Below, in pieces: positions 1-52,144 of a DNA stretch of 52,144 nt (the first letter of the stretch is position 1; each line of letters begins with the position of its first letter). Source of the DNA: Actinomycetota bacterium (lineage in GTDB: Bacteria > Actinomycetota > Acidimicrobiia > Acidimicrobiales > Acidimicrobilacustridaceae); assembly GCA_009700115.1 (NCBI GenBank), contig WLMU01000004.1, positions 1-52,144 of the forward strand. The letters run 5' to 3'. The notes under the pieces were generated by a model. It made no database searches. It saw only the letters and a program-made list of their open reading frames with translations, and was not told the origin of the DNA. Made by a program: the position numbers and the translations under genes.

Positions 1-2
1 AA

Positions 3-656
3 CAGCGCGCGGCCCGTGCCCGCGACGAGGGTCGTTTCGAACGAGAAATTCATCCAGTCGAGGCCCGCCGACGTGACAAGGACTCCGGTGAGATCATTCC
101 CACCGACGGAATGTTGCGCAATGACGAAGGAATCCGCGACACCACCACCGCCGAGTCACTCGCAGCACTGAAGCCAGCGTTCACTCCCGACGGCGTGATC
201 ACTGCGGGCAACTCATCGCAGATCACCGATGGTGCATCGGCGGCCCTCATTATGAGTGAAGCTGCAGCTTCCAAACTCGGTCTCACGCCACGTGCGCGTT
301 TTCATTCCTTCTCGCTTGCTGGTGTCGATCCACGCATCATGCTCACCGGTCCCATTCCGGCAACACAGAAGATTCTCGAGAAGTCCGGCCTGTCACTCGA
401 CGACATCGACCTCATCGAAATCAATGAAGCCTTCGCACCGGTCGTACTTGCATGGCAGCGCGAGCTCGGTGCCGACATGAGCAAGGTCAATGTGAACGGC
501 GGTGCCATCGCTCTTGGCCATCCGCTCGGTGCTTCCGGCACACGTTTGCTCGGCACGCTTTTGTGCGAACTCGAGCGCACCGGCGGCCGCTTCGGATTGC
601 AGACAATGTGCGAAGGCGGCGGCCTCGCCAACGCCACCATCATCGAACGCCTCTAA
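3..656 (+). CDS. Thiolase (acetyl-CoA acyltransferase), 3' part
   Basis: The gene is cut by the left edge of the window; the last 217 residues are visible, about half of a normal thiolase of about 390 residues. The reading frame stays open to the edge, so there is no reason to place the start at an internal ATG. Family motifs are clear: the DGASAAL stretch after a GNSSQITD segment, the NEAFAPV motif, the GGAIALGHPLGASGTR motif with the catalytic histidine, and the C-terminal MCEGGGLANA motif with the catalytic cysteine. Thiolases cleave 3-ketoacyl-CoA with CoA (degradation) or condense acetyl-CoA (synthesis); which direction applies cannot be told from this part. The closest match by eye is the degradative acyltransferase type, which fits the fatty-acid and ring-degradation genes found later in the window, although they are not adjacent. 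Confidence 0.93.
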   Translation, partial: QRAARARDEGRFEREIHPVEARRRDKDSGEIIPTDGMLRNDEGIRDTTTAESLAALKPAFTPDGVITAGNSSQITDGASAALIMSEAAASKLGLTPRARFHSFSLAGVDPRIMLTGPIPATQKILEKSGLSLDDIDLIEINEAFAPVVLAWQRELGADMSKVNVNGGAIALGHPLGASGTRLLGTLLCELERTGGRFGLQTMCEGGGLANATIIERL

Positions 657-665
657 CCTCTCCAC

Positions 666-1028
666 ATGGCCACCGAGGAACAGACCGAACGCGCCGGCGG
701 TTGGCGTCCCAAACACCCCGTCATCGACGGGCTGGTCATCATCGGTATCGCTGCGTGCATCGTGGGCGGATATTCGCCGTTCAAGGTGATCGTCGCCGGC
801 ATTGTGGCCTGGCTCATCCTTCGTGTCGGGGTCCTGATGTTGGGCGGAATGGCCCGTCCCATCCCCGAGCCGCCCCCTGTGGGTGAACTGCGAAAAGTGA
901 AGATCACCTACCGCTGCGAGATCTGCGGAACCGAAGTTCGGATGACCATCGCCCCCGACCAAGAACCTGAAGCCCCAAGGCATTGTCAGGATGACATGGT
1001 CATGATGACGCCCATCGACGACCTCTAA
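666..1028 (+). CDS. Small membrane protein with a zinc-ribbon-like tail
   Basis: The product has 120 residues and begins 9 bp after the thiolase stop, so the two may be co-transcribed. Two hydrophobic segments lie at about residues 20-36 and 39-58 (IDGLVIIGIAACIVGG and the FKVIVAGIVAWLIL stretch). They are followed by a soluble tail with CEIC and, about 20 residues later, a single HC pair. This looks like a degenerate zinc ribbon (CxxC plus HxC-like ligands), but a complete four-ligand set is not obvious. I do not recognise a named family. The reading frame has the codon bias of its neighbours and ends cleanly before an intergenic gap, so it is likely a real gene of unknown function. Confidence 0.7.
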   Translation: MATEEQTERAGGWRPKHPVIDGLVIIGIAACIVGGYSPFKVIVAGIVAWLILRVGVLMLGGMARPIPEPPPVGELRKVKITYRCEICGTEVRMTIAPDQEPEAPRHCQDDMVMMTPIDDL

Positions 1029-1121
1029 TTTGTTCTCCACAGACTGTGGAAAACAATGGGAGTGGTCACCAGTTGTTTACCCGCAGTTTGGGGCCGTGAG
1101 CAGGCCTTTTTGTGCAGACCG

Positions 1122-1445
1122 TTATCGGTACTGCGTGGCGGCGATGATGCCCGCGAGGATGAATCCGAGACCGCCCAGAAGCCACCAGTTGCTCACGGCG
1201 CCAGGCAGGATCAGATCCACATAGTGGAAGAAGATCACGAGCAGCCCGATGATGCACAGAGCGATCATCAAGACGGGCAGCCATGCAGGGCTCGGGGCAT
1301 GAGCCGTGCCCGAACGCGGGGTGTAACGGGTTGAGGCCGCCGGGCCCTCGTGAGTGGTGCCGGTCGACTTCTTGGTCGGACCACCCTTTGGGGTGACGCG
1401 GCCGCCGGTGCGACGTGAGGGTGCGGGGCGCTTGTCGGTAGCCAT
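1122..1445 (-). CDS. crgA: Cell division protein CrgA
   Basis: The product has 107 residues. A basic, Pro/Gly/Thr-rich cytoplasmic N-terminus of about 50 residues is followed by two transmembrane helices (about residues 53-73 and 86-104) and ends in AATQYR, the layout of CrgA (formerly UPF0233). CrgA of mycobacteria and streptomycetes is a small membrane protein of the divisome that interacts with FtsZ, FtsQ and penicillin-binding proteins. The open frame extends further upstream to 1532, but that would run into the divergent trpG gene; the ATG at 1445 gives the normal family architecture. The position between this gene, trpG and the pknB operon is the same as in Mycobacterium, which supports the call. 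The N-terminal tail is longer than in the mycobacterial protein. Confidence 0.88.
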   Translation of the reverse strand: MATDKRPAPSRRTGGRVTPKGGPTKKSTGTTHEGPAASTRYTPRSGTAHAPSPAWLPVLMIALCIIGLLVIFFHYVDLILPGAVSNWWLLGGLGFILAGIIAATQYR

Positions 1446-1518
1446 AGTGGGGCGAGCGTAGCGGCCGAGAGGAAACTCGTCAGGCGCGACCGGTCTCGGC
1501 CGATAAGGTCCTCCGGCG

Positions 1519-2100
1519 ATGGCCGCCCGCATCCTTGTCCTCGATAACTACGACTCGTTCGTCTTCAACCTCGTCCAGTATTTAGGCGAGCTTGGCGCCG
1601 ATCCGCTCGTGCATCGCAGCGACGCGCTCAGCATCGAACAGATCGAAGAACTCGCCCCCGACGGCGTACTCATCAGCCCCGGCCCTGGCCGCCCCGAAGA
1701 CGCTGGCCTCTCGAATGCCGTCATCACAACCTTCGCCGGTCGCGTTCCGGTCTTTGGCGTGTGTCTCGGCCATCAGTGCATCGGCCAGGTCTACGGCGGC
1801 GATGTTGTGCGCGCGCCACAACTCATGCACGGGAAGACCTCGCTCATTTCTCACGAAGGCAAAGGCGTGTTCGCCGGCCTTCCTGATCCCTTCGAAGCCA
1901 CGCGCTATCACTCACTCGTTGTGCAACGCGACAGCGTTCCCGATTGTCTTGAGATCACCGCGCAAACACAAGACGGTCTCGTGATGGGTCTTCGTCATCG
2001 TGAGTTCGATGTTGAAGGCGTGCAGTTTCACCCGGAATCAATTCTGACCGCGGGTGGACATCAACTCGTGGGCAACTTCCTCGAACGCTGCGGCCACTAA
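1519..2100 (+). CDS. trpG: Anthranilate/aminodeoxychorismate synthase component II (glutamine amidotransferase)
   Basis: This 193-residue class I glutamine amidotransferase releases ammonia from glutamine for a chorismate-using partner (TrpE for tryptophan or PabB for folate). The nucleophile motif GVCLGHQ is present at about residues 77-83, and the His/Glu of the triad lie in FHPESILT near the C-terminus; the oxyanion segment SPGPGRPEDAG is also intact. Length matches stand-alone TrpG/PabA proteins. No trpE or pabB lies in the window, so which pathway it serves is undetermined; in Mycobacterium the gene at this position is annotated trpG. It is convergent with the pknB operon and divergent from crgA. 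Confidence 0.92.
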   Translation: MAARILVLDNYDSFVFNLVQYLGELGADPLVHRSDALSIEQIEELAPDGVLISPGPGRPEDAGLSNAVITTFAGRVPVFGVCLGHQCIGQVYGGDVVRAPQLMHGKTSLISHEGKGVFAGLPDPFEATRYHSLVVQRDSVPDCLEITAQTQDGLVMGLRHREFDVEGVQFHPESILTAGGHQLVGNFLERCGH

Positions 2101-2122
2101 GCGATACGCACAACCGAATTGG

Positions 2123-2140
2123 CGCGGCCCAAAGGCCGCG
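2123..2140. terminator. GC-rich hairpin between convergent trpG and pknB
   Basis: A 7-bp perfect stem (CGCGGCC / GGCCGCG) closes a CAAA tetraloop in the 46-bp gap between the stop codons of two convergent genes. There is no T tract on either side, so it is a hairpin in the right place rather than a textbook intrinsic terminator. Such tail-less hairpins are common between actinobacterial genes. Confidence 0.5.
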
Positions 2141-2146
2141 GCCGAT

Positions 2147-3931
2147 TTAGTTCGTTGACGTTGTTGTTGAAGCCGTCGTCGTTGTTGTTGAAGCCGGCGG
2201 GCCAGTTGACACGGTGATCTCTACGCTCGAACCCTTGGCCGCCTTCGTTCCAGGCGTTGGGTTCGTGCTGATGACCGTACCGACCGGTTGTGTCGCGCTT
2301 GTCGCTTGCTTCGTCGTCACCGTGAACCCGGCTTGACCAAGTTGGTTCGAAGCGCTTGCTGCATTCAGACCAATCACGTTCGGGATCGAAACATCGCCGG
2401 CGCCTGACGACACGGTGATGGTCACCACAGAATTCTTGGTTGCCTTTGCATTCGCACTCGGCGACTGAGAAATAACTGTGCCCTTGGCGACAGTGTCGCT
2501 TGACGCTTCCTTCACTTCTGGAATGAAGTTATTCGTCTTCAACAATGATTCAGCCGCGGCCTGCGTACGACCAACAACATCAGGAACCGTTGCATCGCCG
2601 ATACCTGAGCTCACAGTGATCTCTACCGTTGAGCCCTTGTCGGCATTGGTGTTGCCCTTGGGCGTTTGTTCAAACACCTGATTCGCGGGGACGCTGTCGT
2701 TCGCCACGTTCTTCACTGACACCTTGAAACCCGCAGTACTCAGGGCATTTGTGGCATCGGTAACGTTCTTGCTGGTGACATCAGGTACGGAGACCTTTAC
2801 AACTGACTTGCCCATGCTTGAACCAACAAAGAACAAAATGAGCGCGATCAGAACAAGTGCGCCGATGGTGAGCCCGACATAAAGGCCCGTGCGATTTTGC
2901 TTCGGGGGTGGCGAGTACTCACCCGAAGTTGTGGGCGGACCACCGAAGCCGGCACCACCAGCACCAGTAGCTGCGGGAACCATCGTTGTTGCATCGGCGG
3001 GAGCAGCACCGGCAAGCCCAGCGCCGATTACGACACCAGCTGCTACGCCAGCACCGCCGGCAATGAAACCAGCAGCAAGAACTGGCTGACCTTCAAGGAA
3101 GCGACGAAGATCGGAACGAAGATCTTCAGCAGATGCGTATCGCTGACCCGGATCTTTTGCGAGCAATTTGAGATCGATCGCTTCAAGCGCGGGAGGAATA
3201 TTTGGATTGATGCGACTGGGCGCAACCGGTGCTTCCTGCACGTGCTTGTACGCAACCGCAACTGGTGAATCGCCCGAAAATGGCGGACGCGCGGCAAGCA
3301 TTTCGTAGAGCACACAACCGAGTGAGTAAAGGTCTGAACGCGGATCAACTGCATGACCCTGAGCTTGTTCGGGCGAGAAATATGTCGCTGTACCCATTAC
3401 TGAACCAGCTTGAGTGAGATTGACAGCGGCATCGCCTGTGGTTGCGGCCTGCGCGATACCAAAATCGGCGACCTTCACTTGACCGGTTGGCGTGATGAGA
3501 ATGTTTCCTGGCTTCACGTCGCGATGAACAACGCCGTTGCGATGAGCGAAGCCGAGCGCCGCTGCAATATCGGCAGTGATTTCGGCGGCACGATTGGGAT
3601 GAAGCGGGCCTTCGGTACGAATAATTTCCGAAAGCGGACGACCTTCCACGTATTCCATAACAATGAAATAGGTGCCGTACTGCTGACCCCAGTCGTAGAC
3701 CGCGACAATGTTCGGCTGGTTCAAGTTGGCAGCAGCCTGCGCCTCGCGACGGAACCGTTCAACGAATGCAGCGTCACGCGCATGCTCGGTGAAAAGAACC
3801 TTCACCGCCACGGGTCGATCAAGCAGGAGGTCTCGAGCGAGGTAAACGTCGGCCATGCCGCCTCGCGCCAATTTCCGGTGCAGTTCGTAGCGATCGTTGA
3901 AAACTGTGGGGCCCGCAGGAGTGTCACTCAT
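2147..3931 (-). CDS. pknB: PASTA-domain serine/threonine kinase PknB
   Basis: The product has 594 residues and the classic architecture: a cytoplasmic kinase domain (about residues 15-280), an Ala/Gly-rich juxtamembrane linker, one transmembrane helix (about 350-375), three extracellular PASTA repeats (about 380-575) and a Ser/Thr-rich tail. Catalytic elements are intact: glycine loop ARGGMADVY, Lys44, HRDVKPGN with Asp138, DFG at 156-158 and FSPEQAQG. PknB senses lipid II or muropeptides through PASTA domains and phosphorylates growth and division proteins. The ATG at 3931 was chosen because the kinase fold begins shortly after it and an upstream start at 3973 adds only unrelated residues. 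The gene ends the fhaA-fhaB-pstP-rodA-pbpA-pknB operon. No second kinase (pknA) lies between pbpA and pknB, and only three PASTA repeats are present where mycobacterial PknB has four. Confidence 0.97.
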   Translation of the reverse strand: MSDTPAGPTVFNDRYELHRKLARGGMADVYLARDLLLDRPVAVKVLFTEHARDAAFVERFRREAQAAANLNQPNIVAVYDWGQQYGTYFIVMEYVEGRPLSEIIRTEGPLHPNRAAEITADIAAALGFAHRNGVVHRDVKPGNILITPTGQVKVADFGIAQAATTGDAAVNLTQAGSVMGTATYFSPEQAQGHAVDPRSDLYSLGCVLYEMLAARPPFSGDSPVAVAYKHVQEAPVAPSRINPNIPPALEAIDLKLLAKDPGQRYASAEDLRSDLRRFLEGQPVLAAGFIAGGAGVAAGVVIGAGLAGAAPADATTMVPAATGAGGAGFGGPPTTSGEYSPPPKQNRTGLYVGLTIGALVLIALILFFVGSSMGKSVVKVSVPDVTSKNVTDATNALSTAGFKVSVKNVANDSVPANQVFEQTPKGNTNADKGSTVEITVSSGIGDATVPDVVGRTQAAAESLLKTNNFIPEVKEASSDTVAKGTVISQSPSANAKATKNSVVTITVSSGAGDVSIPNVIGLNAASASNQLGQAGFTVTTKQATSATQPVGTVISTNPTPGTKAAKGSSVEITVSTGPPASTTTTTASTTTSTN

Positions 3932-3993
3932 CGCCGCAAAGACTAGGACCGATTTGCCAGTTGCACATCGCACTCGGCAGAGGAATCTGCCCC

Positions 3994-5475
3994 CTAGCAG
4001 CCGCCCTGCGCAGCGAGTGCGGTTTGGAGCACCGCTTTGGCGATCGGCGCAGCAACTCGACCGCCCGTTGCCTCGCTTCCGCCCGACTGATTGAGGACGA
4101 CAACCGCCACCGCCACCGTGGGCGGTTTCCCGGGGGGACCAGCGAAGCCCATGATCCAGGTGTGGCTCTTGGGAGGATCAGTGCCGAGCTGGGCAGTACC
4201 GGTCTTTCCACCAACAGTGCAGCCCTGAATGGCCATTCCTGTTGCAGTTCCACCCTTCACGACGCCAACCATGTCGTCAAAAAGTGTCGCTGCCGATGCG
4301 GACGACATCGGGGTGAGCCACTTTGATGGCGCATACGACGACACAACATCACCTTGAACGTTGCGAACCTCGAAGAGGACGTGCGGCTTCATGATGACGC
4401 CACCATTGGCAACTGCGCCGGCCACCATCGCCATTTGCAGTGGCGTCGCCTGCACATCGTTCTGGCCGATAGACGACATTGCGAGTTTTGCCTGATTATT
4501 TCCAAGGTTCGTAGGAAACACCGACTTGACCGGTTCAGGCATGTCGATCGGAACCGTTGCGTTGAATCCAAAGGAACCAGCGCCAGCAACCATGTCCACA
4601 GCACCAATCGTCTCTGCGCCCATTTGCGCAAATGACGAGTTGCAAGACACACGAAGAATTTCGGGCAGGGTCCCCCCGCAGGTTTCACCACCAAAGTTCA
4701 TAATCGGCTTATTCGTTCCTTCGGGCGTGTAACCATTTACGTAGGGATACACCGGTTCAGTATTGGTGACTTTTGCGGTCTGGAGACCAACACCGCTGGT
4801 GACAACTTTGAACGTTGAACCCGGGAAATAACGATCTTGGTAGAAGTGGGCTCGCATGGGAACACCGGGTGCCGCGTTAAGAAACTTCCATGACGTTGCG
4901 GCAATTGTCTTGTCGAGAGAACTCACCGTGTTCGGGTCATACGAAGGCCAGCTCCACGATCCGAGGATTGCCCCGGTCCGTGGGTCAAGAACAACGACTG
5001 AACCTTCACGATTACCCAGTTGAGAGCGCGCGGTTTCCTGTACGTCTTTTCGAAGCGAAATGGAAACGTTGCCAACGTTTTCACGAGCGACGAAGAGGTC
5101 ACCAAAACCCTTCACCTGTTGATCGAATGTCGAACCTGAAAGTTCGTCGTTGTACTGGCGCTCGAGACCCGACGAGCCATATCGAAACGAAAAATAGCCA
5201 GTGGTCTGACCGAAGAGTTCACCTTCGGGATACACCCTCATTCGTTTGAACTCCGAACTGGTGTCTGGGTTCGCCACACTTTGCGCGATAACTGTTCCGT
5301 CGGCGGTAAGGATCGTTCCGCGAGGTCGATTGAAATCCCGCCGAACCTGAGCCGTATTCAGCGGATTCGAATCAAGGCTGTTCTTATCGACAACTTGAAT
5401 CCAATTCAGTTTCGCAAACAAGGCGACATAAAGAACAACAAGTACGACCCCAAGTTTCATGATGTTGCGATTCAT
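3994..5475 (-). CDS. pbpA: Class B penicillin-binding protein PbpA
   Basis: This 493-residue transpeptidase cross-links peptidoglycan. An uncleaved N-terminal signal anchor (about residues 7-24) places the enzyme outside the membrane. A dimerisation region is followed by a transpeptidase domain with all three active-site motifs: S220-T-F-K223, S277-C-N279 and K424-T-G. The start overlaps the rodA stop by 4 bp, so the glycosyltransferase (RodA) and transpeptidase (PbpA) are translationally coupled. This is the usual SEDS-PBP pair. The next gene, pknB, starts 62 bp after its stop. Length and order match PbpA of Mycobacterium. Confidence 0.96.
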   Translation of the reverse strand: MNRNIMKLGVVLVVLYVALFAKLNWIQVVDKNSLDSNPLNTAQVRRDFNRPRGTILTADGTVIAQSVANPDTSSEFKRMRVYPEGELFGQTTGYFSFRYGSSGLERQYNDELSGSTFDQQVKGFGDLFVARENVGNVSISLRKDVQETARSQLGNREGSVVVLDPRTGAILGSWSWPSYDPNTVSSLDKTIAATSWKFLNAAPGVPMRAHFYQDRYFPGSTFKVVTSGVGLQTAKVTNTEPVYPYVNGYTPEGTNKPIMNFGGETCGGTLPEILRVSCNSSFAQMGAETIGAVDMVAGAGSFGFNATVPIDMPEPVKSVFPTNLGNNQAKLAMSSIGQNDVQATPLQMAMVAGAVANGGVIMKPHVLFEVRNVQGDVVSSYAPSKWLTPMSSASAATLFDDMVGVVKGGTATGMAIQGCTVGGKTGTAQLGTDPPKSHTWIMGFAGPPGKPPTVAVAVVVLNQSGGSEATGGRVAAPIAKAVLQTALAAQGGC

Positions 5476-6776
5476 GCCGCCACCTCCGCCGCCGCACGAT
5501 TGATCGCTCGCTTTGAAGTTTGATCGCTAATGCGCAACAAGAGCGCAAGGATCACGTAGTTCATAACCAACGACGACCCACCGTAGGAAATGAAGGGAAG
5601 CGCAACACCAGTGAGCGGCAGAAGACGGAGCACACCGGCAACGATGATGAACGCCTGCAAACCAAGCAGCAGAGTGAAACCTGTCGCCAACAGCTTGTCG
5701 AAGACCTGATCAGTGTCTGCGGCTATACGCAAACCAGAGCCGATTACTAACAGGTACGCAATGATGATTAGTGAACCGCCCACCAGACCGAGTTCCTCGG
5801 CGATCACGGCAAAGATGAAGTCGTTCTCCGCTGCGGGGATGCGGGTATCACCGCCACGACCGAGGCCTGTTCCGGTAAGACCTCCAAACGACATGGCAAA
5901 CATTCCCTGGATGATTTGGTAACCATTGCCGCTCGGGGTCTTCCACGGATCAAGCCAAATGTCAACGCGAACTTTCACATGATCGAGAGTCCTCCACGCG
6001 AAGACTGCGCCCGCAGCAAAGAGTCCTCCACCAATCACAAGGAACGATGTGCGTTGCGTTGCGACCCAGATCATCACCAAGAACAGCCCGAAGAAAAGCA
6101 GCGATGATCCAAGGTCTTTTTGGTAAAACATCACGAGCAGAGTGATTCCCCACGCGATGAGCACAGGTCCGAGGTACTTCGGATGCGGAAGTCGAAGAGG
6201 TCCAATCTTCCATTGACTCGTCGCAATGAGCTCACGTTGATCAGCAAGGTACGCCGCAAAGAAGATCGCTAGTGCAACTTTGGCGACCTCGCCGGGCTGA
6301 AAGTTGATCGGCCCGAGTTTCACCCAGATTTTGCTGCCGGATCCGGCGTCGTAACCCAAACCTGGAACTAGTGGTAGCAGGAGAAGGCCGATACCAACGA
6401 GAGCGAACGTGTACCGGTAGCGCTCAAGGTCACGCGGTCGTTTTACCCACCAAAGCGTGAGAACAAAACCAAGAATTGCGATCGCCGTCCACGTCGCCTG
6501 CGCCGCTGCAAGTTTTTCATTTAGGCCTGCAATGACGACATAGCCAAGCCCATTCAGCAATGTCACTGTTGGAAGAAGAATCGGATCAGCACCTGGCGCC
6601 AACTTACGAACGGCAAAGTGCGCTCCCATAAATAAAGCAATGACGGCAATCAGAAACGGAATGATGTTCGCCGGGATACGCGAATCAGAACCGAGACTGG
6701 CTAATACATAGGCCGCGCAAACGATGACCACAGTCATCAACATGAGTCCAAGTTCAGTGTTGCGTCGGCGTGTCAC
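5472..6776 (-). CDS. rodA: SEDS-family peptidoglycan glycosyltransferase RodA/FtsW
   Basis: The product has 434 residues with about ten or more hydrophobic helices spread over its length. Signature segments of the SEDS family are present: the GSGSKIWVKLGPINFQPGE region (the W..LG..FQP.E motif), KDLGSSLLFFGLFLVMIW, and the C-terminal LPLTGVALPFISYGGSS motif. SEDS proteins polymerise lipid II into glycan strands and act with a class B PBP; here that partner (pbpA) overlaps by 4 bp downstream. Only 4 bp separate it from pstP upstream. In this genomic position the mycobacterial orthologue is called RodA. Confidence 0.96.
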   Translation of the reverse strand: MTRRRNTELGLMLMTVVIVCAAYVLASLGSDSRIPANIIPFLIAVIALFMGAHFAVRKLAPGADPILLPTVTLLNGLGYVVIAGLNEKLAAAQATWTAIAILGFVLTLWWVKRPRDLERYRYTFALVGIGLLLLPLVPGLGYDAGSGSKIWVKLGPINFQPGEVAKVALAIFFAAYLADQRELIATSQWKIGPLRLPHPKYLGPVLIAWGITLLVMFYQKDLGSSLLFFGLFLVMIWVATQRTSFLVIGGGLFAAGAVFAWRTLDHVKVRVDIWLDPWKTPSGNGYQIIQGMFAMSFGGLTGTGLGRGGDTRIPAAENDFIFAVIAEELGLVGGSLIIIAYLLVIGSGLRIAADTDQVFDKLLATGFTLLLGLQAFIIVAGVLRLLPLTGVALPFISYGGSSLVMNYVILALLLRISDQTSKRAINRAAAEVAA

Positions 6777-6780
6777 CGCC

Positions 6781-8007
6781 TCACCGCACAGTCGTTGTAG
6801 TTATGCTCGACGTTGATGAACCCGACAGGGGTGCGAGAGTCGTGGTTGTTGACGCCTTTAGGTTCTGTTCAACCAAATTGTCGATATAGGCCCGAGCCAA
6901 CTCAAGGGAAGGCTGTTCGACTCCGTTCTGTACATCGACGACAGCCGATCGAGGAACGTTGGCGATCAAGAGTTCAGAATCTTCCGCCAGCGTTGGTTCA
7001 ATCCAAAGCACGCCACCAGGCTTCCCGTGGAAAATGGCGACCTTGTCGCCATCGACACCGACGTACCAAGTCTTCGTGCCCGTCCACCAGATAAACGCGA
7101 ATCCAGCGAGGATCACAAAGACGAATGCAGCGATAAACACGCCGACGCGCCAAGTGAAAGAGCTGCGAATCGCTCCTGGGGCTCGGGGTGCCTTCAGTTC
7201 GGCTTCGGGCGGTTCTGGGACTGTGAGGTCGCCGCCGGTATGCGAGTTGCGCACACGATTCGCTGGATCAGCTTTGGGATCACGACCAGCATCGTCGACA
7301 ACGTCAACGATAACGCAGGTGATGTTGTCGCGTCCGCCCCCTTCATTGGCCAAACGGATCAGTTCACGAGAGGCCTCGTTTGGATCAGCGAGGCGTCGAA
7401 GAGTTGCGGCAATGCGACTTTCGTCAACCTCGTTGAACAATCCGTCGCTGCAGATCAAATAACGATCGCCAATAACCGGGAGGATTTCCCATGAGTCGAC
7501 AAGCACAGTTCCATCAATACCAAGAGCGCGCGTGAGGATGTTCCGCTGTGGATGCACCGCTGCTTCGGCAGCCGTTAGGCGCCCTTGGCGCTCCATCGTC
7601 GCAACGAGACTGTGATCTTCAGTTATCTGGGCGAGATTCCCGTCGGAAAGTAGATAGAGACGAGAATCGCCAACGTTGACAACACCGATCGCGTCGCGAC
7701 CGGATGCTTCGACAAGTGCCATGGCGACGAGAGTCGTACCCATTCCGGCGAGTTCTGGATCGGCGGTTGAGCGCTCGACCAAAATGCGATTCGCGTCTTC
7801 CACGGAACGAACCAAAACATCTGTTCCAGCTGCGGTAAAACCTGACTGAAGACTTTCGAGGGCCAGATGACTCGCTACTTCGCCTGCTTGATGTCCACCC
7901 ATGCCATCGGCAACAGCAAACAGGCCGTCGACAACAAGGAATGAGTCCTCGTTGGCCTGACGAACTCGCCCAGTGTCGGAGGCTGCACCCCATGCGAAAC
8001 GCGTCAC
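6781..8007 (-). CDS. pstP: PP2C-type Ser/Thr phosphatase PstP
   Basis: This 408-residue membrane-anchored phosphatase reverses phosphorylation by the PASTA kinase. The catalytic PP2C domain fills about residues 1-240 and has the metal-binding motifs QANEDS, VADGMGGHQ, NVGDSRLYL and GGRDNITCVIVD. A single transmembrane helix (about 290-312) follows a proline-rich linker, then a short extracellular part and a Ser/Thr-rich tail. The open frame runs upstream to 8130, but those residues overlap fhaB in another frame. The GTG at 8007 shares a GTGA overlap with the fhaB stop and starts exactly at the conserved TRFAWGAASDTGR segment, so it is chosen as the start. Confidence 0.95.
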   Translation of the reverse strand: MTRFAWGAASDTGRVRQANEDSFLVVDGLFAVADGMGGHQAGEVASHLALESLQSGFTAAGTDVLVRSVEDANRILVERSTADPELAGMGTTLVAMALVEASGRDAIGVVNVGDSRLYLLSDGNLAQITEDHSLVATMERQGRLTAAEAAVHPQRNILTRALGIDGTVLVDSWEILPVIGDRYLICSDGLFNEVDESRIAATLRRLADPNEASRELIRLANEGGGRDNITCVIVDVVDDAGRDPKADPANRVRNSHTGGDLTVPEPPEAELKAPRAPGAIRSSFTWRVGVFIAAFVFVILAGFAFIWWTGTKTWYVGVDGDKVAIFHGKPGGVLWIEPTLAEDSELLIANVPRSAVVDVQNGVEQPSLELARAYIDNLVEQNLKASTTTTLAPLSGSSTSSITTTTVR

Positions 8008-8480
8008 TGCATCTCCATGACGGTGTTGCCGATCTGCACGAAGTCTCCGGGCTTGATGACCATCGGACCCGAAACCTTGTGTCGGTTCAACCATGTTCCA
8101 TTCGTAGAACCGAGGTCTTCGATCTGCCATTGATTGTCCCGAGTGAACACGCGTGCATGGATCTGCGATGCATAGGTGTCATCAATTGTCACTTGGCAAC
8201 CAGCGGCGCGGCCGATCGAAACTTCTCCGTCTAACGGCCACGTCTTGCCTGCAAGTTCCACCGGTTCACGAACAAGGAGTTGGCGGGTTAGTGCCGCGTT
8301 TTTTACGTCTTTGCGACGTTTGCGTGCCGGTGCAGCAACTGGAGTTGTCACACCGCCAGCGGGTAGCTGCGGAGTAGGACGGAGTTCCGCCCACACCGCG
8401 CGAACCACGCGGAAGAAAAACAGATAGAGAAGCGCGAGAAGGCACAGTTTCAAGACCAGAAGTAATTGGTCAGAGACCAT
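8004..8480 (-). CDS. fhaB: FHA-domain membrane protein FhaB (FipA)
   Basis: The product has 158 residues. One N-terminal membrane helix (about residues 4-30) is followed by a basic linker containing RKRRK and a C-terminal FHA domain (about residues 80-155) with the phosphothreonine-binding landmarks GEVSIGRA, SQIHARV and LGSTNGTWLN. In mycobacteria this protein is a substrate and reader of the PknA/PknB kinases and works at the septum with FtsZ and FtsQ. It begins 2 bp after the fhaA stop and overlaps pstP by 4 bp. The Thr-rich activation site often seen in other FhaB proteins may be the GGVTTPVAAP stretch, though this is only a suggestion. Confidence 0.94.
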   Translation of the reverse strand: MVSDQLLLVLKLCLLALLYLFFFRVVRAVWAELRPTPQLPAGGVTTPVAAPARKRRKDVKNAALTRQLLVREPVELAGKTWPLDGEVSIGRAAGCQVTIDDTYASQIHARVFTRDNQWQIEDLGSTNGTWLNRHKVSGPMVIKPGDFVQIGNTVMEMQ

Positions 8481-8482
8481 TT

Positions 8483-9142
8483 TCAGGACGCCTGAAACGT
8501 GAGTCGGATACTTCCGAAGCCGAGTTCGTCGCCGTCACGAAGTTCACGTTCGTGGACCGGTACACCATTGACCGTGCTTCCATTGGTGGAACCGAGATCG
8601 ACAAGTACGAACCCGTCGCCCCGTGGATGTATTTCTGCGTGACGACGGCTCACGTTCGGATCGACCAGCGTGACTTCACATTCAGGCAAGCGGCCGATGC
8701 TGACCATTTGCTCGTGCAGAACAAAACGCTCGCCACTGGGTAGAACCAGTGAACCGGCTCCGGCTCCGCCTTTGCCTTCCCTGAATCGGGATTCGATAGA
8801 AAAGGTGCCGGTGCGCTGATTGTCATCGACAACAAGTTCGATCTCGACCGGGCCAAGAAACCCATAGGCCTCGTCGCGCGCATGTTCACGAGCCGCATCG
8901 CACAGTTCACGTGCCAACGAATCGGCGATGTCGACGAACGAATCGTGATCGTCGGGAGAAATGGCGATGGTGAATGAATTAGGCGCAATGGTGCGGCCTC
9001 GAACATCGACCGTGCGATGGTCATCCATCTCGCGGGTGAGTTTGCGACCTATTTCGATGGGACGCACACCACTCTTGAAGACTCGCGAGAACACGCCTTC
9101 CACGGCATGTTCGAGACGACGTTCAAACCCTTTGAGTCCCAC
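8483..9142 (-). CDS. fhaA: FHA-domain protein FhaA with DUF3662 domain
   Basis: The product has 219 residues. An N-terminal DUF3662 domain (about residues 1-120, beginning GLKGFERRLEHAVEG) is joined by a short linker to a C-terminal FHA domain (about 140-217: VSIGRLPECEVTL, SRRHAEI, LGSTNGSTVNG). Mycobacterial FhaA is much longer because of a long Pro/Gly/Gln-rich linker that is missing here. FhaA binds phosphorylated MurJ (MviN) and helps regulate peptidoglycan synthesis in mycobacteria. The start codon is GTG at 9142. No ribosome-binding site lies in front of it, but a -10 hexamer ends 7 nt upstream, which suggests a leaderless transcript heading the whole six-gene operon. Confidence 0.94.
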   Translation of the reverse strand: MGLKGFERRLEHAVEGVFSRVFKSGVRPIEIGRKLTREMDDHRTVDVRGRTIAPNSFTIAISPDDHDSFVDIADSLARELCDAAREHARDEAYGFLGPVEIELVVDDNQRTGTFSIESRFREGKGGAGAGSLVLPSGERFVLHEQMVSIGRLPECEVTLVDPNVSRRHAEIHPRGDGFVLVDLGSTNGSTVNGVPVHERELRDGDELGFGSIRLTFQAS

Positions 9143-9149
9143 GGCAAAT

Positions 9150-9177
9150 AGGTTAGAGCCGCAGGCAGTTCATCCAA
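9150..9177 (-). promoter_or_regulatory. Predicted leaderless promoter of the fhaA-pknB operon
   Basis: Reading the minus strand, TTGGAT (9172-9177) is followed by a 16-nt spacer, TAACCT (9150-9155), 7 nt, and the GTG start of fhaA. The absence of a Shine-Dalgarno sequence and the -10 distance both fit leaderless transcription. This is an inference from pattern only. Confidence 0.45.
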
Positions 9178-9269
9178 TGCCGCTGAGCGGAATGGCGAAA
9201 TCCCGCATACCGGCGCCGATTTTGGATTCGTGAGCCCCAACAATGGGAAGTAGAGTCACCAGTCCACTC

Positions 9270-9356
9270 GCGCGAGTGGCGGAATAGGCAGACGCGCAGG
9301 ATTCAGGTTCCTGTGCCCGCAAGGGTGTGGGGGTTCAAGTCCCCCCTCGCGCACCA
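9270..9356 (+). tRNA. tRNA-Leu (anticodon CAG)
   Basis: The sequence folds as a complete 87-nt class II tRNA. The acceptor stem GCGCGAG (9270-9276) pairs with CTCGCGC (9346-9352), with discriminator A and an encoded CCA at 9354-9356. The anticodon stem CAGGA/TCCTG (9297-9301, 9309-9313) encloses a 7-nt loop with CAG at 9304-9306. The T arm is GGGGG-TTCAAGT-CCCCC (9329-9345). A long variable arm lies between, as in leucine tRNAs. It reads CUG codons. A TAGAGT hexamer at 9251-9256 is a possible -10 box. A tRNA-Leu at this place beside fhaA is also found in mycobacteria. Confidence 0.97.
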
Positions 9357-9368
9357 CAAATCGGCTTT

Positions 9369-9399
9369 GGCCCTGAGCGATGTGTCTGATCGCAGGGCC
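9369..9399 (+). terminator. Hairpin downstream of tRNA-Leu
   Basis: GGCCCT/AGGGCC (9369-9374, 9394-9399) and GCGAT/ATCGC (9377-9381, 9389-9393) form one stem with a 2-nt bulge and a 7-nt loop, 12 nt after the tRNA. No T tract follows. It lies between the tRNA and the convergent monooxygenase gene, so it could serve both strands. Confidence 0.5.
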
Positions 9400-9413
9400 T
9401 GAGAGCCGTGCAG

Positions 9414-11042
9414 CTAGTGAATTGCATAGGCCTCGTAGCCGCTTGCTGCGAGCTCTTGGGCTCGTGCCATGAAGCGGTCGAGGCCACCCATGTAGATCGG
9501 AATCACGCGCGCCTTGCCTTCGATGTTGCCGCCGTTGTACCAGGAGTGACAGTTGGGAGCATTGAACATCGTGCCCACCGCTGCAGCTTCGACTTCAGCA
9601 CACCATTGATCCTGCGCGTCAGCGTCGACCTCTGCATGCGTGTTGCCATGTTCCGACAGGTACCCGAGAAAATCAGCGATCCAACCAACCTGCAATTCAA
9701 TATGCGGCGGATAGTTCGCAAGGACGCCGACGCTGCCGGGCCCGATAATCATGAACATGTTCGGGTAGTCCGCAACTGAGAAGCCCATAAACGTGCGCGG
9801 CCCATCGGCCCAGTCATCGCGCAACAAACGTCCGCTCTTGCCACGCATGTCGATGCGCGTAAGTGCACCCGAGACTGCGTCGAATCCGGTCGCAAAAATC
9901 AGAACGTCGAGTTCTTTTACGCCTGTTGAAGTGCGGATACCTTCAGGAACAACTTCGACGATCGCATCTTTCCGAAGATCAACAAGCGTGACGTTGTCAC
10001 GATTGAACGTTTCGAAGTAGCCATTGTCGAGAACGGGTCGCTTGCAGCCGATCGGATAATCCTTTGGACATAACGAGTCGGCTACCTCTGGATCGTTGAC
10101 ACTTCGACGCACCATTTCACGGAAGAGTTCGACAGCCATTTCGTTGGCGTCAAGATCCTTTGCCGCATCGGCCCAGATGCGCGACGCGCTAAACCCATAC
10201 TCCTCAAGTGCATCATCACGCTCCTCTTGCGTGCTTTTGAGAATGAATTTGTCGGGATCAGCGAACGTGAAGATCGTTGCACCCGTTGTGTGTGCAGTTG
10301 CGAGTGGCGAGGCGTACTGCTGGGCACGCACTTCGCGATAGCGCGACTTCACCTCGGCCTGGTGCTCGGGCGTCAGCGGTCGATTCTGCGACGGCCACGC
10401 AAATGTTGCCGTTCGCTGAAAGACCGTGAGGTGGCTCGCAACCTTTGCGAGTTCTGGAATGGTCTGCACACCTGAAGAACCATTTCCCACGATGCCAACG
10501 CGTCGGCCTTCGAGTGCAACACCTTCTTCGGGCCACAAACTCGATTGCACGACTTCACCGGCGAATGAATCGATGCCCGGCCAATCGGGACGATGCGGCG
10601 CCGACAATCCGCCAGTTGCCATCACACAAAAACGAGAACGAAGCTGCTCGCCTGTTTCGGTATCGACAACCCACGTGTCGGTTGCTTCGTCGAACGTCAT
10701 TGCGGCAACACCGGTTTCAAGGCGGATGTCTGGGCGCAGGTTGTAACGATCGGCAACGTGATTGAGATAGCGCTCGATTTCGGGCTGCGCCGCGAAGTGT
10801 TCGCTCCATTCCCATTCCTGTTCAAGTTCCGGATCGAAACCAAACGAATACTCAAGGCTTGGAATATCGCACCGAGCTCCGGGATAGCGGTTCCAGAACC
10901 ACGTGCCGCCAACGCCGCCCGCACGCTCAAGAACGATCACACGGAACCCACGCTCGCGGAGCACTTTCAGCGCGTAGAGACCAGACATTCCCGCGCCAAC
11001 CACGATCACGTCAGCGTCCAGCGTTACGTCGTTGCTCCCCAT
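9414..11042 (-). CDS. Baeyer-Villiger-type flavin monooxygenase (variant fingerprint)
   Basis: The product has 542 residues and two Rossmann folds: an FAD-binding VVGAGMSGLYAL motif near the N-terminus, with the following GGVGGTWFWNRYPGARCD segment typical of Baeyer-Villiger monooxygenases (BVMOs), and an NADPH-binding GIVGNGSSGVQ motif. Such enzymes insert an oxygen next to a carbonyl, making esters or lactones. Between the two folds the BVMO fingerprint FxGxxxHxxxWP appears as FAGEVVQSSLWP, so the key histidine is glutamine. The rest of the protein, including the later ATG motif (LIFATGFDAVSGAL), is intact. A GGGGGAG ribosome-binding site precedes the ATG at 11042. The substrate is unknown; the surrounding genes suggest a ring-containing catabolite. 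Confidence 0.92.
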   Translation of the reverse strand: MGSNDVTLDADVIVVGAGMSGLYALKVLRERGFRVIVLERAGGVGGTWFWNRYPGARCDIPSLEYSFGFDPELEQEWEWSEHFAAQPEIERYLNHVADRYNLRPDIRLETGVAAMTFDEATDTWVVDTETGEQLRSRFCVMATGGLSAPHRPDWPGIDSFAGEVVQSSLWPEEGVALEGRRVGIVGNGSSGVQTIPELAKVASHLTVFQRTATFAWPSQNRPLTPEHQAEVKSRYREVRAQQYASPLATAHTTGATIFTFADPDKFILKSTQEERDDALEEYGFSASRIWADAAKDLDANEMAVELFREMVRRSVNDPEVADSLCPKDYPIGCKRPVLDNGYFETFNRDNVTLVDLRKDAIVEVVPEGIRTSTGVKELDVLIFATGFDAVSGALTRIDMRGKSGRLLRDDWADGPRTFMGFSVADYPNMFMIIGPGSVGVLANYPPHIELQVGWIADFLGYLSEHGNTHAEVDADAQDQWCAEVEAAAVGTMFNAPNCHSWYNGGNIEGKARVIPIYMGGLDRFMARAQELAASGYEAYAIH

Positions 11043-11127
11043 TGCTGCTCCCCCGAGCTCTTCCGATTAGGAACATCATTGCATGAATCTGGTCTTCCGA
11101 GTTTCCGAAGCCATCGCCGCCTGATCA

Positions 11128-12114
11128 TCATTCCAGACCAAGAACTGAACCAATCACCGCAGCAGCCGCTGCACCCGAAAGGGCTGCTCCTTCGACCTTT
11201 GCGCCACCAAACGCATCACCGGCGCAGACAAACAGGGGCATGTCGCTAAGGCGAAGGAATCGTTCCGGATGTTCAACTGAGGGTCGGGCGTAGAGCCACC
11301 GCTGAATCTGAACCGATCCTGCAACCACCGCGGCATCGAGACGAGCTGCCGCAAGCAATGCTCCTGTGATCGCTTCGTCTGACTCGTCCCACTGTGCGCG
11401 ACTGAACTCCGGCGTCGCATGGATGGTCACCGCGGGCACTGACGAGATTCCCTTCAATTGATTGTCGGCCATCCAATCGATTGGGCCCTCGACCGGATCG
11501 ACTGCTCCCGGTTCCGTAAGCCCCGAGGGTCCGTCAAGAACTGCCATCAACGCAATACATGGGTCATACGCAATCGTATTCAACGCAGCCGCATCGCTAG
11601 AAGTCAGCACGACATCACCCTTTTCCAAAAGCGCAATCGTCTGAGGAACTGGCGCAGTAGCGAGCACTACATCAGCAACTAGTTCCGAGCCGTCAACAAG
11701 AGTGACTTTCCAGGACTCTGCATCGTGAGTAAGCGCAGCAACCTGTGATGCAGTGCGCACATCAAGACCGACGGCGAGATTCTTGGCGACGGCATTCATC
11801 GATACTGAGCCACGAAACCGAGTGTGACCATCGGGATCAAGTACACCTTCTGGTCCGATGCGACCTCGGAACCATGGAGCGACGACACCGTCAGTCACCC
11901 AACGACCCACTGTCGCTGCGAACTCCGCACTGTGTATCGTTATGAACTGCGCACCGTGATCAAGTGTCGCGTCGCCGATACGTCGCGTCGCTAGGCGGCC
12001 ACCAACACCTCGACCTTTATCGAGAACGATGACATCAGCTACTGCGGTGAGGAGGTGCGCAGCCGTGAGTCCGGCCATCCCCGCGCCGATTACTACGACA
12101 CGCGGCCGACTCAC
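11128..12114 (-). CDS. Renalase-like FAD-dependent oxidoreductase
   Basis: The product has 328 residues and a dinucleotide-binding VVVIGAGMAGLTAAHLL motif at the N-terminus, followed by DKGRGVGGRLATRR and DHGAQFIT, a pattern of bacterial renalase-like NAD(P)/FAD-dependent oxidoreductases. The C-terminus has the ATG-like flavin motif LFVCAGDAFGGAKVEGAALSG. Bacterial renalases oxidise off-isomers of beta-NAD(P)H, but other amine-oxidase-fold reactions are possible. A longer frame opens at a TTG at 12141, inside the upstream gene. The GTG at 12114, one base after that gene's TGA, is preferred because it keeps the Rossmann motif next to the N-terminus. The gene probably shares a transcript with the HsaA-like monooxygenase upstream. 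Confidence 0.85.
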   Translation of the reverse strand: MSRPRVVVIGAGMAGLTAAHLLTAVADVIVLDKGRGVGGRLATRRIGDATLDHGAQFITIHSAEFAATVGRWVTDGVVAPWFRGRIGPEGVLDPDGHTRFRGSVSMNAVAKNLAVGLDVRTASQVAALTHDAESWKVTLVDGSELVADVVLATAPVPQTIALLEKGDVVLTSSDAAALNTIAYDPCIALMAVLDGPSGLTEPGAVDPVEGPIDWMADNQLKGISSVPAVTIHATPEFSRAQWDESDEAITGALLAAARLDAAVVAGSVQIQRWLYARPSVEHPERFLRLSDMPLFVCAGDAFGGAKVEGAALSGAAAAAVIGSVLGLE

Positions 12115-12115
12115 C

Positions 12116-13285
12116 TCAGAGACCGCGGTTGGTCTCTGCAAGTCCCAGTTTTACCTGTGCGGAATCGATGTAGGTCTTCTCGCTGATGAACGCGTGCTGC
12201 GTACCGGTGTAGATGTCACGGAATGCGCGCTCGAGACGGCTTCCTTCGCGAATTGCGGTAGTACCTGCAGCGAGGTGGGCCCACTGTGCAACCTCGCGGC
12301 TGGCTTCGGTTGCATAGGTCGCGGCAATGCGCATGTCGGCGCGCATATCGACAGTGAGTTCTCCGCCCTCAGCGACAACTCGCTCGGCATCCGAATAGGT
12401 GTCGACAACAAGCTGTCGAGCAGCGCGCCACATGCCGAGATGATGTGCATAACCACGCTGGAACGTGGTCTTGTGCACAAGAGTCTCCATATCGCCCATA
12501 CGCGCTTTCACTTTCGCAAGTTCAGCAACGTCGTCGATCATGCTCTTTGCAACACCAAGCGCCCACGCTGCGTGGCCCGCTGCGGTGATTGCCATGAGGC
12601 CCATTCTGAATGTGGGTGAACTTCCGCGATGCGGTGTGCGTTCAAAGAGTTCGAAGACGCGATGATCGGGAACAAATAGATCGGTGACGTTGTAGTCGTA
12701 CGAACCTGTGCCCTTCAGGCCTTGCACATGCCAACCATCGGTGAAGTTGATGTCGTCACGATGAACCACTGCGGCGAGAAGCAGGATCTCTCCGTTGGCA
12801 TCGAACATGAAGTTGCCGTCATCGATGGGGAGGAATCCTGCGCACACAAACTCAGAATGACCAGTGCCGGAACCGAAGTTCCATGTACCGCTGATCTTGT
12901 AGCCGCCTTCAACCTTTTGCCCTTGACCGTTCGGTGCGAACTGTCCGCCCATAGTCACGCGCTCGCCGCTACCGAACGTTTCGGCGAAACCCGAATCGGG
13001 AAGGTACGCAGCAACAGCTGCGGCTGACGGGAGGTTCGCTATGCCGATCCACCCGAACGAACCGTCGAGTTCGGCCATGGCCTGCCAAGTGTTGATCATG
13101 TCGGCGAAGGAGGGCTCTGAACCACCTGCTTCGGCGGGGTTCAGGTACGACATAAGACCGCATTCCCACATCGCATCGACCACCGCTGGGGTCATGGTGC
13201 GATTTGCCTCGCAGGCCGAGGCTTCGGAGAGGACAAGCTCCGCCATCGAATCGACGAGTGAGGTTCCTGAGTCAGTCAAAGTCAT
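12116..13285 (-). CDS. HsaA/HpaB-like flavin-dependent monooxygenase with acyl-CoA dehydrogenase fold
   Basis: The product has 389 residues and the group D flavin monooxygenase pattern. The N-terminal helical domain contains MAELDGSFGWIGIANLPSAA, the middle domain has GGQFAPNGQG and a GTWNFGSGTGHSEF segment (equivalent of the SGxWxFxSG motif), and the C-terminal helical bundle has the AWALGVAKSMIDDVAELA stretch. Proteins of this type (HsaA, HpaB-like) hydroxylate aromatic or steroid-derived rings using reduced flavin supplied by a separate reductase. A flavin reductase gene starts divergently 142 bp away (13428), which fits a two-component system. It lacks the clear catalytic Glu context of true acyl-CoA dehydrogenases, which is why the monooxygenase call is preferred. 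Confidence 0.82.
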   Translation of the reverse strand: MTLTDSGTSLVDSMAELVLSEASACEANRTMTPAVVDAMWECGLMSYLNPAEAGGSEPSFADMINTWQAMAELDGSFGWIGIANLPSAAAVAAYLPDSGFAETFGSGERVTMGGQFAPNGQGQKVEGGYKISGTWNFGSGTGHSEFVCAGFLPIDDGNFMFDANGEILLLAAVVHRDDINFTDGWHVQGLKGTGSYDYNVTDLFVPDHRVFELFERTPHRGSSPTFRMGLMAITAAGHAAWALGVAKSMIDDVAELAKVKARMGDMETLVHKTTFQRGYAHHLGMWRAARQLVVDTYSDAERVVAEGGELTVDMRADMRIAATYATEASREVAQWAHLAAGTTAIREGSRLERAFRDIYTGTQHAFISEKTYIDSAQVKLGLAETNRGL

Positions 13286-13427
13286 ATCCGCAATGTAGGC
13301 GGAGTTCCGATCCCCGCAAAAGCAACGAGATCCGCTCTAGCGGTGCCGCCACCGATGCGCCTTGAACCTCGGTCCCAATTTGAGGGTCTGTCGATGCTCC
13401 TGGTCATTGCAATGGCACACTGAGCCC

Positions 13428-13988
13428 GTGATCGATCCCGCAATCAAACGATGTCTCGGACAAATGATCAAGGGCGTGCAGGTTGTCGCCGCCACTCATG
13501 ACGGCCTCACTCGGGCCTACACCTCACACTGGGTCACTCAGGTTTCGTTTGAAGAACCCGTTGTCATGGCCTCGCTCTCGAAGAAACACGACACTTGGCC
13601 CGTTCTCCAAGAAAGCGGCGCATTCACGGTTTCGATTCTTGCCGCCGACCAAATCGCTGAGGGGCAGTACTTCAGTTATCCAGGACACAAGTTGCGCTAC
13701 TCGGCACCAGAGTTCCTTGGAGAGATCGATGGCCACCCCGTGGTTCCCAATTGCATCGCTTGGTTCACTTGCGATGTCTTTGACCAGATCAGCTTGATCG
13801 ATCACGAGCTCGTCTTTGGTCGAATCACAGCTTCTGGTGAAGGTCGCCTCAAAGCACCTCCGCTTCTCTACTCAAGTCGTCATGGCTGGCGCGTCACCGG
13901 CGACAAAGCGCGTGAGCCCGGCGTCTCAATACGCGATCAACTTTTGTCGCGGATCGTTGATGACACAACGACAGAGTCGGCCACATGA
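13428..13988 (+). CDS. Flavin reductase-like protein (FMN-binding split barrel)
   Basis: The product has 186 residues and is recognised as a flavin reductase of the HpaC/HsaB type: an N-terminal KGVQVVAATHDGLTRAYTSH segment, then SFEEPVVMASLSKKHDTWPVLQESGAFTVSILAADQ, and a DHELVFGRI motif near the end. Such proteins use NAD(P)H to reduce FMN or FAD that diffuses to a monooxygenase. The GTG at 13428 is the best start; the frame extends upstream without family similarity. The gene is divergent from the HsaA-like oxygenase (12116-13285), its likely partner, and overlaps the next gene by 4 bp (ATGA). The KGVQVVA segment replaces the more usual TGVxVVT, a small deviation. Confidence 0.85.
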   Translation: MIDPAIKRCLGQMIKGVQVVAATHDGLTRAYTSHWVTQVSFEEPVVMASLSKKHDTWPVLQESGAFTVSILAADQIAEGQYFSYPGHKLRYSAPEFLGEIDGHPVVPNCIAWFTCDVFDQISLIDHELVFGRITASGEGRLKAPPLLYSSRHGWRVTGDKAREPGVSIRDQLLSRIVDDTTTESAT

Positions 13989-14386
13989 ATATTCCCGCCG
14001 AACAACGACCATTGATCGATCACAATGTGCACACCCACGAACTTCCCGCGCTGCCACAACGCGAGTCACGAATCATTGCGTCACAGTGGATCGAAGCCCC
14101 AAACGAAATCAAGACACTCGGCCAAGACCTTCAGGGCGAACCTGGATATCTGCGACGAATCGGCGTCTACCTACTTTGGCGAGCGGGTCCTGCAGTGCGC
14201 GCACGTGCCCGCTACGGAGCCGTTGACAGCACGGACCTCAAACGCATCTGGACGTTTGAATTAGATGCCGATGGAAACGGTGACGGGCTCGGACCCGACG
14301 GGATCATTCACAGTCGATTCCGTACATGGAAGGAGTCGTTGCGAGATGACCCGGGATTTGGATCCGAGCCCAATGAGACGAACTAG
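13985..14386 (+). CDS. Conserved-looking protein of unknown function after flavin reductase
   Basis: The product has 133 residues, mostly hydrophilic, with no membrane segment or signal peptide. It has an acidic tract WTFELDADGNGDGLGPDG at about residues 88-105, which is reminiscent of a calcium-binding loop but without a second EF-hand, and a core WIEAPNEIKTLGQDLQGEPGYLRRIGVYLLWRAGPA. I do not recognise a family. Its start overlaps the flavin reductase stop by 4 bp, so the two are co-translated and it may belong to the same oxidation step. Its last 4 bases overlap the stop of the convergent monooxygenase gene. Confidence 0.72.
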   Translation: MNIPAEQRPLIDHNVHTHELPALPQRESRIIASQWIEAPNEIKTLGQDLQGEPGYLRRIGVYLLWRAGPAVRARARYGAVDSTDLKRIWTFELDADGNGDGLGPDGIIHSRFRTWKESLRDDPGFGSEPNETN

Positions 14387-16170
14387 CTTTTTGTCACCAG
14401 CGCGCCGGGGAAGTCGCCCGCGGCACGGAACTCATCGAGATGTGCGTGGTAGTTCAGAAGACTTCCCGCGTACACAAGGCCCTTTGCGGCCTTTTCGTCT
14501 GGTGCTGACATTTCGTTGTTGAAGTAACCCGGCGTGCAGGTTGCGACGTACTCGGCACCATTGCCGATCGCTCCGTACAGCACCATGAGCCAACCTTCTT
14601 CGGCTTCAGGGGTTGCTTCAATCGTGGCGATGCCTTGGTCATTACACGCCTTGATGAGTTCGGCGACGTGACGAGCCGAACGACCAAGGAAATGAACAAA
14701 GTTGGTTCCGAATCCAGCCTGCACGAGGCTGATCACCATCATGTTGGGGAAGCCACCTGACAAGACGCCATGAAGCGTGTGGGCGCCATGCGACCATGAC
14801 TCGTTGAGAGTCACGCCGTCGCGACCAACGGGGTCGAAGCCAACGCGTGCGTCGAGATCGGTGTTGACCTCGAAGCCCGAAGCAAAGACAAGGCAGTCGA
14901 TCGGATACTCAACGCCGTCGACGACGACACCAGTTTCGGTGACGCGTTCGATGCCTTTGCCGTCGGAATCAACAAGGTGCACATTTGGCTTGTTGAACGA
15001 CGGCAGGTACTCGTCGTGGAAACAGACGCGCTTGCAGTTCTTGCCGTAATAGGCCTTGAGTTTTTCTGCGGTGTCTGGATCGTCAATAATCGTGTCGACT
15101 CGGCGGCGAAGCTTTTCCATCGTCTTGAAATCGCTGAGTTCCATTTCGGCGAGATGCTCAGGAGATTCAACAGCTGCCTGCGTATTGCGCCACATGACAT
15201 CGGTCCAACCGTCGTTCACGATGTCGACCTCGGGCATATCGCCGGTGACTGCTTTCGTGAAGTTCACGATGCGTTCTTGCTGCCAACCGGGCTTAAGGCT
15301 CTTAAACCACGCTTCGTCAGTGGGGCCGTTTCCTCGAACACCGACAGCACTCGGCGTGCGCTGGAAGACAAACAGATCCTGCGCCGCTTCGGCAAGCTTC
15401 GGAACGGCCTGAACCGCAGTAGCGCCAGTTCCGATAATGCCGACGCGCTTGTCGCCAAGCTTGTCCATGAATTCGCGCGGACCACCGCCGGTGTAGTCGT
15501 AATCCCAACGGCTGGTGTGGAACATGCGTCCCTTGAACTTCTCGATACCAGGAATGCCGGGAACCTTCGGCTTATGAAGAATGCCGCCAGCGATCACGAT
15601 GTACTTCGAACTGATCTTGTCGCCACGTGAGGTCGTGATGTTCCAGCGGTTCGAGCTGTCATCCCAAACTGCGCCGTTGATGATTGTTTGGAACAGCGCG
15701 TGCTCATAGAGATTGAACGTGCGTCCGAGGAGTTGGCAGTACCCGAAAATTTCCGGCGCACTCGCGTAGCGCTCGGTGGGCATGTAGCCGGTCTCTTCGA
15801 GAAGCGGAAGGTAGGTATAAGAGTCGACGTCGCACATGCAACCGGGATAACGATTCCAATACCAAGTGCCACCAAAGTCGCCGCCCTTTTCCACGATGCG
15901 GAAATCAGTGATGCCGTTGTTCTGCAGATCGACGCCAGTGAGCATGCCGGCGAATCCGCCGCCGACGATGACGACCTCGGTCTCTTCGGTAATGGCATCG
16001 CGGGTGAAGTTCGGATCGGCGTAGGGATCTTGGTCGAGTTCTTCGAACTGTTCCTTCAGACCTGAGAATTGTTTGAGGCCGTCGGTACGCAAACGCTTGA
16101 GTTGTTCTGCGGCGTACTTCGCCCGAAGTTCCTCGACCGAAACTTCAATGCCTTCGTTCTGCTCTGCCAT
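14383..16170 (-). CDS. Baeyer-Villiger monooxygenase (long N-terminal form)
   Basis: The product has 595 residues. An N-terminal extension of about 60 residues (with RAKYAAEQLKRLRTDGL) precedes the FAD Rossmann motif VIVGGGFAGMLTGVDL and the [19 protein letters not shown] segment. The fingerprint region reads [13 protein letters not shown] with the histidine present, and the second Rossmann motif is [11 protein letters not shown]. This is the phenylacetone/cyclododecanone-type family of BVMOs with the extended N-terminus. A clear AGGGGG ribosome-binding site lies 8 nt before the ATG at 16170. It is a close paralogue of the gene at 43196-44962, sharing long stretches of identical sequence such as RFVSPG-like active-site surroundings and the HDEYLP motif. 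Likely substrates are cyclic or aryl ketones. Confidence 0.94.
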   Translation of the reverse strand: MAEQNEGIEVSVEELRAKYAAEQLKRLRTDGLKQFSGLKEQFEELDQDPYADPNFTRDAITEETEVVIVGGGFAGMLTGVDLQNNGITDFRIVEKGGDFGGTWYWNRYPGCMCDVDSYTYLPLLEETGYMPTERYASAPEIFGYCQLLGRTFNLYEHALFQTIINGAVWDDSSNRWNITTSRGDKISSKYIVIAGGILHKPKVPGIPGIEKFKGRMFHTSRWDYDYTGGGPREFMDKLGDKRVGIIGTGATAVQAVPKLAEAAQDLFVFQRTPSAVGVRGNGPTDEAWFKSLKPGWQQERIVNFTKAVTGDMPEVDIVNDGWTDVMWRNTQAAVESPEHLAEMELSDFKTMEKLRRRVDTIIDDPDTAEKLKAYYGKNCKRVCFHDEYLPSFNKPNVHLVDSDGKGIERVTETGVVVDGVEYPIDCLVFASGFEVNTDLDARVGFDPVGRDGVTLNESWSHGAHTLHGVLSGGFPNMMVISLVQAGFGTNFVHFLGRSARHVAELIKACNDQGIATIEATPEAEEGWLMVLYGAIGNGAEYVATCTPGYFNNEMSAPDEKAAKGLVYAGSLLNYHAHLDEFRAAGDFPGALVTKS

Positions 16171-16301
16171 TTCTGATTCCCCCTAGAGAACTGACTTGCG
16201 ACGTCTACGACGTGGATCGACATTGTGGCAGATCTAGGTGATCTGTTCCTGTTTGGATGTGGCAACGGTCTGACCCGTCGCGAATCGCCCAAACTCGCCA
16301 A

Positions 16302-17150
16302 TTACCGCATTGCGTTTTTAACGAAGTCCTCAAGGCCATGGCCTTCCTGGAGGCGATCGCCTGCATGGAAGCTGCCGCGAAGGTGGCGGCGAATCCCGCC
16401 CGGTGGGTCTTCGGTTGCCCGCGCCGCCGAGTGCCAAAGATGGGCGTCGTGCAGGAGCACGTCTCCACGATCGACATAGAGGGCAATCTCGCCCAGGACC
16501 TTTTCGAATCCCAGGGGCATCCCTTCGGTGTTGTGGAGATGGCTCCCCGGTAGCACACGCAAAAACCCATTGGCCGGCGAGGTCCCGTCTATATGAATCG
16601 TGAACGCGACAGATGGCCAGATAGTGAGGTGGGGTCCCGATTGCCAATCTGAATGCCAACCAATTCGCGAGTAGCCCGAATCTTTTCCGGGGCGAGCGTC
16701 TTGATACACAACCCCGAACCGCTCGTAGTCGAGCAGCCACATGTTCTCGCCTAAGAGTCGCCGCATTGACTCGACAATCACCGGCGCGTGAACTGCGACG
16801 TGAGCGAGATCCGAGCATTCAGTGATGTGGCAGACGTAATGCGCAAACGGCTCCCCTTCAATCAACGCGTCGGGATCATCGAGGATCACGGTTCCGTGCT
16901 TCTCATCCATTGTCCCGGTGAGAAGTTCCGACTGCTGCTGCTGCATCTCTTGTTCAAGGGCAACGAGTTCCGCGTCCGAATACACGTTGCGGATTCGCGC
17001 GAAACCCCAGCGATGGAAGAACTTGATGATGTCGTCAATCTCATCGGGATCAAAAACAGCAAGTTCCGGCGACATACCAAGGCGATCATTGCCCGCTTGA
17101 TCGAGATGTTGTTCCCGTGAATTCAGATTTGGATGCGATGTAGTTGTCAT
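16302..17150 (-). CDS. Phytanoyl-CoA dioxygenase (PhyH) family protein
   Basis: This 282-residue protein has the non-heme iron, 2-oxoglutarate dioxygenase signature of the PhyH family. Iron ligands are His166 and Asp168 (GWHSDW), with the distal His at 240 in HDAHLWHSA and an Arg at 254-255 to bind 2-oxoglutarate. An AFTIHIDGTSPANGFLRVLPGSH segment is characteristic. Such enzymes hydroxylate aliphatic or polycyclic substrates. Its start overlaps the stop of an AlkB-like dioxygenase by 4 bp, so the two iron enzymes are made together. The substrate cannot be read from the sequence. Confidence 0.87.
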   Translation of the reverse strand: MTTTSHPNLNSREQHLDQAGNDRLGMSPELAVFDPDEIDDIIKFFHRWGFARIRNVYSDAELVALEQEMQQQQSELLTGTMDEKHGTVILDDPDALIEGEPFAHYVCHITECSDLAHVAVHAPVIVESMRRLLGENMWLLDYERFGVVYQDARPGKDSGYSRIGWHSDWQSGPHLTIWPSVAFTIHIDGTSPANGFLRVLPGSHLHNTEGMPLGFEKVLGEIALYVDRGDVLLHDAHLWHSAARATEDPPGGIRRHLRGSFHAGDRLQEGHGLEDFVKNAMR

Positions 17151-17755
17151 GACTTCTTCACCGTTCGAAACGTGAGATTAATTCGCTCGCCCACTGGCTT
17201 TTTTGTCTTCGGAACACGATGTTGCCAGAGCGCTTGCGTCGTCCCTCGCATGATGACGAGATCACCATGATGAAGATCTAACTCGATTTTCTCTGCATGG
17301 GCTTCTACACGTCGTAGATCGAAGCGGCGAGAAGCGCCAAGACTTAGAGAACCGATGACCGGCATTGGCCCAAACTCAGATTCGTCGTCGGCGTGCCAAT
17401 CCACTCCGTCATTGCCGTCTCGGTAGAGATTGCACAGCACCGAATTGAATGTTGCTCCTGCGTGTTCAGACACAAGATCCCGCAGCGCTATGAGTTCTTC
17501 TGTCCAAGGGCCAGGATCATGGTGAATCCCTGAGTAGGTGTAATCAAGACCCTCATCGGCAACCCACGATTCGAGCCGAGGCACTGCGATCAGCTCACCG
17601 AACATCCGGAGATAGTCCTGTCGCCACGCCACACGCTCGCGAAGCGCCACGAGCGCGGCATCCGCGGCATCGGAATCAACGGCGTTACGGATAAGGGTGA
17701 CGTCGAGTCCGGGACCCTTGGGGTGTTCATCGAACAACGCCGGCTGACCGGTCAT
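17147..17755 (-). CDS. AlkB-like 2-oxoglutarate/iron dioxygenase
   Basis: The product has 202 residues and the AlkB fold with the dealkylase motif set: His121 and Asp123 (WHADDE), distal His179 (WQHRVP), and Arg191/Arg197 (RINLTFR). The segment LCNLYRDGNDGVDWH is typical of the ALKBH2/3-like bacterial group, which removes methyl lesions from DNA or RNA. A GGAGGAGG ribosome-binding site favours the ATG at 17755 over a GTG one codon earlier. The gene overlaps the PhyH-like gene by 4 bp. In many actinobacteria AlkB proteins are single genes, so the pairing is unusual. Repair is the likely role, with a metabolic role possible. Confidence 0.9.
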   Translation of the reverse strand: MTGQPALFDEHPKGPGLDVTLIRNAVDSDAADAALVALRERVAWRQDYLRMFGELIAVPRLESWVADEGLDYTYSGIHHDPGPWTEELIALRDLVSEHAGATFNSVLCNLYRDGNDGVDWHADDESEFGPMPVIGSLSLGASRRFDLRRVEAHAEKIELDLHHGDLVIMRGTTQALWQHRVPKTKKPVGERINLTFRTVKKS

Positions 17756-17839
17756 CACACCTCCTCCAGATCAAGCGACCAACTCCCCAACGATAGGTTC
17801 ACCCCGCCGACGATGAGCGGCTGGAAGTACGGTGAAGGT

Positions 17840-18655
17840 ATGACTTTTCCGAATCGACCGCCTGAAGGCGACTGGTGTGGCACGCAGTTCCTGAAGTTTG
17901 AGCGCGAGGGCTCGATCGCCGTGCTCACTGTCGATCGTCCCCTCCGACGTAACGCGATGACACCGGCGATGTATTTCGGCGTCCGCTACGCCGTCGACTA
18001 CGTCGCGAAGTCCGAGGATCTCGCGGCACTTGTCATCACGGGAACCGGCGATGTCTTCATCCCCGGTGGCGACCTCGGTGGCGACCAGGAAGACAGTTGG
18101 GCTGACCTCGCCAATCTGCTTCACATGGACAACGTCCCGTTCGACGCAATTCGAAATGCATCCAAGCCGGTCGTCTCTGCAGTGAACGGCATCTGCCAAG
18201 GCGGAGGGCTCGTCATTGCGATGCTTTCCGACGTCGCCGTCGCTTCCACCAGCGCAACCTTCCGTGCGCCCGAGTTGCTTCGCGGAATTGCCGACACGTC
18301 CTATGCCGCGATCCTTCCCGGACAGATCGGGATTCCTCGCGCTCGCGACATGCTCATGACCGGCCGAGTCATCGATGCGGCCACTGCAGAGTCTTGGGGC
18401 CTTGTTACGCGCGTCGTGTCGCCTGGCGCTGAACTCGCCGAAGCGATCGAGATCGCGAAACAAATTTCTCGCGGAGCGCCGGGGGCACGCAACATCGTCA
18501 AGCGCGAGATCAACCGCCAATACGAAAACTACGACCGCATGTCGATGACCGAATCGCTCTACGGTCCCGAAGCTCTTGAAGGTTTCAACGCGTTCAAAGA
18601 ACGCCGTAACCCGTCATGGGTTCCTGAAGACCTTCGCACCGAAGGCCGCCTCTGA
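17840..18655 (+). CDS. Enoyl-CoA hydratase/isomerase family protein
   Basis: The product has 271 residues with the crotonase fold: LTVDRPLRRNAMTPAMY near the N-terminus, an oxyanion-hole segment with FIPGGDLGGD, and SAVNGICQGGGLVIAMLSDVAVAS. The second catalytic Glu position usually found in hydratases (ELLRGIADTSYAAILP region) reads differently, so isomerase or hydrolase activity is possible. An upstream in-frame ATG at 17813 would add nine residues. The ATG at 17840 is preferred because GAAGG lies in front of it, and a TACGGT hexamer ends 6 nt upstream. It is followed 24 bp later by the double acyl-CoA dehydrogenase gene, suggesting a beta-oxidation operon. Confidence 0.9.
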   Translation: MTFPNRPPEGDWCGTQFLKFEREGSIAVLTVDRPLRRNAMTPAMYFGVRYAVDYVAKSEDLAALVITGTGDVFIPGGDLGGDQEDSWADLANLLHMDNVPFDAIRNASKPVVSAVNGICQGGGLVIAMLSDVAVASTSATFRAPELLRGIADTSYAAILPGQIGIPRARDMLMTGRVIDAATAESWGLVTRVVSPGAELAEAIEIAKQISRGAPGARNIVKREINRQYENYDRMSMTESLYGPEALEGFNAFKERRNPSWVPEDLRTEGRL

Positions 18656-18679
18656 TCCCGACCGGGATCAGTCTCGAAG

Positions 18680-20662
18680 ATGCGAACATCACTTGGTGAG
18701 ATCGAAACGGCGCTCGTTTCGCTCGCGCGTTCCGTTGCAATAGATACAGGCGTTTCGAGCATCGAGGAACTTCCTCCGTTTGCCGATGCTGACAAGGCAT
18801 GGAGTGCGCTCGAATCAAGCGGATTGCTCAGCCTTCGCGATGATGGCGGATCGGTTCTCGATCTGATTCTTTGTGCGGAACAATTTGCAGCAGCCCTCAG
18901 CGCATCCCCGTTCATCGGAGCAGTTCTCGGCCGTGAACTCGTGGGAGCAACAAGCGAACGAATCGTCACCAGCCTTGATGGCCACATCGCTCCCGATGCG
19001 CTCGGCGCTGAGAGGGTTGCGTTCGTTCGCGCAGGTCACACTCACGTGACCAATTCGGACTCTGTAATCCTTACCGCCGATCGGTCTCGGGTCGCGATGA
19101 CAACTACTTCGTCCGATGTCACCGCGATCAGTGCTGCAGATGAAGCCGGGTTCCTTGCCCTCACGCAGCTTCTCTTAGGTGCTGATCTTGTCGGCAATGG
19201 AATCGCCGCCATCGAAGATGCTGTTTCCTATGCATGTGAGCGTGAGCAATTCGGGGCTCCGGTCGGCAGTTTCCAAGCCGTACAGCATCTTCTTGCTGAT
19301 GCATGGGTTGACCTCGTCGCTGCGCGTAATTCAGTCCGTTCAGCGGCTTGGAAACTCGGAAACAGCACAAGTGATGCCCACTCAGCGGCTGCTCGCGCAG
19401 CGCTCGTTGCTTCCGAAGCCGGCGTTCGCGGTTGCGAGACTGCCACTCAGATTCTTGGAGGAATAGGACACACGTGGGAGCACCTCACTTCGGTCCGTCT
19501 TCGACGCGCGCTCATGTCGCGAGCGTTGCTGCCAGCACCTTCCGAGGAGCTGCTCTGCGCCCGCATTGGCGTCACCCCAACTGGAGCCGCTCTCGATGAC
19601 GGCTTCGACCTTCGCGATGACGTCGTGGAAGCGTCGTTCCGAGCACGACTTCAAACCTGGCTTTCGACCAATCCGGTCATTACGGATTGGCACCGGCAAC
19701 TTGCGGCAGCTGGTTTCGTAGGCGTTTCGATGCCAACCGAAGCGGGTGGTTTCGGACTACCCGTGACCTGCGAAGCCATCGTTTCAGAGGAACTCGGCGA
19801 CAACGGTTTTCCTTCACCTCCCGCAATCGCACACCTTGCCCATGCACTCGCCGAATTCGGAACAACCGAACAGCGAGAGGTACATCTCGCACGCATGCTC
19901 GACGGTTCTGTTCGTTGGTGTCAGGGCTTTAGCGAACCCGGAGCCGGTTCCGACCTCGCCGCAGTACGCACTCGAGCGAACATCGACGGAGATGATTTCG
20001 TCATCAACGGCCGCAAGATCTGGACAAGCGAAGCATTTCAATCCGAGTGGATTCTTTTGCTGTGTCGAACGAACGAACATCCACATCGCGGTCTTTCGGT
20101 GCTTCTTCTCCCCCTCAATTCTCCGGGAATTGAAGTGTCGACCATCATCACGGCATGGGGATCTGAAGAATTCGCCGAGGTGTCATTTACCGATGTGCGT
20201 GTGCCGAAGTCTGCACTTCTTGGTGTCGAAGGTCAGGGCTGGGAAATCGCCATGTCGCTACTTGCCGTGGAACGCGGACCGGCCGATATTGGTTGGATCT
20301 CAAAGTTCCGCGGAACAGCATCTGCCCTACTCAGCGATCCGATCATCGCAAGTCGGCCCGACGTGCAACGCGTTGCGGCTTGGATCGAAGCACTCGATGC
20401 CACCGTTGCCGTCACATTGACTGATCGACGGAATGGCACATTCGACTCAACCTCGGGTTCGATCGACAAACTCCTGATGACCAAAGTCGACCAACTTCTT
20501 CACGATGTCGCGCTTCAGTCAGATTCTCAAGCGCTTTTCCAAGAGACGAGCGAATCCCTCGAGCGCTACCTGTGGGCTCGTGCAGCAAGCGTGTTTGGCG
20601 GAACGAGCCAAATCCAGAAGAACATCGTCGCCCAGCGGATCCTGGGACTTCCACGAAGCTGA
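18680..20662 (+). CDS. Double-length acyl-CoA dehydrogenase (two fused ACAD domains, FadE34-like)
   Basis: The product has 660 residues and carries two acyl-CoA dehydrogenase (ACAD) domains in tandem. The first half (about 1-300) ends with GGIGHTWEHLTSVRLRRAL, the C-terminal motif with a catalytic-type Glu found in steroid ACAD subunits of the FadE27 group. The second half (about 320-660) has GFSEPGAGSDLAAVRTRA, INGRKIWTSEAF and the C-terminal VFGGTSQIQKNIVAQRILGLPR motif of the other subunit type. Heteromeric alpha2beta2 ACADs are typical of sterol side-chain degradation, and FadE34 of Mycobacterium is a known fused version. The fusion suggests a substrate with a bulky ring or branched side chain. 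It is co-directional with the enoyl-CoA hydratase upstream and convergent with the acyl-CoA ligase. Confidence 0.9.
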   Translation: MRTSLGEIETALVSLARSVAIDTGVSSIEELPPFADADKAWSALESSGLLSLRDDGGSVLDLILCAEQFAAALSASPFIGAVLGRELVGATSERIVTSLDGHIAPDALGAERVAFVRAGHTHVTNSDSVILTADRSRVAMTTTSSDVTAISAADEAGFLALTQLLLGADLVGNGIAAIEDAVSYACEREQFGAPVGSFQAVQHLLADAWVDLVAARNSVRSAAWKLGNSTSDAHSAAARAALVASEAGVRGCETATQILGGIGHTWEHLTSVRLRRALMSRALLPAPSEELLCARIGVTPTGAALDDGFDLRDDVVEASFRARLQTWLSTNPVITDWHRQLAAAGFVGVSMPTEAGGFGLPVTCEAIVSEELGDNGFPSPPAIAHLAHALAEFGTTEQREVHLARMLDGSVRWCQGFSEPGAGSDLAAVRTRANIDGDDFVINGRKIWTSEAFQSEWILLLCRTNEHPHRGLSVLLLPLNSPGIEVSTIITAWGSEEFAEVSFTDVRVPKSALLGVEGQGWEIAMSLLAVERGPADIGWISKFRGTASALLSDPIIASRPDVQRVAAWIEALDATVAVTLTDRRNGTFDSTSGSIDKLLMTKVDQLLHDVALQSDSQALFQETSESLERYLWARAASVFGGTSQIQKNIVAQRILGLPRS

Positions 20663-20670
20663 CGTTTCGT

Positions 20671-22173
20671 TCAACCACGAGCCAGATCGACGGCTGCGCG
20701 AACTTTATCTTTCTGAATCTTTCCCATCGGATTACGTTCAATCGCTTCCACAAAAACGATCTCCTCAGGGCACTTGTACTTCGCTAGCCCGAGTGAGATG
20801 CAATGTTTGGCGAGCCCGGGAACATCGATAGAACTTCCCGGAGCAAGAACAATTGCGGCGCACACACGCTCGCCAGTTCTCGCATCGGGAAGCCCAATGA
20901 CAGCAACATCAGCAACTGATTCGTGGAACAGAATGGCTTCTTCAACTTCAGTCGCTGAGATGTTCTCTGCATTACGAATGACGACATCTTTCAGTCGACC
21001 AACGATGCGAATTCGCTCATCATCAGAAATCTCGGCGAGGTCGCCGGTTCGAAACCAGCCATCGTCAGTGAATGCTGCAACGTTGAGGGATTCGTCAACG
21101 TAACCAAGGAAACATTGCGCACCTCGTAACTGAAGTTCGCCATCGATCACACGGGCCTCAACTCCTGGTCCGGCCGGGCCGACGTCTCGACCAACATCGG
21201 GGCCATCAAACCATTCACACGTGCAGTTCGGAACTTCAGTAAGTCCGTAGGCCCCAACAACTCCCGCTACGCCAAACGTGTCGATGAGTTCTTGATTGAC
21301 GTCTCCGGGGATCGGGGCCCCACCGCCAACACACCCCCGAACGTTCGGAAATAACGAACCGCCTTCGTGGCGATGTTCTGCCTCAAGGAACGCACGGAAA
21401 AATGGAACAGCAGAACCCAACATCGTCGGGTTGTGTGTTGCCATGCGATCGGCAGTCGTCGCCGGATCGAAAACGTCGAACAACACCAGTCGCACTCCGG
21501 TATTCAGCGATGTAACCAACATCGCGATTCCACCGATATGAGAAAAGGGCCACGCAATCGGATACACGTCATCGGGGCCAAATCCCAAACGCTCCGACAG
21601 CGATAACGCCGAAGCCATCGCCGACTTATCGGTGTGGCGAACACCTTTCGGCGCTGCCGTTGTCCCCGAGGAGAAATAAATCCAGCGACCGTCATCATTC
21701 GTACTTGGTGGCGCCGGAAGCACCGATGGGTCGCCGTGTGGCAATCGCAATGGCGTTGTCGCATCAATCAATGCTTCGTAATCCGCAGTCCAAGAGCGAA
21801 GCCCAAGTTCATTCGCCATTACTGCATGGTCGAACCCGCGCCAACGTTCGGGGACGATCAACAGATCGGTTCCGATCTGACTAGCGATGTGTCCAACTTC
21901 CGCGTGGCGAAGCATTGAGATAATCGGATTCTGAACAACGCCAAGCCGCGCACACGCGACGAGCATGACGATTGCCTCGAGCGTGGTCGGAATCTGCCAT
22001 GACACGACCCCGCCTGGAACAACCCCGAGTTCGAGAATGCCTGCAGCGACCTGTTCAGCAGCGTCACGCAGTTGACCGGTCGTGAGCGAGCGACCGTAGT
22101 CGTCAGCAGCGACCACACGATTGGGGTGCTGCTGTGCAGTCGAGTTCACAAAGTCCCAGAACGTCTCAGCCAT
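20671..22173 (-). CDS. Acyl-CoA synthetase (AMP-dependent, FadD-type)
   Basis: This 500-residue ANL-superfamily ligase activates a carboxylic acid with ATP to acyl-AMP and then to acyl-CoA. Motifs are clear: phosphate loop YFSSGTTAAPKG, the adenine-binding VGAYGLTE, the GWFRTGDLAE motif, the hinge GRLKDVVIRNAENIS and the catalytic lysine in NPMGKIQKDKVR. No signal or membrane segment is present. It ends 8 bp from the stop of the convergent double acyl-CoA dehydrogenase. It probably feeds the beta-oxidation genes next to it; chain or ring specificity is not visible in the sequence. Confidence 0.94.
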   Translation of the reverse strand: MAETFWDFVNSTAQQHPNRVVAADDYGRSLTTGQLRDAAEQVAAGILELGVVPGGVVSWQIPTTLEAIVMLVACARLGVVQNPIISMLRHAEVGHIASQIGTDLLIVPERWRGFDHAVMANELGLRSWTADYEALIDATTPLRLPHGDPSVLPAPPSTNDDGRWIYFSSGTTAAPKGVRHTDKSAMASALSLSERLGFGPDDVYPIAWPFSHIGGIAMLVTSLNTGVRLVLFDVFDPATTADRMATHNPTMLGSAVPFFRAFLEAEHRHEGGSLFPNVRGCVGGGAPIPGDVNQELIDTFGVAGVVGAYGLTEVPNCTCEWFDGPDVGRDVGPAGPGVEARVIDGELQLRGAQCFLGYVDESLNVAAFTDDGWFRTGDLAEISDDERIRIVGRLKDVVIRNAENISATEVEEAILFHESVADVAVIGLPDARTGERVCAAIVLAPGSSIDVPGLAKHCISLGLAKYKCPEEIVFVEAIERNPMGKIQKDKVRAAVDLARG

Positions 22174-22302
22174 TTGATCAGACTGCCACGTTCGGTCAGG
22201 CAGCGAACAAACCTCATTTCACGGCGGTTTCGTTCGAACTTCGACCTCTAAAGAGATTGCCTGAAAGCGATACATTGCCTACTCCACCAGCTGGAGTTGT
22301 TC

Positions 22303-25300
22303 GTGAGACTTGACCAACCGATCATCCGATTGCCCATCAGCACCGATATCGAGGCCCTCATCGCCGAGATCAGTGCGATCCCCGATGACGTTTGGCGTCC
22401 CCATCCCGAAGGCATGCCCGGCAACAGTGCCCTACCTCTGGTTTCCGTCATGGGCGATCCAACCAACGATTCCGTCGTGGGCCCGATGCGACCAACACCG
22501 CATTTGGAGGCACTTCCGTCGGTAGTGAACGTCATGGCGGGGCTGACCGGACTCGGCTGCCCCATTGGTCGCACCCGATTGATGCGTATCGACATCGAAT
22601 CGGAAGTGAAATCGCATGTTGACACCAATCGCTATTGGTGGGACCACCTTCGCGTCCACATTCCGATTATCACCGACCCCGCCGTGCTGTTTCACGTTGA
22701 TGATGAATCTGTGCACATGGAACCGGGCAGTTGTTGGGTGTTCGATACTTGGCAACCACACCGTGTCGAGAATCCTGTAAATGCTCCGCGAATTCACTTA
22801 GTCATTGACACTGTTGGTGGTGCCGGTTTCTGGTCCCTCATCGACAGGCAGACGGGAGCACTTGATCCCGATTCACCGCTCCCCGCGGTGCAACAGGTCA
22901 GTGCGATTGCGTTCGAAACTGCGAATCAACCATTGGTAATGCCATCAGCAGAAATCGACCAAACGCTCGCAAATATTCTTCATCAGTTCGCCGAAGTTGA
23001 CCTCGACAAGGCCGTTGAGCTTGACCAAGCGCTCATTTCTTTCCGACGTTCTTGGAAAGCATGCTGGTCTCACTTTGGCGACAACCCTCAAGGTTTTGAT
23101 TCTTTTGACAAGCTTCGAGATGAAGCCGACGCTGTCGTTGACCTCATAGATGATCAACTACCCAATACGGTGAAAGTCAACGAAGCAATCCGTCAACTTG
23201 TACTTCGCCCATCACTTGCGCGAGAAGCCTTTGGTAGTTCTCCGCAGGTTGCACCTGCGACCGATCCCGGAGCTGCGACTGCCGCCGCGGCATCAACTTC
23301 AGCGCAACCACCACAATCCACTTCGCCGACAGTGCCTGCGGCGAAACAAATTGGTGAACCGATCACTCTTGATCGTCCGGTTTTCATCATCTCCTCGCCT
23401 CGTTCGGGCAGCACGATGTTGTTCGAGGCAATGATGCGAGCCAAAGAGTCGTACACAATCGGTGGCGAAAGCCATCAACTCATCGAAGCGTTTGCCGCAC
23501 TCGCTCCTGCTGCGCATGGGTGGGATTCAAACCGCCTCACCGTGGACGACATCAGCCCAGAAATCGTTGAGAAACTCAGCGGCTCGTTTGTGCGTCGGTT
23601 GAAAGATCGTGACGGCGAGCCGGTACAGCCCGGCTCGGTTGTGCGCATGATCGAAAAAACTCCGAAGAACTCTCTGCGCATTCCATTTCTTGCGGCTGCA
23701 TACCCCGATGCAAAGTTCGTGTACTTATGGCGTGACCCGCGCGAGACCATCAGCAGCATGCTTGATGCGTGGCGATCTGGTCGGTTCGTCACCTACCCAG
23801 ACCTGCCTGAGTGGACAGGCGACCGCTGGTCGCTCCTCCTGACTCCCGGTTGGCGCGACCTCATTGGAAAATCACTTCCCGAGATCGTGGCCAATCAGTG
23901 GGTAACAGCAACCACGATGATGCTTGATGATCTTGAAGCACTCGATCCCGATCGTTGGTGCGTCACGAGTTATTCAGCGTTGCTTGCTGATCCCGATACA
24001 GAACTCGCACGTCTCTGCGCCAATCTCGATCTCACCTGGGACACCGAAACGGGTGGCGAACTTCCACTTTCGGCAATGACTCTTGAAGCTCCGCAGGCCT
24101 CAAAGTGGGAACGCAACGCTGAAGAGATGAAGAAGGTCTGGGACATTGTCGATCCCGTTGCGGTTCGTGCACACGATGTTTTCGCCGACCCGCCCCCCAT
24201 CCAGCCTTCAAAAACTCGTTCGGCCGAAGCAGTCAAGGTTGGACTCACTGAAGAACCCGATGGCGCTATCCCCACTGATTTCTCGAGCGTGTTTACCGGT
24301 TCGTTTGCCAGCATTCTTGAGGCTGCGAATTGTTCGCTCGCCGTCACCACCTATCAAAGCGGTCGCCTTGTCCTCGTTCGCCGTGACGGCGACAAGGTCA
24401 ACACGCATCTCCGGTACTTCGCGAGCCCGATGGGGGTCGCAGTGCAAGGCGCAAAGTTGGCGCTCGGCACCAAGACCACGGTGTGGGAGTTCTGGAACCA
24501 ACAGGCTGCTGCGTCAACCATTGACCCTGAAGGTCGTATCGACGCGTGTTACATGCCTCGTCGTGGTCACACCACGGGTGACATTCGGATTCATGATCTT
24601 GGCTACGACGCCGACGGCCAACTTTGGGCTGTCGCAACACGCTTCTCCTGCTTGGTCACGTTCGACCGCGAAAATTCCTTCGCGCCGCAGTGGAGGCCGC
24701 AGTTCATTTCCGGATTGTCTGCCGACGACCGCTGCCATCTCAACGGGTTGGCCATGGTCGATGGCCGGCCGAAATACGTCACCGTTCTTGGCATGACCGA
24801 TACGCCCAACGGTTGGCGCGACGACAAAGCCGCTGGTGGAGCGATTCTCGACATTGATGGCGGGGCTCCGATCACTGTCGGCTTGTCGATGCCTCACTCG
24901 CCGCGCTGGCATAACGGCAAATTGTGGGTGCTCGAGTCTGGCCGCGGCGCACTCTGCACCGTCGATGTTGAAACCGGTGAACGCGAGACCGTCGCGATTC
25001 TCCCAGGCTTCACCCGGGGTCTTTCCTTCGTGGGAAACATCGCGTTCATTGGTTTGTCAAAAGTTCGCGAGACCGTGTTTGACGGTTTGCCAATCACGCA
25101 AGCCGACACGCCTCGCGAATGCGGAGTATGGGCAGTCGATATCAACACCGGCTCCATCGTCGGCTTTATGCGTTTCGAAGGCTCAGTTACCGAACTCTTC
25201 GAAGTAGCAGTACTCCCAGGAACGCAATGGCCAGAACTTGTCGAACCAGGCGCCGAAGCAACAAACGACGCATTCGTGCTCTCTGACGAAGCGTTGAAAG

Positions 25301-25332
25301 ATGTGATTCAACCAGCCAAAAAGGCTGACTGA
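22303..25332 (+). CDS. Three-domain fusion: Asp/Asn beta-hydroxylase-like, sulfotransferase, TIGR03032 (DUF4915)
   Basis: The product has 1009 residues and three recognisable parts. Residues about 60-180 resemble an aspartyl/asparaginyl beta-hydroxylase domain, with the first His near 103 (VKSHVDTN), RVHIPI, then EPGSCWVFDTWQPHRVEN with the second His near 152 and IHLVID. Residues about 355-620 form a sulfotransferase domain: 5' phosphosulfate motif SSPRSGST near 362 and 3' motif WRDPRETISS near 475. Residues about 655-1000 match TIGR03032/DUF4915: LAVTTYQSGRLVLVR, HTTGDIRIHDL, TRFSCLVTF, DDRCHLNGLAM, GLSMPHSPRW, LPGFTRGLSF. An Ala/Ser/Thr/Pro linker (about 312-348) separates hydroxylase and sulfotransferase. 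The GTG at 22303 has GGAG 6 nt upstream; a TTG two codons earlier is too close to it. The TIGR03032 family has no settled function. It stands alone as a transcription unit, divergent from the ligase and convergent with carD. Confidence 0.9.
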   Translation: MRLDQPIIRLPISTDIEALIAEISAIPDDVWRPHPEGMPGNSALPLVSVMGDPTNDSVVGPMRPTPHLEALPSVVNVMAGLTGLGCPIGRTRLMRIDIESEVKSHVDTNRYWWDHLRVHIPIITDPAVLFHVDDESVHMEPGSCWVFDTWQPHRVENPVNAPRIHLVIDTVGGAGFWSLIDRQTGALDPDSPLPAVQQVSAIAFETANQPLVMPSAEIDQTLANILHQFAEVDLDKAVELDQALISFRRSWKACWSHFGDNPQGFDSFDKLRDEADAVVDLIDDQLPNTVKVNEAIRQLVLRPSLAREAFGSSPQVAPATDPGAATAAAASTSAQPPQSTSPTVPAAKQIGEPITLDRPVFIISSPRSGSTMLFEAMMRAKESYTIGGESHQLIEAFAALAPAAHGWDSNRLTVDDISPEIVEKLSGSFVRRLKDRDGEPVQPGSVVRMIEKTPKNSLRIPFLAAAYPDAKFVYLWRDPRETISSMLDAWRSGRFVTYPDLPEWTGDRWSLLLTPGWRDLIGKSLPEIVANQWVTATTMMLDDLEALDPDRWCVTSYSALLADPDTELARLCANLDLTWDTETGGELPLSAMTLEAPQASKWERNAEEMKKVWDIVDPVAVRAHDVFADPPPIQPSKTRSAEAVKVGLTEEPDGAIPTDFSSVFTGSFASILEAANCSLAVTTYQSGRLVLVRRDGDKVNTHLRYFASPMGVAVQGAKLALGTKTTVWEFWNQQAAASTIDPEGRIDACYMPRRGHTTGDIRIHDLGYDADGQLWAVATRFSCLVTFDRENSFAPQWRPQFISGLSADDRCHLNGLAMVDGRPKYVTVLGMTDTPNGWRDDKAAGGAILDIDGGAPITVGLSMPHSPRWHNGKLWVLESGRGALCTVDVETGERETVAILPGFTRGLSFVGNIAFIGLSKVRETVFDGLPITQADTPRECGVWAVDINTGSIVGFMRFEGSVTELFEVAVLPGTQWPELVEPGAEATNDAFVLSDEALKDVIQPAKKAD

Positions 25333-25335
25333 GTT

Positions 25336-25842
25336 TTAATCTTCTGCGAGAACGAGGTCGACGCGTTCGCCGGCGTCTTCCATCGTGGTGTTCCATGACA
25401 CTGCGAGTTCCGACACAAGAATGCGTCGAGCACGGATCTGCATTGCTTTCTCGGCGCTTGAAAGTGAGGACTGGCGATCGCGAAGTGCGAGGTTACGAAC
25501 AACCTCTGCACATTCGTAAATGTCGCCTGACTTCATCTTCTCTTGGTGATTCTTGAATCGGCGTGACCAGTTCGTAGGAACACGGACGTTACGAACTGCA
25601 AGCACCGCAAGTACGTCTTCAACTTCTTCTTCAGAAATTGCCTGACGAACACCAAGATCTTCTGCACGATCCTCGGGTACTGACACCTTGAGATTGCCAC
25701 CGCGCCATGAATCATCACCAGCAGCAACCGACAGCTCGAGGTACTTGACCTTCTTGCCATCGACCACTCGAGTCGAGCGACCGGTGACCTCGGCTGTGCC
25801 GTGAGCGGGATAGATGACCTTGGAACCGACGGTGAACTTCAT
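25336..25842 (-). CDS. carD: CarD/CdnL-family RNA polymerase-binding regulator
   Basis: The product has 168 residues. The N-terminal Tudor-like RNA polymerase interaction domain begins FTVGSKVIYPAHGTAEVTG, and the C-terminal helical domain ends the protein (NWSRRFKNHQEKMKSGDIYECAEVVRNLALRD, then EKAMQIRARRILVSELA). CarD stabilises the open complex at housekeeping promoters and controls rRNA transcription in actinobacteria. The ATG at 25842 starts exactly at the conserved domain and has GGAAGG upstream; the longer frame to 25896 is not supported. It is tail-to-tail with the large fusion gene, with 3 bp between their stops. The ispD/ispF neighbours found in mycobacteria are absent here. Confidence 0.96.
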   Translation of the reverse strand: MKFTVGSKVIYPAHGTAEVTGRSTRVVDGKKVKYLELSVAAGDDSWRGGNLKVSVPEDRAEDLGVRQAISEEEVEDVLAVLAVRNVRVPTNWSRRFKNHQEKMKSGDIYECAEVVRNLALRDRQSSLSSAEKAMQIRARRILVSELAVSWNTTMEDAGERVDLVLAED

Positions 25843-25929
25843 GAATGCCTTCCTGCAAACCGGGCCACAAGTATGGCCAAAGAAACGAGAGATCACACCA
25901 TCTCGCCATGCGACCCCAATTCGAGCCTC

Positions 25930-27249
25930 CTACTCCATCGTCGGAAACACCCCGGGGACGGAAGAATCCTTGTCCCCAGCCAGTTCCTCGCCCGCCAAGA
26001 TCGATGCGCGCTCGATCGCCTCGGCCTCTTCCTCTGAGACCACTTCCTCAGTAGATCGGCGCAATGAGGGCCAGGCCGCCGCTGCAGTGATGAGACAAGC
26101 AAGGCCACCGGTGATGTAGGTCGCCCTTGGGTCAATGTGCTGGCCAATCCAACCAATGACCGGACCGCCGATCGGCGTGGTTCCAATGATTGCGGTGATG
26201 TAAAGCGCCATGACGCGACCGCGGACAGAGACAGGGGAGGTGAGTTGGAGTGTCGCCGAGTTCATCGTGATGAACGCGACGCTGCCACTTCCGACAAATA
26301 ACAGAGCGATCGCCATTGTCCAGAACGTCGGCATGAATGCAGCAAGCAGCATCGTTGCCCCAAGGAACGTCGCAGCGAAACCCAGTCGCCTATGCGTCGC
26401 ACGACCAAATCTTGCGATCAGTAACCCACCAGCGACGGAGCCGATTCCCATCATTGATGACAGCACGCCGTACCCGGTTGCTTCTCGATGAAACGTGAAT
26501 TTCGCGAATAGCGGAAGCGCAATCTGATTTTCGTAGGCAAGCATGCCGATCACGACAGTCATCAACATCGGAGTACGCAAACGCGGGTCCGCCCAAACGA
26601 CTTTCACGCCTTCACGAATCTGCCCCTTCTCCCGTTTCACCGGAGTCTTCGGCACAAATTCAGACCTGCGCATTAATAGAAGCGCAATCGAGATCCCAAG
26701 GAAGCTGACCCCATTCACCAAGAACGGCACCGCGAGTCCGAAAGCAGCAATCAGGACACCAGCGACGGCTGGTCCAAAGATGCGGGCGATGTTGTTCGCA
26801 GTGCTTCCGATCCCAACTGCGCTCGTGATGTCGTCAGGCCCTACGAGTTCGTAAACAAACGAGGAACGGATCGGCATGTCGAATGCATTAACCGTACCGA
26901 AGGCCGCAGCAAGAGCGAACAAACTCCACACAGAGATCGTGTCGGTAGCCACCATCACACCTAGTGCCGTCGCGATTGTTGCTGCGAGAACTTGGGTGAT
27001 TTGCAACATGTGCCAACGGCTATGACGGTCGGCGAGTGTTCCGGCAAATGCGCCAAAGAGCAGCGTCGGAGCGAATTGTGCCGCGCTCACAAGACCGAGC
27101 ATTCCGCCGCTGCCGGTCACTTTGAGAACAAGCCAGCCCATCGCAACGGTCTGCATCCAGGTTCCGGCTTGAGACACAACTTGACCAGTGAGATACAAGC
27201 GAAAATTGCGGTGGTGCAGCGCGGAAAACCCGCCTGGTTTCGAACTCAT
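25930..27249 (-). CDS. MFS transporter (EntS/DUF894-like exporter)
   Basis: This 439-residue integral membrane protein has about twelve hydrophobic helices and the major facilitator layout: FRLYLTGQVVSQAGTWMQTVAM at the N-terminus, a loop GTLADRHSRW after helix 2, and repeats in the C-terminal half. The N-terminal SALHHRNFRLYL-like start is typical of the EntS or macrolide-exporter-like MFS group. The start overlaps the stop of a PadR-type regulator gene by 4 bp, so the regulator most likely controls this exporter. Substrate is unknown; siderophore, drug or small-molecule export are the usual options. Confidence 0.9.
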   Translation of the reverse strand: MSSKPGGFSALHHRNFRLYLTGQVVSQAGTWMQTVAMGWLVLKVTGSGGMLGLVSAAQFAPTLLFGAFAGTLADRHSRWHMLQITQVLAATIATALGVMVATDTISVWSLFALAAAFGTVNAFDMPIRSSFVYELVGPDDITSAVGIGSTANNIARIFGPAVAGVLIAAFGLAVPFLVNGVSFLGISIALLLMRRSEFVPKTPVKREKGQIREGVKVVWADPRLRTPMLMTVVIGMLAYENQIALPLFAKFTFHREATGYGVLSSMMGIGSVAGGLLIARFGRATHRRLGFAATFLGATMLLAAFMPTFWTMAIALLFVGSGSVAFITMNSATLQLTSPVSVRGRVMALYITAIIGTTPIGGPVIGWIGQHIDPRATYITGGLACLITAAAAWPSLRRSTEEVVSEEEAEAIERASILAGEELAGDKDSSVPGVFPTME

Positions 27250-27755
27250 GACGATTCCAGAGAAACGATTTCGAGGAATCGATCAATAGCGAGTAGGTGT
27301 TCGCGTCGCCACACTCCAACAAAATGCGACGCATCCACTTTCGCAGACTCATCGATCAATGGCGCGAACTTCTCTCGCTGGCGAAGAGCCAGTGGGTGCA
27401 GCGAACGTCCGGCGCGCGTGCGACAAGCGAATTTCAAAAGGAGTTCGGTCCGCACATCTTTTGGAAGCTCCACCGGCGCATCGAGCCATTCGCTCGAATT
27501 TTCCCGGCCAGCGGTTGTGACATCCAACAACGTGCGAGAACGCCCGCTCCCTGGCGCCGTTCCGATCTTGACGATCTGTCCGTCGCTCACCAACTGTTCC
27601 AACGCTCGATAGGTAAGGGGCCGACTCAGTGACCAGATCCGACCGATCTCGCCATCGGGAGCCAGCAAACCCGAGATTGCCCAACCGTGGGTAGGGCCTT
27701 CAGCCACCAACGCCAAGCACACCATTTCGGCCAGTGCTGGGTCGTTGCGGGTCAC
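27246..27755 (-). CDS. PadR-like transcriptional regulator
   Basis: The product has 169 residues. The N-terminal winged-helix domain (about residues 5-85) shows the PadR pattern: EMVCLALVAEGPTHGWAI, then LTYRALEQLVSDGQIVKIG and RTLLDVTTAGREN, followed by a helical C-terminal dimerisation domain. PadR proteins repress nearby transport or detoxification genes and respond to small ligands. The start is taken as GTG at 27755; an ATG at 27725 is also possible. It overlaps the exporter by 4 bp and is divergent from modA. The inverted repeat in the 68-bp space between them (27792-27819) could be its operator. Confidence 0.85.
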   Translation of the reverse strand: MTRNDPALAEMVCLALVAEGPTHGWAISGLLAPDGEIGRIWSLSRPLTYRALEQLVSDGQIVKIGTAPGSGRSRTLLDVTTAGRENSSEWLDAPVELPKDVRTELLLKFACRTRAGRSLHPLALRQREKFAPLIDESAKVDASHFVGVWRREHLLAIDRFLEIVSLESS

Positions 27756-27791
27756 CCGTCGATGGTACCGGCGACGTCGTCAGGAGTTGAG

Positions 27792-27819
27792 GTATGTAAT
27801 CAGGACCTGACTACCATAC
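27792..27819. promoter_or_regulatory. Inverted repeat overlapping the modA -10 region
   Basis: An imperfect palindrome with a perfect core TCAGG-A-CCTGA (27800-27810) extends outward through TA/TA-type pairs to GTATG and CATAC arms (one bulge, one mismatch). On the plus strand it covers TACCAT at 27812-27817, a -10-like hexamer ending 6 nt before the modA ATG, with TTGAGG near 27787-27792 as a possible -35. Binding here would block modA transcription. The protein could be the divergent PadR regulator or a molybdate regulator. Confidence 0.55.
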
Positions 27820-27823
27820 GGGA

Positions 27824-28630
27824 ATGGCGTTTCAAGTCCCAAAACTTCACCCGAACGCCCTCGTCGCCATCTCGTTTTTGATGTTGCTCGTGTTCGCTCC
27901 GGCCTGCGGCTCATCCTCAACGACCTCCTCCACCGCTGGATCTACAGACTCGCTGTCTGGGTCTCTCACGGTGTCGGCCGCATCCTCGCTGCAAGGTGCC
28001 TTCACCGATATCAAGGCTGCCTTCCGAAAGTTGCATCCTGACGTGAATGTCACCATCAACTTCGCAGCGTCATCAACGCTCGCACAGCAGATCATTGCCG
28101 GAGCCCCTGTTGATGTCTTCGCCGCCGCCGATGAAGCCACCATGAACAAGGTCACCGATGCCAAGTTGCTCAGCGGTACGCCAACTCTTTTCGCGGCGAA
28201 CTCACTCGAGATCATCGTGCGAAAAGGCAACCCGTCGAAGATCGCATCGCTTTCTGATCTCTCGAAGTCCGGGCTCATCTATGTCACCTGTGCGCCTGAG
28301 GTACCCATTGGGAAATACAGCGCTCAAGTTCTTCAAAAAGCCGGGGTAACGATCACACCGGCGAGCTTTGAGCCAGATGTGAAAGGCATCGTTGCAAAGG
28401 TCTCGGCTGGTGAAGCTGACGCAGGAATCGTGTACTCCACTGACATACGCGCAACAAAGCGTGCAGCCGACGGCGTTGCAATCCCGGCGAACCTTAATGT
28501 CATCGCTAAGTACCCGATCGCGGCGATTTTTAAATCAGGTAACAACACCGCTGCTGAAGCTTGGATCGCATTCGTGACAGGTACTGCCGGACAAAGCATT
28601 CTCAAAAGCTACGGATTTACATCGCCGTGA
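27824..28630 (+). CDS. modA: Molybdate ABC transporter substrate-binding lipoprotein
   Basis: The product has 268 residues. A signal peptide ends in the lipobox FAPAC (Cys at about residue 28), so it should be a lipid-anchored binding protein outside the membrane. The mature protein has the ModA pattern: LTVSAASSLQGAFTDIKAAF, FAASSTLAQQI, GAPVDVFAAADEATM, and the C-terminal EADAGIVYSTDI segment. It captures molybdate (or tungstate) and delivers it to ModBC. Its TGA overlaps the GTG of modB by 4 bp (GTGA). The ATG has no strong ribosome-binding site, and a -10-like hexamer sits just upstream, so the message may be leaderless. Confidence 0.95.
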   Translation: MAFQVPKLHPNALVAISFLMLLVFAPACGSSSTTSSTAGSTDSLSGSLTVSAASSLQGAFTDIKAAFRKLHPDVNVTINFAASSTLAQQIIAGAPVDVFAAADEATMNKVTDAKLLSGTPTLFAANSLEIIVRKGNPSKIASLSDLSKSGLIYVTCAPEVPIGKYSAQVLQKAGVTITPASFEPDVKGIVAKVSAGEADAGIVYSTDIRATKRAADGVAIPANLNVIAKYPIAAIFKSGNNTAAEAWIAFVTGTAGQSILKSYGFTSP

Positions 28631-29466
28631 CACGTTTACGCATAGGACGCAACCGTTCCGCAGGTCTGCAGCGCCCACCAGCTGCGATTCTTGCAATCGC
28701 TGCAATCGCGATCGCGTTCTTCGCGCTTCCATTCATTGGATTGTTGTGGCGTGTTCCGTGGGGTGATGCTTGGTCGCTACTAACGACGCCATCGTCACTC
28801 ACTGCATTGCGCCTTTCAATCGAAACCTCGTTATGGGCGACTGCATTGTCAATCGTGTTCGGTGTTCCACTCGCATGGGTCCTTGCTCGCTATGGATTCC
28901 CTGGTCGACGCATCGTGCGCGCGCTATGTCTGCTCTCTCTCGTGCTTCCACCGGTCGTCGGTGGCGTCGCCTTATTTGCTGCCTACGGCCGGCGCGGGCT
29001 TCTCGGCGACTCACTCTTCGATTGGTTCGGGATGCGCCTTCCGTTCAGTACTGCAGGCGTTGTTCTCGCTCAAACCTTTATTGCAATGCCTTTCTTGGTC
29101 CTCACGGTTGAGGCTGCACTGCGAGGCCTTGACCGCCGCACTGAAGACGCCGCTCGAACACTCGGGGCTTCGCGCTGGTACGCGTTTCGCCGTGTGACAC
29201 TTCCCGCAATTCGCCCGGCGCTTATCGCTGGCGCAGTGATGGCTTGGGCTCGTGCGCTTGGAGAATTCGGCGCCACCATCACGTTCGCTGGCAACTTCCC
29301 GGGTCGAACCCAAACCATGCCGCTCTCGGTCTATCTCGCTCTCGAATCAAACCCCGGCCAAGCGCTCGTCTTGAGCGTGGTGATGATCGCTATTTCCTTC
29401 GGGGTGCTTTTGAGTCTTCGCGATCAATGGCTCGGCGGTTCAAGTACAAGTGGTGGCTCACGATGA
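28627..29466 (+). CDS. modB: Molybdate ABC transporter permease
   Basis: The product has 279 residues and five or six membrane helices. The BPD-type EAA loop reads EAALRGLDRRTEDAARTLGASRWYAFRRVTLPAIRPALI, the contact site with the ATPase, and the C-terminal ALGEFGATITFAGNFPGRTQTMPL stretch is diagnostic of ModB. The GTG at 28627 overlaps the modA stop and the gene overlaps modC by 4 bp (ATGA at 29463), making a tightly coupled modABC operon. A longer frame opens upstream, inside modA, and is rejected. Confidence 0.96.
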   Translation: MTRLRIGRNRSAGLQRPPAAILAIAAIAIAFFALPFIGLLWRVPWGDAWSLLTTPSSLTALRLSIETSLWATALSIVFGVPLAWVLARYGFPGRRIVRALCLLSLVLPPVVGGVALFAAYGRRGLLGDSLFDWFGMRLPFSTAGVVLAQTFIAMPFLVLTVEAALRGLDRRTEDAARTLGASRWYAFRRVTLPAIRPALIAGAVMAWARALGEFGATITFAGNFPGRTQTMPLSVYLALESNPGQALVLSVVMIAISFGVLLSLRDQWLGGSSTSGGSR

Positions 29467-30527
29467 GCATCAATGCCCAATTCGATATTCAACTTCCCGA
29501 GTTTCATCTCGCCATTGAGTTGGCCCTCGCCGAGGGAGAAGTGCTCGCTGTCCTCGGTCCAAACGGGTCCGGCAAATCAACGCTGTTACGCGCGCTCTGT
29601 GGGCTCCAACCTGTCGATAACGGCAAGATTCTGCTCAACAACATCGTTGTCGATGACGCCGAACTAGCAACATTTGTTTTGCCCGAACAACGCCACATTG
29701 GTGTGATGTTTCAAAACAGCACACTGTTCGAGAACCTTTCCGTCCTGGAAAACGTTGCATTCGGACTTCGTGCTCGTGGAACCAAACGAGTAGTTGCTCG
29801 TGCAAACGCAACCGAGTGGCTTGAACGCTTTTCACTTGAGCAATTTGCGCAACGACGTCCGGCGAGTCTTTCTGGTGGTCAAGCCCAGCGCGTTGCGCTT
29901 GCTCGCGCGCTCGCAACGAATCCGGATGTCCTACTTCTCGACGAACCAACGTCAGCACTAGATGTTCGTGCCAAAGCCGAAATCCGACGCGACCTACTTC
30001 GTCTTCGCCAACAACGACCCGTGACAACGCTGATCGTCACCCACGATCCACTTGATGCCTTCGCGCTCGCCGACCGTGTCATCGTCCTTGAAGAAGGCCG
30101 CATCGTTCAAAGCGGCCCCCTCGACGAAGTGGCAAGCCATCCCCGGTCTCGCCATATCGCCGACATGGTCGGACTCTCCCTTGTTCGCGGCGAGGTTCGC
30201 GACGGTGCTCTCACCACGGCATCCGGAGCACGACTCGTCGTGCCGGCCGACTCCCCGTCAGGCCCATCGGTCGCTTCCATTCGCCCAGCAGCGGTCAGCC
30301 TTCATCGGGCCGAGCCCGAGGGAAGCGCCCGCAACGCGTGGAAGATGACAATCAGTGACCTCGACCGGCATCCGGAGCGTGTCCGCGCTCGGCTGAATGG
30401 TCCGATTCCACTGTTGGCCGAACTCACGCCTACTGGAGCCGAAGCCCTCGCCCTCAATGTTGGCGACGACATTTGGGCATCGGTCAAGGCCAGCGAAGTC
30501 ACCGTGACTCCAGATCTGGGTTCCTGA
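29463..30527 (+). CDS. modC: Molybdate ABC transporter ATP-binding protein
   Basis: The product has 354 residues. The N-terminal ABC domain (about residues 1-230) carries Walker A GPNGSGKST, the signature LSGGQAQR, Walker B VLLLDEPTSALD and a switch His in VTHD. The C-terminal part (about 290-352) is a molybdate-binding TOBE-like domain, typical of ModC. It drives import of molybdate through ModB. It is the last gene of the modABC operon, and no molybdenum-cofactor biosynthesis genes lie nearby in the window. Confidence 0.95.
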   Translation: MSINAQFDIQLPEFHLAIELALAEGEVLAVLGPNGSGKSTLLRALCGLQPVDNGKILLNNIVVDDAELATFVLPEQRHIGVMFQNSTLFENLSVLENVAFGLRARGTKRVVARANATEWLERFSLEQFAQRRPASLSGGQAQRVALARALATNPDVLLLDEPTSALDVRAKAEIRRDLLRLRQQRPVTTLIVTHDPLDAFALADRVIVLEEGRIVQSGPLDEVASHPRSRHIADMVGLSLVRGEVRDGALTTASGARLVVPADSPSGPSVASIRPAAVSLHRAEPEGSARNAWKMTISDLDRHPERVRARLNGPIPLLAELTPTGAEALALNVGDDIWASVKASEVTVTPDLGS

Positions 30528-30833
30528 CCAACTGCACCTCACCAATTGCCCCATCGGTCGATCCACCCGATAGAGTGGTCTCACCGATCTGGGTGGCGAA
30601 GAAGTGTTCGCAGTCCGGTTGGGCGGATGAAGATGACGGTGGTTGAAGCAGGCCAACGGAATTCTTTATCGCTCTGGGCTTCCCCATTACGCCTAGGGCA
30701 GCAGGACACGTAGCAGCCGGTTTCCTCCTGGGTGAGGGGCGGAATGTTGCGGAGCATGACCGGTGCCGACTGGGGATCAGGCGCCACGAGCGGACGCACA
30801 GGTTGCGTTTGCACGAAACCACCAAGGACGTTT
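30528..30833. other. 306-bp region without a confident gene
   Basis: This is the only long gap in the window, between the modC stop and the SNF2 helicase start. A minus-strand frame from a GTG at 30814 to a stop at 30581 (77 codons, with a CYVSCCPRR segment) is open and has a plausible codon pattern, but no recognisable domain, no clear ribosome-binding site, and its start would leave only 19 bp to the divergent helicase start. No tRNA, known riboswitch core or repeat was found. It could hold a small unrecognised gene, a structured leader or ordinary spacer. Confidence 0.35.
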
Positions 30834-33800
30834 GTGCCTCAAGACGACGAGATCGATCAGATCGATACAACTGAGCCGGCTGCGGCAAGTTCCAACGCGC
30901 CCTCCATCGACGTTCACGGCGCGCGTTTCGAGACACTCGTCGAAGCTGCGGCATGGGGCGAAGCCTCTGCCGAAGATCTTGCGATTCTCGAGGCTCACAA
31001 CACCGCGTGGCAACGCGTCCTTGTCGAACGATTGAACGACACCGACGAAGCTCTCGACCGGTTGCGTTTACGCCGATCACCTGACGATCAACAAGTCATC
31101 GCCGACCTCGAGAACGAACAACGCAAACTCGAACTCGCCCTCGACCGTCTTTTGGGAATCGAACCTGAAATCGGTGAACTCACTCTTGGCGTCAATGCGC
31201 TGCAACTTTCTTGGGTAACCGGACGCCTCGTGGCATGGCTCGGTGGTCCCGATGCACCGCCAACCACAGTCGAACAACTTCGTACGTTCCTTGCGGCAAC
31301 CGATGCTCCCGAAATGTGGGGCGGCCGTTCTCCCGTCACTCTTCCGAGTGGCGAAAAGACCGTTGCGCTTGAAGCCAACACCAGCGATGTTCTCGGCTGG
31401 CTACTCGCACTTTCCGCAGACCCACCCGAAGAGGAGATCGGTCCCTCCGCTCGATGGATGTCGATCGTTGCCGCATGGGCGGTGTCTCTCGCTGCACGAG
31501 GCGCGATGATTCCGACTTTGCGCCGCTCACGCACCGGTCGACGTAACCAAAATCGAAGTGCGTTCGGCGTCACATGGCAACCGGCACTTATCGATTCCGA
31601 ACGACTTCGCGTCATCGGCGATGCAATGCCCGGAGCAGTCGCAGCGCTTTCACCTTCGGTCGACGGGGCCACAATGACTCGCTCTGTCTTGGCGGAAGTT
31701 GTCGATGTCATTTGCTTCGACGCAGCACGTCGCGTCGAAGTTGCGGCTGCTCCCGATGATCCCAAAACAATCGCTGCCGCTGCCGAGTCATTCCTTGCTC
31801 GTCTCGACGGAACTGCATTCGAGGTTCCTGCCGGTATCGCCGGAGAACTCACTAACTCGATTGAACGCTGGGCAACGCCAGTTCTCTCGCGCAACTATCG
31901 ACCGCTCATCGTTCAGCTTGATCCACCAGATTCTGGCGACGCCTGGCATCTCGCAGTTTTTGCACCCGGCAAGGGCGAACAGCTCACCCCCGTTGAAGTC
32001 GCGCTCGTGAATGCCGGCAACCAACGACGCGAACTCGAAGGAAATCTTGTTCGCCTTGAACGTCTCTATCCGCCGCTTATGCGTCCAGGCAGTATGCGGC
32101 GCGGCGAAGTCGTGCTCAGTCAAGAAGAAGCCTGGGAATTGATGTCCAAGGTCGGACTGGTTCTTGCCGATGCCGGTTTCGAGATGCGTGTGCCGGCGCT
32201 CTCACGCCGCAAGGCCACTCCATCGCTGCGCATCTTCGCTGAATCGAACGGGGAAACCTCGGTCGGTGCGCACCAACTCGCGAACGTCAGTTGGACCGCA
32301 GTCTTTGACGACATCGAACTCACCGCAGCCGATATTGCGCGTTTGGCGAAAGAAGCACGCCCGTTAGTTCGCGCCAACGGACGATGGGTTGCACTAGATC
32401 ATGCCGATCTTGCTGCTGCAGCAGAAGCACTCGCCGAGCGGGCAAAGAAGCCACAGATGACTGGCGCGGAAATGCTGCGTCAGGCTCTCGGCCTCGATGG
32501 TTCACCGTTGGCCGGTGGCGTCTCCATCGATGGTTCAGGCTGGGCTGCCGACCTCATGGCCAAGGCATCGACCGCCTCACTGGCCCCGGCATCGAATCCC
32601 GACGGATTCAAGGGAGAACTACGCAGCTATCAGGCCGACGCATTGGCATGGCTGAAATTCCTCGACACCACCAGCCTCGGTGGATGTCTTGCCCTCGACA
32701 TGGGCCTCGGAAAGACACCGACAATTCTCGCCCATCTCGTCGACAGCATCAGTGACGCGCCTTCGCTTGTCATTGCGCCCCCCGCCGTTGTCGGCAACTG
32801 GGCTGCCGAAGCACGTCGCTTCACTCCTGAACTTTCGGTGGTCGTTCACCATGGCGTTGGGCGTGCCGATCACAAAGAAATCGCCGAAGAAGTTGCTCGT
32901 GCTGATGTCGTCATCACCACGTACGGAACAGCAGTGCGCGATATCGAAGCACTCGAGAAAATCACATGGGGCCGAATCATCCTTGATGAAGCACAGGCCA
33001 TCAAGAACCCGGCAAACGAAACTGCTCAGCAACTTCGCCGCCTGAATGCATCATCGCGACTCGCGCTCACCGGCACTCCGATTGAAAACGGATTGGGCGA
33101 TCTTTGGGCGATTCTCGATTTCACCAATCCCGGCCTCGTCGGACCTCGGCCTCAATTCATTGCGCAACTTTCGGCCACCGGCGCTACCGGTCGAGATCAA
33201 GGCGAACGTGCACTTCGCGCACTTAACGGCATCCTCGTCTTCCGTCGCACAAAGTCCGAACCCGCGATCGCCGCCGAACTCCCCGACCGCATCGACGAAC
33301 TCGATCATTGCTCGATGACGCCCGAACAGATCGGCTTGTATCAAGCAGTGCTTGACAGTCTCGTTACCGGAGCGGCGCTCGAATCAGGTGCCGACAATCG
33401 CAACGGCCGCATTCTGGCTGCCATCACTGCGCTCAAACAGATCTGTAACCATCCCGTTGCCTACCGCCACGACGATGGTCCACTCGACGGTCGGTCAGGG
33501 AAACTCGCGCGCCTCGAGGAAATCATCGAACAGGTTTACGCCGCTGGCGAGCGCGCACTCGTGTTCACGCACTTTGCCGAGTGGGGCCAGAAACTCGCCG
33601 AACATCTCTCCACGCGTTTCGACAATCCCGTCGGTTGCTACCACGGCGGACAATCACGAGGCGCTCGCGATCAACTTGTTGCCGACTTCCAGGCGCTCGA
33701 AGGCCCTGGCACTCTCGTACTTTCACTGAAGGCAGGCGGCACCGGCCTCAACCTCACCAATGCCAATCACGTCATCTTGTATGACCGCTGGTGGAATCCT

Positions 33801-34061
33801 GCGGTAGAAGATCAGGCACGTGATCGAGCCTGGCGAATTGGGCAGGACAAAACGGTGATTGCCCATCGTCTCGTGTGTCCCGGCACTGTCGATGAGCGAG
33901 TCGAGGAAGTCGTGGCCGGCAAGCGCCACATCGCCGATCTCGTTCTTCCTAAATCCAGTTCGCTCGGCGATCTCGATTCCAACCAGTTGCAAACCGCGCT
34001 TGGCTTGCGGACCGATGAGCTTCTGTCCGATACCGATGACCTTGAAGGGAGCCTCACATGA
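30834..34061 (+). CDS. SNF2-family DEAD/DEAH-box helicase
   Basis: This 1075-residue protein has a long N-terminal region (about 1-590), including a part resembling the SNF2-associated domain of bacterial enzymes, and then a SWI2/SNF2 ATPase. The ATPase shows LRSYQADALAWLKFL, Walker A LDMGLGKT near residue 622, LDEAQAIKNP, LTGTPIENGLGDLWAILDF, then the helicase C domain with LVFTHFAEWGQKLAEHL, GGTGLNLTNANHVILYD and DQARDRAWRIGQ. Such enzymes translocate on double-stranded DNA and remodel nucleoprotein; the bacterial role is unclear, probably repair or replication-fork handling. The GTG at 30834 has AAGGA 5 nt upstream, better than earlier in-frame ATGs at 30732-30756. It overlaps the next gene by 4 bp. 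Confidence 0.94.
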   Translation: MPQDDEIDQIDTTEPAAASSNAPSIDVHGARFETLVEAAAWGEASAEDLAILEAHNTAWQRVLVERLNDTDEALDRLRLRRSPDDQQVIADLENEQRKLELALDRLLGIEPEIGELTLGVNALQLSWVTGRLVAWLGGPDAPPTTVEQLRTFLAATDAPEMWGGRSPVTLPSGEKTVALEANTSDVLGWLLALSADPPEEEIGPSARWMSIVAAWAVSLAARGAMIPTLRRSRTGRRNQNRSAFGVTWQPALIDSERLRVIGDAMPGAVAALSPSVDGATMTRSVLAEVVDVICFDAARRVEVAAAPDDPKTIAAAAESFLARLDGTAFEVPAGIAGELTNSIERWATPVLSRNYRPLIVQLDPPDSGDAWHLAVFAPGKGEQLTPVEVALVNAGNQRRELEGNLVRLERLYPPLMRPGSMRRGEVVLSQEEAWELMSKVGLVLADAGFEMRVPALSRRKATPSLRIFAESNGETSVGAHQLANVSWTAVFDDIELTAADIARLAKEARPLVRANGRWVALDHADLAAAAEALAERAKKPQMTGAEMLRQALGLDGSPLAGGVSIDGSGWAADLMAKASTASLAPASNPDGFKGELRSYQADALAWLKFLDTTSLGGCLALDMGLGKTPTILAHLVDSISDAPSLVIAPPAVVGNWAAEARRFTPELSVVVHHGVGRADHKEIAEEVARADVVITTYGTAVRDIEALEKITWGRIILDEAQAIKNPANETAQQLRRLNASSRLALTGTPIENGLGDLWAILDFTNPGLVGPRPQFIAQLSATGATGRDQGERALRALNGILVFRRTKSEPAIAAELPDRIDELDHCSMTPEQIGLYQAVLDSLVTGAALESGADNRNGRILAAITALKQICNHPVAYRHDDGPLDGRSGKLARLEEIIEQVYAAGERALVFTHFAEWGQKLAEHLSTRFDNPVGCYHGGQSRGARDQLVADFQALEGPGTLVLSLKAGGTGLNLTNANHVILYDRWWNPAVEDQARDRAWRIGQDKTVIAHRLVCPGTVDERVEEVVAGKRHIADLVLPKSSSLGDLDSNQLQTALGLRTDELLSDTDDLEGSLT

Positions 34062-34348
34062 GCCGATCACGCCGCCGTCCGGCAACCGGGGTGCAGAAGA
34101 AACAGACTGCCGATCGCCTTGCCGCCCAAAAGTTCTGGGGGGAACCATTCCCCGACGATCCCGCTTTGGTGCGAATGTCCACTGATCCCTCGGGGATGGT
34201 GCTCTCGCTCGGCGACCCCCCACTCCGAACGATCGAACCCACAGCGCAGCAAACCTTCGTTCTCGTGTACCACCGAGCAGCGCAGATGGCGATGCTCGCA
34301 GCCACTGCTGCTGGCCTCGACGCCGACCCCTTAGGCGAAGCGTTCTAG
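34058..34348 (+). CDS. Small protein coupled to the SNF2 helicase
   Basis: The product has 96 residues. A basic N-terminus (SRSRRRPATGVQKK) is followed by a segment KFWGEPFPDDPALVRMSTDPSGMVLSLGDPP and a helical C-terminus rich in alanine. No family is recognised. The ATG overlaps the helicase stop by 4 bp (ATGA), so it is made with the helicase and may be its partner or simply share its transcript. The next gene, guaB1, starts 21 bp after its stop. Confidence 0.72.
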   Translation: MSRSRRRPATGVQKKQTADRLAAQKFWGEPFPDDPALVRMSTDPSGMVLSLGDPPLRTIEPTAQQTFVLVYHRAAQMAMLAATAAGLDADPLGEAF

Positions 34349-35809
<1,461 letters not shown>

Positions 35810-35861
35810 CTCGCAAACCCTTTGTGACAAGGGTCATTGTGACTGCTGACCGGCAAAATCA

Positions 35862-35892
35862 CTTGGGCTTATCGGAGCGCGTCCCGTAACAT
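35862..35892 (+). promoter_or_regulatory. Predicted promoter of the 6C RNA
   Basis: TTGGGC (35863-35868), an 18-nt spacer and TAACAT (35887-35892) place transcription start at about 35899, immediately before the first conserved hairpin of the small RNA. The match to a housekeeping sigma factor promoter is moderate. Confidence 0.5.
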
Positions 35893-35898
35893 TTGGCT

Positions 35899-36010
35899 AT
35901 CGGCTCTGGGAATCCCCCCTCCCATTGAGCCGGTTGGCCGAATCAGAACTTAGGTTCTGCCGGCCTTGCGACACCCCCGCCATCCCCCCGGCTGGGGGTG
36001 TTTGCGTTTT
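35899..36010 (+). ncRNA. 6C small RNA
   Basis: The RNA is defined by two stem-loops with six cytosines in the loop, the hallmark of the actinobacterial 6C RNA class. Hairpin 1: CGGCTC/GAGCCG (35901-35906, 35927-35932) and TGGGA/TCCCA enclose a loop ATCCCCCC (35912-35919). Hairpin 2: GGCCG/CGGCC and CAGAAC/GTTCTG enclose TTAG (35936-35965). Hairpin 3 is ACACCCCCGCC paired with GGC and GGGGGTGT (35971-36001), with the loop again ATCCCCCC, followed by a T-rich stretch (TTTGCGTTTT), so it also works as terminator. In mycobacteria 6C RNA (B11) binds G-rich mRNA sites with its C-rich loops. The start is estimated from the promoter. Confidence 0.85.
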
Positions 36011-36032
36011 GCGACAAAGCGACAGAACTGAA

Positions 36033-36752
36033 TCAGCTCATGTGATCGTCGAGAAACTCCAACGTGCGCGTCCAAGCAATCGAGGATGTTTCCGCATGGA
36101 ACGACGGACGCTCATCGCAATGGAATCCATGGTCAGCATCAGCGAATCGAATCACTTCGGAGTCAACGGAACATGACGCTGCAGCGATACGAGCTTGTTC
36201 AACCTCGTCGATCGGAATGTGTTCGTCGAGATCGCCGTAGAGACCGAGCCATGGCGTGCGCAATCTTGCGGCACTTTCGATTCCAGAAGAAAGACCGAAA
36301 CGACCTTCACCTAAGCCCCCGCCATAAAAGGTGATCGCCGCAGCAAGTTCAAGACGAGCGGCGGTTTCAAGAGTGACCGTTCCACCGAAACAGAAACCCA
36401 TGATCGCCAGTTTGTCGGTAGGAACCTTGAGCCGCATGAGCTCGGCGAATGCCGCATCGACATCTACTTCGATCGTTGCGCGAGTCATGGTCATAATGAC
36501 GGGCCCGAGTTTGTCGTAATCGCTGTAGCCGAACAGTTGATCGTCGGATCGATGAAAGAGCGCTGGCGCCACCGCGACATATCCGGCATCGGCAACGGCG
36601 TCACACACGCGCTGGATGTGCCCCGTGAGACCAAAGGCTTCCTGCACCACGACCACGCCGCCACGAATGTCTTCAAGCGGCGTGGAAACGAAGACGTCCA
36701 TCGGACCGTCGACAGTTTCCAGTTGTCGTTTCTCAGTGATGTGACCGCTCAT
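36033..36752 (-). CDS. Dienelactone hydrolase family protein
   Basis: The product has 239 residues and an alpha/beta hydrolase fold of the dienelactone hydrolase type: GVVVVQEAFGLTGHIQ near residues 32-47, the cysteine nucleophile in MGFCFGG, an Asp in LYGDLDEHIP and the His in ADADHGFH. Dienelactone hydrolases open lactones in chlorocatechol degradation, but many members act on other esters. The gene is convergent with the 6C RNA. Its ribosome-binding site contains a run of six G (GCCGGGGGGA, 36759-36768 on the minus strand) a few bases before the ATG at 36752, which is complementary to the C-rich loop of that RNA. Confidence 0.92.
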   Translation of the reverse strand: MSGHITEKRQLETVDGPMDVFVSTPLEDIRGGVVVVQEAFGLTGHIQRVCDAVADAGYVAVAPALFHRSDDQLFGYSDYDKLGPVIMTMTRATIEVDVDAAFAELMRLKVPTDKLAIMGFCFGGTVTLETAARLELAAAITFYGGGLGEGRFGLSSGIESAARLRTPWLGLYGDLDEHIPIDEVEQARIAAASCSVDSEVIRFADADHGFHCDERPSFHAETSSIAWTRTLEFLDDHMS

Positions 36753-36790
36753 CGATGTTCCCCCCGGCGCTTCGATGCCAATGGCATCGG

Positions 36791-37612
36791 TCAGATAGTC
36801 ACCGACGTTAGATCGTCACCTAGAACGATGTCGCCAGAAAAATGCGCTGCGGCAATAGCCCGCCATTCATCTTCTTGACCCGGGCCGATGCCTGGCACGT
36901 AGTGCGTCAAAATGAGGGTCTTCACTCCTGCCTTCGTTGCCGTCTGTGCTGCCTGTTCGACAGTGGAGTGGTAATCGAGGATGTCTAGAAATCGCTGAAG
37001 CGGGAAGAGTTTCACGATGTCATCGCGCAACACGGTTTGCACATAGGCCGTTGCTCCGGCACACAGTTCATCGAGGGCGGCGCAAGGAATGCCATCGCCG
37101 CCGAGGACTACTGACGTACCTGCGTGTTCGAGTCGGAACGCCACCGTTGGCTCCACAGGACGATGGTCGGTTGCGCCAACAAGAACAGCAACGTCGCCGA
37201 TCGTGAACGAGTCGCCCGGTGCAACTTCAATAACAGTCACCGCCGGAGGTTCGATGAGGTCGTCGTGATGGTCAATGCGGTATCCAATATCGAGAGAAAG
37301 CATTTCCATCATCTTGGTCACCACGAAGTTGATGCCCACTGGGCCATAAATCGTGATGGGGTTCGGTTCTGGCGACATGATCCAGCGAGTGGTGATGACG
37401 TCATTGAGATCAGTCAAGTGATCGCTATGAAGATGCGTCACAAGAACGGCCGAGAGGGCAGCGGGACCAGCAAATGCTGCAGCGAGGCGCATCACGACAC
37501 CACGCCCCGCATCGCACAGAATGACCTGATCGCCGGCGCGCACAAGCGTTGACGGACCCGCTCGGTTGGGGTCAGGGATTGGCGTGCCGGTTCCGAGAAG
37601 GGTGATGTCCAT
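36791..37612 (-). CDS. MBL-fold metallohydrolase (RNase Z-like)
   Basis: This 273-residue protein has the beta-lactamase-fold metal motif THLHSDHLTDL (HxHxDH), the N-terminal LLGTGTPIPDPNRAGPS and a later AYVQTVLRD and ILTHYVPG segment with a further His. It resembles ribonuclease Z and arylsulfatase-like MBL hydrolases of unknown substrate. No signal peptide is visible. It lies 38 bp upstream of the dienelactone hydrolase on the same strand and is divergent from the acetolactate decarboxylase gene. Confidence 0.88.
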   Translation of the reverse strand: MDITLLGTGTPIPDPNRAGPSTLVRAGDQVILCDAGRGVVMRLAAAFAGPAALSAVLVTHLHSDHLTDLNDVITTRWIMSPEPNPITIYGPVGINFVVTKMMEMLSLDIGYRIDHHDDLIEPPAVTVIEVAPGDSFTIGDVAVLVGATDHRPVEPTVAFRLEHAGTSVVLGGDGIPCAALDELCAGATAYVQTVLRDDIVKLFPLQRFLDILDYHSTVEQAAQTATKAGVKTLILTHYVPGIGPGQEDEWRAIAAAHFSGDIVLGDDLTSVTI

Positions 37613-37707
37613 GACTGGCCTCTGCTAACTCTTGGCGAACAAACTGACAATAGTTCTGCGCCGCAGCCCGTGCCCGGTGTCGTCCGGTTTGGCCCTACCC
37701 TCCGGCC

Positions 37708-38505
37708 ATGACCAGTGACATCATCGACGATCGCCTCATCGGCGCCCTGCACGTCCGAGCGCTGTCACGGGCCGGACTCGATCACGATGCCGCCGCCGAA
37801 CACACCGTGGTGCAGGCCGGCACCCTCGAAGCCCTGATGGCTGGTGGCTACGACGGCGATACTTCTCTGGCGGAAATCCTGCGCCTTGGCACCCTCGGTA
37901 TCGGAACCGTTCAGGCTCTCAACGGTGAACTCATCGTCGTCGATGGTCTCGCGTATTCCGCTCATGCTGACGGAACCGTGCACCCGCTGGCTCCAACCGT
38001 GATGACTCCGTTCGCGGTCGTGACACCATTCGCGCCGACTTCCACGGCAACCGTTGACACTGCTTTGGACTTCGACGCGTTACACGATGCTCTCGACGCT
38101 ATGGCACCTGCCGACGCGCCTGTCATAGCGGTGCGCGTCGACGGCGTCTTTACCGACCTTGTTTTACGCAGTGTCGAACGACAAACGAAGCCCTACAAAC
38201 CGCTACGTGAAGTGGTTGCCCACCAATCGGAATGGCGCGTTGAGCGAGCGATCGGAACAGTTGTTGGTTTCCGCTTTCCCGATGCAACAGCTGGCGTTGA
38301 GGTGCCAGGCCATCATCTGCATTTTCTTTCAGACGATCGCAAACTTGGCGGCCACATCATTTCCATCGCGCTGGAACAGGGTTCGCTTGCCGTTGACCCC
38401 TGCCACGATCTTCATGTTGAACTTCCGCCGGGCATGGAACTCGGTCAACCGGGAACCGTTGACCGCGCTGAAATCGCCAGGATCGAAGGCGGAACGAAAA
38501 GCTGA
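37708..38505 (+). CDS. budA: Alpha-acetolactate decarboxylase
   Basis: The product has 265 residues. The zinc-binding cluster of acetolactate decarboxylase is present in PGHHLHFLSDDRKLGGHI (about residues 200-217, His ligands at both ends), and the N-terminal core has TLGIGTVQALNGELIVVDG and YKPLREVV. The enzyme converts acetolactate to acetoin, and so relieves branched-chain amino acid precursors or makes butanediol. No acetolactate synthase lies next to it. A TACCCT hexamer (37696-37701) ends 6 nt before the ATG, so the message is probably leaderless. It meets the following SRPBCC gene with no spacer between stops. Confidence 0.93.
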   Translation: MTSDIIDDRLIGALHVRALSRAGLDHDAAAEHTVVQAGTLEALMAGGYDGDTSLAEILRLGTLGIGTVQALNGELIVVDGLAYSAHADGTVHPLAPTVMTPFAVVTPFAPTSTATVDTALDFDALHDALDAMAPADAPVIAVRVDGVFTDLVLRSVERQTKPYKPLREVVAHQSEWRVERAIGTVVGFRFPDATAGVEVPGHHLHFLSDDRKLGGHIISIALEQGSLAVDPCHDLHVELPPGMELGQPGTVDRAEIARIEGGTKS

Positions 38506-38940
38506 TCAGCCGCGTGCGAGAAGTTCCTCAAGTTGATCGAACACACTCGTAAAGCCTTCGGTTGCGCCTTCAAGGTATTCAACGGGAAGCCCCGACTGTT
38601 CAACATTGATTCGCGTTCCATCGCTCACTTCGGCGAACGACATGATCGATGAAAAACCTTCCGAGAAACGCGGCTCTCCGAATCGGAAGTGGCTGTGTTC
38701 TACGAACTCAACGAAGGTTCCAACATTGTGATTGGCGACGCCTTCGACGATCATCGTGCACTCGAATCGACCACCAACTCGCGGTTCGATCACCACTGAG
38801 TCAAGCGGAATCTCAACGGCAGCCGGCGCCCAGAACTGCACGAATTGTGACGGAGTCATATACGCACGCCACACCTGATCGAGAGGCGCCGCGACAATCC
38901 GACTGATCGTGAACGTACCGGTTTCACCTGAAAGTTCCAT
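38506..38940 (-). CDS. SRPBCC (AHSA1-like) protein
   Basis: The product has 144 residues and the helix-grip fold of the START/Bet v1 superfamily. The AHSA1-type N-terminal motif reads ISRIVAAPLDQVWRAYMTPSQFVQFWAPA, followed by VEPRVGGRFECTM-like and GFTSVFDQLEELLA near the end. Such proteins bind small hydrophobic ligands or act as Hsp90-activator-like factors; the exact role is unknown. A longer frame upstream overlaps homospermidine synthase in another frame; the ATG at 38940 is preferred as it starts just before the fold. It lies 17 bp downstream of the homospermidine synthase gene. Confidence 0.87.
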   Translation of the reverse strand: MELSGETGTFTISRIVAAPLDQVWRAYMTPSQFVQFWAPAAVEIPLDSVVIEPRVGGRFECTMIVEGVANHNVGTFVEFVEHSHFRFGEPRFSEGFSSIMSFAEVSDGTRINVEQSGLPVEYLEGATEGFTSVFDQLEELLARG

Positions 38941-38957
38941 GCGAAGCAGAGTAACAA

Positions 38958-40415
38958 TCAGCGAACGAGGATGTTGCGGAACTGCCACGGATCGGACTCG
39001 TCGATGTCGTCGACAAACAATCCGAGACGGCGAGTAAGCGGAGTCCAGTCGGTGTAGTGACCTTCCACCGGCCCAAGGTAAGGAACCTGCACCTCGAGAC
39101 AACGAACGTGGTCCATTTCGTCGGTTTCGACGATGCCCTCATTCGGATTCTCGAGCGCCCACACCACACCAGCAAGAACCGCAGAAGAGATCTGCAATCC
39201 CGTTGCGGTGTTGTACGGCGCAAGTTCACGAGCCTCTTCAATCGAAAGTCGTGAACCGAACCAGTACGCATTGCGGTCGTGGCCGTAAAGCAAGACACCA
39301 AGTTCGTCGATGCCATCAACCAGTTCGTCTTCGTCAAGTACGTGCTTCGTTGTCTGGTTGCGGCCGCCGTTGCCAAACAGTTCGTGGAACGAAAGCACTG
39401 CGTCGTTGCACGGGTGATAGGCGTAGTGACAGGTGGGTCGGTAGACAACCTCACCGTTCTCGTCGCGCACTGAGTAGAAATCGGAAATCGAGAGTGATTC
39501 GTTGTGCGTAACGAGGAATCCGTACTGCTCGCCCAGTGTCGGACACCAGGTCCGAACCCGAGTCTCGGCACCCGGTGATTCCAAATAGATCGCTGGGGAT
39601 TCCGGATCTGAGAAATGGTGAGCGTTTTCCGGCATCCACTTTTCGTGCGTGCCCCAGCCAAGTTCTGCGGGCTGAAGCCCTTCGGAAATGAATCCGTCGA
39701 CCGACCACGTATTCCAGAACGTGTCGACCGGCTTCGGACTGGTCACCCGTTGCGTGTCACGTTCGGCGATATGAATTCCCTTGACGCCAACGGCCTGCAT
39801 GTAGCGAGACCACGCATCTTTGTCTGCAGGAGCCGGAGTTGTAAGTCCGAGACCAAGTTCATCGTTCAAGCGCACGAGCGCGTCTTTCACGAACCACGAC
39901 ACCATGCCGGGGTTGGCCCCGCAACACGAAACTGCAGTGGTTCCACCTGGGGAACGACGACGTTCCGCCACTGCCTTGCTGCGCAGGAACTGATTTGTGC
40001 GATCAGCATTGTCAATTGACTGGTTGTAATAGAGACCAGGCCATGGTTCAACAACGGTGTCGATGTAGAGAACGTCGAGTTCACGGCACAAACGCATGAT
40101 GTCGACCGAGCCCGTGTCGACCGAAAGGTTGACGCAGAAACCTTGGCCTTCACCGTTCGTGAGAAGCGGTGTGAGGATCTCAACGTAATTCTCAGGTGTG
40201 AGCTCGACCTGCTGGAAGGCGATGCCGTATTCATCGGCGTATTTCTTGCGATCCGCCAATGGATCAAGCGCAATCGCTCGCGACTTATCAAATGCAATAT
40301 GACGATCGAGCAGCGGAAGAGTTGCTCGGCCGATCGAACCCATTCCGATCATCACGAGCGGGCCACCAACGGCTCCGAGTTGCGCGCCACCATGGGGCAT
40401 CTTCGAGTCAGTCAT
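38958..40415 (-). CDS. hss: Homospermidine synthase
   Basis: This 485-residue enzyme makes sym-homospermidine from putrescine (and spermidine) with NAD+. The N-terminal Rossmann motif is VMIGMGSIGRATLPLL, followed by the saccharopine-dehydrogenase-like core NLSVDTGSVDIMRLC, YIDTVVEPWPG, GANPGMVSWFVKDAL and the C-terminal QVPYLGPVEGHYTDWTP. Length is close to the 477 residues of characterised bacterial enzymes. The ATG at 40415 follows a GAGGTG ribosome-binding site 8 nt upstream; earlier in-frame ATGs at 40436 and 40520 have none. It is divergent from an MPI-family gene. Homospermidine synthase is better known from alphaproteobacteria, so its presence is noteworthy. Confidence 0.93.
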   Translation of the reverse strand: MTDSKMPHGGAQLGAVGGPLVMIGMGSIGRATLPLLDRHIAFDKSRAIALDPLADRKKYADEYGIAFQQVELTPENYVEILTPLLTNGEGQGFCVNLSVDTGSVDIMRLCRELDVLYIDTVVEPWPGLYYNQSIDNADRTNQFLRSKAVAERRRSPGGTTAVSCCGANPGMVSWFVKDALVRLNDELGLGLTTPAPADKDAWSRYMQAVGVKGIHIAERDTQRVTSPKPVDTFWNTWSVDGFISEGLQPAELGWGTHEKWMPENAHHFSDPESPAIYLESPGAETRVRTWCPTLGEQYGFLVTHNESLSISDFYSVRDENGEVVYRPTCHYAYHPCNDAVLSFHELFGNGGRNQTTKHVLDEDELVDGIDELGVLLYGHDRNAYWFGSRLSIEEARELAPYNTATGLQISSAVLAGVVWALENPNEGIVETDEMDHVRCLEVQVPYLGPVEGHYTDWTPLTRRLGLFVDDIDESDPWQFRNILVR

Positions 40416-40522
40416 TTCAGGCACCTCGCTTGTCATCAGGGGGTAGGAACGAAGGGCAGAACCTAGTTGTTTTGGGCAACGCGAAGAAAACACTGAAATG
40501 AACGGTGTGCGAGGCTTCATCC

Positions 40523-41149
40523 ATGTCTCGGCTCCTTCCCGATGTAGACGTCTGTGAGGCCTACCAACTCACTCGTGAGTCAGTGCTTGAACTTCTCACC
40601 CAGATTCCAGAGTCCTCCGCCACTGTTCGTGTTCCGGCATGTCCCGACTGGACTGTGCAGCAAACCGTTTCGCATTTCGTGGGCGTTCCTGAAGATCTCC
40701 TGGCCAGTCGGATGGAAGGTGTCGCGTCCGACGCGTGGACCAACGCACAGGTGCGACGTCATGAAGGTGAATCGCTCGCCGAACTCGCAACTGCTCTCGA
40801 AGCAACGATCATTCCCTTCGACGCGATCTTGCCGGCCATCCCTCGCCCATCGAACTCGCAGTTGGTCATGGATGCAGTCACGCACGAGATCGATCTTCGT
40901 GAGGCACTTGGTCTGCCGTGTGTCGACTCGTCACCCTCGCTCACCGTTGCGAGGGCATGGCTCCTCGGCATGATCAACCGTCACGATTCGTTGCTTGGCG
41001 ACCAACTTGAGGCCATCTCCTGTTCCGACTTCATCCTCATCCGCGCACTTACTGGACGGTTCTCGATCTCGGCAATGGACGCTCATGGCCTGCCCGGCGC
41101 TCAGATCGCGGCGGCCTTGGCCGGCACCCCACTCAAGCCACCGGCCTAG
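40523..41149 (+). CDS. Maleylpyruvate isomerase family protein (MDMPI/DinB-like)
   Basis: The product has 208 residues. The N-terminal metal-binding DinB-like fold is marked by PACPDWTVQQTVSHFVG with its His, and the DAVTHEIDLREALG segment supplies two more ligands. In actinobacteria these proteins belong to the mycothiol-dependent maleylpyruvate isomerase family (TIGR03083), often with unknown specific roles. The ATG at 40523 gives the normal start; a GTG six codons earlier is possible. It is not next to gentisate-pathway genes, so a general thiol-transferase or isomerase function is a better guess than maleylpyruvate isomerase itself. Confidence 0.83.
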   Translation: MSRLLPDVDVCEAYQLTRESVLELLTQIPESSATVRVPACPDWTVQQTVSHFVGVPEDLLASRMEGVASDAWTNAQVRRHEGESLAELATALEATIIPFDAILPAIPRPSNSQLVMDAVTHEIDLREALGLPCVDSSPSLTVARAWLLGMINRHDSLLGDQLEAISCSDFILIRALTGRFSISAMDAHGLPGAQIAAALAGTPLKPPA

Positions 41150-41246
41150 CAAATAGTCCGAAATTCCCTTGTTGGGTGCTCGCGGGGTCTGCCATCCTCC
41201 GTGTCCCTTCACCCTCGATACGCCCGCAACAGGGACAATCCCGTAT

Positions 41247-41266
41247 TGGTATCAATCTGATACCAT
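41247..41266. promoter_or_regulatory. Palindromic operator and -10 of the toxin-antitoxin operon
   Basis: A perfect palindrome, TGGTATCA-ATC-TGATACCA (41247-41265), lies directly before the antitoxin gene. Its right arm contains TACCAT (41261-41266), a -10-like hexamer ending 6 nt before the ATG, so binding of the antitoxin would shut off its own promoter. This is the usual autoregulation of type II toxin-antitoxin modules. Confidence 0.7.
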
Positions 41267-41272
41267 TTAAAG

Positions 41273-41476
41273 ATGGCTATGACCCTTCGACTCACCGACG
41301 ACGAACAACTTGCCCTCCAGGCGCAGGCCAAGAGCGACGGCATCTCCATGCAAGAAGCCGCCCGCCAGGCGATCCGCGAGTACGTCGTCCGCCGTTCTCA
41401 CGAAACCGCCGTATCCGACGCTGCCGACCGAATCATGAACGCCCACGCCGAAGCACTTCAGCGTCTTGGTGAATGA
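41273..41476 (+). CDS. CopG/RHH-type antitoxin
   Basis: The product has 67 residues with a ribbon-helix-helix N-terminal half (MTLRLTDDEQLALQAQAKSDG, then SMQEAARQAIREYV) that should bind DNA as a dimer, and a helical tail for toxin binding. It overlaps the doc toxin gene by 4 bp and is preceded by a palindrome it probably binds. Start at 41273, with a TACCAT -10 hexamer 6 nt upstream. Confidence 0.85.
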   Translation: MAMTLRLTDDEQLALQAQAKSDGISMQEAARQAIREYVVRRSHETAVSDAADRIMNAHAEALQRLGE

Positions 41477-41859
41477 GTCCGGTGACGGTTTTTCTCGACC
41501 TCGCCGACGTTCTTGCTCTCGCTTCCAGATTGCTCGGAGATCCACCGCCCATCCGAGATGTCGGACTTCTTGAGTCAGCTGTCGCTCGACCGCGCACCGT
41601 TGTCTTTGGAGTTGAGGCGTACGAGACCATTTGGACCAAGGCCGCCGCGCTCCTGCAGTCAATCGTGAATAACCACGCACTCATCGATGGGAACAAGCGA
41701 CTTGGCTGGCTCGCCACGGCAGTCTTTCTTGAACTGAACGACATACCGATTTCACAGGCCTCAAACGATGACGTCTACGAATTTGTGCTCTCGGTGGCGA
41801 GCGGCTCGCCCGAAGTCGATGAGATTGCTGAACAACTTCGGGGGCTCCTAGATCCCTGA
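41473..41859 (+). CDS. doc: Doc-type toxin (death-on-curing, Fic fold)
   Basis: The product has 128 residues and the Doc family layout: RDVGLLESAVARPRTVVFG with the conserved N-terminal helix, then the active-site motif HALIDGNKR in place of the common HxFxDGNKR. Doc phosphorylates EF-Tu and stops translation; the Fic-fold His and the DGNKR anion-binding part are intact, while the Phe is Leu. The gene overlaps the antitoxin by 4 bp. The pair is a type II toxin-antitoxin module, found between the MPI-family and alkylsulfatase-like genes. Confidence 0.9.
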   Translation: MSPVTVFLDLADVLALASRLLGDPPPIRDVGLLESAVARPRTVVFGVEAYETIWTKAAALLQSIVNNHALIDGNKRLGWLATAVFLELNDIPISQASNDDVYEFVLSVASGSPEVDEIAEQLRGLLDP

Positions 41860-41913
41860 CACCGCCCGTAGATGCCGTTGCTGTGCGAGGATCGTCGGCT
41901 ACGGGGAGGTTGT

Positions 41914-43185
41914 ATGGACGGTCAGGAAATGCTGGAGCGGTCTGCTCGTTGGATCACTGGCGAGGAACCGCTCGCGATGAACGGGCTGTTCAGCGAAAAC
42001 GCTGGCGGTGCTGCAGTCGTTGCCGACGGCGTCGTGCTTATCGAAGCGTTCAGCAACGTCGTGGCGTTCGATACCGACGAAGGCATCGTCCTCTTCGACG
42101 TATCGCATCACATGTCTGCACCGCAGGCCATCACCGAACTCCGCACCTGGTCAGATGCACCCGTACACACCGCCGTGTACACGCACGGACATGTCGATCA
42201 CGTAACTGGCGCGCAGGCTTTCGACGCCGAAGCAGCAGCGCGCGGCGACCGCCCAATTCGTTACGTCGGCCACGAAGCAATCCCCGATCGCTTCGATCGT
42301 TACCAGTTGACCAACGGCTACAACGGCTGGATCAACATGCGTCAGTTCCGCCTGCCCGAGCCAGCGTGGCCGAGTGAATTCATTTATCCCGAACTCACCT
42401 ACCGAACCTCAACCAACCTTTCCATTGGTGGCACCGAGTTCGATCTTCGCCATGCCCGTGGTGAAACCGATGACCACACCTGGGCCTGGGTGCCAGACAA
42501 GCGCGCCATCTGCGTCGGCGACTTGTTCATCTGGCAATTCCCGAACGCCGGTAACCCACAGAAAGTGCAGCGCTTTGCATGGGATTGGGCGGTGTCGCTT
42601 CGTGAGATGGCAGCGATGAAACCAGAGCTCCTTCTTCCCGCACACGGCCCCGCAGTTGGCGGCGAAGACATGGTTGCTGAAGTGCTGCTCAACACCGCTA
42701 CAGCGCTCGAGTCACTGCACGAACAAACGCTTGCCCTCATGAATTCAGGCGCCCGTCTCAACGACGTCATTCACACCGTGAAACTTCCGCAAGAACTTGC
42801 CGACCTTCCGTACCTGCGTCCGTCCTATGACGAACCGGAATTTGTAGTGCGCAATATTTGGCGCCTCTATGGGGGTTGGTACGACGGCAATCCCGCAAAC
42901 CTCAAGCCTGCAGCCGACGTCGCCCTCGCCACCGAGACGGCAGCTCTTGCCGGCGGTGCCGAGGCGCTTGCGGCACGCGCCGAAGCGATCGCCGAAGAGG
43001 GCGACCTTCGCTTGGCATCACACTTTGCCGAAATGGCCGTGATGGCCGATCCCGATTCAGCGCGATGCCATCAGGTTCGCGCTGCGGTGTACGACGCCCG
43101 GCGCAAAGTCGAAGCATCGTACATGGCACGCGGTATTTATCGATCAGCGGCAATCGATTCAAAGATCCGGTTGAAGGACCTTTGA
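41914..43185 (+). CDS. MBL-fold alkylsulfatase-like hydrolase (short form)
   Basis: The product has 423 residues. The zinc-binding motif THGHVDH is followed by more metal ligands (ETDDHTW and PAHGPAVGG), and the C-terminal half has WRLYGGWYDGNPANLKPA and LRLASHFAEMAVMADPDSA, the dimerisation region of the SdsA1/BDS1 type III alkylsulfatases. SdsA1-type enzymes hydrolyse alkyl sulfates such as SDS and normally also have an SCP2-like C-terminal domain, which is missing here. The ATG at 41914 has GGGGAGG just upstream; the earlier start at 41872 is weaker. It ends 10 bp from the stop of the third monooxygenase gene. Confidence 0.88.
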   Translation: MDGQEMLERSARWITGEEPLAMNGLFSENAGGAAVVADGVVLIEAFSNVVAFDTDEGIVLFDVSHHMSAPQAITELRTWSDAPVHTAVYTHGHVDHVTGAQAFDAEAAARGDRPIRYVGHEAIPDRFDRYQLTNGYNGWINMRQFRLPEPAWPSEFIYPELTYRTSTNLSIGGTEFDLRHARGETDDHTWAWVPDKRAICVGDLFIWQFPNAGNPQKVQRFAWDWAVSLREMAAMKPELLLPAHGPAVGGEDMVAEVLLNTATALESLHEQTLALMNSGARLNDVIHTVKLPQELADLPYLRPSYDEPEFVVRNIWRLYGGWYDGNPANLKPAADVALATETAALAGGAEALAARAEAIAEEGDLRLASHFAEMAVMADPDSARCHQVRAAVYDARRKVEASYMARGIYRSAAIDSKIRLKDL

Positions 43186-43195
43186 ATCGACGCGA

Positions 43196-44962
43196 CTAGT
43201 TCGCTTTTGTAACGACGACGCCAGTGAGTTCGCCAGCCTCACGCCAAGCAATGAGGTGATCGGCGTACTCCTCGACGCTGCCCATAAACGATGCACCACG
43301 TGCACCCTTCATGTCGCCAGCTGACTGTTCCCGATTGAGATAGCCAGGAGTGCACGACGCGTTGTACATGCCCACACCCATGACTTTGCTCATGAGAACG
43401 TTGAACCAATCTTCCTCAGCGTCAGCCGAAGGCTCAATTTGAGTGATTCCGTCATCGAGACACATACGGATGATGTGGGCGCAATGCTTCGATGTTTCGG
43501 TGAGGTAGTGCACAAAGTTGGTTCCGAAGCCACCCTGCACCGTGCTGATCATCAGCAAGTTGGGGAAGTCGCGGGTCATCACGCCATGCATGGTGTGCGG
43601 TCCTTCACCCCATGACTGCGTCATTGACACACCATTGCGACCCTTGGGATCGAAACCAAGGCGGTCGTAAGTTGCAGCAACATCGAAGCCCGAGGCATAG
43701 ATCAGAAGATCGACGGGGTACTCGACGCCATCGACGACCGGGCCGTTCTCAGTGATTCGTTCAACGCCCTTGCCATTGGTGTCGATGAGGTGCACGTTTG
43801 GTCGGTTAAATGCGGGCAGATATTCGTCGTGGAAGCAAGGGCGCTTGCAACGAACGCCGTACCAAGGCTTGAGCTTTTCTGCAGTTTCCGGATCGTCAAC
43901 TGACTCACCAATTCGCGCACGAACGGCTTCCATGATTTCAAAGTCGATTCGTTCAAGCTCTGCAGCTTCGGCAGGGTCTTCGGTGTACTTGGTGGTGTCG
44001 GTCCACATCACGTTGGTCCACTCGTCGCCAACCATGTTCTCTTCAGGCTGCTGGCCACACACTGCTCGAGTGAAGTTCTTGATGCGCTCGCCCTGCCAAC
44101 CTGGCTTCAAGCTCTTGAACCAATTCTCGTCGGTCGGTGCCTGTCCGCGATATCCAACGAATGCTGGCGTGCGCTGGAACACAAAGAGTTCCTCGGCCGC
44201 TTCAGCAAGTCGGGGAACAACCTGCACTGCAGTTGCGCCGGTTCCGATGATGCCGACGCGCTTGCCCTTCAGCTTGTCCATGAGCTCTGACGGGCTGCCG
44301 CCGGTGAACTCGTAATCCCAGCGACTCGTGTGGAATGACTTGCCCTTGTAGTTCTCGATTCCAGGAATACCGGGAAGCTTCGCTTTGTGAAGCACACCGC
44401 CGGCAACGACGATGAACTTTGTTGACAGCACGTCGTCACGCGTTGTGGTGACGGTCCAGCGCTCGGTCTTTTCATTCCAGACCATGTCCTTGATTTCGGT
44501 TTGGAAAAGCGCGTTCTCGTACATATCGAAGCGACGACCAAGTTGCTGGCAGTACGCAAAAATCTCAGGCGCAAGCGCGTAACGGTTGGTCGGCATGAAG
44601 CCAGTTTCTCCGAGCATCGGCAAGTACACGTAGGACTCAACGTCACACATCGCGCCCGGGTAACGATTCCAGTACCAGGTGCCGCCGAAGTCGCCGCCCT
44701 TTTCGATAATGCGGAAGTTGTCGACACCGAGCTTGCGAAGATTCGCAGCTTCAAGCATGCCGCCGAAACCGCCGCCGACGATCACTGCGTCGACATCGGC
44801 GATTTCTGGGTCGCGAGTGAAGCCGGGTTCGACGTAAGGGTCGCGATTGAACTCTTCGTACATCCCAGCGAGTGCTGAGTACTGAGCAGTGCCATCAGAC
44901 CGAAGTCGCTTCTCGCGCTCTTCGGCGTACTTCTGGCGGGCCTCTTCGATGCTCGTTGTCAT
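43196..44962 (-). CDS. Baeyer-Villiger monooxygenase, second long-form paralogue
   Basis: The product has 588 residues and closely resembles the enzyme at 14383-16170 along its whole length: the N-terminal extension ([17 protein letters not shown]), the FAD motif [35 protein letters not shown], fingerprint [18 protein letters not shown] motif [11 protein letters not shown] and the [17 protein letters not shown] segment. The key histidine of the fingerprint is present. Two such paralogues nearly 30 kb apart suggest an old duplication with different substrates. A minus-strand promoter (45017-45045) lies about 50 bp upstream of the ATG. It is convergent with the alkylsulfatase-like gene. Confidence 0.94.
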
Positions 44963-45016
44963 GGCGATGATCCTTGGGGTGATGGGGACGGGAGCCCCGA
45001 CTACTGATGCTCACAC

Positions 45017-45045
45017 AGTATGCGATCGACTCTTGACTGGATCAA
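45017..45045 (-). promoter_or_regulatory. Predicted promoter of the third monooxygenase gene
   Basis: Reading the minus strand, TTGATC (45040-45045), a 17-nt spacer and CATACT (45017-45022) match a housekeeping promoter pattern. Transcription would start near 45010, giving a leader of about 48 nt before the ATG at 44962. Confidence 0.55.
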
Positions 45046-45194
45046 CGGACCTTGATCACAAACCACACCCGAGCAGGAACCCCCGACTACCGGCACTTTT
45101 GTTCTTCGACGACCCTGCGGTCGCCGCGTCGCCCGTTTGTTGCGAAAGCTGCGACAAGGCCGGAAAGTGGTCGCCCGACCCAGACCAATTGGTC

Positions 45195-45869
45195 TCAGGA
45201 TTCGGAAACGATGCCTTTTCGAATCGAGAGGTGACGAGTCGATCGTTTCGCCAATGCCGAGTCATGGGTCACGGTGATGATGGTGACTCCATGTTCGGCG
45301 CTGACCTGTTCGATGAGGTCCGCGATTTCATCACGAGTTTCTTCATCAAGATTGCCTGTCGGCTCGTCAGCGAGAATCACGCTCGGTTTCTTTACCAGCG
45401 CACGAGCGATAGCAACACGTTGCTGCTGCCCACCGGAAAGTTGTCCAGGCAGGTGCCCTGACCTGTCGGAGAGTCCGACCGACGCAAGCACTGCTGCGAC
45501 AGCGTGATGTCGCTCGTCCTTTGTCATCTCTAACGGTACAAGGCCGCATTCAACATTTTCAGCAGCCGTCAATGTCGGAATCAGGTTGTAATTCTGAAAG
45601 ATGAATCCGATGCGTTGCGCTCGAAGTGTCGCTTGATCGTTCTCTGACATTGACGTGATGTCGCGCCCGTCGAATTTGATAGTGCCCGATGTCGGAGAAT
45701 CAAGTACTCCGAGCAGTTGCAGCAGCGTGGATTTTCCACCACCAGTTGAACCTTGGATTGAGACTCGTTCGCCAGCTTCAATACTTAACGAAACGTCTCG
45801 AAGGGCGGCGATGTTATTCGGACCTTGGTGATAAGTCTTGAACACGGAATCCAATTCATACAGGCTCAT
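45195..45869 (-). CDS. MacB/LolD-type ABC transporter ATP-binding protein
   Basis: The product has 224 residues, the length of a stand-alone ABC ATPase. Walker A is GSTGGGKST, the signature LSGGQQQR, Walker B VILADEPTGNLD and the switch His is in VTHD. The DEPTGNLDEET form is typical of the LolD/MacB/FtsE-like export group. It starts 1 bp inside the stop of the upstream permease (TGATG), so both are made together as one exporter. Note that the Walker A glycine usual at the third position is a threonine (STGGGKST), a small change within the tolerated range. Substrate unknown. Confidence 0.94.
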   Translation of the reverse strand: MSLYELDSVFKTYHQGPNNIAALRDVSLSIEAGERVSIQGSTGGGKSTLLQLLGVLDSPTSGTIKFDGRDITSMSENDQATLRAQRIGFIFQNYNLIPTLTAAENVECGLVPLEMTKDERHHAVAAVLASVGLSDRSGHLPGQLSGGQQQRVAIARALVKKPSVILADEPTGNLDEETRDEIADLIEQVSAEHGVTIITVTHDSALAKRSTRHLSIRKGIVSES

Positions 45870-47419
45870 CAGGCCACACTCCTAAGTGCATCAGCGGGAC
45901 GGAGTCGTGATGCTCGAAGTCCGCCAAACACCCCGGCAATGACGCCACCGAGAATTGCGAGACCAATCGCGAGCGCAATGATTCCAGGGGTCATGGCTGC
46001 TTTGAGCGCCACTTGGTAGGTCGTTCCGGTCTGGCCAGGTGGTCTCGGACCTCCTTGCACAGCGCCAGCAATCGTGGAACCGGTGCGACCGGCACCGGCT
46101 GTGCCGCCGGCGCGCCCACCCGATCCAGCGGGTCCTCCGAAGCCACTGAATGAACCTTGGAGCCCACCGGTTGTTGCTTGAAGAGATGGCGCGACAGAAT
46201 CAATGATCTTTACGACGATGAATCCGAGAACGAGACCAATACCGCCGCCGAGCGCACCTTGAATCACGCTTTCACTTGCGACCTGCCGGACGATCCGATT
46301 CTTGCGCCAACCAAGCGCACGTAACGTTCCGAATTCGCGAGTTCTACGTCCAACTCCAGACATCGTGAAGAGCACTGCGATAAGGAATGCAAGCGCAAGA
46401 ACAACAATCGAAAGCCATTTCCCAAGGTTGCCCAAGAGGTCAGATGCATCTGACAAAGAGCCAGAAACTGATGAACCCAGGTCGGAGGTCGTGCTCACCG
46501 TCGTGTCGGGAAGGGCTGCACGAATTCCATCGGCCACCGAGTCGGTAGACGCACCCGATGACGCTGTCACATAAATCGTTGAAACCAGACCGGTTCGACC
46601 AGACAGCGTTTGGGCGGTGTCAAGCGGGATGTAAACGTTTGCTGCCGTTTCTGCCGCTGACGTCGCCGAAGACACGATTCCCACAACCGTAAAGTCCTGC
46701 GTTCCGTCTGTCTTTCCAAGCGTGATCGTGCTTCCAACGGTTAATGACTCAGAAGTTGCGTAGGTGGAATCGAGTACGGCATTGAATTGACCTACATCAG
46801 TCGGACTCAGCGCGCGCCCGGAACTCAGCACAGTGCTCGAGAGGGGGCCTGTCGATGCCACTGGATCGACACCTAGAACCGAAAAGGTCGTAACTGCAAA
46901 CGATGAGCTCCCAAGTGTCGGGGATTGACCCTGAGTCTGCCCCGGCCGCCCTTGGCCTCCCGTTCCCGCTTGACCCTGATCAATTTGCGGCAACTCTCCG
47001 CTGAACGATGTGTTCTGAAGTTTCAGTGCGGTTGAGACAGCAGCAACATTTGGCACGCCTTGCACCGTGGCAATCGCTGACCCATCAAGGGTTCCTGATC
47101 CTGGACTGGTTCGAAGGTTTGTTCGATTGACCTGACGTTGTTGCCCATCGGTCGCAGCTCCCGATTGACCTCCAGGGACATCGAACTGCTGGCGGCCACC
47201 ACCTTGACCGGGCTGCTGCGGAGTCGGCGTCTGTGTAACCGTCAGATCGGTGCCAATCCCGTAGAGCGAATCAAGAACTTGCGCTTGCGCGTTCTTTGCT
47301 CCATTCGACAACGAACTCACAACGAGTACAACGGCGATCGCAAGAGCGAGTCCAAGCGAAACAATTGCGGTCTGCCGCTTTCGATTCACAAGTTCGCGTC
47401 TCAGATACGTAAAAAACAT
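45869..47419 (-). CDS. FtsX/MacB-like ABC transporter permease
   Basis: This 516-residue permease has the MacB topology: one N-terminal helix (about residues 17-38), a large extracytoplasmic core domain, then three helices from about residue 340 to the end, with the FtsX motif RRTREFGTLRALGWRKNRIV after the second helix. Two low-complexity inserts stand out: a Gln/Gly/Pro-rich part in the extracytoplasmic domain (about residues 64-100 and 150-175) and a Gly/Ala-rich loop (about 430-470) between the last two helices. Such exporters use mechanotransmission to push lipoproteins, peptides or drugs out. GGGAGGG precedes the ATG. No MacA partner is visible next to it. Confidence 0.9.
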   Translation of the reverse strand: MFFTYLRRELVNRKRQTAIVSLGLALAIAVVLVVSSLSNGAKNAQAQVLDSLYGIGTDLTVTQTPTPQQPGQGGGRQQFDVPGGQSGAATDGQQRQVNRTNLRTSPGSGTLDGSAIATVQGVPNVAAVSTALKLQNTSFSGELPQIDQGQAGTGGQGRPGQTQGQSPTLGSSSFAVTTFSVLGVDPVASTGPLSSTVLSSGRALSPTDVGQFNAVLDSTYATSESLTVGSTITLGKTDGTQDFTVVGIVSSATSAAETAANVYIPLDTAQTLSGRTGLVSTIYVTASSGASTDSVADGIRAALPDTTVSTTSDLGSSVSGSLSDASDLLGNLGKWLSIVVLALAFLIAVLFTMSGVGRRTREFGTLRALGWRKNRIVRQVASESVIQGALGGGIGLVLGFIVVKIIDSVAPSLQATTGGLQGSFSGFGGPAGSGGRAGGTAGAGRTGSTIAGAVQGGPRPPGQTGTTYQVALKAAMTPGIIALAIGLAILGGVIAGVFGGLRASRLRPADALRSVA

Positions 47420-47554
47420 CTGCCCTCCCGGCGCTACAACTCCGAAAATTTACGATGAACAGGCAAGAGCAGTTCATGGATTTGGTAAGGAATTCGTAAG
47501 TGACGTCGCCCCATCACGAACGACGGGAACCGACCTCGGCTCACAAATCTGAAA

Positions 47555-47947
47555 TCAGACCACAACCTTGATCGCGGCGGTGCCCGCCGTGGCAGACCCA
47601 GATTGCTTCGCAGCTTTCTTGTCACTTCGCTCAATCAGAAGGCGATACATGATCCGGTACTTCGCCCGCACCGCTTCGCGCACCCTCGCCACCGCATCAG
47701 GTTCCAGGACTTCGGCGCGACCAGCAACCGCCACAGATCCCCGCTTTGGCCGGCCCCGAACGTTGCTCGCCTGAATCGTCACGGCGGGATTTTTCAAGAT
47801 TCGCTTGATCTTCCATGAATCAGGGTCGGTCGTGAACGCATAGCCGTCTTCAAATGGAACCACCCAAACTGCGGTTGAAACCGGGGTTCCATCCTGTCGA
47901 AACGAAACGAAGGCGATGTACCGTGCGGCGTCAAGTTCAGATGTCAT
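47555..47947 (-). CDS. PPOX-class F420-dependent oxidoreductase
   Basis: The product has 130 residues and the split beta-barrel of the pyridoxamine-phosphate-oxidase fold: DAARYIAFVSFRQDGTPVSTAVWVVPFEDG, FTTDPDSWKIKRILKNPAVTIQ and GSVAVAGRAEVLEPDA. This group (TIGR03666-like) uses the deazaflavin F420 and is common in actinobacteria. A longer frame upstream to 48043 overlaps the divergent gene; the ATG at 47947, with CATACT ending 7 nt upstream, is preferred. It faces away from the Ddn-like gene at 48031, and the 83 bp between them must hold both promoters. Confidence 0.86.
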   Translation of the reverse strand: MTSELDAARYIAFVSFRQDGTPVSTAVWVVPFEDGYAFTTDPDSWKIKRILKNPAVTIQASNVRGRPKRGSVAVAGRAEVLEPDAVARVREAVRAKYRIMYRLLIERSDKKAAKQSGSATAGTAAIKVVV

Positions 47948-48030
47948 GACGAGAAGTATGCCGTCGATGTGCACAGAAATCTTTTGATCGTGCATCTTGT
48001 CGATCCAAAGAAACCGATACCGTTCGCACC

Positions 48031-48447
48031 ATGACTGACGCACTGAACGATTTCAACCAGCAGATCATGGACGAGTTCCGTGCCAATGCCGGCAAGGTTG
48101 GTGGCCATTTCGAAGGCCGGCCGATGACGATCGTTCATCACACCGGAGCAAAGAGCGGCATCGTTCGTCATGCGCCGCTCGTGTACCTGCCCAACGGTGA
48201 CGACGTCGTCATCTTTGCGTCAAAGGGTGGACAGCCGACCAACCCCGACTGGTATCACAACCTCATTGCCAACCCCGATACGCAAATTGAACTCGGTGCC
48301 GACATCGTGCCCGTTCACGTTCGAGAAGCAACGGGCGCTGAACGCGACGAACTGTTCGATCGTCAGAAGATCGCAAGCCCCGTGTTCGCCGAGTATGAAG
48401 CGGCGACGACACGAATCATTCCGGTGTTGGTGCTTGAGCTTCGCTAA
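48031..48447 (+). CDS. F420-dependent nitroreductase (Ddn family)
   Basis: The product has 138 residues and the DDN family pattern: TIVHHTGAKSGIVRHAPLVY, then VIFASKGGQPTNPDWYHNL and ANPDTQIELG. Members use reduced F420; Mycobacterium Ddn activates nitroimidazoles and reduces quinones. The ATG has a TACCGT hexamer ending 7 nt upstream and no ribosome-binding site, so it may be leaderless. Together with the divergent PPOX gene this shows that the organism makes F420. Confidence 0.9.
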   Translation: MTDALNDFNQQIMDEFRANAGKVGGHFEGRPMTIVHHTGAKSGIVRHAPLVYLPNGDDVVIFASKGGQPTNPDWYHNLIANPDTQIELGADIVPVHVREATGAERDELFDRQKIASPVFAEYEAATTRIIPVLVLELR

Positions 48448-48515
48448 CTCGTTCGAACCAGATCGACGCGTTCAGCCGCTGGAGTCAAAACCTTCAATGA
48501 TCTGATTAATGATCA

Positions 48516-48532
48516 TCTCGCATTCGGCGAGA
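48516..48532 (-). terminator. Small hairpin after the 24-residue peptide gene
   Basis: TCTCGC and GCGAGA (48516-48521, 48527-48532) form a 6-bp stem with a 5-nt loop between the convergent Ddn-like gene and the peptide gene. There is no T tract. It is a weak call made from position only. Confidence 0.3.
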
Positions 48533-48544
48533 CCGAGAGCCGAA

Positions 48545-48619
48545 TCACGCCCGACGAACGAGGAAGATAATGGCAATAATCACCAAAATGACGACGAGAG
48601 TTCCGAGACCGATATACAT
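48545..48619 (-). CDS. 24-residue hydrophobic membrane peptide
   Basis: The frame starts at an ATG (48617-48619 on the minus strand) with GGAGGTGA a few bases upstream, an almost perfect ribosome-binding site, and ends at TGA after 24 codons. The peptide begins MYIGLGTLVVILVI and ends FLVRRA: a single membrane helix with a positively charged C-terminus. It lies 54 bp downstream of the csbD-like gene on the same strand and has its own ribosome-binding site. It is below most gene-calling cutoffs. The function is unknown; short one-helix peptides often regulate membrane proteins or act in stress responses. Confidence 0.75.
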   Translation of the reverse strand: MYIGLGTLVVILVIIAIIFLVRRA

Positions 48620-48673
48620 GTAGTCACCTCCAATGAGTTCATGGGATACCAATGAACCGCGCCATTGACCTGA

Positions 48674-48868
48674 CTACTTCTCTTTGCGCAGAGATTCCTT
48701 GACCTGGTCGATAACGCCTTCAACCTTGTCTTCGATCTCTCCTGCCTTCTCCTTCATCTCACCGGCCTTGCGGTCAGCGGTTCCTTCGGCTTCAAGGTCT
48801 TCGTTGCCGATCGTCGATCCGACAACCTCCTTGGCCTTTCCTTTCACCTGATCACTTTTTGCTCCCAT
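48674..48868 (-). CDS. CsbD-like stress protein
   Basis: The product has 64 residues, highly charged and helical: SDQVKGKAKEVVGSTIGNED, then ADRKAGEMKEKAGEIEDKVE. This is the CsbD/YjbJ pattern of small hydrophilic proteins induced by general stress in many bacteria; their biochemical role is unknown. AAGGGTGAT lies upstream of the ATG at 48868. It is followed by the 24-residue membrane peptide on the same strand. Confidence 0.9.
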   Translation of the reverse strand: MGAKSDQVKGKAKEVVGSTIGNEDLEAEGTADRKAGEMKEKAGEIEDKVEGVIDQVKESLRKEK

Positions 48869-49052
48869 AGTTGATCACCCTTCGTCGTTGAACGTTCTAG
48901 AGACTGCGCCCAAGTCGGGTCGCATGCTCACTCTGTTGTCATCGATCAACTGACAAGTTCCCGAACTTCTTCTTGGAACTCAACACCAGAACACAGAGGA
49001 GCCACTCCGAGCATCACAGGTATCGCTGTTGCAGCGAGGTAGCAGTGTGATT

Positions 49053-49091
49053 TCAGTCAAAGATGAAGCGGTACACATTCGTGTCGCGGGA
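49053..49091 (-). pseudogene. Remnant of a GNAT gene 3' end
   Basis: Read on the minus strand, this segment encodes SRDTNVYRFIFD followed by a stop. The intact GNAT gene at 51015-51461 ends ARDTNVYRYQFD and stop, with the same number of codons to the stop. Upstream of the segment the similarity ends and an in-frame stop follows. It is therefore a 12-codon leftover of an acetyltransferase gene end in intergenic DNA. Its first 24 identical bases form the direct repeat listed separately. Confidence 0.7.
49067..49090. repeat. Direct repeat copy 1 (24 bp) flanking the TetR cassette
   Basis: All 24 bases are identical to 51029-51052 and in the same orientation. Copy 1 lies in intergenic DNA within the GNAT remnant. 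The two copies bound a segment of about 1.9 kb with an alpha/beta hydrolase, a TetR regulator and a small membrane protein. Confidence 0.9.
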
Positions 49092-49125
49092 GACGATCAA
49101 TCAGACATTCCGCGCCAGTGAACTC

Positions 49126-49151
49126 AGTACATGACTGTTAAGTCATGTACT
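49126..49151. promoter_or_regulatory. Perfect palindrome, likely TetR operator
   Basis: Two perfect 10-bp arms, AGTACATGAC and GTCATGTACT, flank a 6-bp centre (TGTTAA). The right arm overlaps TACTCT (49148-49153), a -10-like hexamer ending 6 nt before the ATG at 49160. A dimeric TetR repressor bound here would block the promoter of the hydrolase-tetR operon, and the repressor gene is the second one of that operon. Confidence 0.75.
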
Positions 49152-49159
49152 CTGCCTCG

Positions 49160-49960
49160 ATGACGCCCACCACCCGAATCATCGACGGGGTTGCGGTCCA
49201 CTCAGTTGGCTCAGGTCAACCGGTAGTGCTGCTGCATGCCAATGGCGGTGACCACCACGACTTCGATGCGATCGTCGGAGACTTGGCCCGCCATGCCACT
49301 GTTCATGCTCTTGACTGGCCAGGACACGGAGCGAGTGCCGCGGTCGCCGATCCGAGCGCGTGTGGATTCGCAGAACTCCTTCCCGCGATCCTCGAGGAGC
49401 TCGGCGAGGGACCGTTCACCCTCATCGGGAACTCCATCGGTGGTTTCGCCGCCCTGCGCTCTGCCGCTCGACGACCCGATCTTGTTCGGGCCCTCATCCT
49501 CGTCAACCCAGGAGGATTCACTCCCCGATGGCCGACGACGTTCATGGCGTGTCGACTGTTCGGTTCAGAGCGGTTCGCACCGGTGGCGATGAGGATGCTC
49601 CCCCGCCTCTACCTCCGCCGACGGACACCCGAGGTCGGATCAATTAGGGCGGCTGCCGTCGTTGCGTCCCGCGACCCCTCCAGGGTCCGGACGTTCGCGC
49701 GGATCTGGCGGAGCTTCACCGATCCCGAACACGACGCCCGGGCAGATGCGCGCAATGTCGATGCACCCGTCCTGCTGATCTGGGGAACCCGCGATCCGAT
49801 CCTGCCCTGGTTGGTTGATGGGCGCCGAGCACGAAAGATGCTCGATAGATCGCGTGTGGTGAAACTCCCGTGTGGTCACCAAGGATTCGCTGAGCTGCCG
49901 ACGCAATTCATCAATGCTTTGGACGAGTTTCTCGAGCTGAAGATTGAGGAGGAACGATGA
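49160..49960 (+). CDS. Alpha/beta hydrolase
   Basis: The product has 266 residues and the alpha/beta hydrolase fold: VVLLHANGGDHHDFD (oxyanion region), LDWPGHGASA, nucleophile elbow GNSIGG with Ser, a late Asp in LIWGTRDPILPW and the His in LPCGHQGFAELP. Substrate unknown; small esters, lactones or C-C bonds are usual. An ATG at 49145 lies inside the operator palindrome; the ATG at 49160 is chosen because TACTCT ends 6 nt before it. It is the first gene of a cassette with TetR and a DUF4345-like membrane protein, bounded by 24-bp repeats. Confidence 0.9.
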   Translation: MTPTTRIIDGVAVHSVGSGQPVVLLHANGGDHHDFDAIVGDLARHATVHALDWPGHGASAAVADPSACGFAELLPAILEELGEGPFTLIGNSIGGFAALRSAARRPDLVRALILVNPGGFTPRWPTTFMACRLFGSERFAPVAMRMLPRLYLRRRTPEVGSIRAAAVVASRDPSRVRTFARIWRSFTDPEHDARADARNVDAPVLLIWGTRDPILPWLVDGRRARKMLDRSRVVKLPCGHQGFAELPTQFINALDEFLELKIEEER

Positions 49961-49989
49961 GTGAGTGCACGTTCATGGTTGCGTACTGA
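49957..49989 (+). CDS. Ten-codon mini-ORF linking hydrolase and tetR
   Basis: An ATG overlapping the hydrolase stop (ATGA) has a strong GAGGAGGA ribosome-binding site and runs for 10 codons to a TGA that overlaps the tetR ATG (TGATG, 49987-49991). The peptide would be MSECTFMVAY. It may serve only to deliver ribosomes to tetR by termination-reinitiation, since tetR has no ribosome-binding site of its own. Confidence 0.4.
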   Translation: MSECTFMVAY

Positions 49990-50585
49990 TGACCAGCAAG
50001 TTGCAACGCCGAGGCCCCGGATCCCGAGCCGGCGGCAATCACCCAACACGCCTCGAGCTGCTCAATGCAGCCACCCATCTCGCAAGTGCCGAAGGACTGG
50101 ATGCTCTCACAGTGTCTGCGATTACCAATGCAGCAGGCCACGCCAAGGGCACGTTTTACGTGCACTTCGACGACCGATCTCAGATGATCGCTGAACTCCA
50201 TCGTCGATTCCACGACGATCTCTTCTCCTCCATAGAAGCCAGAACTGCCGCCATGGTTCCGGGTTCTGAACGAGCGCATATTCGCATCGAGGCGTTCCTC
50301 GACGGATGTCGGTCGCAACCTCCAGTACGAGCGATGCTTCTTGAGGCCCGTTCCCTTCCAGAGATCGCCAGTCTCGTCGAACAGCGAAATGCTCAAGCTG
50401 CTCAAGCACTGAAAGCGGATCTCCAAGGCCGGGTTGCACACTGTTCGGAAACCGCACGACTCATCGTGGGTGCAACCATCGAAGTTGCGCTTCAGGAACT
50501 GACTGCCAACCGACGCCTACCCCGACTTCGAGCTGCTCTCTACTCATTCCTACCAGCCGCCAAGACACCCGGAATGATGAAATAG
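49989..50585 (+). CDS. TetR-family transcriptional regulator
   Basis: The product has 198 residues. The N-terminal DNA-binding helix-turn-helix lies at about residues 20-66 (RLELLNAATHLASAEGLDALTVSAITNAAGHAKGTFYVHF), and the rest is an all-helical ligand-binding domain. It probably represses its own operon through the palindrome at 49126-49151 and is released by a small molecule, perhaps a substrate of the neighbouring hydrolase. The ATG at 49989 is the natural start, coupled by a mini-ORF to the hydrolase; a GTG at 49965 is in frame but has a poorly spaced ribosome-binding site. Confidence 0.92.
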   Translation: MTSKLQRRGPGSRAGGNHPTRLELLNAATHLASAEGLDALTVSAITNAAGHAKGTFYVHFDDRSQMIAELHRRFHDDLFSSIEARTAAMVPGSERAHIRIEAFLDGCRSQPPVRAMLLEARSLPEIASLVEQRNAQAAQALKADLQGRVAHCSETARLIVGATIEVALQELTANRRLPRLRAALYSFLPAAKTPGMMK

Positions 50586-50613
50586 TTCGTAAGTCGACCC
50601 GGTTGTAACGGAC

Positions 50614-50955
50614 ATGGACCTGACTGCATACATCGGAGCGACCGTTTCACTCTTCGCCGGACTGCTGGGGTTGCTCTGGCCAAGACACGTGAGTGCCGTG
50701 ATTGGCCTCCGACTGCCGGGCAAATTGGGTATGTCCGAGTTCCGAGCGACATACGGCGGGCTCTTCATAGGTGCTGGCGGTGCTGTGTTGATTCTTGGGT
50801 CGGGTGACGCTGCCCTCGTCCTCGGTGCGGCCTGGATCGGCGCATTCATTGCCCGCGTGATTTCGATTGTCATCGACCACTCGACCTCGAAAGAAAACCT
50901 CGTCGGGTGCGGGATCGAGCTCATCGTCGGAGCGTTGCTCGTCCTCGGTCGCTGA
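50614..50955 (+). CDS. Small membrane protein, DUF4345-like
   Basis: The product has 113 residues with four hydrophobic segments and a conserved-looking loop GMSEFRATYGGLFIGAGGA between the first and second (the FRA.YGG pattern of DUF4345 proteins). The family is membrane-embedded and of unknown function. It starts 28 bp after the tetR stop and is the third gene of the cassette. It ends 59 bp before the stop of the convergent GNAT gene. Confidence 0.8.
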   Translation: MDLTAYIGATVSLFAGLLGLLWPRHVSAVIGLRLPGKLGMSEFRATYGGLFIGAGGAVLILGSGDAALVLGAAWIGAFIARVISIVIDHSTSKENLVGCGIELIVGALLVLGR

Positions 50956-51014
50956 TTCAAACCAAAGTAAATAGACCGCGGAGCTATCAGTCGCCAAGCA
51001 CTGAATGGCACCGA

Positions 51015-51461
51015 TCAATCGAACTGATAGCGGTACACATTCGTGTCGCGGGCGATGAAGCCGATGCGTTGGTACAGGCGGTTCGCAGCTTCGCGACTGG
51101 GGCGCGAGGTGAGGTCAACCGTCTTCGCTCCGAGTTCAAGTGCACGATCCAATGCCGCACGATTCAACAGATCGCCCACGCCCTGCCCGCGCGCTGCTTC
51201 ATCAACAACAACGTCTTCGATCCAGGCCCGCACGCCGGTAGGGATACGGAACCACGCAAGCGTGAGGCTTCCGAGAATGTGATCTCCTGCGTCACGATCG
51301 ACAGCGAGGAGCAACAGGCTGGCTTCGGACTCGCAGATCGCCGCCAGTTCCGTCTCAGTCGGAGCCGGATTTGAGGAAGATAACTGGGGGATGAGGCGCT
51401 CGAATGCGGCCACCAATTCCGGTGTCACATCAGTGGCCTCAATGATCTGCACGTTCGCCAT
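51015..51461 (-). CDS. GNAT family N-acetyltransferase
   Basis: This 148-residue acetyltransferase has the GNAT core: LGSLTLAWFRIPTGVRAWIEDVVVDEAARGQGVGDLL with the acetyl-CoA pyrophosphate loop ARGQGVG (R/QxxGxG/A) and a C-terminal RLYQRIGFIARDTNVY. The target (small molecule or protein N-terminus) is unknown. The last codons of this gene contain the second copy of the 24-bp direct repeat (51029-51052); copy 1 lies at 49067-49090 with its own short version of the same gene end, so the 3' end of this gene appears to have been duplicated. Confidence 0.93.
   Translation of the reverse strand: MANVQIIEATDVTPELVAAFERLIPQLSSSNPAPTETELAAICESEASLLLLAVDRDAGDHILGSLTLAWFRIPTGVRAWIEDVVVDEAARGQGVGDLLNRAALDRALELGAKTVDLTSRPSREAANRLYQRIGFIARDTNVYRYQFD
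51029..51052. repeat. Direct repeat copy 2 (24 bp), inside the GNAT gene end
   Basis: Identical over 24 bases to 49067-49090. This copy encodes the RDTNVYR segment of the GNAT protein close to its C-terminus, in the same orientation relative to the stop as copy 1. The bases outside differ on both sides, so 24 bp is the full exact match. Confidence 0.9.
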
Positions 51462-51494
51462 CGGTCCAGCGTAGACACCGATACCCTTCTGCGA

Positions 51495-52144
51495 ATGCCG
51501 GAGACCTCAGGGCACTCGCTCCCCCATTTGCGCTGGACCCAGCCCGCCGATGTGACTGGCCCCGTTCTGCTTGTGGCCTTCGGCGGTTGGAACGATGCCG
51601 GCGACTCGGCAACCACGGCAATCGATTACATGGCCGAGCAATGGGGGGCCACCACATTCGCCGATATCGACCCCGAAGTGTTCTACGACTTCACCGTTAC
51701 TCGCCCCGAGGTTCGTGTCGATTTCGATGGCGTGCGTCGTATCGATTGGCCGAAGAACGAGTTCCGCTCCGCCCACGCAACGCCACACGGTGCCGATGTC
51801 ATCCTCCTTTCGGGCATTGAACCCCAGTTGAAGTGGCGAACATTTTCTGAACACGTCATCGGCGTCGCTCTGGCAACAAATGCGCGCATGGTTGTCACGT
51901 TGGGCGCGCTGCTGGCTGAAGTTCCTCATTCACGCCCCGTTTCAGTGTTCGGTGCGACGTACGACGAAGCGAGCACCGATGCGCTCGATCTACTTCCGTC
52001 GCGTTACGAAGGCCCAACCGGCATCACGGGCGTGTTGCACAATGCATGCAGAGAAGCAGGGATTCCTTCCGCTGCGCTGTGGGCCGCCGTTCCCACTTAC
52101 GTGCCATCCTCGCCATCACCAAAAGCAGCGCTTGCGCTTATTGA
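51495..52144 (+). CDS. PAC2 family protein (5' part)
   Basis: The gene runs off the right edge; 216 residues are visible. The start is ATG at 51495. The PAC2 (proteasome assembly chaperone 2) pattern is clear: LLVAFGGWNDAGDSATTAIDYM, then DIDPEVFYDFTVTRPEVR and the later LSGIEPQLKWRTF, and LGALLAEVPHSRPV. In archaea and actinobacteria PAC2-like proteins are found widely and are thought to be ATP-grasp-linked or proteasome-related, but their role in bacteria is not settled. Actinobacteria have a 20S proteasome, so a link is possible. Divergent from the GNAT gene with 33 bp between starts. Confidence 0.92.
   Translation, partial: MPETSGHSLPHLRWTQPADVTGPVLLVAFGGWNDAGDSATTAIDYMAEQWGATTFADIDPEVFYDFTVTRPEVRVDFDGVRRIDWPKNEFRSAHATPHGADVILLSGIEPQLKWRTFSEHVIGVALATNARMVVTLGALLAEVPHSRPVSVFGATYDEASTDALDLLPSRYEGPTGITGVLHNACREAGIPSAALWAAVPTYVPSSPSPKAALALI

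Follow-up and report, generated by a model that had tools for sequence, protein, structure and literature searches.

What does a protein do that carries a hydroxylase, a sulfotransferase and a domain of the DUF4915/TIGR03032 family in a single chain? The question is raised by one gene in the window, a 52,144-nucleotide stretch of an Acidimicrobiales contig (WLMU01000004.1) from a freshwater actinobacterium. A first-pass annotation of the sequence had proposed that the first two domains hydroxylate a peptide or a small molecule and then sulfate the new hydroxyl, with the third domain as a substrate-binding or sensor module. We therefore asked whether the three domains are intact, where else they are found together, and which genes accompany them.

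Three domains in one conserved reading frame

The coordinates, strand, length and domain order of the fusion gene were checked and are given in Table 1. Homologues all open with M-x-L at the column of the GTG codon at 22303, and we therefore take this codon as the start; an alternative TTG lies 6 nt upstream. The gene is the sole one in its orientation at this locus, with an acyl-CoA synthetase gene on its 5′ side and carD and an MFS gene on its 3′ side, all on the minus strand and all named by inspection. Relative to a 92%-identical homologue, substitutions affect 5.5% of codon positions 1 and 2 and 43% of position 3, and since the third position changes ~8 times as often as the first two, the gene is under purifying selection. 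The fusion recurs, intact and conserved, in assemblies made independently, which rules out a chance reading frame or an assembly chimera. A phage origin was also rejected, the sole match being a hydroxylase match of 8% coverage in one mycobacteriophage.

All three domains that had been read in this 1009-residue frame were recovered above cut-off when the protein was searched against profiles. PF05118 matches residues 67-170 (E 2.6e-14, 53.8 bits against a curated Pfam cut-off of 22.6) and PF13469 (Sulfotransfer_3) matches residues 359-580 (E 4.8e-24, 86.3 bits, Pfam cut-off 27). The C-terminal third is matched by PF16261 (DUF4915) at residues 667-979 (E 1e-123, 412.8 bits, Pfam cut-off 35) and by the NCBIfam profile TIGR03032 at residues 665-990 (402.7 bits, trusted cut-off 251.5), the latter over profile positions 6-332 of 335. 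Both the hydroxylase match and the HxD...H metal site, on which the first-pass annotation had staked its reading, are present, and the metal-site and PAPS-binding motifs that it had picked out are intact and conserved.

The iron ligands H105, D107 and H153 and the Arg at position 163 are invariant across 8 diverse aligned hydroxylase domains and are kept in 13/13 hydroxylase-sulfotransferase proteins examined; judged by alignment, the active-site motifs of the hydroxylase are complete. In the model of the whole protein this domain reached a pLDDT of only 30-40 (16 sequences), and the hydroxylase half was then folded alone. The separate model of residues 1-306 has a mean pLDDT of 75 with a core near 90, and in a fold search it matched, with Z scores of 15-16, AspH, proline hydroxylases and a beta-hydroxylase. 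The predicted fold is the double-stranded beta-helix of the 2OG/Fe(II) barrel. The helical region that follows (residues 215-300) gave no profile match.

Similarly, the sulfotransferase motifs for binding the 5′-phosphosulfate and the 3′-phosphate, PR[SA]GST and EKTPKN...R, recur in every one of the 13 hydroxylase-sulfotransferase proteins compared, with S or A allowed in the loop. A profile built from nine sulfotransferase domains matches CurM-type/olefin-synthase sulfotransferases and protein-tyrosine sulfotransferases (TPST) about equally. Propeller matches crowded the fold search with the complete model, and it is by sequence profiles, rather than by fold, that the sulfotransferase is assigned; on these its identity is clear. 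The structure prediction suggested by the annotation thus bears out the barrel and the propeller and leaves the middle domain to its profile.

The DUF4915 part was modelled with high confidence as a beta-propeller. Its best fold matches are YWTD-type propellers (Z 24, 242 residues aligned, rmsd 2.8), and it also resembles strictosidine-synthase and gluconolactonase-like propellers; a search of the PDB with the DUF4915 profile gave nothing significant. An alignment of 18 diverse sequences has 40 invariant columns, with His, Asp, Arg and Cys among them; this points to a specific site, for binding or for catalysis, more than to a plain scaffold.

Table 1. Position of the fusion gene and its features in the window.
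Feature	Position	Strand	Residues and basis
Whole fusion gene	22303..25332	+	1009 aa, GTG start; start backed by homologue alignment
2OG/Fe(II) hydroxylase domain (Asp_Arg_Hydrox, PF05118)	22303..22842	+	residues 1-180; profile, alignment, predicted fold
Facial triad H105	22615-22617	+	alignment
Facial triad D107	22621-22623	+	alignment
Facial triad H153	22759-22761	+	alignment
2OG-binding Arg R163	22789-22791	+	alignment
Helical region	22945..23202	+	residues 215-300; common to hydroxylase-sulfotransferase proteins L036 and L080, conservation weak
Ala/Pro-rich low-confidence linker, hydroxylase half to sulfotransferase	23203..23358	+	
PAPS sulfotransferase domain (Sulfotransfer_3)	23359..24192	+	residues 353-630; profile, motifs
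5′-phosphosulfate loop PRSGST	23398-23415	+	residue 366; motif
EKTPKN of sulfotransferase	from 23653	+	residue 451 on; motif
R477 of sulfotransferase	23731-23733	+	motif
DUF4915/TIGR03032 beta-propeller domain	24280..25257	+	residues 660-985; many invariant His/Asp/Arg/Cys
Interval between acyl-CoA synthetase gene and carD	22174..25335		comparison with relative G020

Distribution of the fusion and its parts

The annotation knew of no described enzyme with this three-part order and proposed a search for it in other genomes. Full-length intact fusions were found in 8 genomes of the genus, the window genome included (76-97% identity), alongside further partial or broken copies, and the whole fusion recurs at ~46% identity in a second family of the order, in the genomes G042 and G167. 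The order of domains is real; it is not unique, as at least two families of Acidimicrobiales keep it and its parts recur in Proteobacteria. The hydroxylase-sulfotransferase part occurs in a Lysobacterales MAG, a Diaphorobacter plasmid and an Asticcacaulis plasmid (L036, L080, L154). The complementary part, sulfotransferase-DUF4915 without a hydroxylase, is found in L035, in L093 (genome G082), in L092 (genome G003) and partially in L101; the PAPS motifs have drifted in L035 and L093. In Diaphorobacter, hydroxylase-sulfotransferase and TIGR03032 are two genes with a 4-bp overlap, a Rosetta-stone relation to the three-domain fusion. Loss was observed as well: in the relative G020, whose CarD is identical to that of the window genome, the interval between acyl-CoA synthetase and carD measures 108 bp. 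Since the only trace of the fusion gene left there is ~40 nt of its 3′ end, the absence in G020 is, from the sequence, a deletion.

DUF4915 has other partners. It is fused to TPR-GT41 in planctomycete and Acaryochloris proteins and to GNAT acetyltransferases in Nostoc and Gloeothece, L042 has a PKHD-type 2OG oxygenase two genes upstream of DUF4915, and some DUF4915 genes are without any obvious transferase.

Association with exported beta-helix proteins

The companions of DUF4915 are of two sorts, group-transfer enzymes and exported repeat proteins. We classed the genes around DUF4915 at plasmid loci by hand from their annotation and found an exported repeat protein at most two genes away in 12/13 annotated loci. 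This class accounts for 13 of the 51 genes near DUF4915 versus 2 of the 174 distant genes in the same regions (p 8e-8), and the proteins are of many kinds: choice-of-anchor Q, IPTL-CTERM, autotransporter, Ig-like, cadherin-like, VCBS and FG-GAP. The link spans Actinomycetota, Planctomycetota, Cyanobacteriota and Pseudomonadota. Additional examples include a DUF4347/RTX giant protein near the chromosomal DUF4915 of Marinomonas, an autotransporter near that of L047, and, at the Altererythrobacter and Erythrobacter loci, secretion-type genes (recognised by eye) together with giant ORFs that have no Pfam match.

Where the fusion or its nearest forms occur in relatives, the enzyme gene can directly adjoin an exported beta-helix or choice_anch_Q protein. 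In G042 the fusion gene is followed after 52 nt by a same-strand gene for a secreted 1005-aa beta-helix protein with choice_anch_Q, and in G167 the spacing is 96 nt and the corresponding protein has 1223 aa. The sulfotransferase-DUF4915 gene at the second locus of G003 precedes a choice_anch_Q protein by 131 nt, and that of G082 is divergent from one, 41 nt away. The Diaphorobacter three-part pair is divergent from a beta-helix protein, recognised by its repeats and IPTL-CTERM, with a 13-nt overlap. At the Asticcacaulis locus the hydroxylase-sulfotransferase sits with a TonB receptor, and both DUF4915 and the beta-helix neighbour are absent. A long ORF beside the Lysobacterales hydroxylase-sulfotransferase (L036:5307-7928) has no Pfam match and is probably antisense.

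No secreted partner adjoins the fusion gene in the window, the large ORF at 30732-34061 being an SNF2 helicase. The window genome (G000) does encode two choice_anch_Q proteins on contigs other than that of the fusion, one of them ending in a sortase-type LPTTG signal, as well as an APS kinase (for PAPS). The annotation's description of the gene as alone and self-contained fits the window locus; it does not extend to relatives, which have a beta-helix gene after the enzyme, nor to the window genome, which carries such genes elsewhere.

The two gene families also co-occur. Within the genus choice_anch_Q is present in 12/14 genomes with the fusion or DUF4915 versus 0/5 with a fusion-free carD site (Fisher p 0.002), and at the order level in 12/15 DUF4915 genomes versus 76/382 others (p 2e-6), or 7/9 versus 58/194 when counted by genus (p 0.005), all of these numbers being weakened by the inclusion of drafts and by the relatedness of the genomes, which are not independent samples. 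Two drafts (G006, G015) have the fusion with no choice_anch_Q detected. Two further genomes (G005, G016) have choice_anch_Q with no fusion seen, but there the carD locus is missing altogether and the absence is probably one of assembly. No choice_anch_Q was found in G020 (83% complete), nor in five genomes whose DUF4915 locus has no sulfotransferase fused to it. There are 11 choice_anch_Q matches in the Lysobacterales genome that carries the hydroxylase-sulfotransferase, and one weak match in a Nanopelagicales genome that carries sulfotransferase-DUF4915. Because 76 genomes of the order have choice_anch_Q without DUF4915, these proteins do not require it. Gene adjacency is stronger evidence than the co-occurrence counts. 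A C-terminal P-x-F-[TA]-G tag was considered as a correlate of the fusion and rejected, as it is also enriched in most fusion-free genomes.

A candidate modification of surface proteins and its alternatives

The explanation that we prefer, and to which we give roughly even chances, is that the fusion is a cytoplasmic modifying enzyme for exported right-handed beta-helix surface proteins of the choice-of-anchor-Q type. The DUF4915 propeller would bind the unfolded or nascent beta-helix substrate in the cytoplasm, and the 2OG/Fe(II) domain would hydroxylate a side chain, which from the family is likeliest to be Asp or Asn of the beta-helix repeats. The PAPS sulfotransferase would next add sulfate, most simply onto the new hydroxyl, to give a negatively charged surface protein that could be exported via its signal peptide. 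Both catalytic steps would then fall on one and the same residue. Hydroxylation followed by sulfation, as first proposed, is still the natural reading; as for the substrate, the consistent presence of secreted repeat proteins beside DUF4915 genes makes an exported protein likelier than a small molecule. The view of the third domain as a substrate module, and not a random add-on, gains support. More tentatively, DUF4915 may serve a widespread, undescribed family of surface-protein modification systems with exchangeable catalytic heads as their general module for substrate recognition (or third catalysis); the version here would yield O-sulfated beta-hydroxy-Asp/Asn on exported beta-helix proteins.

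The two activities could instead use different acceptors on the same surface protein, for example with sulfate placed on Ser/Thr or Tyr irrespective of any hydroxylation of Asp/Asn and with DUF4915 only recruiting the substrate. Sulfation is not always in need of the hydroxylase, since sulfotransferase-DUF4915 fusions exist without one (L035, L093, L092, L101), two of them adjoining the same kind of substrate. Additionally, the sulfotransferase profile matches protein-tyrosine sulfotransferases among others. However, Tyr, the usual acceptor of protein sulfation, makes up just 1.1-2.9% of the candidate substrates, in which Asp and Asn amount to ~4-10% each, and coupled steps are indicated by the recurrence of the hydroxylase-sulfotransferase fusion in distant phyla (L036, L080, L154). 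We regard separate acceptors as doubtful.

It is unlikely that the enzyme tailors a small molecule or a free amino acid by hydroxylation and then sulfation, unrelated to surface proteins and with only incidental adjacency in relatives. The solved PF05118 relatives nearest in sequence are proline hydroxylases, which act on free amino acids, CurM/olefin-synthase sulfotransferases work on acyl intermediates, and both the missing neighbour in the window and the TonB receptor at the Asticcacaulis locus would fit such a role; against it stand the exported repeat proteins beside DUF4915 in four phyla and a window locus without a biosynthetic cluster. Highly improbable is a scheme in which the sulfate serves only as a leaving group, as it does before elimination in CurM, so that beta-hydroxylation, sulfonation and elimination produce either a dehydro residue or a crosslink, the propeller acting as third catalyst: the CurM and olefin-synthase profile matches and the 40 invariant DUF4915 columns are in its favour, but DUF4915 is also found with a glycosyltransferase, with an acetyltransferase or with no evident transferase at all, and in those settings one would not expect sulfate as a leaving group.

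Modification of an exported beta-helix protein would give DUF4915/TIGR03032, long uncharacterised, a testable role as the partner or targeting module in enzymes whose substrates are large exported proteins, and it predicts coupled hydroxylation and sulfation of bacterial surface proteins. The frequent placement of the enzyme gene beside that of its candidate substrate makes this idea directly testable. In the literature searched we found no paper naming TIGR03032 or DUF4915, nothing on sulfated hydroxyasparagine or on a hydroxylase-sulfotransferase fusion acting on surface proteins, and no account of the three-part architecture, its beta-helix link or the link between DUF4915 and exported repeat proteins. 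Neither sulfation nor sulfotransferase occurs in a 2020 review on how extracellular bacterial proteins are modified, and 'hydroxyl' appears in it only as the acceptor group of O-glycosylation (PMC10450907). Each of the domain families is known, as is the kind of arrangement in which an enzyme is dedicated to an exported protein, and a new protein modification is a real possibility.

The fusion can be compared with known systems domain by domain. With human AspH and bacterial PF05118 hydroxylases it shares the profile match, the predicted fold and the positions of HxD...H and the Arg. AspH has TPR as its fusion partner and acts in the ER on EGF-like domains, whereas the PF05118 domain here is joined to a sulfotransferase and a propeller. 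TPST and CurM-type sulfotransferases share its PAPS-site profile, with an overall similarity that is weak and split between both. TIGR03032/DUF4915 proteins match it over the full length of the family, and most of the relatives found stand alone or are fused to other transferases. As a whole system, Aah/AIDA-I and TibC/TibA would be the closest working analogue. There a single enzyme transfers heptose and is encoded with its target, a self-associating autotransporter that bears repeats, whereas the fusion combines hydroxylase, sulfotransferase and DUF4915 and its candidate substrate can lie elsewhere in the genome; the enzyme gene adjoins an exported candidate target in G042, G167, G003, G082 and Diaphorobacter and not in the window genome. 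What Aah recognises is reported to be a structural motif and not a sequence (PMC3835316). The likeness would lie in an enzyme that is devoted to modifying a large, exported, repeat-bearing protein and is encoded alongside it.

Lost and broken copies of the fusion gene

Two related genomes carry damaged copies of the gene that fuses a PF05118 hydroxylase, a sulfotransferase and DUF4915. In G020, the gene is reduced to its last ~40 nt, and this remnant is a deletion scar. In G019, the copy contains one in-frame TAA, within the PAPS region of the sulfotransferase, which reflects either early decay or an assembly error. The G019 genome has a single, weaker match to choice_anch_Q, the domain of the proposed secreted substrates. 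We also observed the freshwater actinobacterial fusion gene, at up to 98% identity, in records titled Bifidobacterium breve (CAMAYJ, CAMCTY; loci L030, L031, L032, L033), a naming that looks wrong.

Coordinates of features by locus
Feature	Locus	Position	Strand	Remark
Interval with remnant of fusion gene, G020	L164	5968-6075		between acyl-CoA synthetase and carD
Fusion copy with internal stop, G019	L027	7968-11036		
Sulfate-activation/-reduction genes	L088	1-67		
Sulfate-activation/-reduction genes	L078	22490-25044		
Sulfate-activation/-reduction genes	L099	9305-12126		by eye only
Sulfate-activation/-reduction genes	L036	10042-14287		by eye only
P-x-F-[TA]-G protein	L138	3-1679	+	
P-x-F-[TA]-G protein	L092	6904-8532	-	
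P-x-F-[TA]-G proteins (two)	L147	6479-7459; 7600-8766	+	
P-x-F-[TA]-G protein	L144	83-688	-	
Hydroxylase-sulfotransferase, 596 aa	L154	10001-11788	+	Asticcacaulis plasmid
PF05118 hydroxylase-EamA transporter fusion	L156	8001-9779	+	Azospirillum lipoferum
Locus with DUF4915	L046	1-9038 and onward		Marinomonas

Other domain arrangements and their gene neighbourhoods

The Asticcacaulis hydroxylase-sulfotransferase belongs to a cluster that also includes a TonB receptor, another Asp/Asn hydroxylase and two further sulfotransferases; its annotation starts only at 10916, so the hydroxylase half is absent from the record. The EamA fusion is surrounded by a flagellar gene region. A PF05118-like hydroxylase and another oxygenase-like protein are encoded in a single stretch of the Marinomonas locus, together with three phage-tail-collar-like proteins, DUF4915 and a giant DUF4347/RTX protein; the middle genes were identified by eye only.

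Several DUF4915 or hydroxylase-sulfotransferase loci have genes for sulfate activation or reduction (cysC, cysH-type, sulfite reductase and cysDN-like) no more than a few genes away, even where no sulfotransferase is visible. Exported proteins adjoin DUF4915 genes in tandem pairs at four loci (L096, L097, L099 and L100), followed at L099 by cysD/cysN-like genes recognised by eye only. The exported proteins of L096, L097 and L099 have a related core in common and differ at their C-termini, which include an LPTTG anchor with Calx-beta, RTX-like repeats and other ends.

A C-terminal motif of secreted proteins

In the window's genus, P-x-F-[TA]-G forms the exact C-terminal end of secreted proteins of unrelated types, often preceded by a Thr/Ser-rich linker, and many more such ends occur across the genus besides those tabulated. 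By DNA pattern search, the motif had 20 matches in the window genome and 48 in the related genome G003, where the reversed control had 4 and 3, respectively. P-x-F-[TA]-G may represent a C-terminal sorting tag that has so far gone unrecognised.
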